This document shows positions 1 to 64,000 of a stretch of 64,000 nt of DNA, one piece after another. The notes beneath the pieces were generated by a model that did no database searches, had not been told where the DNA came from, and saw only the letters and a list, made by a program, of their open reading frames with translations. Numbering within the stretch: position 1 is the stretch's first letter; each line of letters begins with the position of its first letter. The stretch lies in NCBI RefSeq assembly GCF_000766945.1, contig NZ_KN266213.1:111370-175369 (forward strand). Reading direction: 5' to 3'. The position numbers were made by a program, and so were the translations under genes. The stretch is from Cellvibrio mixtus subsp. mixtus J3-8 (lineage in GTDB: Bacteria; Pseudomonadota; Gammaproteobacteria; Pseudomonadales; Cellvibrionaceae).

Positions 1-1731
1 GATATCCGCACGCCAACCGTGGGATGGGAAATACAAACGATTGCGCCGATCCAGATTTAATTCATACAAAAAGCCACCGAAGCGCTCGTTAACATCAGGC
101 AACGTAATACTGCTTAAATCTGCTGAACCGTTGACATGGTAGTCACGCCAACCCAAACGGGATTGACCATAACCTCCAAGGTTTGAACCTAAAACAACCT
201 CGGTATATGATGTATCCAATTGATATTCGGCAATACGCTCATCATCGATGAAGATGCTAATTTCTTCGCGCTTGCGCAGATAATTCGGCTCAATAAAAAA
301 GTGATGCCGGGTATCTAACGGCTGATAAAAATCCAACTCAACGCGCGGCTTTCCTCCAACATCAGCGCTCGCAAAAAACTCTCCGCCATAGGAATTCAAC
401 CAGGTATTGCGATACGCCGCGCGAAAATTAAAATTGGATTCTTGTCGATATTCATTATCAATGGAAAAACCAAAAATCAAATAGTCGAGGCTCGCGTCCT
501 TTTCCCGCGCAACCACTTCTAGGATGTTTTTGTCATTCTCATTGACGACCCGATAATCCACATTCTGGTAAAAACCGTCACCATAAATTCGGATAAGATC
601 TTGCTCCAGCTCGGGACGATCCAACAGCGTTCCCGGCAACTGCTGAATTTGTCGTGCCACATAATCACGATGTATACGTTTGGTGGGGGCAATGCGAACT
701 TCATCGATAACAATTTCGGTTTTGGGGGCGTATTTATTTTTCTTTTTCCACGCAGAGTATGTATTTTGGTCGACTGATAACGTACGCAAAAACATTAATT
801 GTTTTTCAGCACCGGCACGACCAGCATCCGCAGCCTCGTCATAACGCGCAAATTCGGAGGCTTTGATAGTGCCCAAATCCGGATAAATATAAATATCCTG
901 ACCGGTCAAACTGGAGAGTGAACGCTCCACGTTTTGCTTGGTAAGCGTACCAATCATCTGTGCAGTCACACTGAACATCGAACCAATATTTTCCGGTTCC
1001 CGCAAGGGAGACCCCACATTCACAGCGATGACACGATCCGCATTACAAAGTTCACGCCCCAGTACAACCGGTACGTTATCAACCAGGCCCCCATCAACCA
1101 GCTTGCGCCCCTTATATTCAACGGGAGCCATCAAACCAGGGACCGACATACTTGCGCGCATCGCCTGGGTGAGGCTACCTTCGCGAAATACAACGCGCTC
1201 GCCTGTGCCAATATCAGTTGCAACAATCGCCAAAGGAATCGCTAGCTGCTCTATGTTGCGCTCACCCAGGTTGGAATCTACTAACTGATTGAAAAAGAGT
1301 TTGATCTTTTCACCTGCCACTACACCCGATTGCAATTGGAATCCTTTATGGGTGACCCCTAATTCAGTGCCCGGTAAATAGCGCTGACTGACTTTTTTCT
1401 TGCGGTAGCTCAATTGCGAAAAATCGGCGACATCCAGAAAAATATCAGTCCAATCGGCCTCAGCCAACTTCTTGCGCATCTTTTTGGGTGACAAACCCGC
1501 CGCATAAGAACCTGCCACCAACGCCCCCATACTGGTTCCAACGACACAATCAATTGGAATCCGTTCGCGCTCCAAAACCTCCAGCACACCGATATGCGCC
1601 GCACCACGAGCACCGCCCCCACCCAATACCAGCGCCGTCCTGACAGGCTCTGCCATGGCAGGTACTGCCAATCCACAGCAAACCAGGAGGGCAAGAATAA
1701 AACGGGTATGTATTTCCTTTCGCATGTTCAT
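1..1731 (-). CDS. Patatin-like phospholipase with POTRA and outer-membrane barrel (PlpD-like), 3' end cut by window
   Basis: This is a predicted lipid acyl hydrolase that exports itself through its own outer-membrane barrel (type Vd autotransporter). The frame opens with a signal peptide (residues 1-28, ending AMA). A patatin domain follows, with the oxyanion loop GGGGARG (37-43), nucleophile motif GTSMG (Ser67) and a DGG catalytic Asp motif. A POTRA-like stretch around residues 330-420 leads into beta-strand-rich sequence of the surface-antigen type. PlpD of Pseudomonas is about 730 residues; 577 codons are visible here, so the barrel end lies outside the window. Two in-frame ATGs (1731 and 1725) are possible starts and neither has a clear ribosome binding site. 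Patatin identity is certain; the Vd assignment is inferred from domain order. Confidence 0.88.
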   Translation of the reverse strand, partial: MNMRKEIHTRFILALLVCCGLAVPAMAEPVRTALVLGGGGARGAAHIGVLEVLERERIPIDCVVGTSMGALVAGSYAAGLSPKKMRKKLAEADWTDIFLDVADFSQLSYRKKKVSQRYLPGTELGVTHKGFQLQSGVVAGEKIKLFFNQLVDSNLGERNIEQLAIPLAIVATDIGTGERVVFREGSLTQAMRASMSVPGLMAPVEYKGRKLVDGGLVDNVPVVLGRELCNADRVIAVNVGSPLREPENIGSMFSVTAQMIGTLTKQNVERSLSSLTGQDIYIYPDLGTIKASEFARYDEAADAGRAGAEKQLMFLRTLSVDQNTYSAWKKKNKYAPKTEIVIDEVRIAPTKRIHRDYVARQIQQLPGTLLDRPELEQDLIRIYGDGFYQNVDYRVVNENDKNILEVVAREKDASLDYLIFGFSIDNEYRQESNFNFRAAYRNTWLNSYGGEFFASADVGGKPRVELDFYQPLDTRHHFFIEPNYLRKREEISIFIDDERIAEYQLDTSYTEVVLGSNLGGYGQSRLGWRDYHVNGSADLSSITLPDVNERFGGFLYELNLDRRNRLYFPSHGWRADI

Positions 1732-2104
1732 AGCAGTAAATGTCCAAACTCTCAGGATCGGGGTATAAAAATAAAGATGGCACCATAGCAATCAAGCATT
1801 CATTTCACCATCCCTAACCAAATCCAATAAATGATTAAAAAGCAGCCTAACAGTTGATTTAATTAATCAATTCTTTCCTACCGTATAAAGATAAAAAGGA
1901 TAAATATCTTTTTTATTAGCCTTTTAAGAGGACAAAATAATTAAAAGGATAATTTAACTTATAATTTTTATATATTTAGCCTCACAAACCAGCAAAAATC
2001 AGACTAATTATCTTTATTTATGGCTTATATTAAAAAAACCATCCCACTTTTTGATTCGTTTTCGGTAGAATGGCCTCGATTTGATATTTTCAGGAAATAA
2101 CATC
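1732..2104. other. AT-rich intergenic region between divergent genes
   Basis: This 373-base gap separates the patatin gene from the DAHP synthase gene and must carry both promoters. It is very AT-rich between about 1850 and 2050. A short inverted repeat (TTGATT, 5-base spacer, AATCAA) lies at 1854-1870. I see no convincing TrpR or TyrR operator, no leader peptide and no RNA gene. Confidence 0.5.
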
Positions 2105-3181
2105 ATGACCAGTACCCAAGTCGATGACCTTAATGTGGTGTCGCAAGAGCTGCTGATCTCTCCGGCAGAACTTAAGAAAAAAATTCCGTTAACCGAAAAA
2201 GCGTGTGAAGTCATCACCCACGGCCGTGAAGTTGTACGCAACATACTGGATCGTAAGGACCACCGCATTTTTGTAGTAATTGGTCCCTGCTCCATTCACG
2301 ACGTAGCCGCAGCCAAAGATTACGCCCAGCGTTTGAAAAAGTTGGCGGATGAAGTCAGCGATACAATCTATGTCGTTATGCGGGTTTACTTTGAGAAGCC
2401 ACGCACAACCGTTGGCTGGAAAGGCCTGATTAATGATCCATACCTGGATGACTCCTTCAAAATTGAAGAAGGTTTACATATTGGTCGTCAATTATTGCTG
2501 GATATCGCTGAAATAGGCCTCCCGGCTGCAACTGAAGCGCTTGACCCTATATCGCCACAATACTTGCACGACTTGATTAGCTGGTCAGCAATTGGCGCAC
2601 GTACCACCGAATCGCAAACCCATCGCGAAATGGCCAGTGGCTTATCATCTGCTGTCGGCTTCAAGAACGGCACAGATGGTGGTTTGACGGTGGCAATTAA
2701 CGCCCTGCAATCGGTATCCAAACCACATCGTTTTCTGGGAATTAATACTGAAGGCCAGGTATCTATTATCCATACACGCGGCAATAGCTATGGTCATGTA
2801 GTACTGCGTGGTGGCAATGGCAAACCTAATTATGACTCGGTCAGTGTTGCTATTTGCGAGCAAGAGTTAGCAAAAGCCAAAGTCGTCCCCAACATTATGG
2901 TCGATTGCAGCCATGCCAACTCCAATAAAAACCACGAGTTGCAAACCCTGGTCTTGGAAAATGTTGCTAACCAAATTGTTGAAGGCAATAAATCCATTAT
3001 TGGCCTGATGGTAGAAAGCAATATTGGCGCAGGCAATCAGAACATTCCGGCTAATTTATGCGATCTTAAATATGGTGTGTCGGTTACAGACGCCTGTATT
3101 GATTGGGAAACCACTGAAAAAGCGTTGCGCCATATGCGTAACACCATCAAAGAAGCGCTGGTTACACGCGCAAAAGCTTGA
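2105..3181 (+). CDS. aroG: 3-deoxy-7-phosphoheptulonate synthase (DAHP synthase, class I)
   Basis: It condenses phosphoenolpyruvate with erythrose 4-phosphate, the first step of the shikimate pathway to aromatic amino acids. The 358-residue protein matches the AroF/G/H family in length. Visible motifs are GPCSIHD with the metal-ligand Cys, KPRTTVGWKG for substrate binding, VGFKNGTDG, and a late DCSHANS with a metal-ligand His. The open frame begins at 2081, but ATG 2105 has AGGAAA eight bases upstream and matches the family N terminus, so it was chosen. The gene is single, followed by a strong hairpin terminator. Which aromatic amino acid inhibits it cannot be decided from sequence reading, so the symbol is a family-level choice. 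Confidence 0.95.
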   Translation: MTSTQVDDLNVVSQELLISPAELKKKIPLTEKACEVITHGREVVRNILDRKDHRIFVVIGPCSIHDVAAAKDYAQRLKKLADEVSDTIYVVMRVYFEKPRTTVGWKGLINDPYLDDSFKIEEGLHIGRQLLLDIAEIGLPAATEALDPISPQYLHDLISWSAIGARTTESQTHREMASGLSSAVGFKNGTDGGLTVAINALQSVSKPHRFLGINTEGQVSIIHTRGNSYGHVVLRGGNGKPNYDSVSVAICEQELAKAKVVPNIMVDCSHANSNKNHELQTLVLENVANQIVEGNKSIIGLMVESNIGAGNQNIPANLCDLKYGVSVTDACIDWETTEKALRHMRNTIKEALVTRAKA

Positions 3182-3228
3182 TAGAACCTGGCATTATTTA
3201 TTACAGCTAATTACTTGATACAAAAAAG

Positions 3229-3256
3229 AAAAGCGGCTAACCAGCCGCTTTTTTTA
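3229..3256 (+). terminator. Rho-independent terminator after aroG
   Basis: The perfect stem AAGCGGCT / AGCCGCTT with loop AACC (3231-3250) runs straight into a T-tract. Confidence 0.9.
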
Positions 3257-3431
3257 TTCCTTTTTGAGAAGTTCATCGCGTAAAAACTGTTAAATTTATC
3301 GACATTTTTTTGTTTTCATCTATGGTTTTTTAGGCGAGTGACTGATAGATTTTACTTTGATAGCGTCTGTAAACACGGAAATCCAATTGCGGGAAGCAAT
3401 AACAATAAACCATTAGCCTGCGGAGAGACGT

Positions 3432-3848
3432 ATGCCTCACAGCCAAAGCGCCCATCAGGGAGAATATCGAACGCCAGACTCATGTCCAAGCCACGGTTTG
3501 AAAGGTTTCGATGTTGCCAGTGCTGTTGCTCGCGGTGAGTTTGTATTGAGTCTGAGTACAATGCTGGGATGCGATTATATTTTTGTAAACCATAAAGGCC
3601 CGCATGAATTATTGCAGCTTAAACACGCCGATAAAACTATTCGTGAGCTTCTGGATTTACTGGATACTTCCCCCCACCAAAGCATGGTTGTCAGTGTTAC
3701 TGAGAACACAGAAGGGAAATTAAACTTTACGCGTTATGATTACGCATGGGAAAACCGTCAGGTAACTAAAGTCTCCGCAACGCCGGTCATTCACAAAGAC
3801 CAAATCGATTTTATGCAAATGATTTTTGATTGCAGCACCAGTTGCTAG
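3432..3848 (+). CDS. Conserved-looking hypothetical protein, 138 aa
   Basis: I do not recognise this family. The start has a good ribosome binding site (GGAGAG, six bases upstream). The protein has no signal peptide or membrane segment and looks cytoplasmic. It opens with a His/Ser-rich 25-residue stretch, then has an alternating alpha/beta pattern. It ends in a short Cys-containing tail (CSTSC). It stands alone between the aroG terminator and its own terminator at 3869-3895, so it is probably transcribed by itself. Confidence 0.7.
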   Translation: MPHSQSAHQGEYRTPDSCPSHGLKGFDVASAVARGEFVLSLSTMLGCDYIFVNHKGPHELLQLKHADKTIRELLDLLDTSPHQSMVVSVTENTEGKLNFTRYDYAWENRQVTKVSATPVIHKDQIDFMQMIFDCSTSC

Positions 3849-3868
3849 ACTCCCACATTATTTTTATG

Positions 3869-3896
3869 AAAATGCCGCATTCTTGCGGCATTTTTA
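3869..3896 (+). terminator. Rho-independent terminator after the 138-aa gene
   Basis: Stem AATGCCGCA / TGCGGCATT with loop TTCT (3871-3892), followed by a T-rich run. Confidence 0.88.
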
Positions 3897-3986
3897 TTTG
3901 CTGAAAATATGTTATCCGTAAAAGCCGCCTTTATAAGATTTATATGCTACTTTTAGCCATATAATCATAACCTGCGAGCTGGAACC

Positions 3987-4898
3987 ATGCATTTCACCAC
4001 GACTCCATTTATCCGCTTGTATCCTTTATTAGTAAAAACCCTTGCCCTGTTTGTATTTTTTCTGAGCGGGCCCGTGATCGCGGCAGAGAAAAAAACAGTC
4101 GTCACTAATATGAAATCCAATGTGCAAACCGATTATATGAATGGTTTGTTGAAATTGGCTTTGTCCTATTCCAATAAAGAATACGTCTACTCTACAACCT
4201 CCGAGGTTTATTCTCGTCCGCGCGTAATGGAGTCCGTTAAATCCGGCAGCATTTCGGTGATGTGGGGTGGAACATCGGAAGAGATGGAGCGCGATTTTAT
4301 TCCAATCCGTATTGATGCCTATCGCGGCTTAATGAATCATCGCCTGTTTTTTATCCGTGAAGGTGACCAGGCGCGTTTCGATCAAATAAATACGCTGGAC
4401 GATCTTAAAAAAATTAAATTTGGCCAGGGGCGCAGCTGGCAGGATGCATCTATTTTGGAGGGTGCCGGATTGCACGTTATCAAAGCTACAAAAAAACCCG
4501 GTCTCTATTACATGCTTGACGGTGGTCGGTTTGATGCATTCCCACGTGGCGCAAATGAAGTCTGGACCGAGCTTGCGGCATTTCCTGATTTGAAATTGAC
4601 GGTGGAGAAAAACCTGGTTCTGATATATCCATTACCAACCTATTTTTTTGTATCACCTAAAGATCCTGCATTGGCGAAGGATATTGAGTCCGGACTGGAA
4701 TCAGCTATAAAGGACGGGGCATTTGATCGTTACTTTTACAACAGTTCTGAAGTCAAGGAAGCACTGGGTAAAGCAGACCTGAAAAATCGTCGCGCTATAC
4801 GTATCGCCAACCCGTACCTCCCCAAGGCAACACCACTGGATAGAAAAGAGCTCTGGCTTGATTTAATGGGAAGCCAGCAGCCCGCATTAGTTCAATAA
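3987..4898 (+). CDS. Periplasmic solute-binding-protein-like protein (orphan)
   Basis: It is an exported bilobed binding-protein-like protein of 303 residues. A signal peptide (residues 1-32, ending VIAAE) precedes a domain with the extracellular solute-binding family 3 pattern, for example a hinge-like stretch FDQINTLDDLKKIKFG and the late GGRFDAFPRGANEVW. No permease or ATPase gene lies nearby, so transport is not supported; a sensory or accessory role is as likely. It shares layout and motifs (FDxIxxxxxL, GRFDxFxRGxxEVW, PVYFFV-like) with the gene at 46311-47291, so the two are paralogues. The ligand is unknown. A possible regulated partner is not visible. Confidence 0.8.
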   Translation: MHFTTTPFIRLYPLLVKTLALFVFFLSGPVIAAEKKTVVTNMKSNVQTDYMNGLLKLALSYSNKEYVYSTTSEVYSRPRVMESVKSGSISVMWGGTSEEMERDFIPIRIDAYRGLMNHRLFFIREGDQARFDQINTLDDLKKIKFGQGRSWQDASILEGAGLHVIKATKKPGLYYMLDGGRFDAFPRGANEVWTELAAFPDLKLTVEKNLVLIYPLPTYFFVSPKDPALAKDIESGLESAIKDGAFDRYFYNSSEVKEALGKADLKNRRAIRIANPYLPKATPLDRKELWLDLMGSQQPALVQ

Positions 4899-5103
4899 GC
4901 ACAACCAGCCCTGTGGTCCGCTGGATAGTGACGGATGCAACTTTTCCATCAAATGTGAATCTTAATCTGGACTCCTGATGCCAATCGGCACCATAAACGT
5001 ACAATTGGCGCCTGCCTTTAATAAGGAATTCCGCTATAGTAAGCACTGCCCTGTTCCAGCAACTACTGACTGGATGCGCCCGACTTTATCGAGAAGCTCC
5101 CTT

Positions 5104-7215
5104 ATGCAAACTGTTGTTGTAAGACCGTTCAAAATCACACTGTTCAGCCTTTTACTCAGCTTGTCGTCACTCAGCTTTGCCGACAAAGTAGAAGTTCTGA
5201 AACCCACCGAAGAACAAAGTAAAGCAGCTATTGAGCTGGTATTAAAACTGGATGCCGAACATTATCGGGATCAGGATTTCAATGATGCACTTTCTTCCCG
5301 CTATCTGGATGAATACTTGAAGGCATTGGACAGCTCACGCAATTTTTTCCTGGCGACGGATATTGCCGAATTTGAAAAATTCCGCAAAACATTTGATGAC
5401 GATTATAAAAAAGGTAATCTCACCAACAGTTTTTTAATTTTCAATCGCTTCAATGAGCGTATGATCCAGCGCCTTGAAAAAGTTGTAAAAGAATTAGACG
5501 ACCCGAAAACCGAATTTAATTTTGATGTAGAAGAATCTGTCCTGCTCGATCGCGAAAAAGCAAAATGGCCAGCTAATGCGACTGAAGCAGATAAACTCTG
5601 GCATCAATATCTCAAATCCAATTTACTGAACTCCTTGCTTTCCGGTAAAAAACTGGAAGAAAGTAAAACGACGTTGCGTAAACGTTACGCGAATCAACTC
5701 CGTCGATTGAAACAGCAAACATCCGAAGAGGCATTCAGTGTGATGATGAATTCACTGACTATGCTTTACGATCCACACACTAATTACCTGTCACCCGAAA
5801 ACGCCGAAAATTTTGATATCAGTATGTCTCTGGAGCTACAAGGCATAGGTGCAGTACTGCAAAGTGATGAGGATTACACCAAAGTAAGCAGCCTGGTCGC
5901 TGGCGGCCCAGCCCAGAAACAAGGTCAACTAAAACCTAACGACAAAATTGTTTCAATTGCCCAGGGTGCAGATGGCGAATTTGTTGATGTTGTTGGCTGG
6001 CGTTTAGACGAAGTTGTTAAATTAATTCGCGGTCCCAAAGGTACGCAAGTGCGTCTGGAAGTTATTCCTTCAGATCCAACAGCTACTGCCAATAAAACGA
6101 TTACTATCAAACGTGAAACAGTAAAACTGGAAGACCAGGCAGCGAAAAAAGCGGTATTTGAAGTCAAAGATGGCGATAAAACTTTCAAGTTGGGCGTTAT
6201 TGATATCCCCACCTTTTATATGAACTTTGAAGCTTACTCAAAAGGTGATCCCAACTACAAAAGCACCACGCGCGATGTACTGAATTTGCTGAATGAATTG
6301 AATAAAGAAAAAGTGGATGGCGTTATTATTGATTTGCGCGATAACGGCGGTGGCTCTTTACCTGAAGCAGCCATGTTAACCAATTTATTTGTTGATCCAG
6401 GCCCTGTTGTACAAATCCGTCAGAGTGATGACACGATTTCGCGCAACTATCGCGCTTATCAACCGGCTGCATATCGCGCACCGATTGCAGTATTGATTAA
6501 CCGTTTAAGCGCGTCTGCGTCGGAAATTTTTGCCGGTGCAATCCAGGATTATGGTCGCGGAATTATTATTGGCTCTACTACGTTCGGTAAAGGTTCTGTG
6601 CAAAATCTGGTTGACCTTAAACATGGCCGTTTGAAAATTACTGAAGCAAAATTCTATCGAATTTCCGGTGATAGCACCCAGCATCGTGGTGTTATCCCCG
6701 ATGTGCAATTACCAACATTGCTAGACCCGACTGAGATTGGTGAAAGCAGTTATGATAATGTGTTGCCATGGGACCGAATCCACCCTGCCCCACATCAGAA
6801 CTATTACAATATCAGCAAATATTTGCCAAAGATCGAAACCCTGCACCAGGAGCGTATGGCAAAAGACCCGGAATTTATTTTCCTAAATAAACAAAGTGCG
6901 ATGTTTAAAGAAGCCTCCGCTAAAAAAGAAGTCTCATTGCGGTTGGCAACTCGTCAGGAAGAACAAAAGAAAATGGAACAACGCGCATTGGATAACGAAA
7001 ATCAGCGCCGCATAGCAAAAGGTGAAAAACCCTATGCGAATTATGCAGCCTTGAAAGCAGCCAATGGCGGCGATGAGGATGAAGATGCAGCCCCCAAAGA
7101 AACTGACAAAGAAATTAAACCGAAAGAAGACCCTTACTTAATGGAAGCAGGTCATGTACTGGCAGATTTTATCAAGCAATTAAAAGAGCCCGAGTCCAAA
7201 GTCGCCAGACAGTAA
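5104..7215 (+). CDS. prc: Carboxy-terminal processing protease Prc (Tsp)
   Basis: It is a periplasmic serine protease that trims or degrades proteins from their C termini, including lipoproteins and murein-hydrolase regulators in relatives. From ATG 5104 the protein has 703 residues (E. coli Prc 682) and a signal peptide ending SLSFA. A helical N-terminal region, a PDZ domain (GIGAVLQSDEDY onward) and the S41 protease core follow. The Ser/Lys dyad lies in SASASEIF and FGKGSVQ; a 25-residue spacing favours Ser471 with Lys496. The C-terminal Prc extension is rich in Lys and Glu. The frame is open from 4978, but 5104 is preceded by GAGAAG and gives the proper signal peptide. Confidence 0.96.
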   Translation: MQTVVVRPFKITLFSLLLSLSSLSFADKVEVLKPTEEQSKAAIELVLKLDAEHYRDQDFNDALSSRYLDEYLKALDSSRNFFLATDIAEFEKFRKTFDDDYKKGNLTNSFLIFNRFNERMIQRLEKVVKELDDPKTEFNFDVEESVLLDREKAKWPANATEADKLWHQYLKSNLLNSLLSGKKLEESKTTLRKRYANQLRRLKQQTSEEAFSVMMNSLTMLYDPHTNYLSPENAENFDISMSLELQGIGAVLQSDEDYTKVSSLVAGGPAQKQGQLKPNDKIVSIAQGADGEFVDVVGWRLDEVVKLIRGPKGTQVRLEVIPSDPTATANKTITIKRETVKLEDQAAKKAVFEVKDGDKTFKLGVIDIPTFYMNFEAYSKGDPNYKSTTRDVLNLLNELNKEKVDGVIIDLRDNGGGSLPEAAMLTNLFVDPGPVVQIRQSDDTISRNYRAYQPAAYRAPIAVLINRLSASASEIFAGAIQDYGRGIIIGSTTFGKGSVQNLVDLKHGRLKITEAKFYRISGDSTQHRGVIPDVQLPTLLDPTEIGESSYDNVLPWDRIHPAPHQNYYNISKYLPKIETLHQERMAKDPEFIFLNKQSAMFKEASAKKEVSLRLATRQEEQKKMEQRALDNENQRRIAKGEKPYANYAALKAANGGDEDEDAAPKETDKEIKPKEDPYLMEAGHVLADFIKQLKEPESKVARQ

Positions 7216-7240
7216 AATTTACCCTTTACGCTCATCGCAA

Positions 7241-7272
7241 ACACCCGGGCAGTAATGCCCGGGTGTTTTTTT
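7241..7272 (+). terminator. Rho-independent terminator after prc
   Basis: Stem ACACCCGGGC / GCCCGGGTGT with loop AGTAAT (7241-7266), then seven T. It sits only about 20 bases before the xthA start, so xthA must have a promoter within or before it, or depend on read-through. Confidence 0.88.
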
Positions 7273-7291
7273 ACAACAGCAAGGTCAAATT

Positions 7292-8104
7292 ATGATAGCC
7301 GTGTCCTTCAACGTTAATAGTATCCGTACTCGCCTGCACCAACTCGAAGAAGTCATTACCAAACATCGTCCAGACTTTATTGGCCTGCAGGAAACCAAAG
7401 TCAATGATCCGGATTTTCCGCTGGAAACCATTAAAGCACTCGGTTATGACGTAGAGTATTTCGGGCAAAAAACCCATTACGGTGTTGCGTTGTTATCACG
7501 CTACCCCTTTAAAAAAGTGATCAAGGGCTTTCCCGGAGATATGGAAGATTCACAACGCCGTTTTATCGGTGGTGTTTTTGATACGCCGCTCGGAGAAATT
7601 ACCGTGTTGAATGGTTATTTTCCTCAAGGCGAAAGTCGCGATCACGCCGTTAAATTCCCCGCGAAACGAAAATTTTATTCCGATCTGATTAGTTATCTTG
7701 CCGGTGAAGAAACTCCGGACAAGCAAATCATTGTGATGGGAGATATGAATATTTCCCATCAGGATATCGATATAGGCATCGGTGAAGAAAATCGCAAGCG
7801 CTGGTTGCGCACTGGAAAATGCAGTTTTTTACCGGAGGAACGTGAATGGCTAAATGAATTATTAGCCTGGGGATTAAAAGACAGCTTCCGTGAAAAAAAT
7901 CCGGAAGTGTGTGATTTATTCAGCTGGTTTGATTATCGCAGCGGTGGCTTTGAAGACAATCCCAAACGTGGCCTGCGTATCGATTTGATTTTAATGACAC
8001 AACGTTTGCTGGATAAATGTGTCGATACTGGCATTGATTATGAAATTCGCGGGATGGACAAACCGTCAGATCATTGCCCCATCTGGGTTGAATTAAAAGC
8101 GTAA
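7292..8104 (+). CDS. xthA: Exodeoxyribonuclease III
   Basis: It is an apurinic/apyrimidinic endonuclease and 3'-5' exonuclease of base-excision repair. The 270-residue length fits the family. All active-site motifs are present: NVNSIR at the N terminus, LQETKV with the metal-ligand Glu, [13 protein letters not shown] with Asp and Asn, and the final SDHCPIW with the catalytic Asp-His. The start ATG has AAGGT eight bases upstream. It faces the LysR gene, with a shared symmetric hairpin between the two ends. Confidence 0.97.
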
Positions 8105-8120
8105 ATAAGCACGTCGAATG

Positions 8121-8149
8121 AAGTAATCGGCCGTGCAGGCCGATTACTT
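8121..8149. terminator. Bidirectional hairpin between xthA and the LysR gene
   Basis: A perfect 12-base inverted repeat (AAGTAATCGGCC / GGCCGATTACTT) with a five-base loop fills the gap between convergent genes. The arms end in A/T-rich sequence, so it can serve as a terminator both ways. Confidence 0.75.
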
Positions 8150-9088
8150 TCACGCTGAATAGCCGCACATTTTCGGTAGATTGTCTTTTAATACTTCCGC
8201 CAACTTGCGCGTCGCAGGCCCCGCAAATTCGCTATCAGCAAAGGTGAGATAAGTCGGCACTTCACGCACCGCCCCCACCTCTACTGGCAAGTATTGTAAT
8301 CGCCCGGCCAGAATATCTTCATGGGTATACGCATCGGGTAACCACGCGTAGCCCAGCCCCATCCGAATCGCATCCAATGACGTTTTAATATGGCTAACGG
8401 TCCACCGTTGATCAGCTTCTTGCCAACCTTCTGTACGACGACGGTATTGCCCTGAATCGCGCACAATGATCTGACGATGCTGGCGCATATCTTCAAAATT
8501 AATAGGTCGCCCAAGTTTTTGTAAAGGATGATCCGGGCTGGATACACCGTGCATAGTCACAGTCACCAGTTTTTCGCCCATAAATCCGGTAGGAACGCGA
8601 CCGCCAATCGCCAGGTCCACATGACGCTGCAACAACGCGTCTTCCGTTCCACTCAATACTGATTCAAAAATTTCCACGCGGGTATCCGGAAAATCTTTGG
8701 CAAAGATTTCCAGGCACTGCAGCACGCGAATAGGGGGAATAATTAAATCTGCCGCGATTTTTATCAGCGGTTCCACCTTTATCGATAAGCACCCGGCTGA
8801 CTTTTCCAACCGCTCCGCCTGTTCCAGCAACTGGCGCGCGCGGCGATACAACAAATCCCCGGCGGGCGAAGGCACCGCCTTGCGGCCTTGTAACTGAAAC
8901 ACCTTTACACCTAGCGCAGACTCCAATTGGGAAATGGAATAGGAAACTGCCGATTGGCTCTTATTAAGCAGTTCTGCTGCTTTGGCATAGCCCCCGGCAT
9001 CAATAACGGCCAGTAATGCACGCCATTGTTCAAGCGTCACCTTATTTTCACTGATGGCTGTAACCGCCACAGGTCCGGAATCTGTCAT
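8150..9088 (-). CDS. LysR-family transcriptional regulator
   Basis: It is a DNA-binding regulator of 312 residues. A winged helix-turn-helix occupies about residues 15-75 (LEQWRALLAVIDAGGYAKAA, then SQSAVSYSISQLE), followed by the LysR effector-binding domain. A GTG at 9100 extends the frame, but ATG 9088 has GAGGAAG just upstream and is the better start. It is divergent from the azoreductase gene 155 bases away, the usual arrangement for a LysR protein controlling its neighbour. The likely regulon is therefore azoR-pirin, with a quinone or electrophile as a possible inducer; this is inference. Confidence 0.93.
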   Translation of the reverse strand: MTDSGPVAVTAISENKVTLEQWRALLAVIDAGGYAKAAELLNKSQSAVSYSISQLESALGVKVFQLQGRKAVPSPAGDLLYRRARQLLEQAERLEKSAGCLSIKVEPLIKIAADLIIPPIRVLQCLEIFAKDFPDTRVEIFESVLSGTEDALLQRHVDLAIGGRVPTGFMGEKLVTVTMHGVSSPDHPLQKLGRPINFEDMRQHRQIIVRDSGQYRRRTEGWQEADQRWTVSHIKTSLDAIRMGLGYAWLPDAYTHEDILAGRLQYLPVEVGAVREVPTYLTFADSEFAGPATRKLAEVLKDNLPKMCGYSA

Positions 9089-9130
9089 TTTCTTCCTCAC
9101 TTTCAGTGATCAATTAAATAATTCGATCAT

Positions 9131-9150
9131 ATACCGCTAAATATCCGTAT
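9131..9150. promoter_or_regulatory. Candidate LysR-type operator in the azoR/lysR divergent region
   Basis: The segment ATACCGCTAAATATCCGTAT has near-symmetric ends (ATAC-CG / CC-GTAT), an AT-rich centre and a T-N11-A spacing, as LysR sites do. It lies midway between the two divergent starts. The match is loose. Confidence 0.3.
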
Positions 9151-9243
9151 TTATCATTCATTCGTCAAATCATTTAATGGACACATGGCAATAACGCCAC
9201 ACAACTAGCAATCACATTTTGTGAATAGGATGAGGAAACGAAA

Positions 9244-9843
9244 ATGGCTAAGCTCTTACAGATAAACAGCAGTTTGTTTGGCGACAACGGCAACTCAAGT
9301 ACCCTGGCAAATGAATTTGTACAACGCTGGAAAGCCGTTAATCCGGCAGGCGAAGTAGTAGTGCGCGATTTCGCCAAAGAAGAAGTTCCACACCTGGATG
9401 CAACGCGTGTACAGGCATTGTTTAGCCCGGCCGAAGGCCGTACTGCAGAACAGCAAGCGGTGCTGGATTATTCGGACAACATCATTGCTGAAATCCAGAG
9501 TGCGGATGCAATTGTGATCGGGGTTCCGATGTACAACTTTGGTGTGCCTTCTGCACTTAAAGCTTACTTCGACCATATCGCTCGCGCCGGTGTCACATTT
9601 AAATACACCGAAACCGGTCCGGTAGGATTATTAAATGATAAACCGGTATATATCATCGCAACTCGCGGTGGCATTTACAAAGGCCAGGCAGCCGATAGCC
9701 AAAGCCAGTTCCTGAAAAGTTTTTTAACTTTTGTTGGCTTGAAAGATGTGCATTTTATTTATGCTGAAGGCCTGAATATGGGCCAAAAAGATGAAGCTTT
9801 TGCAGCGGCAAAAACTGAAATCGAACAGGAAGTTGCGGCATAA
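9244..9843 (+). CDS. azoR: FMN-dependent NADH:quinone/azo reductase
   Basis: It is a flavodoxin-fold reductase that reduces quinones and azo compounds by two electrons using NADH. The 199-residue protein starts MAKLLQINSSLFGDNGNSS, the FMN-phosphate-binding loop of the AzoR family. MYNFGVPSALKAYFDHIARAG is the characteristic flavin-contact motif, and the TRGG loop is also present. The start is well supported by GAGGAAACG. It is followed 69 bases later by a pirin gene and is divergent from a LysR regulator, which suggests a quinone- or electrophile-stress unit. Confidence 0.96.
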   Translation: MAKLLQINSSLFGDNGNSSTLANEFVQRWKAVNPAGEVVVRDFAKEEVPHLDATRVQALFSPAEGRTAEQQAVLDYSDNIIAEIQSADAIVIGVPMYNFGVPSALKAYFDHIARAGVTFKYTETGPVGLLNDKPVYIIATRGGIYKGQAADSQSQFLKSFLTFVGLKDVHFIYAEGLNMGQKDEAFAAAKTEIEQEVAA

Positions 9844-9912
9844 CCAGCCGCGCTTTCTGACGCAGTATTAACGCAGAGTTAAAACCCAACGCAATATTAT
9901 TTGGAGAAAATT

Positions 9913-10764
9913 ATGCAACGCCAATTACAGCAAATCGTACAAGGCCGCGAGACCAGCGACGGTGCTGGTGTTCGCATAAAACGCACCCTTGGCCAAAATC
10001 CCTATGCGCGTTTTGATCCATTTTTAATGCTCGACGAATTTGGAAGCAGCAGTGCTGATGATTACATCGCCGGTTTTCCTGCTCACCCCCATCGCGGCTT
10101 TGAAACCGTAACTTATATGTTGCAAGGTCACATGCTGCATGAAGACCATATGGGCAACAAAGGCCATTTGCGCGATGGTGATGTGCAGTGGATGACAGCG
10201 GGCCGCGGAATTATCCATTCGGAAATGCCGCAACAGGAACACGGATTAATGCGCGGTTTCCAACTGTGGTTAAATTTGCCAGCCGCAGAAAAAATGAAAC
10301 CTGCACATTATCGCGATATTCCGTCAGCAGAAATTCCTGTTGCTGATTTACCCAATGGTGGCCGTATCAAAGTCATTGCCAATACAGCCTTCATCGGCGG
10401 AAAAGTGATTAGCGGCCCGATACAAGGTTTAACAACCGAGACCATTTATTGGGATGTGCATGTGCCTGCGGGGAAAGAGTTCCATCACGCCATGCCGGAA
10501 CATCACAATGCGTTTTTGTATGTGTATGAAGGTGATATTGCCATCGGTGAAGACAAACGCAAACTTACCCAAGGCAATACCGGTTTACTCAGTAAAGGTG
10601 ATCAGTTGAGTGTGCAAGCATTGGAAGCAGAGGCACGCTTTTTAGTGATCTCGGGCAAACCGATTAAAGAGCCAATTGTGCAGTATGGTCCTTTCGTGAT
10701 GAATAGCACTGAAGAAATTGAGCAGGCAATTCAGGATTATCGGGATGGCACATTAGCCGAATAA
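9913..10764 (+). CDS. Pirin-family bicupin protein
   Basis: It is a bicupin metal protein of the pirin family; bacterial members such as YhhW act as quercetinases (quercetin 2,3-dioxygenase). The 283-residue protein carries the pirin N-terminal cupin motif: HPHRGFETVTYML, then the metal-binding His/Glu set in WMTAGRGIIHSEMP. The second cupin is more divergent. The open frame can be read from TTG 9901, but that codon lies in the ribosome binding site (TTGGAG) of ATG 9913. It is probably co-transcribed with azoR. The substrate is not determined. Confidence 0.94.
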   Translation: MQRQLQQIVQGRETSDGAGVRIKRTLGQNPYARFDPFLMLDEFGSSSADDYIAGFPAHPHRGFETVTYMLQGHMLHEDHMGNKGHLRDGDVQWMTAGRGIIHSEMPQQEHGLMRGFQLWLNLPAAEKMKPAHYRDIPSAEIPVADLPNGGRIKVIANTAFIGGKVISGPIQGLTTETIYWDVHVPAGKEFHHAMPEHHNAFLYVYEGDIAIGEDKRKLTQGNTGLLSKGDQLSVQALEAEARFLVISGKPIKEPIVQYGPFVMNSTEEIEQAIQDYRDGTLAE

Positions 10765-10777
10765 TTTTTACCCCGGG

Positions 10778-10804
10778 GGGCGCAATTTATTGTGCCCTTT
10801 TTTG
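10778..10804 (+). terminator. Rho-independent terminator after the pirin gene
   Basis: Stem GGGCGCAA / TTGTGCCC (one G-T pair) with loop TTTA, followed by six T. Confidence 0.82.
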
Positions 10805-10865
10805 GACCTCGTTTTTATTAAATCAACATTTTCGGAAAAATTTTTAAGTGCTATAAATTGTGCCC

Positions 10866-12362
10866 CTATGGGTTTAACCATTTTTTCATAGCGTTTTGCC
10901 AAATCAGGAAACGTTTTCTTAACTCTGCATTTTCTACAGGCAAGAAAATTTCTTGCTGAAAATCCGGCTGCCACCTGGATGATATTCCGGTAGCCATACA
11001 AGCAGCGCCTTGCAACGTTGCATCAGCATTATCACTACGATAAACATCCAATCCGCTGATATCCGCCAATCGTTGGCATACCTGATTTGATTTGCTAAAA
11101 CCCCCACTAATGCGGACATACCGAATCTCACCTGCTTTTTTCATCAGTTCTATATTGATGACTATCTGGAAAATTACCGATTCAATCCAGGCAAGAATTT
11201 TTTCCTGTGGAGACAGGTCTGCTGCAAATGCAGCCTGTAAATCTGTTCGCCAATACGGCGCACTCAAACCACCGACTGCATTTAGAAAATAAACCTCATG
11301 CCCAGGATTACGCTGAAGGGCCAACTCAATTTCGTTTGGCGTTACATCCAGACGTGTTTTTTCCTGAAGATAGGAAATTGCAGAAGCTGCACCGTTAACA
11401 GTTGCCTCCCATGCATACCACGGTTTATCAGCCAATTCATTTGCATAACACGTGGGTGACGCATTTGCATTTTCACTGCATTTATCTTGCGGGATCCAAA
11501 GCGGGCTAACCAATAGACCATCAGGCGCGTGCAAAATATTACTCAGCCTCTGTATAAATGCACCGGTACCAATATTTACGTAACACGCTGCTGAATCCGG
11601 CATGCCTGCTGCAAATAAAGAGGCACCCTGGTCGCGAGCGCTGGCGAAAAATGGAATCGAATGAGATCCTAATTTTAAACTGCCGAAATTGCTATTGTGA
11701 AAGCGGCATTCAGGTAAAACCGGTTTGGGAACTTTAAATAATTCAAGCAGACGCTCATCCCATTCATTGCGGTGCAGGTTCCATAACAATGTACGTTGCG
11801 CATGGCCGGGATCAACCAGATTTTTTCCATCGAGCAAATGCCAGAAAATAAAACTTACTATAGGGCCAATAGACAGGGAGTTTTCACCCAGTGCTTTTTT
11901 CACTGCATTGGAATTATCAAGACACCAGCGAATTTTACTCGCACCGTAATGCGGTGATACTCGCAAACCGGTAATGTGTTGTGCTTGTTGGTGTGTTAGC
12001 GAAATTTGCCGCAAATATGGTTCACCGCGAATATCCTGCCAGCTTAACACCGGTGTCAACGGCTCACCGGTTTTTGAATCCCAACATACAAAAGATGAAC
12101 CCTGCCCTGCAAAACTTGCAGCTTTAATATTGTTTATCGTTTCACCCAATTGCTCGCAAACTTTATCAAGGCACTGGCGAATACCATGCAGGATTTCATT
12201 GCCATCCTGTTCGATGTGAGGATAAATAGAATCATCAGGCTGATGATGTTGTGTAGCACAAGGGGCGGAGAACTGACAGATTAACTGACCTGTTTCGGAG
12301 TAGATACCGACACGGGAACTTTGTCCCCCCTGGTCTATGGCGAGGTATAGATTTTCTTTCAT
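10866..12362 (-). CDS. FGGY-family carbohydrate kinase, substrate unknown
   Basis: It is an ATP-dependent sugar or polyol kinase with the two-domain actin-like fold, 498 residues. The N-terminal phosphate loop reads AIDQGGQSSR where glycerol kinase and xylulokinase usually have DQGTTSSR. The middle has SWQDIRG with the catalytic-type Asp, and the C-terminal domain has GGFSKSNQVCQRLADI and DATLQGAACMA. No transporter, isomerase or dehydrogenase is next to it, so the sugar cannot be inferred from context. The start ATG is clear, but its ribosome binding site is weak. It could be a glycerol-kinase-like or pentulose-kinase-like enzyme. Confidence 0.85.
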   Translation of the reverse strand: MKENLYLAIDQGGQSSRVGIYSETGQLICQFSAPCATQHHQPDDSIYPHIEQDGNEILHGIRQCLDKVCEQLGETINNIKAASFAGQGSSFVCWDSKTGEPLTPVLSWQDIRGEPYLRQISLTHQQAQHITGLRVSPHYGASKIRWCLDNSNAVKKALGENSLSIGPIVSFIFWHLLDGKNLVDPGHAQRTLLWNLHRNEWDERLLELFKVPKPVLPECRFHNSNFGSLKLGSHSIPFFASARDQGASLFAAGMPDSAACYVNIGTGAFIQRLSNILHAPDGLLVSPLWIPQDKCSENANASPTCYANELADKPWYAWEATVNGAASAISYLQEKTRLDVTPNEIELALQRNPGHEVYFLNAVGGLSAPYWRTDLQAAFAADLSPQEKILAWIESVIFQIVINIELMKKAGEIRYVRISGGFSKSNQVCQRLADISGLDVYRSDNADATLQGAACMATGISSRWQPDFQQEIFLPVENAELRKRFLIWQNAMKKWLNP

Positions 12363-12541
12363 GGCACTTGCTCATTGAAACGATGCAGCAAGTTTAGTAA
12401 GGAAATGCAGGGGAAGTAAGGCGAAAAAGAGTATTCAATTAAAACACCGTGAATACCGACATGCAGGTTAGAATCAGTATCCAGCCTCATAGGATTTTAA
12501 ATCGAATACGATTCTCCACCTGCGGGATATGCAAACGTCAA

Positions 12542-12883
12542 TTATTCAACCGGCTTCGGATTAGGAATAAAAGTCCCATAAGGAAATTGCGCAATTTTAT
12601 CGCCGCCGCCTTTGATCTCGGTAATTTTCACCGGGCCTTCTTTTTCCACTTCGTCGATACGCACAATGGAATGCATGGGGATATAAGAGCGCTTAACACC
12701 TGCAAATTCGTTTTTGAGTTTTTCCTCAGCAGGATCAATTAGAAGCTGGGTGCGCTCACCAAACACGAACTCTTCAATTTCAATAAAACCATACATCTCG
12801 CTTTGGTAAATCGCGGAACAAAATACTTCGTAAACCTGGCCCTGGTTCAGGAATATCACTTTATAAACGGGTTTCGCAGCCAT
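12542..12883 (-). CDS. DUF1820-family protein
   Basis: It is a short cytoplasmic protein (113 residues) of unknown function found across Pseudomonas-like gammaproteobacteria. The sequence from MAAKPVYKVIFLNQGQ through FGERTQLLIDPAEEKLK to VPMHSIVRIDEVE-type wording matches my memory of DUF1820. A longer open frame begins at 12976. ATG 12883 has AGAGAGAG directly upstream and gives the family N terminus, so it was chosen. It is separated from emrB and from the FGGY kinase and probably transcribed alone. Confidence 0.85.
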   Translation of the reverse strand: MAAKPVYKVIFLNQGQVYEVFCSAIYQSEMYGFIEIEEFVFGERTQLLIDPAEEKLKNEFAGVKRSYIPMHSIVRIDEVEKEGPVKITEIKGGGDKIAQFPYGTFIPNPKPVE

Positions 12884-13048
12884 AACTCTCTCTTGGAAAT
12901 CACTCAAATAACAGCGGGACGAAGTATCTGGAATCCCCCGACAAAAAGCCCCGACAAAGGGCGCGCAGGATACCACAAGTTTTTCCTATTCTCGCCCCGT
13001 CTGGCTAAATTGCATACACCGGCGTTAGTCGATTGTGTTATTAGCGCC

Positions 13049-14611
13049 TTAATCGGCAGCAATATTTACCGGAGCGCCACCCGGTTGCGGTTTACGCAGC
13101 AACAGTAATAACGGCAAAGCAGCGATGGTTACCCACATCATCAATTGGAAGTCTTGCAAGTAGGCCAGCGTCGCTGCCTGGCGCTGGACTTCATTGTTAA
13201 TCGCAACCAACCCCGTGGTAGTTGCGATATCCCAATGACCGGATTCACCTACTTTCGCCAATGCCTGGTTGTAAGGCGTAATGTAATCCGCAAAGGCTGC
13301 ATGGTTGCGCTGGATGTTCTGCTGCAACTCCGCCATCACCACCGAAATACCAATACTGCTCCCAATATTGCGGGTAAGGCTAAACAACGCCGTACCCTCA
13401 TTACGGAAACGGCCTTCAAGGCTGGCAAAAGCGATGGCTGACAATGGCACAAAGATAAAGCCCAAACCGATACCCTGAACTACGCTGGTCCGCACAATAT
13501 CCCAACTGGTGATATTGGTATTGAACAAAGTCATTTCCCATAACGAGATAATCGTCAGTATCAACCCGAATCCTACTTGCACGCGCGGGTCGACTTTGCC
13601 AGCAATCTTGCCAACGATCATCATGGAGAACATCACCCCCATACCGCGCGGTGCCATTACCAAACCAACATCGACTACTGGATACCCCAGCAGGTTTTGC
13701 AAAAACGGTGGCAACAGGGCCATGGTGGCGAGCAGGATAATCCCTACCACAAACATAAAGATCAGGCCGATGGAAAAGTTGCGATCCCTAAAAATAGCCG
13801 GTTCGATAAACGGTTGTTTGTAAGTGAAGATATGAGTGATAAACCAGTAGAACCCCATTCCCATCAAAATACATTCAATGATGATCTCCGGGCTATTAAA
13901 CCAGTTCTGGCTTTCACCCCGGTCTAGCATCATCTGCAAAGCCCCGATTCCCAGGCTTAGGAAAGCAAACCCCAGCAGGTCGAAATGGCGAGCTTTATTA
14001 ATAGTTGTTTCTTTAACGGCGGCCATCACGCCAAGCAGCGCCAGAATTCCCAAGGGAACATTGATATAAAACACCCAGCGCCAGCTGTAATGCTCCGTCA
14101 ACAAACCACCCAGGGTTGGCCCGAGGATTGGCCCTAAAACTACCCCCATTCCCCACACTGCCATCGCCTGGCTGTGTTTTTCTTTGGGGTATGTATCCAG
14201 CAAAATTGATTGGGATAGTGGTACCAGCGCCGCTCCGAAAATCCCCTGCAATAAACGGAAAATCACTACTTGGGGAAGGTTTTGCGCAGCACCGCAAAGC
14301 ATTGAAGTGATCGTAAAACCCGCAATCGACCATAGCATCAGCCGTTTGCGACCAAAGCGATCCGACAGGAAACCGGTCAATGGCAAAAAGATTGCCGCAG
14401 CAACGATATAAGAAGTTAGAACCCAGGAAATCTGGTCCTGGGTTGCCGACATACTGCCCTGCATATGGGGCAAGGCAACGTTGGCAATAGTGGTATCCAA
14501 CGCCTGGATAATGGTTGCCAGCATCACTGAGGCGGTAATTAACCCGCGTTTACCAGCCGACACAGCAGGTGCCGGCGTATCGGGTAATGTTTCAGTCGCT
14601 ACCTGGGCCAC
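13049..14611 (-). CDS. emrB: EmrB-type MFS multidrug efflux permease (DHA2, 14-TM)
   Basis: It is a proton-driven drug exporter of the inner membrane, working with the adaptor EmrA. The 520-residue protein has about 14 hydrophobic segments. It carries the MFS motifs LDTTIANVALPHMQ in the first segment, GFLSDRFGRKRLM after the second and GPILGPTLGG in the fifth (antiporter motif). The start is GTG, preceded by GGGAGAG. It lies 36 bases after emrA in the same direction, forming marR-emrA-emrB. No outer-membrane channel gene accompanies it, so a TolC-like protein elsewhere is assumed. Confidence 0.94.
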   Translation of the reverse strand: MAQVATETLPDTPAPAVSAGKRGLITASVMLATIIQALDTTIANVALPHMQGSMSATQDQISWVLTSYIVAAAIFLPLTGFLSDRFGRKRLMLWSIAGFTITSMLCGAAQNLPQVVIFRLLQGIFGAALVPLSQSILLDTYPKEKHSQAMAVWGMGVVLGPILGPTLGGLLTEHYSWRWVFYINVPLGILALLGVMAAVKETTINKARHFDLLGFAFLSLGIGALQMMLDRGESQNWFNSPEIIIECILMGMGFYWFITHIFTYKQPFIEPAIFRDRNFSIGLIFMFVVGIILLATMALLPPFLQNLLGYPVVDVGLVMAPRGMGVMFSMMIVGKIAGKVDPRVQVGFGLILTIISLWEMTLFNTNITSWDIVRTSVVQGIGLGFIFVPLSAIAFASLEGRFRNEGTALFSLTRNIGSSIGISVVMAELQQNIQRNHAAFADYITPYNQALAKVGESGHWDIATTTGLVAINNEVQRQAATLAYLQDFQLMMWVTIAALPLLLLLRKPQPGGAPVNIAAD

Positions 14612-14647
14612 AACAGCTCTCCCGCACGAAAAAGTCAGAGCAAAAGG

Positions 14648-15679
14648 TTAGATCGAGATTCCCAACAATGAACGTTTGTAGCCGGTATCGATTTCAATAC
14701 CGGTACTCAAACCCGCCTGTAACGGGGGAGCGTTTTTGTTCGGCTTAATACTGATACGCACCGGCACACGTTGGGCGATCTTCACCCAGTTACCGGTAGC
14801 ATTTTGCGCAGGAATCACCGAGAACTCAGCACCTGTTGCCGGGCTAATGCTCTGTACTTCACCTTTCCATTCGACACCGGGATAAGTATCCACTTTTACA
14901 CTGACCGTCTGGCCTACACGCACATGAGTCAAATCAGTCTCGATAAAATTCGCTTCCACCCACAGGTTATCGCTCGCCACTAACGACATCACCGAACTAC
15001 CGACTGCGAGGAATTCACCCGCCTCTGGCGGTTTGGTCACGATGCCATCTTTAGGTGCGGTTATTTCGGTGTATTCAAGGTTCAGCTGGGCCTGCTCTAC
15101 TTCCGCTTTCGCGGCCAAATAACTGGGATGCTGCTCAATTGGTAACCCGGCATCGCCCCCGAGGGATTCAGCGATACGCTTTAAATCCTGTTCAATGGTA
15201 ATAACTTGCTGGTCGTTAATACGACGAGTGTGGCTCACTTCATCATAAGTTGCCTTGGCAACCAATTTACGCTCGGCCAGATTAGCCTGGCGCTGCTGCT
15301 CTTTCACAGCGTAATCACGATTGGCGATTGCCAATTGCAACTCGGATTGTTTTTCGCTGTAACTCGCATGCAACGCAGCCAGATTAGTGCGCACTTCACC
15401 CAGCTTTGCGTTCGCCTTTGCCAACGCGACTTCGTAGGGTTTGCGATCCAGTACTATCAGCAACTGACCCGCTTTCACGTGATCATTTTCGGCGACCAGG
15501 CGCTTTTCTACAGCACCGGCAACACGTGGGCGAATGCTGATTACATCGGCTTTGGTGTAAGCATTTTCGGTTGTCGCGTAACGGCCACCCGATAAATAAA
15601 TCACCAACCCAATAACAGCCAATACAACCGGTACAACTACCAGTAACAAAAAGCGGCGCGACTTCAATGCTTCAGTCAT
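14648..15679 (-). CDS. emrA: EmrA/HlyD-family membrane fusion protein
   Basis: It is the periplasmic adaptor that links EmrB to an outer-membrane channel. The 343-residue protein has one N-terminal membrane anchor (residues 11-30, FLLLVVVPVVLAVIGLVIYL). Biotinyl-lipoyl-like halves follow (GGRYATTENAYTKADVISIRPRVAG is typical), with a coiled-coil hairpin at about residues 90-200 and then the beta-barrel domain. Its ATG overlaps the stop of the marR gene by four bases (ATGA), so the two are translationally coupled. Confidence 0.94.
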   Translation of the reverse strand: MTEALKSRRFLLLVVVPVVLAVIGLVIYLSGGRYATTENAYTKADVISIRPRVAGAVEKRLVAENDHVKAGQLLIVLDRKPYEVALAKANAKLGEVRTNLAALHASYSEKQSELQLAIANRDYAVKEQQRQANLAERKLVAKATYDEVSHTRRINDQQVITIEQDLKRIAESLGGDAGLPIEQHPSYLAAKAEVEQAQLNLEYTEITAPKDGIVTKPPEAGEFLAVGSSVMSLVASDNLWVEANFIETDLTHVRVGQTVSVKVDTYPGVEWKGEVQSISPATGAEFSVIPAQNATGNWVKIAQRVPVRISIKPNKNAPPLQAGLSTGIEIDTGYKRSLLGISI

Positions 15680-16185
15680 TTTTCACTTACCTCGGATACC
15701 ACTTCGGATTCAGAAACGTTTTTTCCCAATGCCGCCAGGTTTTCGCGCACCTGGTTTAATCCGGCAAATAGGGCTTGTTGTTGTGCAACCGTTAAACCGG
15801 CTAGCGCCTTTTGCTGGAACTCTGTCGATGCCGCCGTAATCATTTTCACAATGGGTGCAGCGGCAGGTGTTAGATAAAGCTGGAATGCGCGACGATCCTT
15901 GGGATCTGGACGACGTTCAATCCAACCGTTTTCAGCAAGCTGGTCTAACAATCGGGCCAGGCTAATAGGTTGAATATCCATAAAGTCCGCCAAATCCACC
16001 TGCCGGATGCCCTGCCAGCGGCGAACACCCAGCAAAGCTTTTGCCTGGGACAATGTCAGTTGATATTGCTCAAAATATTGGGAAGCAATGCGACGGGTAA
16101 GGCGCAGGTTGTCTGCCAGCAGAAAACCCAGGCTTTCCTGCTCAGGCACCAGTGGCCCCATATCATCGTGTTCGGGCAGATTCAT
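15676..16185 (-). CDS. MarR-family transcriptional regulator of the efflux operon
   Basis: It is a winged-helix repressor-type protein (169 residues). The MarR core runs from about residue 25 to 150, including the recognition helix region QVDLADFMDIQPISLARLLDQLAENGWIE (only partly quoted as a motif), ending in the wing ERRPDPKDRRAFQLYLT. The start has GAGGATGG upstream. It is the first gene of the emrAB operon, so it most likely represses its own operon and is released by a drug or phenolic ligand. The upstream AT-rich stretch at about 16203-16240 is a plausible operator region, but no clean palindrome is visible. Confidence 0.92.
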   Translation of the reverse strand: MNLPEHDDMGPLVPEQESLGFLLADNLRLTRRIASQYFEQYQLTLSQAKALLGVRRWQGIRQVDLADFMDIQPISLARLLDQLAENGWIERRPDPKDRRAFQLYLTPAAAPIVKMITAASTEFQQKALAGLTVAQQQALFAGLNQVRENLAALGKNVSESEVVSEVSEK

Positions 16186-16377
16186 AAACCATCCTCATAA
16201 CAAGTTAAATATATAATATACATAGCTTACTATTTTACTAAAGACGGCTTTCGCATGAGCAAGACGTAAAAATCATTTTTGGGTTATAAGATGATCAAAA
16301 CATCACCAGCGTTAACCCCAAAAGAGTTTTAGCCGGTATACTGCGCGCCCTTTTTAGCCGGACTGGTGGAGACGCCT

Positions 16378-17730
16378 ATGAACTTTACTTCCCTTGGACT
16401 TGCGCCTGAATTACTGCGCGCCCTTAAAGTCATTGGCTTCAAAACCCTTACTCCAATCCAGGAACAAGCGATTCCGGCAGCCAGGCGCGGATTGGATCTA
16501 CTGGCTACTGCCCAAACCGGTACTGGTAAAACAGCCGCATATGGCCTGCCAGTGCTGCAACAAATGCTGGAAAAACCCAAAGGTACCGAGGCAGGTTTTG
16601 TTCGTACCCTGATCCTTGCTCCGACGCGCGAACTGGTTGAACAAATCGCTAAAGCACTGCAAGAGTTTGCGCAATTCACACCCTTCAAAATTGCCGCCGT
16701 CTATGGCGGCGTAAAGGTAACCAGCCAGGGCGCGAAACTGCGTGCAGGTGTGGATATTCTGGTCGCGACTCCCGGTCGCCTTAAGGAACACATCGAGCTG
16801 GAAAATGTGAATCTGGCTAAAGTGGAATTTGCTGTTCTGGATGAAGCTGACCGTATGCTGGATATGGGTTTTGTAGTTGATATGCACGCAATCCTCACCA
16901 GTATTACGCGCAAACACCAAACCCTGTTTTTCTCCGCAACGGGCTCTCCACTAGTCACCAACTTGTCCAAACAGGCGATGAATCGCCCTACCCTGATCAC
17001 AGTCAGCAAGCGCAACTCAGTCGCAGAAACGGTGGATCACGTGCTCTACCCGGTGGATAGCGCACGCAAGTACGAATTGTTCATTCATCTATTACACAGC
17101 CAAAACTGGTATCAGGTAATGGTGTTTAGCAGTACGCGCGAAGCCGCGGAACAACTGATCCAGGCCCTGAAGAATGACAAAGTCGATGCCGCCGTCATTC
17201 ACAGCGAAAAAACGCAAGGATCACGTCGCCGTGCATTGCAAGAATTTAAGGAAGGTAAACTGCAGGTGCTGGTGGCCACTGAAGTAGCTGCGCGCGGCCT
17301 GGATATCCAGGGGCTGGATTTCGTGGTGAACCTGGATTTGCCGTTCTTCACCGAAGACTATGTCCATCGTGTAGGCCGCACGGGTCGCGCCGGGAAAAAG
17401 GGTACGGCCATTTCGCTGGTGACTCCGGCTGAGGAGCACAAAATTTCGTTGATTGAGGATGTGATCGGTACAAAAATCAAACGCGAAAAAATCAAAGGCT
17501 TCGAAGTGACAGAGCAAGTAATCAAATCTGTCACCAAACCCAAAAGCGGCTTATTGAAATTGGCGGCAAAACCGTCCAATAAATCCAAAGCCGGCAATCC
17601 TAAAAAGTCGGCCTTTGCCAAACCGGCGAAAAGCAGCACGACCGGCACTCGCCAAGCTGCCAGTAAACCCGCACGGACAAGTGCTAAAACTACGCGCAGC
17701 GCGAAGCCTTCCACGCCGAAAAAACGCTAA
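16378..17730 (+). CDS. rhlE: DEAD-box ATP-dependent RNA helicase (RhlE type)
   Basis: It unwinds RNA duplexes and takes part in ribosome assembly or mRNA decay. The 450-residue protein has the Q motif (TLTPIQEQAIP) and AQTGTGKT. It also has PTRELVEQ, ATPGRL, VLDEADRMLDMGF and SAT, and the C-terminal HRVGRTGRAG. The tail after about residue 375 is Lys/Ser/Thr/Ala-rich and low complexity, typical of RNA-binding extensions. GTG 16366 extends the frame, but ATG 16378 with GGAG upstream is the start. It ends at a shared terminator facing the next gene. Confidence 0.94.
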   Translation: MNFTSLGLAPELLRALKVIGFKTLTPIQEQAIPAARRGLDLLATAQTGTGKTAAYGLPVLQQMLEKPKGTEAGFVRTLILAPTRELVEQIAKALQEFAQFTPFKIAAVYGGVKVTSQGAKLRAGVDILVATPGRLKEHIELENVNLAKVEFAVLDEADRMLDMGFVVDMHAILTSITRKHQTLFFSATGSPLVTNLSKQAMNRPTLITVSKRNSVAETVDHVLYPVDSARKYELFIHLLHSQNWYQVMVFSSTREAAEQLIQALKNDKVDAAVIHSEKTQGSRRRALQEFKEGKLQVLVATEVAARGLDIQGLDFVVNLDLPFFTEDYVHRVGRTGRAGKKGTAISLVTPAEEHKISLIEDVIGTKIKREKIKGFEVTEQVIKSVTKPKSGLLKLAAKPSNKSKAGNPKKSAFAKPAKSSTTGTRQAASKPARTSAKTTRSAKPSTPKKR

Positions 17731-17752
17731 TAATTAAAAGCCCACCAATAAA

Positions 17753-17787
17753 AAAACCGCCTGTTAGTTAGGTGACAGGCGGCTTTT
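17753..17787. terminator. Bidirectional terminator between the helicase and DUF6172-like genes
   Basis: Stem CCGCCTGT / ACAGGCGG (17757-17782), flanked by an A-run on the left and a T-run on the right. Confidence 0.88.
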
Positions 17788-17808
17788 TTATGCGATTCGA
17801 AAAAAGAA

Positions 17809-18135
17809 TTAACCTTCCAGATCGTCGTCACTATCCGGGTCATCAGCATGTACCCGCGGCTTGCGCTGGGCCGCGCGCGCCAGGATCTCTACATAGAAAG
17901 CGTCGCCATTAGCGGCTTTTACGCCATCCATCAACGCAATGATCTCAGCCAAACGCACTTCTTGTGCTGCCGCCTCTGTGGCACCAAAACGGCAATCAAA
18001 AGCCCAATAATTGGCACCTGCAGGCAATGTTTTGCGGCGCTCACGCTTCACATATTTGCGCACTTCATGCTTGATAGCTTCCAGCAGGCGATCAGGATGC
18101 TTGCCTTCAATGTGGAGTTTGAACGTCTTTTTCAT
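17809..18135 (-). CDS. Small conserved cytoplasmic protein (DUF6172-like)
   Basis: The protein has 108 residues and unknown function. It resembles, from memory, the DUF6172 family. Markers are MKKTFKLHIEGKHPDRLLEAIKHEV at the start (partly quoted), KYVKRERRKTLP, YWAFDCRFG and an acidic C-terminal tail. The basic N-terminal third and acidic tail are notable. It may form a unit with the divergent or upstream membrane gene 47 bases away, but no function can be inferred. Confidence 0.75.
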   Translation of the reverse strand: MKKTFKLHIEGKHPDRLLEAIKHEVRKYVKRERRKTLPAGANYWAFDCRFGATEAAAQEVRLAEIIALMDGVKAANGDAFYVEILARAAQRKPRVHADDPDSDDDLEG

Positions 18136-18182
18136 GGTTTACCTTGTGTTATACAACGGGTCCGAACGGGGCGCGCATCTTA

Positions 18183-18608
18183 TCACGTGCGCGCAGCCGT
18201 GCGGCCAGGTAAAAAGCGGTAAATTAATCCGAGCCCGATACCAATCACTACCAGCGTCAATCCCATATCACCCCAGGTGCGATAACCGAGATAAAACAAC
18301 AGCTCCAGATAAGCCAGTAAACTGGTCAATAAGAACACCCAGCCAATCCGCGATTGTAATCCCGCCCCAATAAACACCACCAATACCAGCGCTACCGCCG
18401 TATGGATGGAATAAACCAACCCCAAATCTGCCCATACATGTACGTACAAATCAAGTAAGGTTACCGCCAGCAGCAGCACCGCGGATGCAAACAATTTGAT
18501 CCAAAACGAGCGGTAACCTCGCATTATTTCCAACGTACCCACTCCGAGAGTAACCAATAGCAAGAAAGGAAGATAACCATCAGCAACTATCGACAAAAGC
18601 TCATTCAT
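18183..18608 (-). CDS. Hypothetical inner-membrane protein, 4-5 TM segments
   Basis: I do not recognise this family. The 141-residue protein is almost entirely hydrophobic, with about four or five predicted membrane segments. It has few charged residues and a basic C terminus (RFLPGRTAART). The open frame begins at 18683; ATG 18608 gives a normal membrane-protein N terminus, though its ribosome binding site is weak. It is upstream of and in the same direction as the DUF6172-like gene (47 bases) and may be co-transcribed. Confidence 0.65.
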   Translation of the reverse strand: MNELLSIVADGYLPFLLLVTLGVGTLEIMRGYRSFWIKLFASAVLLLAVTLLDLYVHVWADLGLVYSIHTAVALVLVVFIGAGLQSRIGWVFLLTSLLAYLELLFYLGYRTWGDMGLTLVVIGIGLGLIYRFLPGRTAART

Positions 18609-18811
18609 ACATTTCAGATTCCAATAACTATCGAATTCAAACCTTAGGCGCCGCAGGCTAATGCATCGTTCATCGAAAGCCAAGGGCTTTTCTATAGGCT
18701 TTGCCCCGTAAGATGGCTATAATGCGCGCCTTCTTTTCTGCGTGCTTTTTGATCAATAGATTAATCAGAAACATGCATTAATTAGCGTCTTTTCAAGCAG
18801 GTAGTAGTTCA

Positions 18812-20188
18812 ATGTCCACCACAGAAGCGCCCATTAAAAAGCTCTATATCAAAACCCATGGCTGCCAGATGAATGAGTACGATTCGTCGCGCATGAAGGA
18901 TTTGTTGGGCGAATCGCACAATATGGTGCCGACTGAAGACCCCGAAGATGCCGATGTCATCCTGATTAACACCTGTTCTATTCGGGAGAAGGCACAAGAA
19001 CGTTTGTTCCATGAACTGGGCCGCTGGAAAAAACTCAAGCAAAAGAATCCGGATCTGGTGATTGGTGTTGGCGGTTGTGTCGCCAGCCAGGAAGGTGCGG
19101 CCATAGCCAAACGTGCACCTTATGTCGATCTGATTTTTGGCCCGCAAACCTTGCACCGCTTGCCGGAAATGATGGAAACCAAAAAAAGCAACGGCGTAGT
19201 AGTGGTAGATGTCAGTTTCCCTGAAATCGAAAAATTTGACCGTTTGCCACAACCTGATGCCGACGGTGTTAGCGCATTCGTTTCTATCATGGAAGGTTGT
19301 TCTAAATACTGCACGTTCTGCGTAGTGCCCTACACTCGCGGTGAAGAGGTCAGCCGCCCGGTGGCTGATGTGATGGCCGAAATCATCCACCTCGCCAAAC
19401 AAGGTGTGCGCGAAGTAAACCTGCTGGGCCAAAATGTGAATGCATATCGCGGTGACGCGACCGACAGCACCATCGTTGACCTGGCTGAATTAATCACTTA
19501 TATCGCTGCTATTGATGGCATTGATCGTATCCGTTTTACCACATCCCATCCGGTGGAATTTACTGACTCGCTGATTGATGTTTACAACCACGTACCAGAG
19601 TTAGTTAGCCATTTACATTTGCCGGTGCAAAGCGGATCAGATCGAATTTTGATGGCAATGAAACGCGGCCACACCGCACTTGAATACAAATCCAAATTGC
19701 GTCGCATCAAGAAAATTCGCCCGAATATCAGTTTCTCATCGGATTTTATTATCGGCTTCCCCGGTGAAACCGAAGCCGATTTTGAGGCGACAATGAAATT
19801 GATCCACGATATGGATTTTGATACATCATTCAGTTTTATCTACAGTCCACGCCCGGGAACTCCGGCAGCAGATTTACCTGATGACACACCGGAAGAAGTC
19901 AAAAAGCATCGCCTGGCAATTTTGCAAGACCGTTTGATCCAGCAAGCCATGGCCATTAGCCGCCGCATGGTGGGCAACACCGAACGTATTCTGGTGTCGG
20001 GTTATTCGAAAAAAGATCCGGGGCAATTGTGTGGCCGAACCGAGAATAACCGCGTGGTGAATTTCCGTAGCGACAACGCCGATCTCATTGGAAAATTTGC
20101 GGATGTATTAATCGAAGAAGCATTGCCAAACTCGCTGCGTGGCAGCTTGATAAGTTCAGAGCTGGATGACGATTGGATTACGCTCTAG
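18812..20188 (+). CDS. miaB: tRNA-2-methylthio-N6-dimethylallyladenosine synthase
   Basis: It is a radical-SAM enzyme that methylthiolates i6A37 in tRNAs reading UNN codons. The 458-residue protein has the three N-terminal cluster cysteines (HGCQMN, NTCSIR, VGGCVA). It also has the radical-SAM CSKYCTFC motif, the methylthiotransferase core and a C-terminal TRAM domain. ATG 18812 has AGGTAG upstream. In many gammaproteobacteria miaB is directly followed by phoH-ybeY-corC-lnt. Here a terminator and 9.4 kb of other genes lie in between. Confidence 0.97.
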
Positions 20189-20212
20189 TTCTCCAGGACA
20201 TTACCTGCCAAT

Positions 20213-20249
20213 AAAAAAGCCTGCGTCGCAACTACGCAGGCTTTTTTAT
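20213..20249 (+). terminator. Rho-independent terminator after miaB
   Basis: Stem GCCTGCGT / ACGCAGGC (20219-20241) with A-run before and T-run after; it can also serve the convergent hybrid kinase gene. Confidence 0.9.
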
Positions 20250-20273
20250 TGGCAATCCGCCACACTTGGTTAT

Positions 20274-22208
20274 TCACTGCAACACGTCTTGTAATTGCTC
20301 AAGCGAAACCGGTTTTAATATAAAGTCATTAACACCCGCTTCTCCGGCGCGAACTTTATCCAGCTCTTCACCACTGGCAAGGATAATTCGTGCATCCGGT
20401 AAGGTTGAGCGAATTTGCGCGGCTAATACATAACCGTTCATATCCGGCAAATTAATATCCAATAGCAAAAAAGCAGGGGAATATTCTTTTACTTTAACTA
20501 GAGCGGTGGCTGCATCACGCGCAGTAATCGTTTGCCATCCCAATAATCCCAGCAGTGCCGCCATTGCGTGCAGTGCATCCAGATTATCTTCAACCACTAA
20601 AATATATTGGCCATTACTTTTCTTTTCATCCTGCAACCCGGAAGGCGCAGAGGGAAGAAAATTTGCCATGCATTCATAAAGGCGAGCCTGATCTACGGGC
20701 TTGCCCAGGTAAGATGAAAAGCCGGATTCATAACATCGATCCATATCACCTTTCATGTGCGCAGCAGTCAAAGCAACCAATGGTGGATTAAAACCTTTTG
20801 CGCGCAGTTTTTTTGCCGCTTCATGGCCGTTCATAACCGGCATGTGAATATCCATCAACACCAGATCAAAAGTACGCCCTTGTGCCATTTCGGCATCAAT
20901 TAATTGCAATACCTCTTCTCCATTGTTGGCATACATCACTTCAAGGCCAGTCAATGCAACAAAATGGCCAATCAGCAAACGAATATCACGCAGATCATCG
21001 ACAACCAATACACGCCCGTTAAATCGTGGAACTACCGTACTTTTTTCGTTGGCCAAATCAAAATCAAGCCGTAACAATTCAGATTCAGCATGCGCGAGAT
21101 CGCCCGGGTCAATCGTAAATTCAAACTTACTGCCTTTGCCCACTTCGCTGGTCACATGGATTTCTCCACCAAGGCGCGCCACCAGCATTTTACTAATGGT
21201 TAACCCTAAACCTGTGCCTGCACGCGGATGTGCATAAGTATCTGTAGATTGCACAAAAGGCTCAAAGATTAACTCCAGCACGTTTGCACTAATACCTATT
21301 CCGGTATCGCTAACAGTAAAGGCAATTTTTTCCTGGTTTTGTTCTTGCAAGCGTTGGATATGTAAAACCACCTCACCATCATTGGTAAATTTGATAGCAT
21401 TACCAATCAAATTTAATAAAATTTGGCGCAACCGCATCGGATCGGTATAAATAACTGCCGGGAGCGGTTCCGGAGCTTCAACACGCAGGCGTAAATTTTT
21501 ATCGATAGCTGCACCGCGCATCAGGAAATAAATATCACAAAGAAAAGAAGATAAATGAACCGTTTGTTTTTCCAGTTCCAATTTACCGGCTTCGATTTTG
21601 GATAAATCCAAAACATCATTTAATAAACCCAATAAATGTTTGCCATTGCGATGAACAATATGCAAATGGGCGAGACTTTCAAGATCCGTTTTTTTATTAA
21701 TCAGCAATTCGGTAAAACCGAGAATAGCCGATAAGGGGGTGCGTAACTCATGGCTCAAATGCGCGAGGAATTCACTCTTGGCCCTGTTTTCGGCTTCGGC
21801 CTTTAACCGCTCTACCCGTTCCTTTTCTACTTCATTACGAGCCAATGCGTAACGAATGGAGCGGGCAAGTTGTTCTGCACTTAAGCCGGACTTTACTAAA
21901 TAATCAACGGCGCCCGCCTCCAATGCCTGGATATCGACCTCAGCCCTGTGAATTCCCGTCAGCAAAATAATTGGGCCGGAAAAACCGGCATCATGGGCTT
22001 GTCGCAATAACGCAATACCATCCTGTGCACCCAGCTTGTAATCCATCAAACATAGGTCGTGCGAATTTTCACCGAGCAGTGATAAGCCCTTTTCAAAGGT
22101 GGGCGCCCATTCCAATTGATAATTTTGATTAATCTCGCTCAGCAATTCTTTAGTGAGCAAAAAATCATCTTCATCATCATCAACAATTAATAGTTTTACG
22201 GTTTGCAT
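20274..22208 (-). CDS. Cytoplasmic hybrid histidine kinase: REC-HisKA-HATPase-REC-REC
   Basis: It is a multi-step phosphorelay protein of 644 residues with no membrane segment. Domains in order: receiver 1 (LLIVDDDEDD, CLMDYKLG), a coiled linker, the HisKA H-box HLSHELRTPL and the ATPase (NLIGNAIKFT, DTGIGIS, GTGLGLTISK). Receiver 2 (VLVVDD, LVLMDIHMPVMNG) and receiver 3 (LVVEDN, LLLDINLPDMNG) follow. Receiver 1 in front of the kinase suggests that it takes a phosphoryl group or signal from another kinase, probably the CHASE3 kinase upstream. ATG 22208 has GGAGAAG upstream; a longer frame to 22247 overlaps the previous gene and was rejected. It is the last gene of the phosphorelay operon. Confidence 0.93.
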   Translation of the reverse strand: MQTVKLLIVDDDEDDFLLTKELLSEINQNYQLEWAPTFEKGLSLLGENSHDLCLMDYKLGAQDGIALLRQAHDAGFSGPIILLTGIHRAEVDIQALEAGAVDYLVKSGLSAEQLARSIRYALARNEVEKERVERLKAEAENRAKSEFLAHLSHELRTPLSAILGFTELLINKKTDLESLAHLHIVHRNGKHLLGLLNDVLDLSKIEAGKLELEKQTVHLSSFLCDIYFLMRGAAIDKNLRLRVEAPEPLPAVIYTDPMRLRQILLNLIGNAIKFTNDGEVVLHIQRLQEQNQEKIAFTVSDTGIGISANVLELIFEPFVQSTDTYAHPRAGTGLGLTISKMLVARLGGEIHVTSEVGKGSKFEFTIDPGDLAHAESELLRLDFDLANEKSTVVPRFNGRVLVVDDLRDIRLLIGHFVALTGLEVMYANNGEEVLQLIDAEMAQGRTFDLVLMDIHMPVMNGHEAAKKLRAKGFNPPLVALTAAHMKGDMDRCYESGFSSYLGKPVDQARLYECMANFLPSAPSGLQDEKKSNGQYILVVEDNLDALHAMAALLGLLGWQTITARDAATALVKVKEYSPAFLLLDINLPDMNGYVLAAQIRSTLPDARIILASGEELDKVRAGEAGVNDFILKPVSLEQLQDVLQ

Positions 22209-22230
22209 AGTGCTTCTCCGAGCGCCCATA

Positions 22231-22674
22231 TCAGGGCAACTCAACAAACTCCACCCAATACTTGCCGAGAGCTCGCATTAACTCAACCAGTGCATCAAAC
22301 GTCACTGGTTTGGTAATGTAAGAAGCTGCGCCCAGATCATAGCCCTTAACCATATCTTCTTCTGCTTTGGATGTAGTAAGAATTACCACCGGAATACGAC
22401 GCAGGTTTTTGTCAGCTTTCATTTTTGCCAACGCTTCGCGCCCATCCATCTTAGGCATATTTAAATCCAGTAAAATTAATCCCGGCATAGGATAAATAGA
22501 ACGATCGGCATAAATACCGTTACCGTGAAGGTAATTTAATAATTCCACACCATTTTCAACAAAATGCAATTCATTCAATACCCTGCTTTCATGCATAGCT
22601 TCATGTGCGAGAAGACGGTCATCCTTATCGTCTTCTGCCATTAAAATTACCAAGGTCTTTTTGGGTAAATTCAT
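22231..22674 (-). CDS. Single-domain response regulator (Rcp1/CheY-like)
   Basis: It is a stand-alone receiver of 147 residues. The acid pocket reads MAEDDKDDRL, the phospho-acceptor is in ILLDLNMPKMDG, and LTTSKAEED and ITKPV complete the site. The DDKDDR and long alpha4 insertion (LHGNGIYADRSIYPMPG) are typical of Rcp1-type receivers, which partner kinases of the phytochrome/CHASE3 type. It sits between two kinases of one operon and may shuttle phosphate between them. ATG 22674 has GGTGAG upstream; the longer frame to 22719 overlaps the intergenic region only. Confidence 0.92.
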   Translation of the reverse strand: MNLPKKTLVILMAEDDKDDRLLAHEAMHESRVLNELHFVENGVELLNYLHGNGIYADRSIYPMPGLILLDLNMPKMDGREALAKMKADKNLRRIPVVILTTSKAEEDMVKGYDLGAASYITKPVTFDALVELMRALGKYWVEFVELP

Positions 22675-22721
22675 AAGCTCACCGTTATCTCCAGAGAGTT
22701 CGCACATTACAAAAGACAACG

Positions 22722-24218
22722 TTAAACATCCAATGGCTCAATCACGGGCTGCGTCATTGGCAAGCGAATAATAAACGTGGCTCCTTCGCCTAATTCACTT
22801 TCTGCTTCAATACTACCGCCATGGCGTTCAACAATTTTGCGGCACAACGCTAAACCAATACCGGTTCCTGAATATTCATCACGCCCATGCAGGCGTTGGA
22901 ATAAATTAAATACCCGATCCGCGTAATGAGGATCAAATCCAATGCCTTGATCAGAAAATTCTATACAACACCATTCCCGTGAATCTTCAACTAATGGGGA
23001 AGGTAATTTTTCTTCACAAGTCACTTTGATGATGGCCGGTGCACCTGCCTGTCTAAATTTAAGGCTATTTGCTATTAAATTCATGAAGACCTGCCCCATT
23101 TGTGATGCATCTGCATCTATTACTGGTAATGGGTCGATAAACAGTGTGGAACTGGTTTCTTCAATAGCATAATCGAGGTCATCCAGAACGCGCGCCATGA
23201 CCTGGTTAAGATCAACCTGTACAAAGGGTTTTTGCTTGGTAGTTACCCTTGAAAAACTCAATAAATCATCAATCAGAACAGACATGCGTTCCGATGCTGC
23301 CTGCATACGCTGCACATAATCTGCACCGCGCTCACCTAACTCCGAGGCAAACTTCTGCTGTAAACGATCACCAAATGCACGAATTTTTCGCAACGGTTCC
23401 TGCAAGTCGTGGGACGCAACAAATGCAAATGCTTCAAGCTCTTTATTACTGCGCTGTAACTCTTCTGAATATTGCATTAATGTTTGCGTCCGGGCGTCAA
23501 CTTTCATTTCAAGTTCGCTGTTAGCTCTCTCAAGCGCCTTATATAAATCTGCCACCTTCGCAGAATTGCGATATAAAATGAAAAATATCCCTAATGATAA
23601 AACCAGACCGATAGAGTTGGTTAACAACAACGAAGCCACAATGAACTGGCGATTATTGAATGCATGGCTTTTATTTTTCTTAAGCCGTTCTGCTTCATCT
23701 GTTTCCATCTCCGCAATTAAACCGGTAATCAACTGCATTAAGCGAATCCCTTCATCAGTCCTGACTTTATTAATTGCTTCCCTGTACCTATCCTCTCCCG
23801 TCAAGCCCACAATCATTTGCAATTCGTTAATTTTATCCAGCACGTGTGAATATAATTCTTCAAACCTTCTACGTTGCGAAGGACTTCCTTCAGTAGCGTC
23901 ATTTAACTGATTTAATAAATCATCAATGACGTGCAGGGTTTGATGGTAAGGCTCAAGATATTGTTCATCGGACGTCAATAAAAACCCACGCTGGCTGTTT
24001 TCCGCAGCAAGCAATTCAGTTTTTAAATCCTTGATAAGATTGATGGTCTGCAGGGTGTTATTAATGCTGCGATTGTTTTCAGCAATAATATTGACTGAGC
24101 GATAGGAAAGGACCGCACTAATAACAAAAAAACTGATGACTGTCGCCAGAACCAGATGCCAGACATATCCCGGTAAGCCGCCAAAACTAACATCGCGGGT
24201 AGGTAAGGCATCGTTCAT
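22722..24218 (-). CDS. CHASE3-domain membrane sensor histidine kinase
   Basis: It is an inner-membrane sensor kinase of 498 residues. The first membrane segment is at about 20-40 and the second at about 195-217. A helical CHASE3 sensor lies between them (LLAAENSQRGFLLTSDEQYL is the hallmark, partly quoted). A coiled coil leads to HisKA with FVASHDLQEPLRKI, the phytochrome-like H-box. The ATPase has NLIANSLKFR, DQGIGFD and GTGIGLALCRK. It has no receiver, so it needs the adjacent single-domain receiver or the hybrid kinase. It starts five bases after the H-box mini-gene. The CHASE3 signal is not known. Confidence 0.94.
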   Translation of the reverse strand: MNDALPTRDVSFGGLPGYVWHLVLATVISFFVISAVLSYRSVNIIAENNRSINNTLQTINLIKDLKTELLAAENSQRGFLLTSDEQYLEPYHQTLHVIDDLLNQLNDATEGSPSQRRRFEELYSHVLDKINELQMIVGLTGEDRYREAINKVRTDEGIRLMQLITGLIAEMETDEAERLKKNKSHAFNNRQFIVASLLLTNSIGLVLSLGIFFILYRNSAKVADLYKALERANSELEMKVDARTQTLMQYSEELQRSNKELEAFAFVASHDLQEPLRKIRAFGDRLQQKFASELGERGADYVQRMQAASERMSVLIDDLLSFSRVTTKQKPFVQVDLNQVMARVLDDLDYAIEETSSTLFIDPLPVIDADASQMGQVFMNLIANSLKFRQAGAPAIIKVTCEEKLPSPLVEDSREWCCIEFSDQGIGFDPHYADRVFNLFQRLHGRDEYSGTGIGLALCRKIVERHGGSIEAESELGEGATFIIRLPMTQPVIEPLDV

Positions 24219-24223
24219 CCTGT

Positions 24224-24439
24224 TTACTCATTGCCAAACTTGCTTGAAGAAGTTTTCACCTCATCCAGTTTATTACTGCAATTGCGACACTCATTGAGGA
24301 TAATCTCAAAAATGCGGATCGCACGTTGAATATCCCCCGTGCGTTCAAGCGTTAACTTTCCCAACTCTGCATTAATTGAAATACTATTCAGCGGATTGCG
24401 TAAATCATGGAGCAAGCGATGTGTTTCTGTATCTGACAT
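24224..24439 (-). CDS. Stand-alone HisKA (H-box) mini-protein, 71 aa
   Basis: It is a very small protein that is little more than a phospho-acceptor/dimerisation helix. HDLRNPLNSISINAEL at residues 11-26 has the H-box pattern (His11, then N-P) seen in HisKA kinases. The remaining 45 residues form a second amphipathic helix with CRNC in the middle. There is no ATPase domain. The ribosome binding site is strong (GGAGGGG) and the gene is packed between the sigma-54 activator (15 bases) and the CHASE3 kinase (5 bases), so it is a real gene. It may act as a phosphotransfer or dimerisation partner; it could also be a remnant of a larger kinase. Confidence 0.78.
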   Translation of the reverse strand: MSDTETHRLLHDLRNPLNSISINAELGKLTLERTGDIQRAIRIFEIILNECRNCSNKLDEVKTSSSKFGNE

Positions 24440-24454
24440 TTCACATCCCCTCCA

Positions 24455-25774
24455 TCAGGCATCTGCATAGCTATTTAAGCGGTTATACAGGGTTTTCAAA
24501 CTAATCCCCAACATATCTGCTGTTTGTTTTTTATCGCCGTCAAAATGTTGCAGAGTAATCTCAATCAACTCTTTTTCAACTTCTTCAACAGTTTTTCCTA
24601 CCGCAATACCTGCAGCATGTTGCTGGTTTATTTTGGAGAATGGTGATGTTAGATCATCAGGAAGAACAATCAGCTTTTGATGGGGATCTGCCATGATAAA
24701 CGCACGATGAACTGCATGGCGCAACTCGCGCACATTACCCGGCCAATCATAATCTATCAACTTTTGCAGCGATTGCTCGCTGATACCAATGTTGCTGTCG
24801 TATTGCTGGTTAAAAATGGCCAGGAAATATCTTACAAGCAATGGAATATCACTTTTACGGGTACGCAGAGGAGGAATATGGATGGGGAAAACCGCCAGGC
24901 GGAAATACAAATCCTCACGTAAACGATTCTGCTCGGCAATGTCCAACTCTGTTCGATTTGTTGCCGAGACGATACGTCCTTCTACATCAATAGGGGTAAT
25001 CCCCCCCAAACGAGTAACCTTTTTGGTTTCCAATACACGCAGCAAATTAGGTTGAAGATCCAGCGGCATTTCAGTGATTTCATCAAGGAACAGAGTTCCC
25101 TTGTTCGCCTGTTCAAAAACTCCTATTTTGCGATGTGTAGCGCCAGTGAACGCGCCCTTTTCATGCCCGAACAATTCACTATTAATTAATTCACGTGAAA
25201 ATGCCCCGCAGTTAGTGGCAATAAATTCGCCATCCACTTTGCTTGCATAATGGATAGCTGCAGCAACCATTTCCTTACCAACACCGCTTTCGCCCAATAG
25301 AAGGACGTTCGCCTTGGTCAACGCAACTCGCTCAATCATTTCATAGAGGTGTTGCATGGGCTCGGATTCACCCACAAGAAAATTAAAATGCAGCGGGATA
25401 TCAGAATTGTTAACACCAACTATCGGTTGGTGATCTACAAACAATGATTGGAGCTGACTCAAATCGATAGGTTTAATCAGGTAGCTGACATTAGATCCGT
25501 ATAAATTTTTAACTATAGATTTAACGGAAGGATGGCCGGTTATCAGCGTAACCTTGGTTTCGCTTTTCGCAGGCAGGGCCTCCAGCAAATGCAAACCACT
25601 GCCATCCGGTAAAATCAGGTCCAATATCATATGTGTAAATTGATACCGACCTATCAACTCGCGCGCTTCCGCAACAGAGTCTACCGCTTTCACGCTATGG
25701 CCCAAAAGGCCTAACAGCTCGGCAGTTGCTTCTAAAAAATGTTTATCATCGTCAACTAATAAAACGTCAGCCAC
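24455..25774 (-). CDS. Sigma-54-dependent response regulator (NtrC family)
   Basis: It activates sigma-54 promoters after phosphorylation. The 439-residue protein has a receiver ([22 protein letters not shown]), an AAA+ domain with Walker A GESGVGKE, the sigma-54 contact motif GAFTGA in [12 protein letters not shown] and Walker [15 protein letters not shown] Fis-type helix-turn-helix ([19 protein letters not shown]) ends the protein. There is no ATG near the start. GTG 25774 has GAGGG eight bases upstream and was chosen over GTG 25789. It heads the phosphorelay operon. Its likely targets are the neighbouring stress genes, which carry sigma-54-like promoters (27190-27204 and 28637-28651). Confidence 0.94.
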
Positions 25775-25959
25775 GATTCCGACCCTCACTATTGGCTAGC
25801 GGCACGCGGGGGCTGATTCTAGCACCACACGGATAAGAGAAATTAGATTAAATCAACAAGTTAGCGATCTACATCACTTTTTCAGCATTTTATTCGGCAC
25901 TTAAAATAACATACACATTCCAACTGTGATGCCTACTTTAAAAAATAAATGTTGCCGGA

Positions 25960-26202
25960 TCATAATTTCGAAAATGCCGAAATTAAAGGAAAAAGAATGC
26001 GAATGAATTGTGCACCAGGCGAGAGATTAACGCTAGCGAAGCGCTGTGCGATAAACCCGATGCCAAATGGCGCCAGAACGAAGATTAGGAAAGATGCATG
26101 TTTGGACTCGTATCCACTATTATTTTGCAAACAAGCTTGCAAGGCGATTTCTCGGCTTACCAACTGACTATTTTTTAGCTTCACTCGATCTACCAGATCC
26201 AT
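25960..26202 (-). CDS. Small membrane-associated protein, YqjK-like by position
   Basis: The 80-residue protein has a basic N-terminal helix and one hydrophobic segment (FLIFVLAPFGIGFIAQRF). I cannot match it to a family by sequence. ATG 26202 has a strong ribosome binding site (AAGGGG), and the gene overlaps the end of the YqjE-like gene by 35 bases, which favours a real coupled gene. In E. coli, yqjD-yqjE-yqjK lie in the same order (DUF883 protein, YqjE, small YqjK), so a YqjK-like role is suggested by position only. Confidence 0.6.
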   Translation of the reverse strand: MDLVDRVKLKNSQLVSREIALQACLQNNSGYESKHASFLIFVLAPFGIGFIAQRFASVNLSPGAQFIRILFPLISAFSKL

Positions 26203-26626
26203 CAGCAAACCCCTTCATGAATTTATCTATATGTGCCCGGGTATAAGGCAACGTCATACGCAACCGATTTTTGGCATAGAACCATCGACACACAATCAAC
26301 AATAAAAGCTGTTGAAGGAAAAACGCAAATAGCCCCACACCTGGCTGCTCATTGATCGAATACAGCATCCACGCCACCCATGCCGAGAAAGAACACCAGG
26401 TCAACAAAATGATGGGCATCATTAAAAACCATAGCATTAACACCTTGGGCGCAGATTTTATCGCCAATAAAGCCTCCATGCGTGCCAAATCGACAACATC
26501 ATTCACAAGCCCGAGAATCTGCTCACCGAGCAATAATGTCTTCTCAAGATCACCCGGCTTGTCGGGGATATCCTCTGAAGAAATATTTGCTCCAGAGGAT
26601 TTCTGCCCTGGATCATGAATACTCAT
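26168..26626 (-). CDS. YqjE-like inner-membrane protein (phage-holin-like superfamily)
   Basis: It is a 152-residue protein with a hydrophilic N-terminal 60 residues, then two membrane segments (about 67-92 and 103-122) and a basic C terminus. This layout, and its place directly after a DUF883/YqjD protein, match YqjE. The function is unknown; the family is linked to envelope homeostasis and stationary phase. ATG 26626 has AAGGGG upstream; a TTG at 26632 was rejected. It starts 16 bases after the DUF883 gene. Confidence 0.75.
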   Translation of the reverse strand: MSIHDPGQKSSGANISSEDIPDKPGDLEKTLLLGEQILGLVNDVVDLARMEALLAIKSAPKVLMLWFLMMPIILLTWCSFSAWVAWMLYSINEQPGVGLFAFFLQQLLLLIVCRWFYAKNRLRMTLPYTRAHIDKFMKGFADGSGRSSEAKK

Positions 26627-26642
26627 GATCAATACCCCTTAG

Positions 26643-26930
26643 CTAGCGCTGTAATAATCGGGATACCAACCAGCCAGCCGCAAAGGCCACGCCGACAGCA
26701 ACGAGGGGGCGTGCTTTTACAACCTCTTCAGCCTTTTCTTCAAGCTCCAGCGCCTTTACTTTACCCTCCTGCAGCTGGGCTTTAGCAGAAGCAGCAGAAG
26801 CATTGCCAATCAGGCTTACAGCGTCATAAATTTGCGCTGTCGCATCCTTGAACTGGGCAATGGCCTCAGCAACAGTAATATCATTGAGCCGTCCATTTTC
26901 GATATTTTTTAACGATGGTTGAGTAGCCAT
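26643..26930 (-). CDS. DUF883 (ElaB/YqjD-family) membrane-anchored protein
   Basis: It is a 95-residue protein: a long Ala/Gln/Glu-rich coiled helix (about 20-70) and a C-terminal membrane anchor (RPLVAVGVAFAAGWLVSRLL). This is the signature of the ElaB/YqjD/DUF883 family, tail-anchored proteins of the inner membrane, of which YqjD binds stationary-phase ribosomes in E. coli. It is in the same direction as the DUF1328 gene (44 bases before) and the YqjE-like gene (16 bases after), so they form one operon. AGAGGTG precedes the ATG. Confidence 0.88.
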   Translation of the reverse strand: MATQPSLKNIENGRLNDITVAEAIAQFKDATAQIYDAVSLIGNASAASAKAQLQEGKVKALELEEKAEEVVKARPLVAVGVAFAAGWLVSRLLQR

Positions 26931-26974
26931 AATTTCACCTCTTATTTAATAATAAGAACAGTTTATTTATCCGG

Positions 26975-27136
26975 TCAAAATCGACGCCGGCCAAATACTA
27001 ACGACAACACTAACAACACCAAAAATATATAAAACAGTATTTTCGCGATTCCCGCTGCTGCTCCCGCAACACCACCAAATCCTAAAATAGCTGCAATGAT
27101 AGCGACAATAAAAAACACTATTGAGTAGTACAGCAT
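26975..27136 (-). CDS. DUF1328 small membrane protein (YtjA-like)
   Basis: The protein has 53 residues and two membrane segments, and starts [36 protein letters not shown] is the family signature. It is small and very hydrophobic with a basic end (GRRRF). Members are stress- or stationary-phase-induced in relatives, and the molecular role is unknown. A longer frame begins at 27178; ATG 27136 has GGAGAACTCT upstream and gives the family length. A sigma-54-like element lies about 55 bases upstream (27190-27204). Confidence 0.9.
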
Positions 27137-27189
27137 AGAGTTCTCCTTTTTGCACATTTGCGCAATTACACATTTCAATCAATTACTTT

Positions 27190-27204
27190 TCAATCTGCAT
27201 GCCA
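27190..27204 (-). promoter_or_regulatory. Candidate sigma-54 promoter for the DUF1328-DUF883-YqjE unit
   Basis: On the minus strand the sequence TGGCATGCAGATTGA has the -24 TGGCA and the -12 TTG at the required spacing (GG at positions 2-3, TTG at 12-14). It differs at the last -12 base (A for C) and at one -24 base. It lies about 54 bases before the DUF1328 start. A sigma-54 activator gene is in the same block. It is unproven. Confidence 0.45.
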
Positions 27205-27380
27205 AATTTGATAACTCATCGCTATTATTATTTTTTTCCCGAAAAAACGTTTGATTACAGCCAAATAGGTTAATAATGAGGCTACCAATATGCTGCTAAA
27301 TAAATTTTCCTTCTAAAACCCGGGCGTTTATGGCTTGAAAACTTGAAAATATTGCAAAAATAGAAATTATTACAGGCAGG

Positions 27381-28463
27381 TTATTTCCTGGCGATCTCTG
27401 AATCCAGGATATTTATCCAACCACCAATGAGATTCAAATGAGAGGCGAGAATCTTAAAGCAGACCAACAACGGGATGGCAATTAACAAGCCTATAACGCC
27501 CCAAACCCAGCCCCAGGCAAACATCCACAACACCACAAGCAATGGGTTCATATTAAAACGCTGGCCAAGTACAGTCGGCGTAACCATTTGCGATTCAATA
27601 AAATTGAGTACAGTAAAAGCACCGGGAACCATGAGTGCCGCAGCCACAGAATTAAATTCTATAAACCCTACCCCGGTAAGAATTACCGTCAATAACAGGG
27701 CACCTACATAAGGAGCAAAATTAAGAATAGCCGCCAACGCGCCCCATAATAACGGGTCGTCTACTCCCAGGAGCGCCATCGCTATGCCCGTAGCAACCCC
27801 CAAACCAATGTTAATCACCGAAATTACCAATACATAACGGGAAATATCATCGCGTACCGTTTGAAAAATGATAACTGTTTTCTTTTTTTCACCAAATGAC
27901 GACTGCGCCTTTACCAAATTACGCATAAGATCATCGCCATATTCCAGGAAAAAATACGTAATCACAAACACCGAAAAAATTTGCATCACCAATAATGCTG
28001 TAGTTTCCGCAACAATAGGGAACGCAGACAACATTACGCCTTCAATCATATTTGCAACTGTATTATCGGAGGCCTTATTAGCTAAAAAAGTTGTCTTGAG
28101 TGCATTAAAGGATTCCGATAAACCATCCATTTGTACGGCAAGTTTATCGCCAAGTGCAGGCAGATTATTTAACCACTGGCTGGCAGGTTCAATTAAAAAT
28201 CCAAATGCGAAAATAAGGCTAAAAAACAAAATAATGACAACGATTAAAGAGGCCAACGCATGGGGGATTTTATGCCCGGCAAGAAAACGCACAAGGGGAC
28301 TGGAAAAAAGGGCAATAAACCCGGCAACGAGCACCGGCAGCAGTAAGGTGCGGCAAAAATATAATGTATATAGTAATGCGATAACACCTAAAAATTTTAA
28401 GGCAAGAATGACCGTCTTCTGCTGCAGCTTTTCTACCTCATGAATAATGATCCGCGTGTTCAT
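27381..28463 (-). CDS. AI-2E family transporter (YhhT/PerM-like membrane protein)
   Basis: It is a polytopic inner-membrane protein of 360 residues with about seven to eight membrane segments. The family includes TqsA, YhhT and PerM, with exporters of autoinducer-2 and of sodium among the named members; the substrate here is unknown. Recognisable are the double Pro/Gly-rich segments and the C-terminal VLGQRFNMNPLLVVLWMFAWGWVWGVIGLLIAIP (motif only partly quoted). ATG 28463 has AGGGGACAGG upstream; the frame to 28514 was rejected. It is divergent from the BON gene. Confidence 0.88.
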   Translation of the reverse strand: MNTRIIIHEVEKLQQKTVILALKFLGVIALLYTLYFCRTLLLPVLVAGFIALFSSPLVRFLAGHKIPHALASLIVVIILFFSLIFAFGFLIEPASQWLNNLPALGDKLAVQMDGLSESFNALKTTFLANKASDNTVANMIEGVMLSAFPIVAETTALLVMQIFSVFVITYFFLEYGDDLMRNLVKAQSSFGEKKKTVIIFQTVRDDISRYVLVISVINIGLGVATGIAMALLGVDDPLLWGALAAILNFAPYVGALLLTVILTGVGFIEFNSVAAALMVPGAFTVLNFIESQMVTPTVLGQRFNMNPLLVVLWMFAWGWVWGVIGLLIAIPLLVCFKILASHLNLIGGWINILDSEIARK

Positions 28464-28573
28464 TGCCTGTCCCCTGCATGGTATGTTCACTTTCCTTTGC
28501 CATTTCCATACCACATATAAACATCATCTAAAAGTTACATTTTTTGAATTTTTTGCAAAAAATCAAATACCGT

Positions 28574-28630
28574 TTATACCCGCCTGAATTTGGAAAAATA
28601 AAGAATATACAAACACTTATACCCGCCTGA
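28574..28630. repeat. Two 14-base direct repeats between the AI-2E and BON genes
   Basis: TTATACCCGCCTGA occurs at 28574-28587 and again, identically, at 28617-28630, 43 bases apart (about four helical turns). Their placement upstream of the BON gene, beside a sigma-54-like promoter, suggests binding sites for a regulator. The second copy is very close to the -24 box. Confidence 0.65.
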
Positions 28631-28636
28631 TGAACC

Positions 28637-28651
28637 TGGCATAAATTCCGC
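28637..28651 (+). promoter_or_regulatory. Candidate sigma-54 promoter for the BON gene
   Basis: TGGCATAAATTCCGC has GG and GC exactly 12 bases apart as in the -24/-12 consensus (TGGCACG-N4-TTGC). The -12 TT is CC, so the match is partial. It lies about 100 bases before the BON start and just after the 14-base direct repeats. Confidence 0.4.
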
Positions 28652-28751
28652 TGCCCCACGAACTGCGCACACCACAGTGATTAAATTTTTGTACTGCAGG
28701 TAAGGCGCAATTATCCAATGAACACCGTTTTTGGCGAAAAGGAGAAAAATC

Positions 28752-29429
28752 ATGAAATCACTACAATTCCAACCACTTTCAAGTGCATTTATTTTTGCAA
28801 TAACAATGGTGACGATATCTACAGCAAATGCCGCTGATGGAACACATGATCCGCACGTAGATAAACAATCAGCCCAGGAATATTGGGCAGAGTTCAAACA
28901 GGACAGCAAGCAAACCTGGAAAGACAGTAAAGAGGCATTTAAAGATGGGTGGATTGAAAGCAAGTTGGAAACGGCACTTGTTTTAAATAAATACCTCAAC
29001 ACGTCGGATATTGATATTAATGTGGATAACAACATCGCCACCTTAAGCGGTGAAGTGCACTCAGATATTCAAAAAGAACTCGCAGAAAATATTGCTTTAG
29101 GTATTGAAGGTATCGACTCAGTCAAAAATAATCTCAAAGTCGTAGCAAAACCCGCCGCAACCGCCAATACGCAAAGCACATCGGGGAAACCTCCTCGTCG
29201 CAGTTTTTCGCAGTATGTCAATGATGTATCGACAACCGCTGCAATTAAAACCGAATTATTGGCCTCTAAAAATGTTGAAGGCCTGGAAATTAATGTAGAC
29301 ACCTACAACAACGTTGTAACCTTGTCAGGCAAAGTAAACAGCGGGGCGCAAAAGGACCTCGCCCAGGCTATTGCAGCAAAGCAAAATGATGTTAAAAATG
29401 TGGTAAACAAATTGGATGTCAAATCGTAA
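28752..29429 (+). CDS. Periplasmic two-BON-domain protein (OsmY-like)
   Basis: It is an exported stress protein of 225 residues. A signal peptide (ending STANA) and an acidic/Lys-rich linker are followed by BON domain 1 (about residues 75-145, SKLETALVLNKYL to LKVVAKPA). A Ser/Pro linker and BON domain 2 (about 160-225, TTAAIKTELLASKNVE) follow. Proteins of this kind bind phospholipid or the envelope and rise under osmotic stress. ATG 28752 has AAAGGAG upstream; a TTG at 28731 extends the frame and was rejected. It is divergent from the AI-2E gene and ends at a hairpin. Confidence 0.9.
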   Translation: MKSLQFQPLSSAFIFAITMVTISTANAADGTHDPHVDKQSAQEYWAEFKQDSKQTWKDSKEAFKDGWIESKLETALVLNKYLNTSDIDINVDNNIATLSGEVHSDIQKELAENIALGIEGIDSVKNNLKVVAKPAATANTQSTSGKPPRRSFSQYVNDVSTTAAIKTELLASKNVEGLEINVDTYNNVVTLSGKVNSGAQKDLAQAIAAKQNDVKNVVNKLDVKS

Positions 29430-29444
29430 CCATTCATAGCGGGA

Positions 29445-29467
29445 GTGGAGATGCACGGCATCTCCAC
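29445..29467 (+). terminator. Hairpin after the BON gene, probable terminator
   Basis: A perfect 10-base inverted repeat, GTGGAGATGC / GCATCTCCAC, with loop ACG. The sequence after it is A/T-rich but has no clean T-run. Confidence 0.6.
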
Positions 29468-29639
29468 ATATTAAATATAAATATATACTTTAAATACATA
29501 AGGTTATGATTAATACCTAAAGCATAACAATAAGAATAGTAACGTTAATTAGCATTGCAGCGACTAATTTGTACTTTAACCTCCCTGCTGAATGGTTTAG
29601 TCTTACCTTAACTTAAGCTGAAAGAGATCAATACCTGCT

Positions 29640-30701
29640 TTGAATAGTCACGTCACCTCCGCCCCGGAAACCGTTACCCACCAGCTAAGCCTGGAACCGG
29701 GTGACAGTCGCCGACTTGCGAATCTCAACGGTCTGCTAGGTCAGCACCTGCGTCAGATTGAAGAACGCCTTGATATAGAAATCCGCCACCGCGGCACTGA
29801 TTTCGAGCTAATTGGTCCTGCGGATACTATTCGCGCCGCTGCCGAGCTCTTACGCAACCTCTATCAATTAACTGAACACGCCGAGCTCACTCCCGACGAA
29901 GTTCATCTGGCTTTGCAAACCTCAGGTATAGAACAGCTTATGCAACAACTTGATCAAGCCGACGCACAGGCATTCCCCGCCACTGATAACGAGGCTCCGG
30001 CGAAGGATAGCAATGGCGATGAAGGCATTACCCTTATTCGCACAAAAAAATGCACCATTAAACCACGCGGCTTAAACCAGCAACGTTATGTGCGGGCAGT
30101 TCAAAAGCACGATATCAACTTTGGCATTGGCCCGGCCGGTACCGGCAAAACCTACCTGGCGGTTGCCTGTGCAGTAGAAGCACTGCTCAAGAATGAAATC
30201 GAACGAATCCTGCTGGTGCGTCCGGCAGTGGAAGCGGGCGAAAAACTGGGCTTTTTGCCAGGAGACCTGGCGCAAAAGGTAGACCCTTACCTGCGCCCGC
30301 TCTACGACGCATTATTTGAAATGTTAGGGTTTGATACTGTGGGCAAATTGATGGAACGCGGTGTTATTGAGGTCGCCCCGCTCGCCTTTATGCGCGGTCG
30401 CACGCTGAACAACTCGTTTGTAATCCTCGACGAAAGCCAGAATACCACTCGCGAACAAATGAAAATGTTCCTGACCCGTATTGGTTTTGGTACTACCGCA
30501 GTCATTACTGGGGACCCTACCCAGATCGATTTGCCGCGCGGTATGGCATCCGGCTTGCGCCACGCGATTGAGGTACTGGATAACGTCAACGGGATTAGCT
30601 TTACCCATTTCACCTCGAAGGACGTCGTTCGCCACCCGATCGTGCAACGCATTGTGGAAGCCTATGACGCTTTTGAACAAAAGCAGCCAAAAGCCGACTG
30701 A
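29640..30701 (+). CDS. ybeZ: PhoH-family ATPase (YbeZ)
   Basis: It is a cytoplasmic P-loop ATPase that works with YbeY in RNA or ribosome quality control. The 353-residue protein has a KH-like N-terminal region (about 20-95) and the PhoH core. The core carries the P-loop [27 protein letters not shown], the Walker B LDESQNTT and [11 protein letters not shown]. No ATG exists near the start; TTG 29640 gives a length close to the E. coli protein and was kept as the start, with only a weak ribosome binding site. It precedes ybeY by one base, so the two are coupled. Confidence 0.95.
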
Positions 30702-30702
30702 T

Positions 30703-31173
30703 ATGTACCAGATTGATATTGAAACCAATACCAATAGCCAGCATTTACCGGCTGTTGCTGCGCTGGAAACCTGGATTGCTGCTGCGCTTAAAAGTCAGGA
30801 ACTGGACGAGGCCGAAGTCAGTCTTTATATAGTAGATGAGGCTGAAAGCCAGGAATTGAATTCGCAATACCGGGGTAAGGACAAGCCAACCAATGTGCTT
30901 TCCTTCCCTGCGGACATCCCCGAAGAAGTAGGCATTCCACTTTTGGGTGATCTCGTTGTATGCGCACCGGTAGTAGAACGGGAAGCGCAAGAGCAAGGCA
31001 AAACACTGGAGGCCCATTGGGCTCACATGTTGGTTCACGGCAGCCTGCATTTACTGGGGTTTGATCATATTGACGATGACGAAGCCGAAACTATGGAAGC
31101 ACTGGAAACCGAAATCATCACCGGGCTGGGATTCCCAGCCCCCTATCAAGACTGTCTCACTGCTGAAGAATAA
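30703..31173 (+). CDS. ybeY: Endoribonuclease YbeY (rRNA maturation factor)
   Basis: It is a zinc-dependent single-strand endoribonuclease for 16S rRNA 3' processing and ribosome quality control. The 156-residue protein has the metal-binding [11 protein letters not shown] motif. Recognisable upstream pieces are [17 protein letters not shown] and [11 protein letters not shown]. The start ATG is one base past the phoH stop; a longer frame inside phoH was rejected. It lies in the usual phoH-ybeY-corC order. Confidence 0.96.
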
Positions 31174-31193
31174 AGACCTTGGGAACTATCATC

Positions 31194-32051
31194 ATGTCGG
31201 ACGAACATCCGAGTAGCACCACCACCGAAAAACACGAACGATCCTGGCTGGATAAGCTCCTCCACGCCTTCAGCGCGGAACCGAAATCCCGCGATGAATT
31301 GATGGAAATCATTAAAGACGCCGCCGATAACCAATTACTGGATCAGGAAGCCCTGAGCATCATTGAGGGTGCGATGGATGTTTCGTCCTTGCAAGCCCGC
31401 GAAATTATGGTGCCGCGCTCCCATATCGTGGCCATTCGCATTGAAGATTCCCCGCAGGAGTACCTGCCAAAAATTATCGAATCCGGCCATTCCCGTTTTC
31501 CGGTCATTGGTGAAAACATCGACGATGTGCGGGGCATTTTGCTGGCGAAAGATTTATTACCACTCGCCCTCAAAGGCACTGATAACTTCAACATCGAAAC
31601 CATCTTGCGCCCGGCGAATATCATTCCCGAGAGTAAACGGGTAAATATTTTGTTGCGTGAATTCCGTGAAAACCGTTACCACATGGCATTGGTGATGGAT
31701 GAATACGGCGGGATCACCGGCCTGTTGACTATTGAAGATATTCTTGAAGAAATCGTTGGCGAAATTGAAGATGAAACCGATGAGGAAGAAGAAACATCTG
31801 ATTACATCAAGCGTGTAAGCGAAAATGATTACATCATCAAAGCGCTTACTCCTATCGAAAGTTTTAACGAATTTTTCGGTACCATTTTCAGCGATGAAGA
31901 TTTCGATACTCTCGGCGGCATATTAATGCAGGAGTTTGGCCATTTGCCCAAGCGGAATGAAGTTGTCCAATTGGACAACATGCAATTCCGTGTACTCTAT
32001 GCTGATAACCGTCAGATTCATTTGCTGAGGTTGACGATTTTAAACGACTGA
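31194..32051 (+). CDS. corC: CorC/HlyC-family CBS-domain protein (Mg/Co efflux accessory)
   Basis: It is a protein of 285 residues with two CBS domains (about 65-185) and a C-terminal CorC/HlyC domain (about 200-285, FNEFFGTIFSDEDFDTLGG). Family members assist Mg2+ and Co2+ export; this short CorC type lacks the membrane DUF21 domain. Recognisable are VPRSHIVAI, SGHSRFPVI and LVMDEYGGITGLLTIEDILEEIVGEIEDE (partly quoted). ATG 31194 has GGGAAC upstream; a TTG at 31179 was rejected. It is the third gene of phoH-ybeY-corC and precedes the lnt gene, with a terminator between. Confidence 0.94.
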   Translation: MSDEHPSSTTTEKHERSWLDKLLHAFSAEPKSRDELMEIIKDAADNQLLDQEALSIIEGAMDVSSLQAREIMVPRSHIVAIRIEDSPQEYLPKIIESGHSRFPVIGENIDDVRGILLAKDLLPLALKGTDNFNIETILRPANIIPESKRVNILLREFRENRYHMALVMDEYGGITGLLTIEDILEEIVGEIEDETDEEEETSDYIKRVSENDYIIKALTPIESFNEFFGTIFSDEDFDTLGGILMQEFGHLPKRNEVVQLDNMQFRVLYADNRQIHLLRLTILND

Positions 32052-32152
32052 CCTAATCATTTTATGAAATAGGAAAAGGCTACCTAGCGGAGGGATTGTT
32101 ACCCTGCTGTAGTACCCGATCCCTGGTTAAGTCTAACCATTTAAATCCAATA

Positions 32153-32181
32153 AAATCCCGCCTTCTGGCGGGATTTTTTTA
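32153..32181 (+). terminator. Rho-independent terminator between corC and lnt
   Basis: Stem AATCCCGCC / GGCGGGATT with loop TTCT, followed by a T-tract (32160-32180). It lies only about 20 bases before the lnt start. Confidence 0.88.
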
Positions 32182-32198
32182 AACTATCGAAAATAATT

Positions 32199-33749
32199 AT
32201 GATTGCCAGAAATGTTTTAAATTTACCCGATAAATATGTACTGTTAATCGCACTGATAAGTGGTGCATTCATTACATTGAGTTTTGCACCGTTCAATGTC
32301 TGGCCAATTACCCTGGTGAGCCTTATTGCATTTGCGCTACTTCTGAAAGAGCAGCCATTAAAAAATGTATTGTGGCGAAGCTTTGCGTTCGGCGTTGGAT
32401 TTTACTGCGCAGGCATTCACTGGATTTACACCAGCATTCATCATTTTGGTGGCGCATCTCCGTTATTTGCAGCCTTCCTGGTATTTATTTTCGCCTGCTT
32501 TATGGCTGTGATATTTTGCATTCCATTTTATATTTTCGGAAAATGGTTTAGTTACAACCGCTTTGCAATAACACTTGCCCTGCCCGCCTGCTGGATGATG
32601 GGTGAGTGGATTCGCACCTGGTTACTGACCGGTTTCCCGTGGTTATATCTGGGTTACGCCCACTTAAATACCTGGCTTGCCGGCTGGGCACCCGTCGCTG
32701 GCGTAATCAGTATCAGCTTTATTCTGGTGTTCGGCGCCGGTGTAATTGCAGAATGGTTGTGGCGCTATAGAAGCGACTCGATTAAGAATATTTCCCTCGT
32801 TATTCTCAGTAGCTGCGCAATATTGTTTTGGGTGATGGGTGCAGGCTTAAAAACTATCACCTGGGCCGAACCAGATACCAAACCCATCACTGTCGGGATG
32901 GTGCAACCTAATATCGATCAAAGTATTAAACTGAGTTTTAATCAAGCGTCCACTATTGCTGCATTGAATCAATTACGCGAATTAAGCAATGATTTATGGA
33001 AAAATAATTGGGTAATTTGGCCCGAAGCAGCCATCCCGACTTCGCTGACTTATCACGATGCCCTGCCTTTCCTGGAAGAAATAAATAAACAGGCATCCCT
33101 CAATGAATCAGCTTTATTTACCGGTGTCATTTATGAAGACCGCGAACAACAAAAATATTACAACTCGGTTGCCGGTTTGGGTAATGGTTATGGTTTTTAC
33201 CACAAGCGCCGCCTCGTGCCTTTTGGTGAATATGTTCCATTAGAAGATCAATTGCGCGGATTAATTGAATTCTTCAATTTACCTACATCATTTATTCACG
33301 TTGGCCCACAAGACCAACATGGTTTGATTGCCAATGGTGTACGTATTACACCAGCAATTTGTTATGAGATTGTTTATCCCGATTTAATTGCTACTGCCGC
33401 TAAAGAGACTCAAGTATTGTTGAGCGTAAATAACCTCGGCTGGTTTCTGGATTCGATTCAATCCAAGCAATTTATGCAAATGGCTCAAATGCGCGCATTG
33501 GAAACTGGCCGCTACCTGGTGTACTCAACAAATAATGGCCCCAGTGCCATCATCGATAATAAGGGCAAGATCCTGAGCAAGAGTGATTCCTTCAAAGCCC
33601 AAACATTCACTGGCACTATTTATGCCGTTAAAGACTGGACACCCTTTATGATCGTTACCAGCGGCCCAATAGTATTGCTTGCCACATTGATTTTACTGGC
33701 GCTGGCCACGCCACAAATGTTGCGTAAACCTGAAGCCAGCACCGGCTAA
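32199..33749 (+). CDS. lnt: Apolipoprotein N-acyltransferase
   Basis: It N-acylates the N-terminal cysteine of lipoproteins in the inner membrane, the last step of lipoprotein maturation. The 516-residue protein has about six to seven N-terminal membrane segments. A nitrilase domain in the periplasm follows, with WPEAAIP (catalytic Glu), LVPFGEYVP (region of the catalytic Lys) and the CYE motif with the catalytic Cys. A terminal membrane segment closes it. No ribosome binding site stands out before ATG 32199. It ends the miaB-to-lnt neighbourhood. Confidence 0.96.
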   Translation: MIARNVLNLPDKYVLLIALISGAFITLSFAPFNVWPITLVSLIAFALLLKEQPLKNVLWRSFAFGVGFYCAGIHWIYTSIHHFGGASPLFAAFLVFIFACFMAVIFCIPFYIFGKWFSYNRFAITLALPACWMMGEWIRTWLLTGFPWLYLGYAHLNTWLAGWAPVAGVISISFILVFGAGVIAEWLWRYRSDSIKNISLVILSSCAILFWVMGAGLKTITWAEPDTKPITVGMVQPNIDQSIKLSFNQASTIAALNQLRELSNDLWKNNWVIWPEAAIPTSLTYHDALPFLEEINKQASLNESALFTGVIYEDREQQKYYNSVAGLGNGYGFYHKRRLVPFGEYVPLEDQLRGLIEFFNLPTSFIHVGPQDQHGLIANGVRITPAICYEIVYPDLIATAAKETQVLLSVNNLGWFLDSIQSKQFMQMAQMRALETGRYLVYSTNNGPSAIIDNKGKILSKSDSFKAQTFTGTIYAVKDWTPFMIVTSGPIVLLATLILLALATPQMLRKPEASTG

Positions 33750-33802
33750 TTATTTCAAATGTCACAGCAAGATTGTTCTAATACCATCTACGAATAATAT
33801 TT

Positions 33803-34753
33803 ATGCCAATAACAATTAGCACACGCTTCACGTTGCCGGGTAATTATCAACGGGATAACTTTTTTACTTTTCATCAACGCGATACGCAAATGCTATCGGA
33901 GATTGTAAAAGATAATCAGCTCATAAAAGGTATCTGCTGGTATGACCTGCCAGCACAACTCACAGTGACATTAAAAAAGCAGCAACTCACAGCTGAGTTA
34001 CACATAGATTCAGGGCGTAAAAAACTCGACGCTGTATCAATAGAGAAAGAGTTGCGACACCTCGTAAAACATATGCTGGGCCTTAACCAGGCCGTCGATG
34101 AATTTGAATCTTTCATTCAATACCACCCTCATCTTGGGCCTCTTATCGCCAAACAATCCGGGCTGCGTGTTCCACAGAGTGCATCCGCCTTTGAAGCGTT
34201 GAGCTGGGCAATTACCGGCCAACAAATCAGTGTTAATGCTGCAGTATCACTACGACGCAATTTAATTCGTTACGCCGGGGTGCAACATTCTTCCGGTATT
34301 TATTGTTATCCAGGCGCCGCACAACTGATCAGGTTTACGGTAGATGAATTACGCTCGCAAGGTTTCTCACAAACCAAAGCGCAAACAATACTTGAATTGG
34401 CCAGGATGATTTATTCAGGCCAATTGCCGCTTGAGCAATGGTTGCGCGATTATTGGAACAACAACCGGCTTCCTGCGCAGGATATTTATGATCGGCTGAT
34501 ACAGGTTAAGGGAGTTGGCCCCTGGACAATCAATTATGCGCTCCTGCGTGGATTTGGCTGGCTCGATGGATCACTCCATGGTGACGTTGCTGTACGGCGA
34601 AATTTGCAATGGTTATTAGCGTCTGACAAGTTGATAAATAAAGAGGAAAAAATCAGCGAAGCCGCAACGAAAGAATGGCTCGTCGAATTCTCACCCTGGC
34701 GAGCATTGGTCGCGGCACATTTATGGGCAATGCAAAAAACAGATGGTTATTAG
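33803..34753 (+). CDS. AlkA-like DNA-3-methyladenine glycosylase II
   Basis: It excises alkylated bases in base-excision repair. The 316-residue protein has a helix-hairpin-helix/GPD domain in its second half: ALSWAITGQQISVNAAVSLRR, then LIQVKGVGPWTINYALLRG and the catalytic Asp in HGDVAVRRNL. An N-terminal beta domain resembles that of AlkA. There is no Ada domain. It is convergent with the halogenase gene; their 3' ends almost touch and share the hairpin 34753-34770. Confidence 0.92.
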   Translation: MPITISTRFTLPGNYQRDNFFTFHQRDTQMLSEIVKDNQLIKGICWYDLPAQLTVTLKKQQLTAELHIDSGRKKLDAVSIEKELRHLVKHMLGLNQAVDEFESFIQYHPHLGPLIAKQSGLRVPQSASAFEALSWAITGQQISVNAAVSLRRNLIRYAGVQHSSGIYCYPGAAQLIRFTVDELRSQGFSQTKAQTILELARMIYSGQLPLEQWLRDYWNNNRLPAQDIYDRLIQVKGVGPWTINYALLRGFGWLDGSLHGDVAVRRNLQWLLASDKLINKEEKISEAATKEWLVEFSPWRALVAAHLWAMQKTDGY

Positions 34754-34770
34754 CGCACATTATTGTGCGC
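34753..34770. terminator. Symmetric hairpin at the convergent ends of the glycosylase and halogenase genes
   Basis: GCGCACA / TGTGCGC with loop TTAT. It overlaps the last codons of the halogenase gene. No T-run follows, so a terminator role is only possible. Confidence 0.4.
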
Positions 34771-36277
34771 AATAGTTAGCGATATAGTCTGCATGTGTTG
34801 GCATAGCATTAACAGAATTGGCAACTACTGATTTTATTTCAGAAAAAAAATTTCTCAGTTGTTGCTCAGATAAAACATCCACTAACGGATGATGATTATT
34901 AGATTCCAGCCCTTGGCCTTGCATAACTGCAAACCAACTGTCCTCGGAAAAAAGTTCATTGCTATCGTGATATATCTTCCCCTCTTGCCGATATAAATCT
35001 ATTCTCTTTTCCAGGCTATCTGGAATTGGCATGGTACGGCAGTAATTCCAAAAAGCAGAATCTTGCCGATGGGTTGCTTTATAGTGGAGCACGATAAAAT
35101 CTCTGATAAACAATAAATTCCGCTGCAAAATCTCATTATATGCATCTATATTGCCTTGGTTAAAATATTTGCCAGGAAAAAACTCCAATAACTTTTTGAT
35201 ACTGGTTTGGATTAAATGGATACTGGTTGATTCAAGGGGCTCAATGAATCCGCTGGATAACCCTACAGCCACACAATTTTTATTCCAGAATTTACGGCGC
35301 ATTCCGGTTTTAAACCTCACAACGCGAGGCTCTGCCAATAGGCCTCCTTCAACGTTATTTAATAAAATCTGGCGGGCCTGTTCATCGCACATAAATCGGC
35401 TGGAATAAACGTGGCCATTGCCAGTACGATGTTGTAATGGGATATGCCATTGCCATCCGGCTTTTTGGGCAACAGAGCGCGTGTAAGGCTTGGGAGGATG
35501 TATATTCGCGGTTGGTACAGCGATAGCACTATCGCAAGGCAATAAATTACTCCAGTCTTCATAACCTGTGCCCAAAGCCTCTTCTATTAAAATGCCGCGA
35601 AATCCGCTACAGTCAATAAACAAGTCTCCCGAATAAACCCTTCCGTCTTCCAACAAAACAGAATCAATAAACCCGTTGTCCTCCTGTAATTTTACCCGGG
35701 TTATTTTTCCTTCAATTCGCCCAACGCCTTTATTTTCAGCATAATTGCGCAAATATTTAGCATATAAACCCGCATCAAAATGATACGCATACTTGATATT
35801 ACCCAGAGGTGACCGGGTGATATTCAGTGGATGCATAAATTTATTATTGCGCGCGGCCAACGCCCCAACAGAATAATCTTCCGGATTGTAATTACCTCCC
35901 TGCTTGCTCATTTTTAAAAAATAATTATAAAAATGCAACGAATCTATATTGACACCATAGCTGCCAAAAGGATGGATATAAGACTCACCCACATTTCCCC
36001 AGTTAATGAATTCAATACCTAATTTAAAGGTTGCCTGGGTGCTACGCATAAAATCCTGTTCATCAATTCCGAGGATTTTATTGAAAACACCAATATGTGG
36101 AATAGTGGCCTCACCCACACCAATAGTACCAATAGCATCTGATTCAATTAGCTGGATAGAATATTTATCATTGCCCAATACTTTGGCGAGTGTGGCTGCA
36201 GTCATCCATCCGGCCGTGCCGCCACCAACAATAATAATCGTGTTAATTCGTTGTGAAATATGCGCATCAGAATTCAT
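34760..36277 (-). CDS. Flavin-dependent tryptophan-halogenase-family protein
   Basis: It belongs to the FAD-dependent halogenases that chlorinate or brominate aromatic substrates through HOX. From ATG 36277 it has 505 residues. Visible are the FAD-binding GGGTAG near residue 14, the FKLGIEF segment carrying the Lys conserved as catalytic, and the halogenase motif W.W.IP as GWQWHIP. These suggest an active enzyme. The substrate is unknown: family members beside TonB receptors in oligotrophic proteobacteria often act on non-tryptophan substrates such as indoles or carrier-bound groups. It follows the TonB receptor gene in the same direction, with a terminator in between. The longer frame to 36337 has no better start. 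Confidence 0.9.
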   Translation of the reverse strand: MNSDAHISQRINTIIIVGGGTAGWMTAATLAKVLGNDKYSIQLIESDAIGTIGVGEATIPHIGVFNKILGIDEQDFMRSTQATFKLGIEFINWGNVGESYIHPFGSYGVNIDSLHFYNYFLKMSKQGGNYNPEDYSVGALAARNNKFMHPLNITRSPLGNIKYAYHFDAGLYAKYLRNYAENKGVGRIEGKITRVKLQEDNGFIDSVLLEDGRVYSGDLFIDCSGFRGILIEEALGTGYEDWSNLLPCDSAIAVPTANIHPPKPYTRSVAQKAGWQWHIPLQHRTGNGHVYSSRFMCDEQARQILLNNVEGGLLAEPRVVRFKTGMRRKFWNKNCVAVGLSSGFIEPLESTSIHLIQTSIKKLLEFFPGKYFNQGNIDAYNEILQRNLLFIRDFIVLHYKATHRQDSAFWNYCRTMPIPDSLEKRIDLYRQEGKIYHDSNELFSEDSWFAVMQGQGLESNNHHPLVDVLSEQQLRNFFSEIKSVVANSVNAMPTHADYIANYCAQ

Positions 36278-36320
36278 AAGGCTGCAATAGCTCCGTGAAA
36301 AAGCGTTCGAATCTACTGGC

Positions 36321-36352
36321 AAAAACGCCCATGCCATTTACATGGCATGGGC
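36321..36352 (-). terminator. Rho-independent terminator between the TonB receptor and halogenase genes
   Basis: A perfect 11-base stem (GCCCATGCCAT / ATGGCATGGGC, loop of four) lies at 36327-36352. On the minus strand it is followed at once by G and five T. It should reduce read-through from the receptor into the halogenase gene. Confidence 0.82.
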
Positions 36353-36375
36353 AAATGAGAACCAGAGGGGTTAGA

Positions 36376-39300
36376 TTAAAAATTGGCTCTCAAACTGATG
36401 GCATAACGTTTATCAGTGATAAAGTTAAGCGAATCTGTTCTGTCTCCGGATTGGTTTAGTTGTACCTGGGTTTCAGTTTCTGTATCCAATAAATTGGTTG
36501 CCTCAAAACCAATTTTAAAATTGTCATTAATGTTATAGAAGAAAGTAAAATCGAGAGACCCTACATCTTTGGAATAAACCGGTGCAAATTCATTGGAATC
36601 ACGACGGGTAATTAAATACTCCGAACGCCATGTATAGGCAAGGCGCGCGGAAATATCGTTGTACTCATACATACCTACGATGTTGTAGTTTTGATCTGAA
36701 TAACCCGGTAAAGGTAAATTAGTGAATTGACGGAAAGTGGCACGGGCATCGCTTAACTCCGTACCATCCGCGTTGAAACGTACACCACCTGTGCCAGTAG
36801 CTGCATCATCATTCATATCTTTTTGGTCGACATAGGTATAGTTCAGCTGCAACCCCAAACCGCTGAATGCACCCGGCAGGAAGTCATAAAATTGGCTATA
36901 GGCCATTTCAAATCCCTGAATCGATCCGGAACCATCATTAACTGGTCCTGTTAATGAAAATTTCTCTTTAGCTCCATTGCGCGGATTAACAACTTCAACC
37001 GGCACAGTTCGATCACGGAATAAATTATCAACGTCTTTCCGGAATAAAGACGCAGTCAAAGAACCCGCCTCTGCAAAATACCATTCAGCCGATACATCAA
37101 AATTGACGGCCTCTTCAGGCTCAAGGAAAGGATTGCGCTGATTACCACTTAATTCTGCAGTGACACCAATTACCGGATTGTAGTTAGGTAAATTTGGGTT
37201 TTCTTGCAATGGCTTATTTGAAATTTGACGACTTTCCGTAACCGAAACACTTGCAACCCTGGAGTTGCGCGTTAAATTTAAGGCAGGGAAAAATAATCCT
37301 TTGGATACCCCAACGCGCGCAATCACGTCATCAGCAACATCCACTGCCAGGTTAAAACTTGGTAGCAGGGTAGAATAATTTGTCCCCTTGATAGTAGAAG
37401 AAATACCACCATTCGGATTAACCATTTGTAGCAAACCGGGATATTTCTGATTAAAGAAGGTTTCACCTGCAACACTGCTGAAAGTCGGACGAGAGGTAGG
37501 TAACAACGTAAAACCTGTAGACTCCAACTGATAATTCACATAGCGCAACCCCAGGTTACCGCGCATTGGCATAGCCAATTCATCGTTGCCAAAATCTACT
37601 CTGACATAAGCTTCAGTGCGCTCTTCATTTGTTGAAGTTACATGGAAAGGAGCGAAGGGAGTACCCGCTATACGATTAGGCAAATCCATTTGCGACATGT
37701 AGCATTTTGAATTTGTTTGAGGATAACTATTTTCATCGCCACCGCCATAAGGGGCACGCGAAAAAGTACCGCAGCCACGGCGGGTAAACTCCGTAAAGTT
37801 TTCAGCATTGCTCATTTTCGGAAAATAAAAATTAGTATTTCCGCCCACTAAACCGCCATTTTTATAAAAATCACCAAAATCAACTTGCTCCCATTCATCA
37901 GGTACCACATCAGGAGAGCTGGCATCTCCCTCGCCCCCAATCCAGGCTCTATTGAGCGCGCCCCAGTTAGAATATTCAGTATCACGAATGGTTAAGTCTT
38001 TATCCGTATAATAAATACCGGATTTAATATTTTTGAACCAATCGCTATCAAGGCCGTATTCAATATCCAACGCTATAGCATCTGCAGTTCCATCTGAATC
38101 AATGTTCTGATCAAGGGCAGAAGCAAGATAAAGCGCTTTGTTGGTACTGTTATAGGTAGCATTAGCCTGGGTAAAACGTGGATCAATATAAGTAATTTTT
38201 GGTTTGCTTCCACGCAGGTCTACATCAGCATCACTAATGGTATTACGAGCATGGCCGTTTACACCGTAATTCTTTACCTGTTGGGTAGACTCAATGTGCT
38301 GATAGTCGATATTTATTTTTAGTACATCAGTGGGTAGCAATGAAACATTAAACGATACATCTTCAACAACGTCATTGGCGTCATTGTAACGGGATGAGAT
38401 ATTGGTGTGGTTATTTGTTCCTTTTACTCTACCGCTGGTAAAAAAACCGCTATTGAGCGTTCGAGGGGAATTATCAACAAGATCAAGATAATTAGGCAAA
38501 GGGCCATCAAACCCCTGCACCTGTGCACCAATAACACGTTCGCGCCATGTCAAACTTGCATCTGATTTAATATATTCCAGGGTAGTGATAATACTTTCAT
38601 CAACATTTTGCCATTGCAATGAACCGGCAATACCAGTGCGTTCACGATCATTATTTGCTGTACGCAAAGAAAATTGTCCAGGCATATAAACGATTGTACC
38701 CGGTGCTTGCCCTTGCAGAGCCCTTCCCTCCAATGGAGAGTTTGGAGCTGCGATATCGCCATCACCGGCACTGGGAATATATGCATCACCACGCGAATAA
38801 TAATTAGCAACGCCGATACCGTCACCGCGCGATTTAAATTCAGTAAACGATGCACTGAGCAACACACCAAATTCACCTACACCAGTTTCCCAGCGGTCGC
38901 TAAATAAACCGGAATATGAAGGAGAAATTTCTTCACGGAAATCACCATAGCTGGCCTTCGTCGATAACATAATAATTCGATCAGTTGCATCAAACGGTTT
39001 GCGAGTAACCAAATTCACCGTGCCAGCGATACCACCCGCAATTAAATCTGCCGTCTGGTTTTTTACCACTTCAACAGAACCCAATAATTCCGGGGAAATA
39101 TCTTCAAAATTCAAACCGCCATTGGGATTAGCGCTAAAAGAATCACGGCCATTGATTTCACTGCGTACGCGATCCAGGCCACGAATCAACACACCGGAAC
39201 CTTCATCAGCAAAATGGTTAGGGTCAGAGGTATCTGCAAAACGTTCTACAGTTACCCCTGCAACACGTTGCAGCGCTTCGGTAACACTTTTGTCCGGTAA

Positions 39301-39537
39301 TGCGCCTATATCTGATGCGGTAATTACATCTTTGACAGTATCGGCATTGCGTTTGATGTTTTGTGCAGAGTCGATACTGCTTTTCATACCGGTGACAATA
39401 ATTTCATCCAGTGCAGGATCTTCGGCAACCTCAACTTGCGCCATTAAGGGTGCACTTAAGGAAATAATAGATAAAGCCAGTAAGGATTTTTTAAAGTCCT
39501 TGCGGGATGCGATCAGGAATTTTTTGGTGTTTGTCAT
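36376..39537 (-). CDS. TonB-dependent receptor (Xanthomonas/Caulobacter-type)
   Basis: It is a large outer-membrane active transporter of 1053 residues. A signal peptide (ending PLMAQ) and a TonB-box-like DEIIVTG (45-51) precede the plug domain (about 60-180). A 22-strand barrel with a C-terminal Phe (RANF) follows. The opening and plug wording (SSIDSAQNIKRNADTVKDVI, LPDKSVTEALQRVAGV) is that of the TIGR01782-type receptors for glycans or other large molecules; no siderophore hallmark is seen. ATG 39537 has AAGGTC upstream. It precedes the halogenase gene and follows a beta-propeller lipoprotein gene. The ligand is unknown. Confidence 0.95.
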   Translation of the reverse strand: MTNTKKFLIASRKDFKKSLLALSIISLSAPLMAQVEVAEDPALDEIIVTGMKSSIDSAQNIKRNADTVKDVITASDIGALPDKSVTEALQRVAGVTVERFADTSDPNHFADEGSGVLIRGLDRVRSEINGRDSFSANPNGGLNFEDISPELLGSVEVVKNQTADLIAGGIAGTVNLVTRKPFDATDRIIMLSTKASYGDFREEISPSYSGLFSDRWETGVGEFGVLLSASFTEFKSRGDGIGVANYYSRGDAYIPSAGDGDIAAPNSPLEGRALQGQAPGTIVYMPGQFSLRTANNDRERTGIAGSLQWQNVDESIITTLEYIKSDASLTWRERVIGAQVQGFDGPLPNYLDLVDNSPRTLNSGFFTSGRVKGTNNHTNISSRYNDANDVVEDVSFNVSLLPTDVLKINIDYQHIESTQQVKNYGVNGHARNTISDADVDLRGSKPKITYIDPRFTQANATYNSTNKALYLASALDQNIDSDGTADAIALDIEYGLDSDWFKNIKSGIYYTDKDLTIRDTEYSNWGALNRAWIGGEGDASSPDVVPDEWEQVDFGDFYKNGGLVGGNTNFYFPKMSNAENFTEFTRRGCGTFSRAPYGGGDENSYPQTNSKCYMSQMDLPNRIAGTPFAPFHVTSTNEERTEAYVRVDFGNDELAMPMRGNLGLRYVNYQLESTGFTLLPTSRPTFSSVAGETFFNQKYPGLLQMVNPNGGISSTIKGTNYSTLLPSFNLAVDVADDVIARVGVSKGLFFPALNLTRNSRVASVSVTESRQISNKPLQENPNLPNYNPVIGVTAELSGNQRNPFLEPEEAVNFDVSAEWYFAEAGSLTASLFRKDVDNLFRDRTVPVEVVNPRNGAKEKFSLTGPVNDGSGSIQGFEMAYSQFYDFLPGAFSGLGLQLNYTYVDQKDMNDDAATGTGGVRFNADGTELSDARATFRQFTNLPLPGYSDQNYNIVGMYEYNDISARLAYTWRSEYLITRRDSNEFAPVYSKDVGSLDFTFFYNINDNFKIGFEATNLLDTETETQVQLNQSGDRTDSLNFITDKRYAISLRANF

Positions 39538-39615
39538 AGTTAGACCTTTATTTTTTTATCTCTCACTTGTGTTGGATTTATGGGTAAACCGTTTTTTTAG
39601 GCAAAAACCTCCCCG

Positions 39616-39639
39616 GCTAACCATAGAATTATGGTTAGC
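39616..39639 (-). promoter_or_regulatory. Stem-loop between the propeller-lipoprotein and TonB-receptor genes
   Basis: A perfect 10-base inverted repeat, GCTAACCATA / TATGGTTAGC, with loop GAAT. It could be the terminator of the upstream propeller gene or a leader structure of the receptor mRNA. No T-run follows it directly on the minus strand. Confidence 0.5.
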
Positions 39640-39677
39640 GCTGTTTAAAAGTTAGTGGAATGAGTAAAACGCTTTAA

Positions 39678-40961
39678 TCAGTAGTCAAAAAGCAATATTT
39701 CCCCGGTGGCAGTGACAGCAATTAATTGGTTATTGCCCCAAATCGGAGATGCGATAAATGCGCCTAATGATTTCACCAATTCAACACCCGCCTGGGTTTG
39801 CATTTCCGGCGCAAATAATTTTTCACCGCGTAATTTTCCAGTTTTACCATCGACAATATCATTAATATCTGCGCGGCCTTCCGCTGTTTGGTAATACCAT
39901 ATTTTTTTACCGGTGTTTTTATCAAACCCGTATAGTTCACCCGCCATTGTTCCTACAAACGCATAACGATCCTGTACTAATAGCGGCGTGGCGTAAGTCC
40001 ACAAACGAGTATCTGCGCGATATTTTTCCAGGCCGGTTTTTTTATCCAACGCCAGGAATAATCCGGTATCCGAGGTGGCTATATAAATATTCTTATCGTC
40101 AAGTGCCGCACTCGCCAAAACCCAGCTATTGGCCGCATCGTAACGCCATAGCAACGCACCATCACCCTGGCGAATGGCATACATAAAACCGTCGCGCGCA
40201 CCAACATAAACATTATTGTTATCGACAACAGGAGCCGCTGTAATGCCTTGCATTGCAAAGTGTTGCGGATCAGTACCGCCCTGAAAATGCCAGAGTTCAC
40301 TACCGGTGTTGACATTCAGCGCGAATAATTTGGTGCCCCAGGTTCCAAAAAATATCTTTCCATTTTTAATAACCGGGGACGAATGGATTGCTTCGTCAGC
40401 CGTAAATGACCATACCTGCTCGCCGGTTTCGGCATCCAATGCATATAAATTTTTATCGGTACTGCCAAAATAAACCTTGCCATCATGCACAACGGGGGAT
40501 GATAAATAGAAATCCCAAGGGTCCGGCACCGGTCCCATTTCTGTTGGCAATCCATAACCACCTACGGCTGCAAACCGCCCTTCTCCACCGGTAGCAAAAC
40601 GCCACAGGCGTTTACCAGTCGCTTGCTCCAGTGCATAGAAAAAGCCATCGCGACTCAGGAAATAAACCTTTCCTCGTGCAACAACAGGCGTTGAAGCAAT
40701 GCCTGCTTCGGTGTGGTACAACCAGGAAAATTTACGCGATGCCAAATCAAATGAATAAAGATTGCCATTCTCCGCCGCCACCAATAGCTGGTTACCAGAC
40801 ACCACCGGTGTGGAAACAACCGGCGCATACAGCGAATACTGCCAATCCAGTTGTAGTGTTTTCAGTTTGTGATCATTAGCGTGGGATGCGACAGCTTCAT
40901 GAGGGGCAGAAACACCGCAGCCAAATAGAAAGAGTGATCCAAGTAGTAATAAATGCTTCAT
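39678..40961 (-). CDS. PQQ-like beta-propeller lipoprotein
   Basis: It is an exported lipoprotein of 427 residues. The signal peptide ends in a lipobox (LFGC, Cys15). The rest is a beta-propeller of PQQ-type repeats, each with a W.Y/ALD..TG..VW pattern; I count about seven (for example FSWLYHTEAGIASTPVV, LYALDAETGEQVWSF, LYGFDKNTGKKIWYY). It resembles BamB but sits in a halogenase/TonB receptor locus, not next to bamA or der. It may be a scaffold or a quinoprotein; no catalytic residues can be assigned. ATG 40961 has AGAGG upstream. Confidence 0.88.
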   Translation of the reverse strand: MKHLLLLGSLFLFGCGVSAPHEAVASHANDHKLKTLQLDWQYSLYAPVVSTPVVSGNQLLVAAENGNLYSFDLASRKFSWLYHTEAGIASTPVVARGKVYFLSRDGFFYALEQATGKRLWRFATGGEGRFAAVGGYGLPTEMGPVPDPWDFYLSSPVVHDGKVYFGSTDKNLYALDAETGEQVWSFTADEAIHSSPVIKNGKIFFGTWGTKLFALNVNTGSELWHFQGGTDPQHFAMQGITAAPVVDNNNVYVGARDGFMYAIRQGDGALLWRYDAANSWVLASAALDDKNIYIATSDTGLFLALDKKTGLEKYRADTRLWTYATPLLVQDRYAFVGTMAGELYGFDKNTGKKIWYYQTAEGRADINDIVDGKTGKLRGEKLFAPEMQTQAGVELVKSLGAFIASPIWGNNQLIAVTATGEILLFDY

Positions 40962-41068
40962 GACTAGAGCCTCTGTGATTATTAATGTCAGTAATCCTTA
41001 CAAGCATTACCACGAGAGAGCTTAAAAACAGATTGTATAAATCGATAATGAAGGAATATGAAGAAGGT

Positions 41069-41105
41069 TTAAGGAGCTTGCGCATATTCTGCAGCAGCTC
41101 CTTAA
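41069..41105 (-). terminator. Hairpin after the CadC-like gene
   Basis: TTAAGGAGCT / AGCTCCTTAA with a 16-base interior. A terminator or mRNA-stabilising role is plausible. Confidence 0.45.
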
Positions 41106-41118
41106 TTTATAAAGAATA

Positions 41119-42696
41119 TTAAAACTCGGGTTGTTGCAATTGTTGCATGATGCTTTGAAAGCGCGGGTGTGTGCGCACCGGATCATATGCCGGGTCGACA
41201 TTACCCCACAACAGCGGCGATTGCCGCGCGTTAAATGCTTGCTCCAGATAATCCAGGGCTATATCAATTTCACCTGCCGCTAATGCATAGCGCGCCCACG
41301 ATAAAGGTGGAACATATTGACCAAGGTCAACATTATCTTTACGGGCCAATAACCAACGATGGACCGCGATCAATCCCCCGCGCGCAAATTCATTTTGCAC
41401 CGTTTGAATATCTGCTTCGCTATAGCCAGAATCGCGCATTAACCACAACCAATGCTGCAAGGACTCGGCATTACGCCCTATGCGGGCATACACACGCTGT
41501 GCTGAAATATGGAACTCACGGTCACCAGGTTCTGCTTTATTAATACGTTCCAATTCCTGTAATGCAAGATCATCGCGTTTCTGCATCTGGTAAATCCACA
41601 CCACTGTAGGTACCGAATAATTAAGTGGATTTAATTGACGGGACTTTTCGACCTGCTGTAGCGATTCGGTAAATTTTCCTTGTGCCAGTAATAGCTGTGC
41701 ATACTGCATTGGCGCGAGGTCATTCATCGGGTCCAACTGTATTGATTGCAAATAATCCTGCTCCGCCGCCACATAATCACGTACACACCAAAATAAAACA
41801 TTTCCGCGAGTCACTAGCGTACCCGCCTGTTGTGGATCAAGATCAATTGACTTATTAAGCAACCCCAGGACTTCTGCGCAGTTATCACGTATTGATAACT
41901 GCTCCTGCAATAACTTTACCTTTGCCTCCGCAATTCCCGCATAGGCGGGTGCGAAATCGGGATATTGTTGTAGAAATTCACGCAATGACTGGATGGCTTC
42001 TTTCAACTCCGCCGGCTGCCAACTCGCAAGTTGTGGACTTATCCGGGCAAAATGGTTATTCGCTTCCTGAAGCAAGGATGCAGAATTATTCGCAGGGGCG
42101 ACCACTCGGGGCTCTCCAGGCAATAACCTTAAATACACAACCATGCATAGCAATACAGAGAGTGCTACCACCACGATCAAGGTTAAATGCCGTGCAGATT
42201 TTTTAACAATTGGAGATGGCGCAACCAATTCCCGTAGCGCATCTTTTTGCCCGGGCGATAAGGCCGGTGTCACGGGCTGTTGCTCATCCTCAGCTACCCA
42301 TGCACCACCACCAATGGCCGGCGTAATTTTACCAACGGGTTTTGCGTCCGCAATAAATTGATAGCCAACACCAGGAATCGTTTTTATATAGTGCGGCGCG
42401 CGCGAATTATCACCGAGGGCTTTACGTAGATGACTAATGGCAACAGCAAGGCTATCTTCATTGACCACTTTACCCTGCCAGATAGTTTTCAGGATTTGCT
42501 CTTTGCCTAATACCTCACCTTGATTTTCAATCAGGTACACCAATAGCAAAACCAGGCGATGTTCCAATTCCACTTTCGTGTCACCACGTTGCAGGCTATT
42601 GGTGTTCACACACAGGCGCCAATCACCTAACAGGTATTCACGCTCACCGGATTGGGGACGATACAAACGTTCAGTCACAGGCACTCGCTCGGTCAT
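41119..42696 (-). CDS. CadC-like transmembrane transcriptional regulator with TPR sensor domain
   Basis: It is a one-component regulator of 525 residues. An N-terminal OmpR-type winged helix (about 20-115, LVLLLVYLIENQGEVLGKEQ and DNSRAPHYIKTIPGVGYQF) is followed by one membrane segment (about 170-192). A C-terminal TPR-rich domain follows (about 205-520, repeats such as PDFAPAYAGIAEAKVKL and LAPMQYAQLLLAQG). The TPR part should lie in the periplasm. ATG 42696 replaces a TTG at 42705. It precedes the propeller and TonB-receptor genes on the same strand, so it is a candidate regulator of that set and of the divergent esterase. Confidence 0.9.
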   Translation of the reverse strand: MTERVPVTERLYRPQSGEREYLLGDWRLCVNTNSLQRGDTKVELEHRLVLLLVYLIENQGEVLGKEQILKTIWQGKVVNEDSLAVAISHLRKALGDNSRAPHYIKTIPGVGYQFIADAKPVGKITPAIGGGAWVAEDEQQPVTPALSPGQKDALRELVAPSPIVKKSARHLTLIVVVALSVLLCMVVYLRLLPGEPRVVAPANNSASLLQEANNHFARISPQLASWQPAELKEAIQSLREFLQQYPDFAPAYAGIAEAKVKLLQEQLSIRDNCAEVLGLLNKSIDLDPQQAGTLVTRGNVLFWCVRDYVAAEQDYLQSIQLDPMNDLAPMQYAQLLLAQGKFTESLQQVEKSRQLNPLNYSVPTVVWIYQMQKRDDLALQELERINKAEPGDREFHISAQRVYARIGRNAESLQHWLWLMRDSGYSEADIQTVQNEFARGGLIAVHRWLLARKDNVDLGQYVPPLSWARYALAAGEIDIALDYLEQAFNARQSPLLWGNVDPAYDPVRTHPRFQSIMQQLQQPEF

Positions 42697-42815
42697 AACC
42701 AACACTCATTCATAAAACGCAGCGACCTTAATATCTCTTGCCGATCTTGTCCAGCATCCTTGCATGCACAACCCCAAACATGAAATTAATCTTTATTAAG
42801 AATTCTTTAAGAGCC

Positions 42816-42836
42816 TTAATTGCCTGATGCAATTAA
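42816..42836. promoter_or_regulatory. Candidate operator between the CadC-like and esterase genes
   Basis: A perfect 8-base inverted repeat (TTAATTGC / GCAATTAA) with a five-base spacer lies in the 211-base divergent region, about 70 bases before the esterase start. Confidence 0.45.
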
Positions 42837-42907
42837 TATTTTTATATAAATACCCAACACAACCTGAAGGCGCACTGGCGAGAAAGTAATTGGTAAAGGT
42901 AATAGTC

Positions 42908-43846
42908 ATGTCGAACGAAACCCTGTTTTATCCTGTTCATATTTTATTACTGCTACTGGTGCTTACCGGTTGTGGTGGCAATGGTGCTGGTGGCTCAAGG
43001 GTTATGACCACTACCCATTCCTCCAGCAGTGCCATGTCAACTTCGCTCAGCTCTTCCTCCCGTGATTTGGCGAGCTCCGATATTCGCTACCACCGTGTGG
43101 CAAGCAAGGTACTTGGAAAAAACATGGGGTTGGCGATTTATTTACCTCCTGGTTACAACCCGGTTCATCGTTATCCTGTGCTCTATATCATGTACGGTTA
43201 CGGTGGTAGCGAATATTCAATGTTCAATAATTTTATGAGCGTTAACCGCACTGCTGACCGGATGATTGCAAAAGGTAGTATGCAGCCCACTATTCTGGTA
43301 GTACCGGATTACGATAACAGTTTCGCGGTGAATTCCACCGCCGCACAAAATCCTGACAGCGACGGTGGCACTATTGGCCTGTATGAAGATTATTTAATCA
43401 AAGAAATAATTCCTTACGTTGACCGGAATTTCAGCACAGACAATGACCGCACGGCCCGCTTTATTGAAGGTTATTCCATGGGGGGATTTGCTACACTTTA
43501 CCTGGGATTCAATTACCCTGAACTCTTCAGCAAAATTGGCGCTCACAGTTCCGCACTGTGGGATTACAGCAGCAGCGATATGTTTATTGGGCAGCGCGAT
43601 TGGCTTTATAGCAATGCCGAGTTGCGCGCCCGGCGCGATCCCTTTTTGCTGGCGCAATCACAGGATTTACGCAATATCGATATTTATCTGGATGTAGGTA
43701 CCAGGGATCCATTACTCGGGGTAAACCAGCGTTTCTATCAACATCTGCTAAAACAGGGCATCCGTGTGCAATGGCACAATAATGCCGGTGCACACAGCGC
43801 GGTTTACTGGAATGAAAATACTGAGAATTATTTTAGGTTTTATTAG
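42908..43846 (+). CDS. Lipoprotein esterase of the EsteraseD/Fes family (alpha/beta hydrolase)
   Basis: It is an exported hydrolase of 312 residues. A lipobox (LTGC, about Cys21) is followed by a Ser/Thr-rich linker (about 30-55) and an alpha/beta-hydrolase domain of the PF00756 type. The nucleophile is in GYSMGG; Asp and His (NAGAHS) near the end complete the triad. Family members are acetyl xylan, feruloyl or phospho-ester esterases; the substrate is unknown. The Ser-rich linker is a feature of Cellvibrio secreted carbohydrate enzymes. ATG 42908 has AAAGG upstream; a TTG at 42890 was rejected. It is divergent from the CadC-like gene. Confidence 0.85.
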   Translation: MSNETLFYPVHILLLLLVLTGCGGNGAGGSRVMTTTHSSSSAMSTSLSSSSRDLASSDIRYHRVASKVLGKNMGLAIYLPPGYNPVHRYPVLYIMYGYGGSEYSMFNNFMSVNRTADRMIAKGSMQPTILVVPDYDNSFAVNSTAAQNPDSDGGTIGLYEDYLIKEIIPYVDRNFSTDNDRTARFIEGYSMGGFATLYLGFNYPELFSKIGAHSSALWDYSSSDMFIGQRDWLYSNAELRARRDPFLLAQSQDLRNIDIYLDVGTRDPLLGVNQRFYQHLLKQGIRVQWHNNAGAHSAVYWNENTENYFRFY

Positions 43847-44103
43847 TTATGGACTAAAAATTGATTTATATGAACTTATATAGAGGAAGGAAATATACAT
43901 TAAAATTTTTATCAATTAGTAAATCAGGACATTATCTCCCAGGTTAAACGGTTGTAATTCCATGTAATAGTAAAATTATAAAAAATAGAATAACAAAAAG
44001 ATGCGTGCATAAAATTTGGCGCATCTAACCTTATATCAGCGCTGAAATTATTTTCCTTCTCTATACTCCATTAAATGTGGCACCCGTATATGAGGAAGCG
44101 TCG

Positions 44104-46290
44104 ATGAAATGTCCGGCAATTTTCCCTAATGAGCCTGCGCGCTTGGCAGCACTTGCCAATTACGGCCTGGACGAAAAACAGGGATTGCAAAGCCTCGAAC
44201 CTGTCGTAAAAATTGCTTCACGAATGTTTGATATGCCAGTTTCCGCTGTCAACATGATTGGTAATGACCATGTTTTTTTTGCAGCCAGCACCGGTGTTGG
44301 TGAAGTGGATATGGACCGCGATGTTTCGTTCTGTGCTCACGCCATCAATCAAAATGATGTGATGGTGGTTCCCGATGCGCGGATTGATGACCGTTTTCAC
44401 GATAATCCATTAGTGACAGGGGCAACCAATTTGCGTTTTTACGCTGGCGTTCCGCTGCATTCCCCGGAAGGATTAGCGTTAGGCGCACTGTGCATTATTG
44501 ATGATAAACCCCACTATGATTTTTCTGATGAAGATCGCACGCGATTGAAAGAATTATCCAAAATGGTATCGGACCGTTTGGAGCTGCAACGAATTAAATT
44601 CAATAGCGAACGCGAGCGTCCCGATTTTGAAAACTATGCGGCAAGCTCTTCAACCCCGGTGATCTGGTTCGATGAAAAACGGCGCATCATCGAATGGAAT
44701 GAAGCGGCCATTAAAAGTTTCGGCTACGAGCGTTACGATAAGAATATTTTACTGTTTGATAAATTAATCGCACCGGCAGATCGCCCTGCCCTTAATCAAC
44801 TCATTAACCAGGCTATTGCTATTGGCTCATTAAATGGATTGCAGATTCCTACGGAAATTAATGGCCGGCGCCAGGATGCCCATGAATTGCATTTTGGTTT
44901 TTCATTATTTTGCTGGAAACAAGCAGGACAAATAAAATTTGAAGCCATCCTGAAAGATTTGACTGAACATCAACGCGAAAAAGAATTGTTGCAACAACAG
45001 GCCAATCAGGATGCGCTAACCGGCCTTGCTAATCGTGCGCGTTTTTATCGCGCAGTGGAAGATACTGTGATTGCCCCGCTACCCGCCACCGTTTTTATTA
45101 TTGACCTCGATGGATTCAAAGACATCAATGATACGCTGGGCCATAGGGTGGGCGATGAAATCCTCCGCGAAATTGCACGACGATTAAATGCATTGGTTGA
45201 TGAAAATTCCACACTCGCGCGTATGGGTGGCGATGAATTTGCCATGCTAATTCCCAACCTTAGTGATGCACAAAAAATAATCCAATTAACAGCGGACATA
45301 TTGCGCCAGGTCGCCCAGCCGTTAAATGTATATGGCCAGTTACTGCGAATCACTGCAAGTTGCGGCATTGCTTCTGCACCCGCACAAGCACAAGAAGCAA
45401 TGGAGTTAGTGGGCGATGCAGACCTTGCATTATTCAAAGCCAAAAGAGCAGGACGCGGACAATATTTTTTATTCACCGCCGATTTACGTGCAGAAGCGGT
45501 AGCACGGCGTCGCTATGGGCTGGAACTGCATCGCGCTGTTGATGAAGGTGAATTCCTATTGTTCTATCAACCGCAAATTAACCTGGCAACAGGAAAAGTT
45601 ACCGGCGCCGAAGCATTGATCCGCTGGAATCACCCCAAGCGCGGCTTGCTTGCCCCCGCGGCGTTTTTACCGGCGCTGGAAGCCGGACCCTTAGCTGCAA
45701 CGGTTGGCTCCTGGGTGATTAATGAAGCCTGCGCACAAACAGCCTATTGGCGCCGCAATGGTGCTGCTGATTTTCGCATGGGCATTAATTTATTTAGCGC
45801 ACAATTTCGCACCGGTGATTTGTTTGCAGAAATCATTGAAGCATTGGATCGACATGGCTTGCCGCCACAAGCATTGGAGCTGGAAGTTACTGAAAATATT
45901 GTATTGGATAATGACGAAATTATTTTTACGATACTGGAACGCTTAAGAAATTACGGATTGGCAATTGCCTTCGATGATTTTGGTACGGGTTACGCCTCGC
46001 TCAGTTTATTAAAAACCTATCCGCTAACACGCATTAAAATAGATCGGTCTTTTGTACAAAACATGCTGACATCAAAACGGGATGCAGCCGTAGTAGGCGC
46101 TATTCTTGACATGGCGCACAGCTTCAACCTGGAAACGATTGCCGAAGGTATTGAAACTAATGAATTGCACATTGCATTACTGAATGATAAATGCGATGAA
46201 GGCCAAGGTTATTTATATGGCAAACCCATGCCTGCCCTGCAATTTGAAAAACTGTTAGGTATAACCCGCACGCGTGCAGTGGCGAGCTAA
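44104..46290 (+). CDS. GAF-PAS-GGDEF-EAL cyclic-di-GMP signalling protein
   Basis: It is a cytoplasmic protein of 728 residues that may make or break cyclic di-GMP. A GAF domain (about 20-165) precedes a PAS domain (about 190-300) and the GGDEF domain, with an intact GGDEF in RMGGDEFAML. The EAL domain follows (TGAEALIRWNHP, DDFGTGYASLSLL, KIDRSFV). The region before GGDEF lacks the RxxD inhibitory site. Both motifs are intact, so either or both activities are possible. ATG 44104 has GAGGAAG upstream; the GTG at 44077 was rejected. It is convergent with the orphan binding protein. Confidence 0.94.
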   Translation: MKCPAIFPNEPARLAALANYGLDEKQGLQSLEPVVKIASRMFDMPVSAVNMIGNDHVFFAASTGVGEVDMDRDVSFCAHAINQNDVMVVPDARIDDRFHDNPLVTGATNLRFYAGVPLHSPEGLALGALCIIDDKPHYDFSDEDRTRLKELSKMVSDRLELQRIKFNSERERPDFENYAASSSTPVIWFDEKRRIIEWNEAAIKSFGYERYDKNILLFDKLIAPADRPALNQLINQAIAIGSLNGLQIPTEINGRRQDAHELHFGFSLFCWKQAGQIKFEAILKDLTEHQREKELLQQQANQDALTGLANRARFYRAVEDTVIAPLPATVFIIDLDGFKDINDTLGHRVGDEILREIARRLNALVDENSTLARMGGDEFAMLIPNLSDAQKIIQLTADILRQVAQPLNVYGQLLRITASCGIASAPAQAQEAMELVGDADLALFKAKRAGRGQYFLFTADLRAEAVARRRYGLELHRAVDEGEFLLFYQPQINLATGKVTGAEALIRWNHPKRGLLAPAAFLPALEAGPLAATVGSWVINEACAQTAYWRRNGAADFRMGINLFSAQFRTGDLFAEIIEALDRHGLPPQALELEVTENIVLDNDEIIFTILERLRNYGLAIAFDDFGTGYASLSLLKTYPLTRIKIDRSFVQNMLTSKRDAAVVGAILDMAHSFNLETIAEGIETNELHIALLNDKCDEGQGYLYGKPMPALQFEKLLGITRTRAVAS

Positions 46291-46310
46291 TATTAATTGT
46301 GCGGCCAGCT

Positions 46311-47291
46311 TCATTGGGGTTGATCACCAGGGATGGTTGCATCCGTGGGAAATGCTGTTTTCGCAGGCCACCAGAAAGGTTTTATTACCGGGATTCCCTG
46401 GCGGGCTTGCGGGTTATCCAGAATAATAATGTGGCGCTTATCGAGTTGGGCACGTGCGATGTCCTCGCCATAATAAGCCTGGAATAATTTGGAAAATGCA
46501 CCACTGGCCTGTATGCGTTTAAGCCCCTCTTCAATTCGTTGCGCAAGTTGTTCATTATCTTTATGGACAAAAAAATACACCGGAATGTTGTAGTAAAACG
46601 CAAAACGGTTTTCCACGCGCAAATCCGGATACTGGTTTTTAAAATTATCCAGTTCGGGCCAGACTTCAATTAAACCTCGCGAAAAATAATCAAAACGGCC
46701 GCTTTCCAGCATTTTAAACAAGGTTTCGTATTTGGTTGCCGGGAGCACTCGAAAGCCATTACTTTTATAAATGTCGTAATCAAACCAATTGGTATTGAAT
46801 CCACCAAGCATTTTTTCGCGCAGTTCTTTAGCGTTTTGGATGCGATCAAAGCGGGGCTGCGAGGATTCTTTAATCAGCAACAAGCGCAACCCCAACAATC
46901 CTTGATCCAATGGAATAGGCACAGCCCGAAACGATTCTTCCCGCTCGCGGCTGGTTGGCACAAAGGCTATATGAATGCGTCGTTGCTGTAACAACACCAT
47001 ACCCCGCGCCTCGGTAATTTCTGTGGTATGGGGCTGGTAAATTTGAACATCGGTTTTGCCGTAATCACCTTCGGTCACATCGAGCGCCTGACGCAGCAAT
47101 GCAAGGTAATATTGGTAACGGAATTCTTTCTGGGAATACAAGAGCACCTGGTGTTCCCCGGCTAGAGCAACCGGGGGTACCAGCAAGAATAGCGATCCCA
47201 ACACTAAAGATCTGAAAATGCAGAAAGGCCTAAAAATAGAAATTAAGGTTTGCCGCAGGCAAGGCCCTGAGTATCGCCCCCATCGCAACAT
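46311..47291 (-). CDS. Periplasmic solute-binding-protein-like protein (orphan, paralogue)
   Basis: It is an exported protein of 326 residues resembling that at 3987-4898. A long N-terminal region with a signal peptide (ending VALAGE) leads into a bilobed binding-protein-like domain. Shared features are FDRIQNAKEL, GRFDYFSRGLIEVW and a YYNIPVYFFVHK stretch. No transporter genes are adjacent, so a sensory or signalling use is likely. It lies beside the GGDEF-EAL gene and the HTH gene. ATG 47291 is used; a TTG at 47294 extends by one residue. Confidence 0.78.
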   Translation of the reverse strand: MLRWGRYSGPCLRQTLISIFRPFCIFRSLVLGSLFLLVPPVALAGEHQVLLYSQKEFRYQYYLALLRQALDVTEGDYGKTDVQIYQPHTTEITEARGMVLLQQRRIHIAFVPTSREREESFRAVPIPLDQGLLGLRLLLIKESSQPRFDRIQNAKELREKMLGGFNTNWFDYDIYKSNGFRVLPATKYETLFKMLESGRFDYFSRGLIEVWPELDNFKNQYPDLRVENRFAFYYNIPVYFFVHKDNEQLAQRIEEGLKRIQASGAFSKLFQAYYGEDIARAQLDKRHIIILDNPQARQGIPVIKPFWWPAKTAFPTDATIPGDQPQ

Positions 47292-47348
47292 CAAATACCC
47301 TCACCTGTTTTTGTTGTAATGCCCATGAGTATAGCCAAGCCTCACGCC

Positions 47349-47618
47349 TTAAGGGTATTCCAATACGTCTTTCAAGTGATCAATATTCGTCTCGACCCAA
47401 TGTGCATCCACCGCGCCCCACTTAATAAGCGCGTAATTGCCATTATCATTTGCCAGCTCAATTGCCAACTCGTGGATTGCCGCCAGAGTATCCTGCGCAG
47501 TGCGCCGGGGCATGCCGGTAGCGCTGATAATTTTGGGCACGGTATTTATCCCCCGGGCAATCAACCAGGCAACATAAATGCGGCGATAAAAACTGGTTTT
47601 GGTTTTACTATGACTCAT
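47349..47618 (-). CDS. Small winged helix-turn-helix protein
   Basis: It is an 89-residue putative DNA-binding protein. The N-terminal half reads like an HTH (YRRIYVAWLIARGINTVPKIISATGMPRRTAQDTL, partly quoted), with a wing-like second half containing a conserved-looking AVDAHWVETNIDHLK. It may instead start at ATG 47627. It starts next to corA in opposite direction, so it could regulate corA, but no operator was found. Confidence 0.7.
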   Translation of the reverse strand: MSHSKTKTSFYRRIYVAWLIARGINTVPKIISATGMPRRTAQDTLAAIHELAIELANDNGNYALIKWGAVDAHWVETNIDHLKDVLEYP

Positions 47619-47772
47619 TATGTTCATTCACCCTTGATATATAGTTACAGACGGATAATCCACCACAGGCTAAGCTACACACAACGCCTGGCTCCGTTAA
47701 GACATCCATTGATTATATAACGAGCCGGGCCTCACCTCGTTAGCCAATACCCATACCGCGCGGAGAATTTAC

Positions 47773-48738
47773 ATGCTGATCAATTGCGTTGCTTATCAGG
47801 AAGGGAAAAAGCTCTGCAGTATTCCCGCCGAAGACATCAGCGAATACCTGAAAATTAGCGACTGCTTTGTATGGGTTGCGTTAAAGGATTCAAACCTGGA
47901 AGAACTCGCCCAGATGCAACATGAATTTGGTTTGCATGAGCTGGCAGTAGAAGATGCCCAGGTAGGCCATCAGCGCCCCAAAATTGAAGAGTATGGCGAT
48001 TCATTATTTGCGGTAATGCACACCATCGAAATGGTGGATGGTGAAATCAATATCGGGGAAGTTGATGTATTTGTCGGTGAAAATTATGTGCTCTCCACAC
48101 GCAATCGCACCCAGCAAGGATTTTTAGGTGTCCGCGCACGTTGCGAACGCGAGCCACACCATTTAAAACAAGGCCCTGCATTTGTGTTTTACGCATTGAT
48201 GGATGCAGTAGTGGATCGTTACTTTCCCGTCGTGGTCGCGCTGGAAACGGAATTGGAAATTATCGAAGAGCAGATTTTTACCAAAGGTTCGCAACGCGCC
48301 AATATCGAACGTCTTTACGAACTGAAACGCAAAGTCACCACATTAAAACATGCCGTTGCACCATTAATGGAAGCGGTCAGTAAACTTGATGGTGGCCGTG
48401 TTCCGCCAATTGTTTCCAACACCAAAGATTACTTTCGCGATGTGCACGACCATCTCTATCGCATTAATACTTCCATCGATTCTATTCGCGATACCATTAG
48501 CACCGCGATTCAAGTGAATTTATCCATGGTGAGTATTGATGAAAGCGAAGTGAATAAACGCCTCGCTGCCTGGGCAGCTATTTTTGCGGTTGCGACTGCA
48601 TTTGTCGGTGTGTGGGGAATGAACTTTGAACACATGCCGGAGCTGAAATGGAAATACGGTTATCCGGTATCACTGGTAGTGGTCGGCATTATCTGCAGTT
48701 ATTTGTATTATCGCTTTAAAAAATCGGGCTGGTTGTAA
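47773..48738 (+). CDS. corA: CorA-family magnesium/cobalt transporter
   Basis: It is a homopentameric Mg2+ channel of the inner membrane (321 residues). A long cytoplasmic alpha/beta funnel domain is followed by two membrane segments at the end. The selectivity motif GMN is present in WGMNFEHMPE, with the basic tail KKSGWL. The start is ATG 47773. It is followed by a hairpin that also terminates the converging cyclase gene. Confidence 0.95.
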   Translation: MLINCVAYQEGKKLCSIPAEDISEYLKISDCFVWVALKDSNLEELAQMQHEFGLHELAVEDAQVGHQRPKIEEYGDSLFAVMHTIEMVDGEINIGEVDVFVGENYVLSTRNRTQQGFLGVRARCEREPHHLKQGPAFVFYALMDAVVDRYFPVVVALETELEIIEEQIFTKGSQRANIERLYELKRKVTTLKHAVAPLMEAVSKLDGGRVPPIVSNTKDYFRDVHDHLYRINTSIDSIRDTISTAIQVNLSMVSIDESEVNKRLAAWAAIFAVATAFVGVWGMNFEHMPELKWKYGYPVSLVVVGIICSYLYYRFKKSGWL

Positions 48739-48780
48739 AACTATTTAACATTGCATTATTGAGGATGCCTGGAGATAAAA

Positions 48781-48809
48781 CCTTGTTGTTATTGCGCATA
48801 ACAACAAGG
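48781..48809. terminator. Bidirectional hairpin between corA and the cyclase gene
   Basis: A perfect 12-base inverted repeat (CCTTGTTGTTAT / ATAACAACAAGG) with a five-base loop. On the minus strand it is followed by TTTTAT. Confidence 0.8.
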
Positions 48810-48826
48810 CTAATAATTAATTATTA

Positions 48827-50560
48827 TCAGGCAAATGCATCCTGTAGATTTTTAGCAGCTTCTACCGCAAAACATTCAATGTAATCGCCCTGCTCGATTG
48901 AACCTATCGCTTTTTTCAGTGGAACACGACGCGGGGTAAAGTGGAATAAATCACTGCGCTGGGCATAGTGTCGAACTTTATGGCTAACCAATACCTCACC
49001 CGGTTCTGCCGCCGCCTCCATCCGTGCTGCCATACTTACTGCAACGCCTTCCAAATCCAGAATGTCCGTCACTTCGTTATGCACCACCGCTACTTCACCC
49101 AATTCCATCCCGATGCGCAATTCAAAACCCGCAGCACGCAGTACATTGCGAATCATGCATGCGCAGGAAACACCGGCAGATGCATTTTTAAAAGTAACGC
49201 GCAATGAATCCCCTTCCATATTGGGATGCCCGGCCGCGAACTTTTTCAGGATAGGTTTTACCAAACCACGGAACAATGACAACTTTTCTGAAAGCTCGCC
49301 TTCCGACCATTTGGAGAAACCTTTCAAATCCATAAATAAAATGGTGAGGTTGCGTACCTGGTCTTTTTCATGGTCAACCGCCAATTCCAATAAGCGTGGC
49401 CAGAACTCTTCGCGAATCGCGCCAATTTTTTCCTTAAGCTGGGTATGCAATTGGGTATTGGTACGCAACATTAATTGCGCTAGTTGAATCCGCTCGGCCT
49501 CAGCTTGCAATTGGCTTTTTAATTCCGTGGGATTGTGCACACCCACTTCTTCAACCACAAATTTAACCAGGGCACCGCCCGCTACATCACTAATGGATTT
49601 CAAGCGAATAATTGTCCCCCAATGCACTGCCGTCAGATGCTCAATAAAAATTGGCAGTGTTGCCAACTCATGATCAACAAGGCGATAGGGATAACGCAAC
49701 TCAATAGTGATAGCTTCCGCAAAAATGCGTTCAAATTCATGGGCGCGATAAAGTGTTTTTTCCTTTCCGGATTTATCCCAATAGGCATAACTGCATTCGA
49801 CGCTGGCGATACTCCAACCGGTAGTCACCAGCTTCCACAATTTTGCTCCGGTAATATTGGCCCCAATTAATTTTGATTTACTGAGGTTGGCAGCGCGCAA
49901 ATCGCAATGGGAAAGATTGGCTCCACTGAAATCGGTTTTAGTTAAATCGAGATTACTTAAATCCACACCACTGAGATTGGCTGCTTTAAATAATGCACCA
50001 TTGAGGTTTGCACCGCGCACGTCTGCGTTGGTGAGGTTAGCGTTATTAAATAAAGTGTTCGATAAATCCGCACCTTGTAAATTGACGCCCTCAAGATTGG
50101 AGTTGGATAAATCCACCCGCGCCAATTGTTGGCCTTCCAGGTTACTTCCCGCCAAGGATACCTCGCGCAGCATTAAACCGCTGATATCATGGCCACGAAA
50201 ATCAATATTCTCCAGGCGCGCATTGCGGGTATTCGCCGTCAGCATATTAGTCATAAATAAAATCGAGCCACTCATATCAGTGTTGCCGAGGTTGGCTGCG
50301 ATTAATTTTGCATGGCTGAAATCATTGTTCTGCAAAAATGAATATTGCAAATTGGTTTGAATCAGATCGGCGCCTTTAAAACTGCATTGGGTAATGTGGG
50401 AATTACGCAGGGACACTTTGGACAAGTCATACTCATCCAGGTTAACACCAACCAGCTCTATACCATCCAGATCAATTTCACCCACCGCCCGGCGCTTGCG
50501 CCACAGGTTCCAGGACTTCGCCCCCCTGTCGAGTTCTTGAAGAATACGCTCTTTATCCAT
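48827..50560 (-). CDS. Pentapeptide-repeat protein fused to a class III nucleotide cyclase
   Basis: The 577-residue protein has pentapeptide repeats (A(D/N)LxX units) over about residues 30-245, a middle region, and a C-terminal class III cyclase domain (about 400-560). The cyclase metal ligands are present (Asp411 in LFMDLKGFS, Asp451 in MEGDSLR) and the conserved Arg is at 513 (AARM). The Asn four residues before it, usually V-N-x-A-x-R, is Ser509. Activity may therefore be altered or the domain may be a sensor. ATG 50560 is used; a longer frame to 50689 was rejected. It is probably a cytoplasmic cAMP or cGMP-type protein. Confidence 0.88.
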   Translation of the reverse strand: MDKERILQELDRGAKSWNLWRKRRAVGEIDLDGIELVGVNLDEYDLSKVSLRNSHITQCSFKGADLIQTNLQYSFLQNNDFSHAKLIAANLGNTDMSGSILFMTNMLTANTRNARLENIDFRGHDISGLMLREVSLAGSNLEGQQLARVDLSNSNLEGVNLQGADLSNTLFNNANLTNADVRGANLNGALFKAANLSGVDLSNLDLTKTDFSGANLSHCDLRAANLSKSKLIGANITGAKLWKLVTTGWSIASVECSYAYWDKSGKEKTLYRAHEFERIFAEAITIELRYPYRLVDHELATLPIFIEHLTAVHWGTIIRLKSISDVAGGALVKFVVEEVGVHNPTELKSQLQAEAERIQLAQLMLRTNTQLHTQLKEKIGAIREEFWPRLLELAVDHEKDQVRNLTILFMDLKGFSKWSEGELSEKLSLFRGLVKPILKKFAAGHPNMEGDSLRVTFKNASAGVSCACMIRNVLRAAGFELRIGMELGEVAVVHNEVTDILDLEGVAVSMAARMEAAAEPGEVLVSHKVRHYAQRSDLFHFTPRRVPLKKAIGSIEQGDYIECFAVEAAKNLQDAFA

Positions 50561-50845
50561 GCTGGTACTGCTCTCTAAAATTCGTGGTAAAAATTCTCTC
50601 GCACCTGCCAGGCAGGTGACTCCAATTGCCGGATAGTTTGACCTGGATTGCCCAATTGAATTGTTATGCGTGATCGCCGGGAAGGGCATTTATTGAGGGC
50701 GCTAATATAACGCCACAGGGTGGCGCTTTTCGAGCAGTTAATGGGTTTTTTGGCGATTTAGCACGCCATTTAACGGGATATTACAATTTTTGACAATTGT
50801 AGCTGGCAGCGGTAATTACCGATTCCTGTGTGGATATTGCGGGGG

Positions 50846-52012
50846 CTAAACGTCATTATCCAGCGCTACCAGCAACCTGGATAATTCCACCTGGGAGTGG
50901 GTACCGGTTTTTTGCAGGATTATCTTGAGTTGGCTGCGCGCCGTTTCCAGGGTTGTACCGCGCATTTCGGCAATATCGCCAATATTTTTGTTTTTTAACA
51001 GGGCTTTCATAATATTGCATTCAGTGGGTGTCAGCGCGTAGGCCTGCTGCATATAAGCATCCGAAAAATTGCCAGGGCGATCAGGATCACTAACAAATAC
51101 GGCTATCGCAATCCCTTCTTTGCTTAATTCATTCTCTGCCCGGGTATCTACCGGTGTGATGGTCAACCTCAGTGGTTTCGATTGAAAATCGGTCCCGGCA
51201 GCCAGGGAAACTGCTTTCCTGGACTTACGTAATGTGCCTTGCGGTGGCCGGATCAAACGTTGAAATACAGATTGCAGCTGCTGATTCTCTTTATCGCCCG
51301 TCAGGTAGAGTTTTCCCTGCCTGCCGATTTCAAGTACAGCATGTGACTCCAGCACGCGCGCAGCTTCTGCGTTAGAAAAAATAACCCGCAAATTACGGTC
51401 TAATAAAAAAACGCCCTGGTTAATCCGTTTCAATACTTCTTTAATCGCCTGGTTCACCTGCTTGATGCTACTCAAGTGATCATGGATTTTTATTGCCTGT
51501 ACCATATGGGGCGTAATACGCCGCAAGAATTCCTCGGCACTGCTATCCAGGCCAGATGAGCCGGTATGTTTTCTAATACCCAATCCCGAGCAAGTCATGT
51601 TGTCATGCAGCAAAATAATTCCGGCGCAGAATTGCAATTCAGGCATGAAGGTTTCCATGTATTCAGCACCCACCAGATCTTCATAAGTGCCGCCTGTAAC
51701 GCGGAATAAACCTGTCGGTGTAGCCAATTCCCCTTCTTTTAACCGGGATAGTTGTATATGCATCCGCGCTGCTTCCACATCGATAAATTCACGCAAATAC
51801 TTTTCAATAATTCCACCACATGTTTTTGCTGCTACCGCAAAATTCCGCGCCCGGCATTGCGCATTGTAAAAAAACAATGTGCTTTGATGGGCTCCACAAG
51901 CATCGGTAATTGACTGGAGAACATCACTCCATAAGCCAGGGTCCAGTGCGGCTTCATAAATTCGGCTAATGAGTTGGCTTTCGTAATCACCCGGTTCATA
52001 GTGAGACATCAT
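50846..52012 (-). CDS. LuxR-type regulator with PAS-like sensor domain (paralogue B)
   Basis: It is a putative transcription factor of 388 residues. A long N-terminal sensor region (PAS-like at about 215-290, around GVFLLDRNLRVIFSN) is followed by a LuxR-type helix-turn-helix at the end (LTPTECNIMKALLKNKN, TTLETARSQLKIIL). ATG 52012 has AAGGATCGG upstream; a longer frame to 52108 was rejected. It resembles the upstream gene (52065-53270) throughout, so the pair is a tandem duplication. No AHL-synthase gene is visible, so quorum sensing is not supported. Confidence 0.87.
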   Translation of the reverse strand: MMSHYEPGDYESQLISRIYEAALDPGLWSDVLQSITDACGAHQSTLFFYNAQCRARNFAVAAKTCGGIIEKYLREFIDVEAARMHIQLSRLKEGELATPTGLFRVTGGTYEDLVGAEYMETFMPELQFCAGIILLHDNMTCSGLGIRKHTGSSGLDSSAEEFLRRITPHMVQAIKIHDHLSSIKQVNQAIKEVLKRINQGVFLLDRNLRVIFSNAEAARVLESHAVLEIGRQGKLYLTGDKENQQLQSVFQRLIRPPQGTLRKSRKAVSLAAGTDFQSKPLRLTITPVDTRAENELSKEGIAIAVFVSDPDRPGNFSDAYMQQAYALTPTECNIMKALLKNKNIGDIAEMRGTTLETARSQLKIILQKTGTHSQVELSRLLVALDNDV

Positions 52013-52064
52013 CCGATCCTTCCGGCAGGCTAGCGATGAATACATGGTAAGAAAGCGCCGGACC

Positions 52065-53270
52065 TCAATCATCCACCAAATGGGTGGCATGGACAGCCGG
52101 CCGGTCAATTATCAACGATGTATTTGCAACATCATGGCTCAACAACATTAACAAACGAGTCAATTCAGCCTGATTAGCAGTGTTGGTTTTATGCAGAATC
52201 GATTTAAGTTGCCAACGGGCAGTTTCCAATGTTGTTTTTCTTTTTCGTGCAACATCGCCAATGCTATACCCACCCAGTAGCAATTGGACGATGGCCCCTT
52301 CCGTACGGGTAAGCCCGAAAGCCTGCTGCAAATAATCCAAAGGCACTAATCGTTGTCGCTCGGGATCATTTAAAAAAATAGCAATTCGCACTTTATTTGT
52401 ACCTATAACTGCCTGCTTATCCAAAACCACGGCGGTTAGTTTTAGCGGGTGAGCCTTCTCGGGTATCCGTAACGGCATGGTAAATTCACTTGCACAAAGA
52501 CCCTCACCAGCGCAATTTCCCTTTAGCAATTGATGCAAGCGCTCATGAATTTGTTGCCTGCTGTCGTTTATTTCCAATTGATGGTAACGATTGATTTGTA
52601 ACGCAGGATTCTTAGCGAGAATATGTCCGGCCTCTGCGGTGGAATAAACCACTTGCAAATGGCCATCCAGCAGCAATACCCCAAGGTTGGAGCATTTAAG
52701 TGATTCAATCAGTGAAATATTTGTACTTTTAACTGCACTGGATTGATTATAAATATGCAACGCACGCGCAATGTGTGGGGCCAAACGCTGTAAAAATAAC
52801 AACGCCCCGGCCGGCAAAAAATATTGAGCATCTGCAGAATAGAAGCCAAGGGAAGAAGCAATATTGTTGCTATTGATAAGAGGAATAACAGCACTCATCT
52901 TTTCAAAGGTGATTCGGTCTTTATTAACAGAGGAAGTTAAGGAGTACGCGGTTGAGGGGAAATGTTGCGAAAGAATAACGGCACCTTCTTGCCAACCGTT
53001 AAATAACTCTTTGATTTCATTCACGTCCAAATGAGCGGGGTTGAAAAGTGTTACCCCGGCACCGTTTGCGGTGCACTCACCACTGCTGGCAATTTCCATT
53101 AAATTGCGTTCAGGGTAGCTGGGATCAAAAAAAATAAGTTGCCCGCTATCTGCACCTATGTGAACCACTATGGCTTCGATAACTGCTCGCCACTTTTCCG
53201 GAGCCAACGCCGCAGCATAGATATTATGCAGCAACTGGTTTTCTTTTTCGCCCAATTGAAATTCAGTCAT
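52065..53270 (-). CDS. LuxR-type regulator with PAS-like sensor domain (paralogue A)
   Basis: It is a putative transcription factor of 401 residues with the same layout as its neighbour: an N-terminal sensor region, a PAS-like stretch (about 200-270, NLGVLLLDGHLQVVYST) and a C-terminal LuxR-type helix-turn-helix (LTRTEGAIVQLLLGG, TTLETARWQLKSIL). It lies 52 bases upstream of the second copy and probably shares its transcript. ATG 53270 was chosen; a TTG at 53273 precedes it. The ligand and targets are unknown. Confidence 0.87.
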   Translation of the reverse strand: MTEFQLGEKENQLLHNIYAAALAPEKWRAVIEAIVVHIGADSGQLIFFDPSYPERNLMEIASSGECTANGAGVTLFNPAHLDVNEIKELFNGWQEGAVILSQHFPSTAYSLTSSVNKDRITFEKMSAVIPLINSNNIASSLGFYSADAQYFLPAGALLFLQRLAPHIARALHIYNQSSAVKSTNISLIESLKCSNLGVLLLDGHLQVVYSTAEAGHILAKNPALQINRYHQLEINDSRQQIHERLHQLLKGNCAGEGLCASEFTMPLRIPEKAHPLKLTAVVLDKQAVIGTNKVRIAIFLNDPERQRLVPLDYLQQAFGLTRTEGAIVQLLLGGYSIGDVARKRKTTLETARWQLKSILHKTNTANQAELTRLLMLLSHDVANTSLIIDRPAVHATHLVDD

Positions 53271-53585
53271 CAAGCAAACCGTCCGTGCCCTGTTGAAGAA
53301 GCAAGCTACTGGAGATTAATCCAAATAATATGCCAATGCCACCTATATGGGGGATGAGTCGACATATCGTTCCAGCCAGGCTGAAACTGCAATCGTGCAG
53401 CCACACATCCGCCTTATCCTGCCAGGCAGCCGGAAAATTTGCTTGCAAAATACACCGTCGTTTTTATGGCAGGCAGAACAATTCAGCTTGATTATGGCAC
53501 GGGATTTCAAACTTCAAAGTTACACAATTACCGGGAACAATTTCAACTTGAGAAATTAAAGAATTTTTCCAAACTAACCAGTGAG

Positions 53586-53617
53586 AAAACATTAGCAGCA
53601 CAAAACATTAGCAGCAC
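53586..53617. repeat. Two tandem copies of a 16-base repeat
   Basis: AAAACATTAGCAGCAC occurs twice head to tail with no mismatch. It may be a slippage product or a binding site pair. Confidence 0.75.
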
Positions 53618-53762
53618 AATTGGGTACGCTGTATAACAATGACATAGATTCGCTCGAATTTCTCCCGGGGCTATTTGCGCAAGAAGCAACAGGCGGAAAG
53701 TGGTGTGGGGATTTGAAGAAATCGCTGTAGTACACGAAGCAAGGCAACAATATTGCCGATCA

Positions 53763-53790
53763 GCCGGACAGATTTCTTGTGCTGTCCGGC
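53763..53790. repeat. GC-rich inverted repeat upstream of ettA
   Basis: GCCGGACAG / CTGTCCGGC with a 10-base loop. No T-run follows, so it is not an obvious terminator. Confidence 0.6.
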
Positions 53791-53987
53791 CCGGCAGTGC
53801 AAATCCAGCCAGATCCGCAGGTTAATGCTTCATCTCCATCAATCCTATCGCGCGTCATAAATACGGGATTCTCCTGCCGAATGCTTTCACTCGCCCATGG
53901 CTTTCTTTATAGTACGCCCGCGAAAATTATTTCCTGTCATTGGCGATTTTTCATTCACATAATCGTCACACCGCGAGGTTAAGCCCC

Positions 53988-55652
53988 ATGGCTCAATACG
54001 TATATACCATGCACCGCTTGGGCAAAGTTGTGCCCCCCAAGCGTGAAATCCTGAAAGACATCTCCTTGTCATTTTTCCCGGGCGCCAAGATCGGCGTGTT
54101 GGGTTTGAACGGCTCCGGTAAATCCACCTTGTTGAAAATCATGGCGGGCATAGACCAGGATTTTAACGGTGAGGCACGCCCGATGCCTGGCATTAAAGTC
54201 GGTTATTTGCCACAAGAACCCCAGTTGGACCCCGCCAAAGATGTCCGTGGAAACGTGGAAGATGGCGTGCGTGAAGCGGTAGATGCGCTGGCCGAATTGG
54301 ACCGTATCTACGCAGCCTACGCCGAAGCCGATGCAGATTTTGATGATCTCGCCAAGAAACAAGCACAGTGCGAAGACATTATCCAAGCCTGGGATGCCCA
54401 CAACCTGGATCACACCCTGGAAGTTGCTGCCGACGCGCTGCGTCTGCCGCCATGGGATGCCGATGTAACCAAACTGTCCGGTGGTGAAAAACGCCGTGTG
54501 GCCCTGTGCCGTTTGCTATTATCGCGCCCGGATATGTTGTTGCTCGACGAACCAACCAACCATCTGGATGCAGAATCCGTATTCTGGCTGGAGCAATTCC
54601 TGCAAAAATTCACCGGTACTGTAGTGGCGATCACCCACGACCGTTACTTCCTCGACAACGCCGCCGGCTGGATTCTGGAGCTGGACCGCGGCCATGGCAT
54701 TCCTTATGAAGGCAACTATTCCAGTTGGCTGGAGCAAAAAGAAGCGCGTTTGGCACAAGAACAACGCGCTGAAGCTGCACACCAAAAAGCCCTGAAACAA
54801 GAGCTGGAATGGGTTCGCCAAAATCCGAAGGGCCGTCAAGCCAAGAGCAAGGCACGTTTGGCGCGCTTTGATGAATTGCAATCACAAGAATTCCAGGCGC
54901 GTAACGAGACTAACGAAATCTACATTCCGCCGGGTGAGCGTTTGGGCGATAAAGTTATTGAATTCCATAACGTATCCAAAGCCTATGGCGACCGCTTATT
55001 AATCGACAACCTGAGTTTCACCGTACCCAAAGGGGCCATTGTTGGAATTATCGGTGGTAACGGCGCCGGTAAATCTACCCTCTTCCGTATGATTGCTGGC
55101 CAGGAAAAGCCCGATAGTGGTGAAGTCGTGATTGGTGAAACGGTTAACGTTGCCTTTGTTGACCAAAGCCGCGATAACCTCGACAACAACAAAACCGTTT
55201 GGGAAGCTGTATCGGATGGCTCCGATATCCTCAAAATCGGCAACTACGAAGTTTCCTCACGCTCTTACATCGGCCGTTTTAACTTCAAAGGTTCCGACCA
55301 GCAAAAACGTGTGGGCGAATTGTCCGGCGGTGAGCGTGGCCGTTTCCATTTGGCCAATACCTTGAAGCAAGGCGCAAACGTATTGCTGCTCGACGAACCG
55401 TCAAACGACCTGGATATTGAAACCCTGCGTGCATTGGAAGATGCAATTTTGGCCTTCCCTGGTTGCACGCTGGTGATCTCGCATGATCGCTGGTTTCTTG
55501 ACCGTATTGCGACCCATATCCTCGCTTATGAAGGCGATTCGGACATTGTTTTCTTCGAAGGTAATTACACTGATTACCACGAAGATTTGATCAAACGTAA
55601 AGGTCAAAACGCACAACCACAACGAATGAAATACAAACCGTTGAAGGCGTAA
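53988..55652 (+). CDS. ettA: Energy-dependent translational throttle protein EttA (ABC-F)
   Basis: It is an ABC-F ATPase that binds the ribosomal E site and tunes translation to energy state. The 554-residue protein has two ABC domains. Walker A is GLNGSGKST and GGNGAGKST, the signatures are LSGGEKRRV and LSGGERGRF, and Walker B is LLLDEPTNHLD and LLLDEPSNDLD. The linker between the domains contains the arm region. ATG 53988 has GAGG upstream; a longer frame to 53940 was rejected. It ends at a strong terminator. Confidence 0.97.
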   Translation: MAQYVYTMHRLGKVVPPKREILKDISLSFFPGAKIGVLGLNGSGKSTLLKIMAGIDQDFNGEARPMPGIKVGYLPQEPQLDPAKDVRGNVEDGVREAVDALAELDRIYAAYAEADADFDDLAKKQAQCEDIIQAWDAHNLDHTLEVAADALRLPPWDADVTKLSGGEKRRVALCRLLLSRPDMLLLDEPTNHLDAESVFWLEQFLQKFTGTVVAITHDRYFLDNAAGWILELDRGHGIPYEGNYSSWLEQKEARLAQEQRAEAAHQKALKQELEWVRQNPKGRQAKSKARLARFDELQSQEFQARNETNEIYIPPGERLGDKVIEFHNVSKAYGDRLLIDNLSFTVPKGAIVGIIGGNGAGKSTLFRMIAGQEKPDSGEVVIGETVNVAFVDQSRDNLDNNKTVWEAVSDGSDILKIGNYEVSSRSYIGRFNFKGSDQQKRVGELSGGERGRFHLANTLKQGANVLLLDEPSNDLDIETLRALEDAILAFPGCTLVISHDRWFLDRIATHILAYEGDSDIVFFEGNYTDYHEDLIKRKGQNAQPQRMKYKPLKA

Positions 55653-55670
55653 GCTACTGCAGTAAAAAAC

Positions 55671-55703
55671 AAAAGAGGCAGCCGGTTGGCTGCCTCTTTT
55701 TTA
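55671..55703 (+). terminator. Rho-independent terminator after ettA
   Basis: Stem AAAGAGGCAGCC / GGCTGCCTCTTT with loop GGTT, followed by a T-tract. Confidence 0.9.
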
Positions 55704-56203
55704 TCCAGTTTTAAATTATTGAATCCACATTATCTATTTCATTTGCTAACCCATTCGCAACTTTGCAACATTACATTCCCTCTTATTTCTCTCATTGCCA
55801 ATTTCTCTTATTAATTAGCTCTACTATTTTTTAAAAATTGTTTTTGTGTATATCCGAAACACTTTTTTCGGTTTCCCCCATCTACGCAATTCGAAAATTG
55901 CATTTCATCAAGAACAAATAGTAGTAATTTTAAAAAAATTTTCCGATTCAGTTTATTAAAAAACTGCCTGTTTGTTCTTTTTAAATTACATCTGCGCAAA
56001 GTTTCAACAATTAGTCACCTAAATCCACGCCAATTCATTTTAGCGCGTAATAACACGTAATAACCCATCATTAATCCAGCATCTATGCTTTTTTGACGCA
56101 AGTGCTCGCACTTGCTATTTAACACCGCGCAACAGGGAGTTGATCAACTTGCGGACCTTTATAAAAGAGATTCAAAAAAATTTCCAAAAAATAAGGATTC
56201 GTT
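55701..56203. other. AT-rich region upstream of the nucleoside hydrolase operon
   Basis: About 500 bases without a supported gene. A minus-strand reading frame at 55811-55999 is Lys/Phe/Asn-rich and probably random. It holds a 9-base direct repeat (CGTAATAAC at 56046-56054 and 56056-56064) and palindromes at 56099-56116 and 56140-56149, likely regulatory. Confidence 0.6.
56099..56116. promoter_or_regulatory. Candidate operator before the nucleoside hydrolase gene
   Basis: A perfect 8-base inverted repeat (GCAAGTGC / GCACTTGC) with a two-base centre, about 90 bases before the start codon. A second palindrome, GTTGATCAAC, lies at 56140-56149. Confidence 0.45.
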
Positions 56204-57226
56204 ATGAAAAAAAATGAAAACAAAATCCGTGTCTTAATTGATACCGATGCTGACTTTGATGATTACATGGCAATGCTGTATTTACTCAAGCATCCCGATA
56301 TAAATGTATGCGGCATCACTGTCACCGGAACGGGTGACGTTCACTTAACTCCCGGAGTAAATAATGTCAGCAATATGCTGACATTATTAAATGACCGCGA
56401 CACGCTAAATATTCCCGTTGCACGCGGCGCAAAAGCCCCTATGATTTACAGCAATACCTTTCCCGGTGATGCCAGGAATGCTGCTGACCTTCATTACGAA
56501 GCGCCCTTTCCCGCACAAAATCCCATCGCGCCACTTGATGATGCGCAAGTATTTTTGCGCGATTATTTTATTAATAGCGATACACCAACAACACTCCTGT
56601 GTATTGGTGGTGGCTCCAATTGGGGGCGCCTGTTCGACACAGCTAAAAGCGATCCGGAATTACGTGCAGCACTGGATAAAAACCTGGAACACATTGTGAT
56701 GATGGGTGGAAACCTGTTGCCGGAATTTGTAACACCCGGTGCAGAAGGCAATATCCAACCCACCCTGCAACCAAATCCTTACTACACCAACAAGGTTGCG
56801 GAATGGAATATTTTTGTGGATGTGCGCGGCGCACAAGAAATTTTTGCCGGCGGCATTCCCATTACCCTCGTCGCCTTAAATGCGACCTCACAAGTTCCTA
56901 TCACTACTGATTTCGTTGCACAGCTCGCAAAAATTAATAACCCCATCGCGAACTTTCTGACTGAAGTGTTGGAGAGCAGCACCATCAAAGGCGGCATCGG
57001 CGCTTACCTGGATTTTTGGGACCCCCTGGCCGCGTGCGTAATTACCAATCCGGAGCTAATCACTACCCAATCATTTTCTATTCGCGTTGAGCAGGAGCTC
57101 GATGAAGAAAACGATAAGTCCGGCATGATCATTGTCGATGAGAAAAATGGTTATTCCGTGAATGTCGCATTAACGGCAAACGCCAATGCGGTGTACAGCA
57201 CATTTCTGGAAGTCATTGCCAGTTAA
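56204..57226 (+). CDS. Nucleoside hydrolase, group-II-like (Trp at the catalytic His position)
   Basis: It is a ribonucleoside hydrolase-family enzyme (340 residues) splitting the N-glycosidic bond. The N-terminal metal site DTDADFDDY matches the family DxDxxxDD motif. VMMGGN, EWNIFVDVRGAQEIF and FWDPLAA follow. The residue before the C-terminal metal Asp273 is Trp272, where pyrimidine-preferring enzymes have His; Trp is typical of the purine-specific group. There is no signal peptide. ATG 56204 has AAGGA upstream. It is followed 66 bases later by two exported haem-motif proteins, which is unusual. Substrate specificity is inferred. Confidence 0.88.
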   Translation: MKKNENKIRVLIDTDADFDDYMAMLYLLKHPDINVCGITVTGTGDVHLTPGVNNVSNMLTLLNDRDTLNIPVARGAKAPMIYSNTFPGDARNAADLHYEAPFPAQNPIAPLDDAQVFLRDYFINSDTPTTLLCIGGGSNWGRLFDTAKSDPELRAALDKNLEHIVMMGGNLLPEFVTPGAEGNIQPTLQPNPYYTNKVAEWNIFVDVRGAQEIFAGGIPITLVALNATSQVPITTDFVAQLAKINNPIANFLTEVLESSTIKGGIGAYLDFWDPLAACVITNPELITTQSFSIRVEQELDEENDKSGMIIVDEKNGYSVNVALTANANAVYSTFLEVIAS

Positions 57227-57292
57227 ACAACGCCGTACGTCACCCTATTTATATTTCAATTTTATATTTTTCTATCTATTCAGGATCTTGTT

Positions 57293-58657
57293 ATGAAACG
57301 AGCACTCTTTGCTATTGCCTGCAGTATTGCAGCCGGTAGCGCACTTGCAGAAAGCGCTAAAAACGAAGCTTATCGCAACGCCGCTGTTCCGGCGCCAGCG
57401 AGCTGGCAAGGGCCAACATTTAAATTAAGCCACGATTATCCACAAAAAAAACCGCAACCTTGCAGCGTTGCTGAATGTCCCTGGTTGGGAATTCCATTGC
57501 CAACCAAAACCAATTTCACTGATGCCGGCATTCCCGTTTGGAAAGAAGGTGGCGTTTACGATAATTACATCCAATCCATTCTCGATTACGTAAAAAAAGG
57601 CCAGACCCTGGATTTAAATAACCAGGAGGGTTTTAAAGTCGATGTGAATGGAAAAACCGAATGGTTCCATATTCCGTGGATGGCATTTGATAAACACACC
57701 GGGCGCGAATTTGTTCATGGTCTAACAAATGAACGTACCGCTGTTATCAGCGATTTTTATGGCGAAGAACGATTGGGTTTACATTCACTCATCGGTGCCA
57801 CACCCGGTAACGAACAAGGTTTTGAAACCTGGGCTGTCGGTATGTACAACCGTTATGGCGGCTACACCATTGGCCAAAGCTGGAGTAAAAAAGGCACACC
57901 CAATATTGAAACTATTAACGGTGTTAAAGCCACAAAAGGCATGCCGTTTATGCAAGGCACCGTAGTCGTTAAATTTTTATTTACTACCGCTACACCGGAA
58001 GAAGTTTCTTATTTAAAAGGCAGCCCGGAATGGCAAGCCGATCGCCATGTTGAGGTGGATAATAAATTCCAATGCAAACGTGAAGTGCAAACTGTTCGTC
58101 TCGTGCAAGTCGATGTAGCAGTTGTTGATGAACGTTCTCCAAGCCGATGGGTTTACGGCACCTTTGCCTATCTCGACGGCAAAGGAAAAACTGTGTGGGA
58201 CAATTTAAAACCTGTAGGTTTGCAATGGGGCATGGATTCCTGGACATTCCCTGCCGTACCTAAAGCAGAATCAATTCCTGCGCGTCAAAGTGTGTTGAAT
58301 AAATCCATCAGCGCGTTTGAACATTACGGTTGCAACGGTCGCCTTGCGGGCCCGGTTGATAACAAACTCAGTTCATGCCTCTCTTGCCACGGTGGGGCTT
58401 TTGCCAATACCGCCGGTTATACCTTCTCTGAAGGAACTTACGGTCCACCTGTATTTGGGTTTGAAGGGTTATGCACACAGTACAGCCAGGACAACGCAGA
58501 ATATTTCCAAACCATTCAATTCCCGCAAGCGTATACCGGCGGTAATTATCCGGATGCGATGAATATGGATACCTCACTGCAAATGCAAATTGCGATGCAG
58601 GAATGGGCGTTGTTTAAACAAAAAGGCACCGCTGCTGCAGCCTGTGAGGTTAACTAA
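57293..58657 (+). CDS. Exported monohaem-motif (CxxCH) protein, family unknown
   Basis: It is a periplasmic protein of 454 residues. A signal peptide (ending GSALAE) precedes a body with no domain I can name. A single class c haem-binding motif, CLSCH, sits at residues 362-366. The conserved-looking parts include FHIPWMAFD, GREFVHGLTNERTAV and a Trp/Pro-rich centre. It has several other cysteines that could form disulfides. The stop overlaps the next ATG by one base (TAATG). It could be an electron-transfer partner or a sensor; I cannot assign a reaction. Confidence 0.75.
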   Translation: MKRALFAIACSIAAGSALAESAKNEAYRNAAVPAPASWQGPTFKLSHDYPQKKPQPCSVAECPWLGIPLPTKTNFTDAGIPVWKEGGVYDNYIQSILDYVKKGQTLDLNNQEGFKVDVNGKTEWFHIPWMAFDKHTGREFVHGLTNERTAVISDFYGEERLGLHSLIGATPGNEQGFETWAVGMYNRYGGYTIGQSWSKKGTPNIETINGVKATKGMPFMQGTVVVKFLFTTATPEEVSYLKGSPEWQADRHVEVDNKFQCKREVQTVRLVQVDVAVVDERSPSRWVYGTFAYLDGKGKTVWDNLKPVGLQWGMDSWTFPAVPKAESIPARQSVLNKSISAFEHYGCNGRLAGPVDNKLSSCLSCHGGAFANTAGYTFSEGTYGPPVFGFEGLCTQYSQDNAEYFQTIQFPQAYTGGNYPDAMNMDTSLQMQIAMQEWALFKQKGTAAAACEVN

Positions 58658-60129
58658 TGAAAAAATTAATTCTTGCTTCCTGTTTATGCGCGGCAACCAG
58701 TTCCATCTTATTTGCAACAACAAGCTCCGCCGTATTTGCCGCCGACAATTTATATAAAGACCTTAAACCAGTCGTTAGTGGCCAGCATTTGAATGAAGTT
58801 CCGGCGCAGCCTTTTGCTGCGTCAGGCGTGGTAAAGCGCCCCTACTTTGATTATTTCAATTGGCAAAACTTTATCGCGTTGATGTGGCCCAGCAAGGTGG
58901 ATTCACACGGTGTGCCTTATTTGCCCCACGATAAAAATGTGTTTGGCAAATACAGTTCAGACCTGCAACCGGTTTGGTTGGGTTGGAAATCGGCATTTGA
59001 TTTATTTCCGCAAAACGGTACCAAGCCTATCGCGTGGGAAAAAAATAATGGCACAGCGGTTTGCCGCAATATAAAACCCGGTGATAAACGCGCGGTGTTA
59101 ATTAGCGGCTCACAATTCACGTCTGTTGCGGATGAACTTGATCAAGCCTTTGGCGGCCCATTGCCAGATCAAACCGGGATCTTCACACGCTATGAAGTAC
59201 GTATGAATAAAGTGGAATACGATTACGTACGTAATAACGGCTATTACAACAAAAGTAATTGGCCAAGCGACGGCGTCAATTTTCCTGCCGGAAATGGTAA
59301 AGACGTTACCGGCGTTATTGAGGTGAAGGCGGCCTGGCGCGATTTGCGTAAAGTCGATCCCAAATTCCACCATCGTTTTTTCACGCTGGACAATGTGTTG
59401 GTATCCATTCCGGAAACCTGTAGCGATAAACCCAACAGCATGATTGTGTGCGATTGTGAAGCGACCAAAGTGGGCCTGGTCGGTTTCCACATCGCGCAAA
59501 AAACACCGGATTTTCCACAGTGGGTTTGGTCTACCTTTGAGCAAGTGGATAATTTGGGAGAAGATCCGAGCACACCAAAAGATATGCAGCCTTCGTATTA
59601 CGATCCGGAGCTTTATAAAAAATATCCTAACGTATTACGTGCAAACCCGGCAGCGCATCCGGGGTCAAACCGTGTTCCTGATTCGGGTGATTTCAATCCT
59701 GAGCCAATTAATGTGGTGCGCCTGAGTCAAATTCCCGATACACCAAAACCGGCAACGGGCGAAACCGATTATTCAACCACCGGGATGAATAAAATGTATC
59801 GCGAAATGTTGAAAGGAACTGTATGGGAGCATTACCAATTGATTGGTAGCCAGTGGCCACAATTACCATCCATTTCCGCCAAAACCCCCACAGACAATGA
59901 TTTTGGTTGTGAGGATGGTACCGAGGTACAAGCGGGTGGTATGCCATTTCCACAATGCCAGCTGGCAAATATCACTATGGAAACGTATCACCAATACGAT
60001 AGTTGTATGAATTGCCATCAAGGTGCGCAACGCGCCGGTGCGGATTTTAGCTGGATTCTCGCCGCACGCGCCTTTCAAGCAACACCGAAGGTTGCACCAT
60101 TGACCGTTCCAAAGGAAAACAAAAAATAA
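58657..60129 (+). CDS. Exported monohaem-motif (CxxCH) protein, second of the pair
   Basis: It is a periplasmic protein of 490 residues. A signal peptide (residues 1-29, ending AVFAA) is followed by a large body with FDYFNWQNFIALMWPSK near the start. A single haem motif, CMNCH, is at residues 450-454 close to the C terminus. It shows no clear overall sequence match to the preceding protein, but the size and motif position are similar. It has GAGG upstream of its ATG within the previous gene and shares its stop by one base, so the two are translationally coupled. Function is unknown. Confidence 0.75.
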   Translation: MKKLILASCLCAATSSILFATTSSAVFAADNLYKDLKPVVSGQHLNEVPAQPFAASGVVKRPYFDYFNWQNFIALMWPSKVDSHGVPYLPHDKNVFGKYSSDLQPVWLGWKSAFDLFPQNGTKPIAWEKNNGTAVCRNIKPGDKRAVLISGSQFTSVADELDQAFGGPLPDQTGIFTRYEVRMNKVEYDYVRNNGYYNKSNWPSDGVNFPAGNGKDVTGVIEVKAAWRDLRKVDPKFHHRFFTLDNVLVSIPETCSDKPNSMIVCDCEATKVGLVGFHIAQKTPDFPQWVWSTFEQVDNLGEDPSTPKDMQPSYYDPELYKKYPNVLRANPAAHPGSNRVPDSGDFNPEPINVVRLSQIPDTPKPATGETDYSTTGMNKMYREMLKGTVWEHYQLIGSQWPQLPSISAKTPTDNDFGCEDGTEVQAGGMPFPQCQLANITMETYHQYDSCMNCHQGAQRAGADFSWILAARAFQATPKVAPLTVPKENKK

Positions 60130-60148
60130 ATTGGGATGTATGCAAATA

Positions 60149-60176
60149 AAAACTGCCGCAATTGCGGCAGTTTTTA
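60149..60176 (+). terminator. Rho-independent terminator after the haem-protein pair
   Basis: A perfect palindromic stem, AAAACTGCCGC / GCGGCAGTTTT with loop AATT, followed by T. It also serves the convergent gene. Confidence 0.9.
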
Positions 60177-60189
60177 TTCCAGCAGAAAA

Positions 60190-61440
60190 TTATTGTGCTT
60201 GCGATAAAATTTTTTCTACATCCACACCAAACACCATAACACCCAAGGGTTCAAATTTTTCTTCGGTATAGAGCGGCACACTGATATGAAGTTGAAAACG
60301 CTTGGTGGATTCATCGTAATTAATATCACCAAAATAAAACGTGCTCGCAGGTTTATCGTAAGCACCCGTAAATTTCTCTTCATCACCCTGCCAATAATCC
60401 GAAGTCATATCACTAATAGCCAGGTTTAATCCACGCGCATCAGTAACAATAATCTCGGTGATAACATCCATGGATTGTTTTTTAATTTCCCGCAACTGTG
60501 CGGATAATTCCTGGTCAATCAATTTAATCGGATAAGCAAAGTCGTTCGCCTGAAATGCAATACGCCATTTTTTGTCGCGCTCCAGAATTTCGTTTTTACT
60601 CAGGCTTTTGGTTTTGGCGTTTTGTGCACGCAATAATTCCTCCAGTTTGGGCAAACGTTTCCAGCGTTCAATTTTGCGATGTAATAATTCACGGATCTGC
60701 TGTTTCTCATAATCGGAAACAGCAAAATGCTCTGTTGCACATTTATTGATAGTGGTATTAAAACTGGACAAAAATGCCGGATTGTTATTCAGGAATTGCT
60801 CGTTGAAATAAACACCCAGCGGCACATAGCGAAAAAAGCGGGACTGGAAATTGTCCGGATTCAATGTTAGTTCTTTTGCAGCACGGACGAAATTTTCACG
60901 ATCCGCGAGGATCACATCAATCCGCTTACCCTGCAACAACTTAATTAATTGCGGCAAGTTATTCGCACTCATATCCACGGTATAGCCTGTTTCGCCCAGC
61001 CAGGTTTCCTGTTGGCTCCCCAGGATCGAACCCAACCGGTATCCCTCACGCCAGGATTCAGGAGCGATAGTGTCGCTTCGCCAAAACCAATACCAGTTTT
61101 CCAATACCATAGGCGCAGACAGTACGGCATAAGGATCAACCTGGCGCATGGGGATTGCAGTAAAAAAACCGTCGATGCGATTACTCTTCACATCCTGGTA
61201 TGCGCGCCGCCAGGGCATAACCTGCACCGTAAATTCACGCCCCATATCGTTAAAAATGCATTCCAGGTGAGGCAACAAATTTTGCCCGCTACCTGTGGGC
61301 AAATCGGAACTGAACGCCGATGAGATATTGGTAGCAAGGTTCACCGCTATCGGGCCAGCCGCCGGCGTTTCCGTCGTAGCGGCATCACCCGACGCAGCAG
61401 AGGAAATAACGAATGACATTATGATGGAAATCAATCGCAT
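60190..61440 (-). CDS. Periplasmic binding-protein domain fused to a Cache-like domain
   Basis: It is an exported protein of 416 residues. A signal peptide (residues 1-20) precedes a bacterial extracellular solute-binding family 3-like region (about 35-260). A helical stretch follows, then a Cache/PDC-like C-terminal part (about 310-410, MDVITEIIVTDARGLNLAISD and FQLHISVPLYTEE). It has no transmembrane anchor and no kinase or receptor domain. It may feed a separate receptor. ATG 61440 has AGGGAG upstream; a longer frame to 61557 overlaps cobQ and was rejected. Confidence 0.78.
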   Translation of the reverse strand: MRLISIIMSFVISSAASGDAATTETPAAGPIAVNLATNISSAFSSDLPTGSGQNLLPHLECIFNDMGREFTVQVMPWRRAYQDVKSNRIDGFFTAIPMRQVDPYAVLSAPMVLENWYWFWRSDTIAPESWREGYRLGSILGSQQETWLGETGYTVDMSANNLPQLIKLLQGKRIDVILADRENFVRAAKELTLNPDNFQSRFFRYVPLGVYFNEQFLNNNPAFLSSFNTTINKCATEHFAVSDYEKQQIRELLHRKIERWKRLPKLEELLRAQNAKTKSLSKNEILERDKKWRIAFQANDFAYPIKLIDQELSAQLREIKKQSMDVITEIIVTDARGLNLAISDMTSDYWQGDEEKFTGAYDKPASTFYFGDINYDESTKRFQLHISVPLYTEEKFEPLGVMVFGVDVEKILSQAQ

Positions 61441-61538
61441 AACGGCTCCCTGGATACCAATCCAATTTGTATTGGCGCGCAAACTTCCTGAAAGTATAAC
61501 CCTTAATATTGTCCTTGCTGGTTTTCCGGCAGAACGGG

Positions 61539-63032
61539 TTACAACAGTGAAGACCAATCCGCCAAAAATGTTTTTGACAAAACAGCTTCCACTTCGAGCG
61601 CGAGGCGGGCAATAGATTCTTCCCGCAAATGATCAATCGACAACGTTTGCGCCCCCTCAAACCCTGCCCAGGTTAACAGCTCAGCCAAGGCCACAGGTTG
61701 ATCGAAAATACCGTGAATATACGTTCCTGCAATTTGACCGTCATGGCTTATTGCGCCCTCTGCTACAAGCTCTTCCCCTTCATATAAAAAACACAAAGGA
61801 TTGAGTAACGCATTCCCATGACTAATACCACAATGAATTTCATAACCTGCAACAGTTGAACTTTTATTCCATAAAAAGCCATGGCGCTGTCGTAATTGTT
61901 TATACGCTTCCAGTTGGGTGTCCATTGCAAAATAACCAAGGCCAGGCGAACTACCCGGTGCAGATTCAATACCTGACGGATCGTGAATATATTCGCCCAG
62001 CATTTGAAAGCCACCACAGATTCCCATTATTTTCCCGCCGTAACGCAAATGGGTTTTAATCTGTACATCCCATTGTTGATCACGCAGAAATTGCAAATCG
62101 GCGCGAACATTTTTACTGCCGGGAATAATTAATAAATCACAACCGGGTACAGCTTGATTAGGCCCTACCCAACTAAAATCCACCTGTGGATGTAAACGCA
62201 ATGCATCAACATCGGTATGGTTGGATATACGTGGCAATGCCAATACTGCCACGCGTAATTTTGCACCGGCTTTGCGGGCATTACTCGTGAGTGCGTCTTC
62301 GGCATCCAGATACAACCCATGCAAATACGGGACAACACCCAATACCGGCTTGCCGGTTTTTTGCTCCAGCCAATCCAACCCGGATTGCAACAAACCAATA
62401 TCGCCGCGAAAACGATTAATTACAAAACCAATCACACGCGCACGCTCGGATTCGCTCAACAATTCCAATGTGCCTACCAAATGTGCAAACACACCGCCGC
62501 GATCAATATCGGCAATCAGTATCACCGGACAATCCACCGCTTCCGCAAACCCCATGTTGGCAATATCGCGATCACGCAAATTAATTTCCGCCGGACTGCC
62601 CGCGCCCTCTACCACAATAACTTGGTATTGCTGCTGCAATCGCTGGTGGGAATCCAGCACAAACGCCATCGCGCGGGTTTTGTAATCATGGTAAACCGCT
62701 GCGTCCATATCGGTAATAGCTTTGCCCTGAACAATTATTTGCGCGTTGATATCGCTAGTGGGTTTAATCAGGATCGGATTCATATCCGTGTGAGGTTGTA
62801 ATCCGGCGGCTTGGGCCTGCAATGCTTGCGCGCGGCCAATTTCGCCACCATCACAAGTGACAGCAGAATTCAAAGCCATATTTTGTGGCTTGAATGGAAC
62901 TACGGCTACTCCATGGTTTTTCAAGATGCGGCACAGCGCCGTTACCAATGTCGATTTACCTGCATCCGAGGTGGTGCCTTGCACCATTAACGTCCGTGCG
63001 CCGGGTGTTAACGGAGCTTTGTGATTTGCCAT
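61539..63032 (-). CDS. cobQ: Cobyric acid synthase (CobQ)
   Basis: It amidates adenosylcobyrinic acid a,c-diamide to cobyric acid, using glutamine, in B12 biosynthesis. The 497-residue protein has an N-terminal ATPase domain of the MinD type ([27 protein letters not shown]) and a class I glutamine amidotransferase domain. The latter has the Cys in [10 protein letters not shown] and the His in YIHGIFD. The start is ATG 63032. No other cob gene is nearby, and no cobalamin riboswitch was recognised. It could act in salvage. Confidence 0.93.
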
Positions 63033-63171
63033 GAATAACAACCTGTAAAAAAAACGAAAAATAATTTAAACGACCTGTAAAACCGCAACCAGTCAGCCCA
63101 ATTAGTGTCTGTTATGCACTCGCACAGCCATGAGCTAGACTGTCACTCACATTCCCAAGGGCGGGCAACGA

Positions 63172-64000
63172 TTGAAACACTCACACATCCTTATTAATGC
63201 TATCTCCCTGTTAGCAGCAGTTGCTGCTTTTTATATGGTTGGCAGGGAGATCCATACCTACAACATTACCTGGGCAACTACCGGGGAAATTTTACAGGAT
63301 TTTCAGTGGAGTACCTTGCTATTAGCATTAGGTGCTACTGCTATCGGCTATCTGATATTAGCCACTTACGATCTACTCGCGATTTATCATTTGGGTTACA
63401 AAATTCCCTGGCATAAAACCTTGCTTGTCAGCTTTCTCGGTTTTGCAGTAAGTAATAATGCGGGCCATGCGATTGTCACTGGCGGAGCCATCCGCTTTCG
63501 TTATTATTCAGCACTGGGGCTGAATGCAACTTCCATCGGCAAGATTATTGTTTTTTCCAGCTCGACCTATTTATTAGGCGCAGTAACTTTACTGTGTGCC
63601 GCCTATTTTTTTTTGCCGCAGGATGAACTCAACCACCCGGAATTACTAGGCGGCCACCTGGCCTGGTTTATTTGGGGAATCCTGTTGCTGCTGGTGATTT
63701 ATTGGTTGCTAATATTAAGCGGCCGCCACCGCTTGCAATGGAAAAAAATTAACATCAGTTTACCTCCTGCACGCATTACAGCATTGCAAACCTTTGCAGG
63801 CATTTGCGATTTATTATTTGCCGGCGTAGTACTTTATTGCTTGCTCTACCCCGCAACCCAAATGCATTTCATGTGGTTCTTTACTATTTATATTCTGGCG
63901 CAATTGATCGGTTTATTTAGCCAGGTCCCCGGCGGAATTGGCATTTTTGAAAGCGCATTTCTATTATTGGTGGGCGATGCCCACGACCACCAGATTATCC
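63172..64000 (+). CDS. MprF/UPF0104-type polytopic membrane protein, 3' end cut by window
   Basis: It is an inner-membrane protein with at least seven membrane segments in 276 visible residues. The pattern (YDLLAIYHLGYKIPW, NNAGHAIVTGGAIRFRYYSALGL, SQVPGGIGIFESAFLLL, partly quoted) matches the flippase part of MprF or UPF0104. If the C-terminal lysyl-transferase domain is present, the protein would add lysine to phosphatidylglycerol; only the membrane part is seen. No ATG is available near the start; TTG 63172 gives a normal N terminus and was chosen. Confidence 0.82.
   Translation, partial: MKHSHILINAISLLAAVAAFYMVGREIHTYNITWATTGEILQDFQWSTLLLALGATAIGYLILATYDLLAIYHLGYKIPWHKTLLVSFLGFAVSNNAGHAIVTGGAIRFRYYSALGLNATSIGKIIVFSSSTYLLGAVTLLCAAYFFLPQDELNHPELLGGHLAWFIWGILLLLVIYWLLILSGRHRLQWKKINISLPPARITALQTFAGICDLLFAGVVLYCLLYPATQMHFMWFFTIYILAQLIGLFSQVPGGIGIFESAFLLLVGDAHDHQII

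Follow-up and report, generated by a model that had tools for sequence, protein, structure and literature searches.

A predicted operon of Cellvibrio mixtus that joins a nucleoside hydrolase with two large, putatively exported haem proteins of cytochrome P460 likeness

Cytochromes P460 (PF16694; structures 6hiu from Methylococcus capsulatus, 2je3 and 6amg from Nitrosomonas) are the closest described relatives of the two large proteins, P1 and P2, that are the subject of this analysis. The P460 proteins whose enzymology is described in PMC11928373 come from ammonia and methane oxidisers. The same source describes the cytochromes c'-beta, which share superfamily, sheet fold and C-terminal CxxCH motif with P460; they are small proteins, and the three that appear in its Table 2 lack both the haem-cross-linking lysine and the distal carboxylate, whereas P1 has the equivalents of both. 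The third member of the locus is a nucleoside hydrolase (NH), an enzyme class whose group II is defined by two signature tryptophans (PMC8910321) and whose physiological role in bacteria has been called unclear in most organisms (PMC10526354). A literature search yielded nothing that joins cytochrome P460 with a nucleoside hydrolase: P460 and a nucleosidase came together only in the genome paper of a vent bacterium, with one mention of each, and a wider search gave, among the matches listed, no description of an NH-P1-P2 operon. P1 is of a known, P460-like kind of haem protein; its operon context is new. Three-subunit flavin dehydrogenases, which consist of a GMC subunit, a small subunit and a cytochrome subunit, also bear on what follows.

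The window, which is the whole 64,000-nucleotide stretch of C. mixtus DNA that was analysed, holds the three genes in tandem. NH is separated from P1 by 66 bases and P1 overlaps P2 by one base, in TAATG; the open reading frame coordinates bear out the original prediction on both points, and also on the composition of the unit, a nucleoside hydrolase followed by two signal-peptide proteins of 454 and 490 residues with one CxxCH each. The features are:

56204..57226, + strand: nucleoside hydrolase NH, 340 aa, PF01156; no signal peptide by eye; Asp13, Asp19, Asp20 and Asp273 kept, with Trp272 preceding Asp273
57293..58657, + strand: P1, putatively exported P460-like haem protein, 454 aa
57293..57349, + strand: P1 signal peptide, by eye, cleavage after ALA
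57971..57973, + strand: P1 Lys227, equivalent of McP460 Lys78, which P460 cross-links to its haem; 60/60 rows
58112..58114, + strand: P1 Asp274, equivalent of the P460 distal carboxylate (McP460 Asp102); 59/60 rows
58376..58390, + strand: P1 CxxCH haem-attachment motif, residues 362-366
58657..60129, + strand: P2, second putatively exported haem protein, 490 aa, homologue of P1
58657..58743, + strand: P2 signal peptide, by eye, cleavage after VFA
59326..59328, + strand: P2 Lys224, in the cross-linking Lys position; 34/34 rows, placed through P1
59488..59490, + strand: P2 His278, where P460 has its distal carboxylate; 34/34 rows, placed by eye via the P1 alignment
60004..60018, + strand: P2 CxxCH haem-attachment motif, residues 450-454; 34/34 rows
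about 60145-60178, + strand: terminator-like hairpin, a palindrome with a T run, by folding energy

The hairpin 3' of P2 is strong (-24.5 kcal/mol, z -5.1), in keeping with the terminator that had been predicted there, and palindromes resembling it were seen after P1 in two relatives. A simple terminator scan does not list it, probably on account of a T run that lies within the stem. We infer that NH, P1 and P2 share a single transcript.

NH belongs to PF01156 (E 2.3e-43 in the family scan), and alignments find in it the four aspartates listed above, which we take to be its metal-site residues. The original designation of NH as group-II-like holds in part. A Trp immediately preceding the last metal Asp (Trp272 in NH), common to NH and the purine-specific group II enzymes (IAG-NH), is present in 14/14 NH rows, but the beta3-alpha3 loop (residues 71-112), where those enzymes carry their second signature Trp, has none in NH, and in the alignment Arg91 stands opposite the group I His. 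The best PDB scores are to RihA-type enzymes. By its signature residues NH is a hybrid rather than a full group II enzyme and, with one signature Trp of two, its predicted purine preference is only likely, at somewhat better than an even chance.

P1 and P2 are not readily placed by standard searches: nothing in Pfam or NCBIfam reaches its cut-off with either of them, including PF16694, and a PDB sequence search with both gave no match at E up to 10. Weak PF16694 matches (E 0.03-0.4) are found in 3 of 10 P2-type paralogs. A DUF3716 match of P2 (E 0.01) was set aside as chance, being below cut-off and confined to the surroundings of CxxCH, and a search of viral contigs with the P2 profile gave 37 pattern matches and no relative. 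Comparison of profiles is more informative. The P460 profile (29 rows) matches that of P1 (60 rows) at 70.9% (E 3.8e-5) over 81 columns, against a background from 44 alignments of at most 1.7% with P460 and at most 1.5% with P1. The CxxCH motif can by itself raise such scores, since an ordinary cytochrome c profile matches P460 at 55.9% over 11 columns, but the P1-P460 match outlasts its removal (77.1% with the CxxCH region cut off). By sequence profile, P1 is a member of the cytochrome P460/c'-beta superfamily. P1 and P2 are homologous to each other (88.6-92.8% in profile comparisons), whereas P460 compared directly with P2 gives only 10.7% and 32.5%, and P2 would enter the superfamily only through P1. 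Structure models do not relieve P2 of that dependence, since the fold match of P1 is not significant on its own and the model of P2, made from 8 sequences, is poor (pLDDT 41). The AlphaFold model of P1 (pLDDT 88.2, pTM 0.91) is rich in beta strands; 13 of the 14 best PDB matches in a fold search are cytochromes P460, all of them weak (E 0.26 and up, TM by target 0.25-0.34), and the model weakly supports the placement.

The details of the likeness are an FPxG-xxK strand and VKD...GWG strands common to P460, P1 and P2, and a single CxxCH placed C-terminal to the sheet (at residue 362 of P1 and 450 of P2). McP460 Lys78 and Asp102 (residue numbers obtained by count), which PMC11928373 gives in its Table 2 as cross-link Lys and distal carboxylate, align with P1 Lys227 and Asp274, kept in 60/60 and 59/60 rows. 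Further polar residues of P1 are present in 60/60 rows: Tyr92, Glu139, Gln272, Arg350, Asp356 and Asp426. P2-type proteins have Lys224 at the cross-link place, as aligned through P1, and a His (His278) for the carboxylate, which P460 requires to oxidise hydroxylamine, each in 34/34 rows. Conservation of CxxCH, which had been proposed as a check, is by construction in the P1 set, where the motif was the search seed, but it holds in 34/34 P2-type rows and in all six P1 relatives from other genera that were found without the seed. Judged by its sequence, P1 has the residues of a catalytic P460 haem; the chances that Lys227 is covalently linked to the haem are about even, and those that P1 is catalytic slightly lower. 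Differences from P460 are equally plain. P1 and P2 have 454-490 residues, as opposed to 135-196 for solved P460 and c'-beta chains (P1 being about three times the size of P460), with some 120 additional residues at the N terminus, insertions and, in P1, about 90 residues past CxxCH; they lack a PF16694 match and lie in an operon with NH. Both have N-terminal Sec-type signal peptides by eye, CcmF is present in the same genome, and both are predicted to be exported with a kept haem-c motif and probably carry attached haem. The original description of two exported haem proteins is in this sense sustained, with their class refined to giant P460 relatives rather than ordinary class I cytochromes c.

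A search for the P1 family found 118 relatives, of which 80 loci in bacteria of several phyla were kept. In 13 of these 80 the gene immediately before P1 is NH, and the 13 fall into two deep clades that are separated by long branches and into two phyla, Pseudomonadota and Acidobacteriota; NH lies nowhere else in the 80 loci (13/13, one NH being in three pieces). The proposed link of a haem protein with nucleoside cleavage gains from this conserved pairing and from a survey of the genus, where 5 of 21 genomes have P1 and those same 5 have a close NH. In two other genomes a PNP/MTA-nucleosidase-like gene is beside P1 instead of NH. On the original proposal's own test of co-occurrence the three-gene unit does not, for all that, prove to be a rule: 66 of the 79 loci with a called P1 showed no NH upstream, so that NH-P1 coupling is confined to some branches, two close relatives cleanly lack P2, and 11 of the 19 P2-type loci inspected away from P1 adjoin an oxidoreductase (GMC together with a small gene in 5, a LodA-type oxidase in 6). 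NH-P1 forms the core of the operon, P2 can be dispensed with, and the arrangement of three genes represents a single branch within a wider family. Two of the small genes beside P2-type/GMC loci were scanned, with no Pfam match.

A multicopper oxidase follows P1 in 6 of the 80 loci. In three multicopper-oxidase operons (L062, L063, L065) the first metal Asp of NH is replaced; the notion of the same active NH in such operons was dropped for these three, and nucleosidase function may be weak or lost there. A scan of ten further genes near P1 identified a glutamine synthetase, S10 peptidase, MscS, G6PD, phosphoesterase, DUF2278, MipA, Bax1-I and ivWA, with one gene giving no match; most of them resembled common flanking genes. 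Two neighbours recur: the phosphoesterase (PF04185), in L102 and, as cluster mates just downstream of P1, in both L100 and L101, and DNase II, in L043 and L115.

An arrangement that would accommodate these observations, and to which we give even chances, is a module of two parts, a cytoplasmic NH and a periplasmic, oversized cytochrome P460 (P1) acting as a redox enzyme, with P2 as its companion. NH would cleave nucleosides, probably purine nucleosides, in the cytoplasm. In the periplasm, P1 would hold one c-type haem on CxxCH beside its beta-sheet, with Lys227 placed for cross-linking to the haem edge and Asp274 for proton relay, and would act on a small nitrogenous molecule and pass electrons on. 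That the molecule resembles hydroxylamine or NO, or is a reactive compound formed when bases are broken down, is a distinctly tentative suggestion. P2, with His for the carboxylate, would be an electron-transfer or ligand-binding haem protein, and the multicopper oxidase of related operons could hand electrons from P1 to oxygen. With NH in the cytoplasm and P1 exported from it, substrate could not pass directly from one to the other unless it were transported.

P1 and P2 might instead be non-catalytic periplasmic electron carriers for dehydrogenases or oxidases, with NH merely co-regulated. The GMC and LodA loci are arranged like the genes of flavin or quinone dehydrogenases that have a cytochrome subunit, and the multicopper oxidase loci point the same way. 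In the GMC loci, which resemble the three-subunit flavin dehydrogenases in having a small gene and a GMC gene, the haem protein is of the P2 type. The carrier role is unlikely if worth entertaining: P1 keeps more polar residues than expected of an electron carrier, and apart from P1 and P2 themselves the window's unit encodes no redox enzyme. A role as a c'-beta-like scavenger or sensor that binds a gas or other ligand, be it NO, CO or a nucleobase, would suit P2, with its kept Lys and its His, better than P1. Members of the P460 superfamily have a proposed gas-binding role (PMC11928373), but the absence of Lys and carboxylate from the three c'-beta proteins of that paper's Table 2, both kept in P1, leaves this explanation quite improbable.

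It is very unlikely that NH is just a chance or lineage-specific neighbour with no functional link to P1. The many P1 loci with no NH upstream and the separation of a cytoplasmic from an exported protein are what that would predict; the strict position of NH upstream of P1 in two distant clades and two phyla, and its replacement by a different nucleosidase-type family in two further genomes, are not. Least of all are P1 and P2 likely to be large proteins that contain an ordinary class I cytochrome c domain, as one CxxCH in each might suggest. That candidate was rejected, the control profile derived from PF13442 loci covering only CxxCH (11 columns; 8.2% with P1, 16.5% with P2), and the strand-rich model of P1 also disfavours it.

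Beyond the two-part module of NH and a redox-active P1, one can conjecture, on the unlikely side, that P1 stands for widespread, undescribed giant Lys-cross-linked P460 enzymes outside nitrification, that one of their branches makes up, with nucleoside-cleaving enzymes, a dedicated pathway whose P460-type haem chemistry acts on a nucleobase-derived or N-hydroxylated compound, and that P2-type relatives put the same design at the service of GMC and LodA oxidases. Signal peptides and an apparently soluble nature make the window's P1 and P2 amenable to testing. What the analysis suggests is a P460 haem site, cross-link Lys included, in large exported proteins of several bacterial phyla. It may provide a handle on the role of P460-type haem outside nitrification and, since one branch of P1 travels with nucleosidases, on the purpose of bacterial nucleoside hydrolases.

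The three open reading frames, their spacing, the TAATG overlap, the single CxxCH in each large protein and the closing hairpin of the original prediction are all borne out:

56204-57226 (+): NH, a predicted cytoplasmic nucleoside hydrolase of 340 residues
57293-58657 (+): P1, a predicted exported CxxCH haem protein of 454 residues
58657-60129 (+): P2, a predicted exported CxxCH haem protein of 490 residues

NH is a clear member of PF01156 (Pfam). P1 and P2 matched nothing above cut-off in Pfam or NCBIfam and no PDB entry by sequence; the sole sub-cut-off match was DUF3716 on P2 (E 0.01, short of its own cut-off). CcmF, for c-type haem attachment, is encoded in the genome. Elsewhere in the window (50846-53273, minus strand), two neighbouring genes encode proteins of ~400 residues each with ends that look alike by eye; one has a weak LuxR-type (GerE) match.

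The P460 superfamily was first hinted at by the motif surrounding the C-terminal CxxCH, together with weak PF16694 matches in three of ten P2-type paralogs (E 0.03-0.4). When a structure model of P1 (built with 60 sequences; pLDDT 88.2, pTM 0.91) was compared with 350,542 PDB chains, 13 of the 14 best matches were cytochrome P460, at E of at least 0.26, but these are forms of one Nitrosomonas protein and prove nothing alone. Profile comparison is the stronger evidence: P460 (29 sequences, drawn from 30 loci) against the P1 alignment gave 70.9%, and 77.1% with P1 cut before CxxCH, the maximum for 44 unrelated alignments from P1 neighbourhoods being 1.7%. The cut matters, since CxxCH alone brings a cytochrome c control to 55.9% against P460 (over 11 columns); in P1 (8.2%) and P2 (16.5%) that control recognised only the CxxCH. 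FPxGTVVxK of P1 aligns with PWPDGTILAK of P460, and VQVDVAVVD...WVYGTF with VHAEFMIKD...GGWGFARW; the succession of strand, helix, strand, long strand, strand and haem helix in the P1 model agrees with this alignment. Profile comparison also makes P1 and P2 homologues (88.6%, 92.8% and 90.4%); a direct comparison of P460 with P2 gives weak scores (10.7% and 32.5%). We hold with good confidence that P1 belongs to the P460 superfamily.

In the Methylococcus capsulatus cytochrome P460 (McP460), Lys78 forms the haem cross-link and the distal carboxylate, Asp102, is needed for hydroxylamine oxidation, according to the review PMC11928373. Counted along the chain, Lys78 is the K in ILVK and Asp102 the D in TQADF. 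P1 Lys227 aligns with the former and is kept in 60/60 rows, and Asp274 aligns with the latter and is kept in 59/60; both lie outside the search seed. The three proteins of the same superfamily's cytochrome c'-beta group that are tabulated in that review have neither lysine nor carboxylate, whereas P1 keeps both. In P2-type proteins, the cross-link place is Lys and the carboxylate place His in all 34 rows (rows of 300 residues or fewer, or scoring as P1, left out; a few are duplicates of one genome), and the CxxCH motif, whose conservation had been singled out for checking, is present in 34/34 without having been a seed there. A lysine-haem cross-link in P1 is an evenly balanced proposition, and P460-like catalysis by P1 a tentative one, slightly on the doubtful side.

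The Asp residues of NH that we take to be its metal site are kept. Trp is found at position 272 in 14/14 aligned rows, with Asp next in 13 (rows of more than 250 residues; repeats L014-L016 left out). Trp followed by Asp is common to NH and the group II purine-specific enzymes (PMC8910321); the second group II Trp is missing from NH. The predicted group-II-like character thus stands for Trp272 but not for the second Trp, making NH a hybrid, which likely prefers purines. Three loci (L062, L063, L065) have the three-gene order NH-P1-multicopper oxidase in one operon, with altered NH. In all three the first metal Asp is replaced by Ile or Val with the Trp kept, and in L065 the last metal Asp is also replaced, by Asn; these copies may have lost nucleosidase function, and be non-canonical or inactive.

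Within the genus, P1 occurs in five of 21 genomes (its own counted), and close NH (at least 75% identity) in the same five; stops interrupt NH in one of these, G011, an assembly of 670 contigs. Distant NH (31-33%) is the only NH in five further genomes and an extra copy in one of the five with P1. Close P2 (at least 85%) is present in three of the five. In the other two (L049, L050), the convergent gene of the window lies 81 and 70 bases after P1, with a similar palindrome; because P1 there directly precedes both, P2 is cleanly absent. The core of the unit is therefore NH-P1, and P2 is an optional part.

Beyond the genus, a P1 profile found relatives in seven of 369 genomes of the class (its own counted), and one scan of a species-genome collection, which does not include the window's genome, yielded 118, with 80 loci kept. 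The seed of that scan was the CxxCH region, so that loci without CxxCH were undetectable. Hosts include Cellvibrio, Ferrimonas, Vibrio maritimus, Pokkaliibacter, Undibacterium, Curvibacter, Pseudoalteromonas, a Rhizobiales MAG, Sphingomonas and an acidobacterium. A simple gene caller called P1 in 79 of the 80 loci (missing L066). The predicted linkage held in part: 13 loci have NH directly upstream of P1 and in the same orientation (L049-L053, L062-L065, L083, L098, L103, L106; three are genus genomes counted again), but none was found there in 66 of the 79, among which upstream DNA is lacking in L061 and shorter than 1 kb in L070 and L127. A wider NH profile placed NH at no other position in the 80 loci. 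NH accompanies nine of the 17 closest P1 (L049-L065, at least 48%) and four of the 63 less close. In a quick tree built from the window P1 together with 59 of the 80 loci (L050 and L064 not included), the 12 rows with NH group into two clades, SH-aLRT 100 each, with long branches between; a minimum of four changes accounts for the trait (four rows with unclear upstream not counted), and, since long branches meet, the details of the tree are unsure. Upstream of NH-P1 in L083, L098 and L103 (Undibacterium, Curvibacter) is a gene for a ~200-residue protein, which in L083 has no Pfam match and a signal-peptide-like start.

Other genes also adjoin P1. In two genomes without NH there, a PF01048 (phosphorylase superfamily) gene lies upstream (L040) or downstream (L060, at a score just equal to cut-off); the L040 protein had 12 weak PDB matches, all MTA/SAH nucleosidases (best E 0.007). 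On these weak matches, it looks as if one nucleoside-cleaving fold had been swapped for another. A multicopper oxidase gene (Pfam-checked in L056 and L062; evident twin-arginine start by eye in L056 and L063) follows P1 in 6/80 loci, three of them with NH. P2 adjoins P1 on the same strand in 7/80, in both gene orders; a cysteine-dioxygenase-like cupin gene follows P2 in L052 (Ferrimonas) and is fused to it in the gene model of L064 (Vibrio maritimus). In L043 and L115, the P1-type gene is preceded, 13 bases away, by a gene for a DNase II homologue (PF03265), both L043 proteins having lipoprotein-like starts by eye. A phosphoesterase-family gene directly follows P1 in L100, L101 and L102 (PF04185 in L102, cluster mates in the others); such rows fall in two separate P1 clades, L102 itself not being in the tree.

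P1 and P2 might instead be non-catalytic haem partners of dehydrogenases or oxidases, with NH merely co-regulated. The main support for this comes from 19 inspected loci with a called P2-type gene away from P1 (16 from genus and order, three from the class; neighbours labelled by similarity to Pfam-scanned genes; L201, with no P2 called, is additional). In five, the neighbours are a small gene plus a GMC oxidoreductase (L018-L021, L199) and in six a LodA-type oxidase (L024-L028, L032), with a LodB-like gene recognised in five of these; two have an unnamed ~590-residue protein and six none of these types. P2-type proteins thus resemble haem partners of oxidoreductases, and what the GMC and LodA loci suggest is not plain oxidases but quinohaemo- or flavohaemo-protein dehydrogenases. 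In three genus P2-type proteins (L029, L031, L033; L031 is from the genome of the window), the C terminus bears a mannan-binding lectin domain, PF12151.

The original prediction knew of no described system of this kind, and no prior description of an NH-P1/P460-like operon was found in the literature searched, a scope that left out most subscription journals. We regard NH-P1, with fair confidence, as a functional module. Cytoplasmic NH and exported P1 could share a pathway via transport of a base; alternatively, the two may be connected through a response to a common stress.
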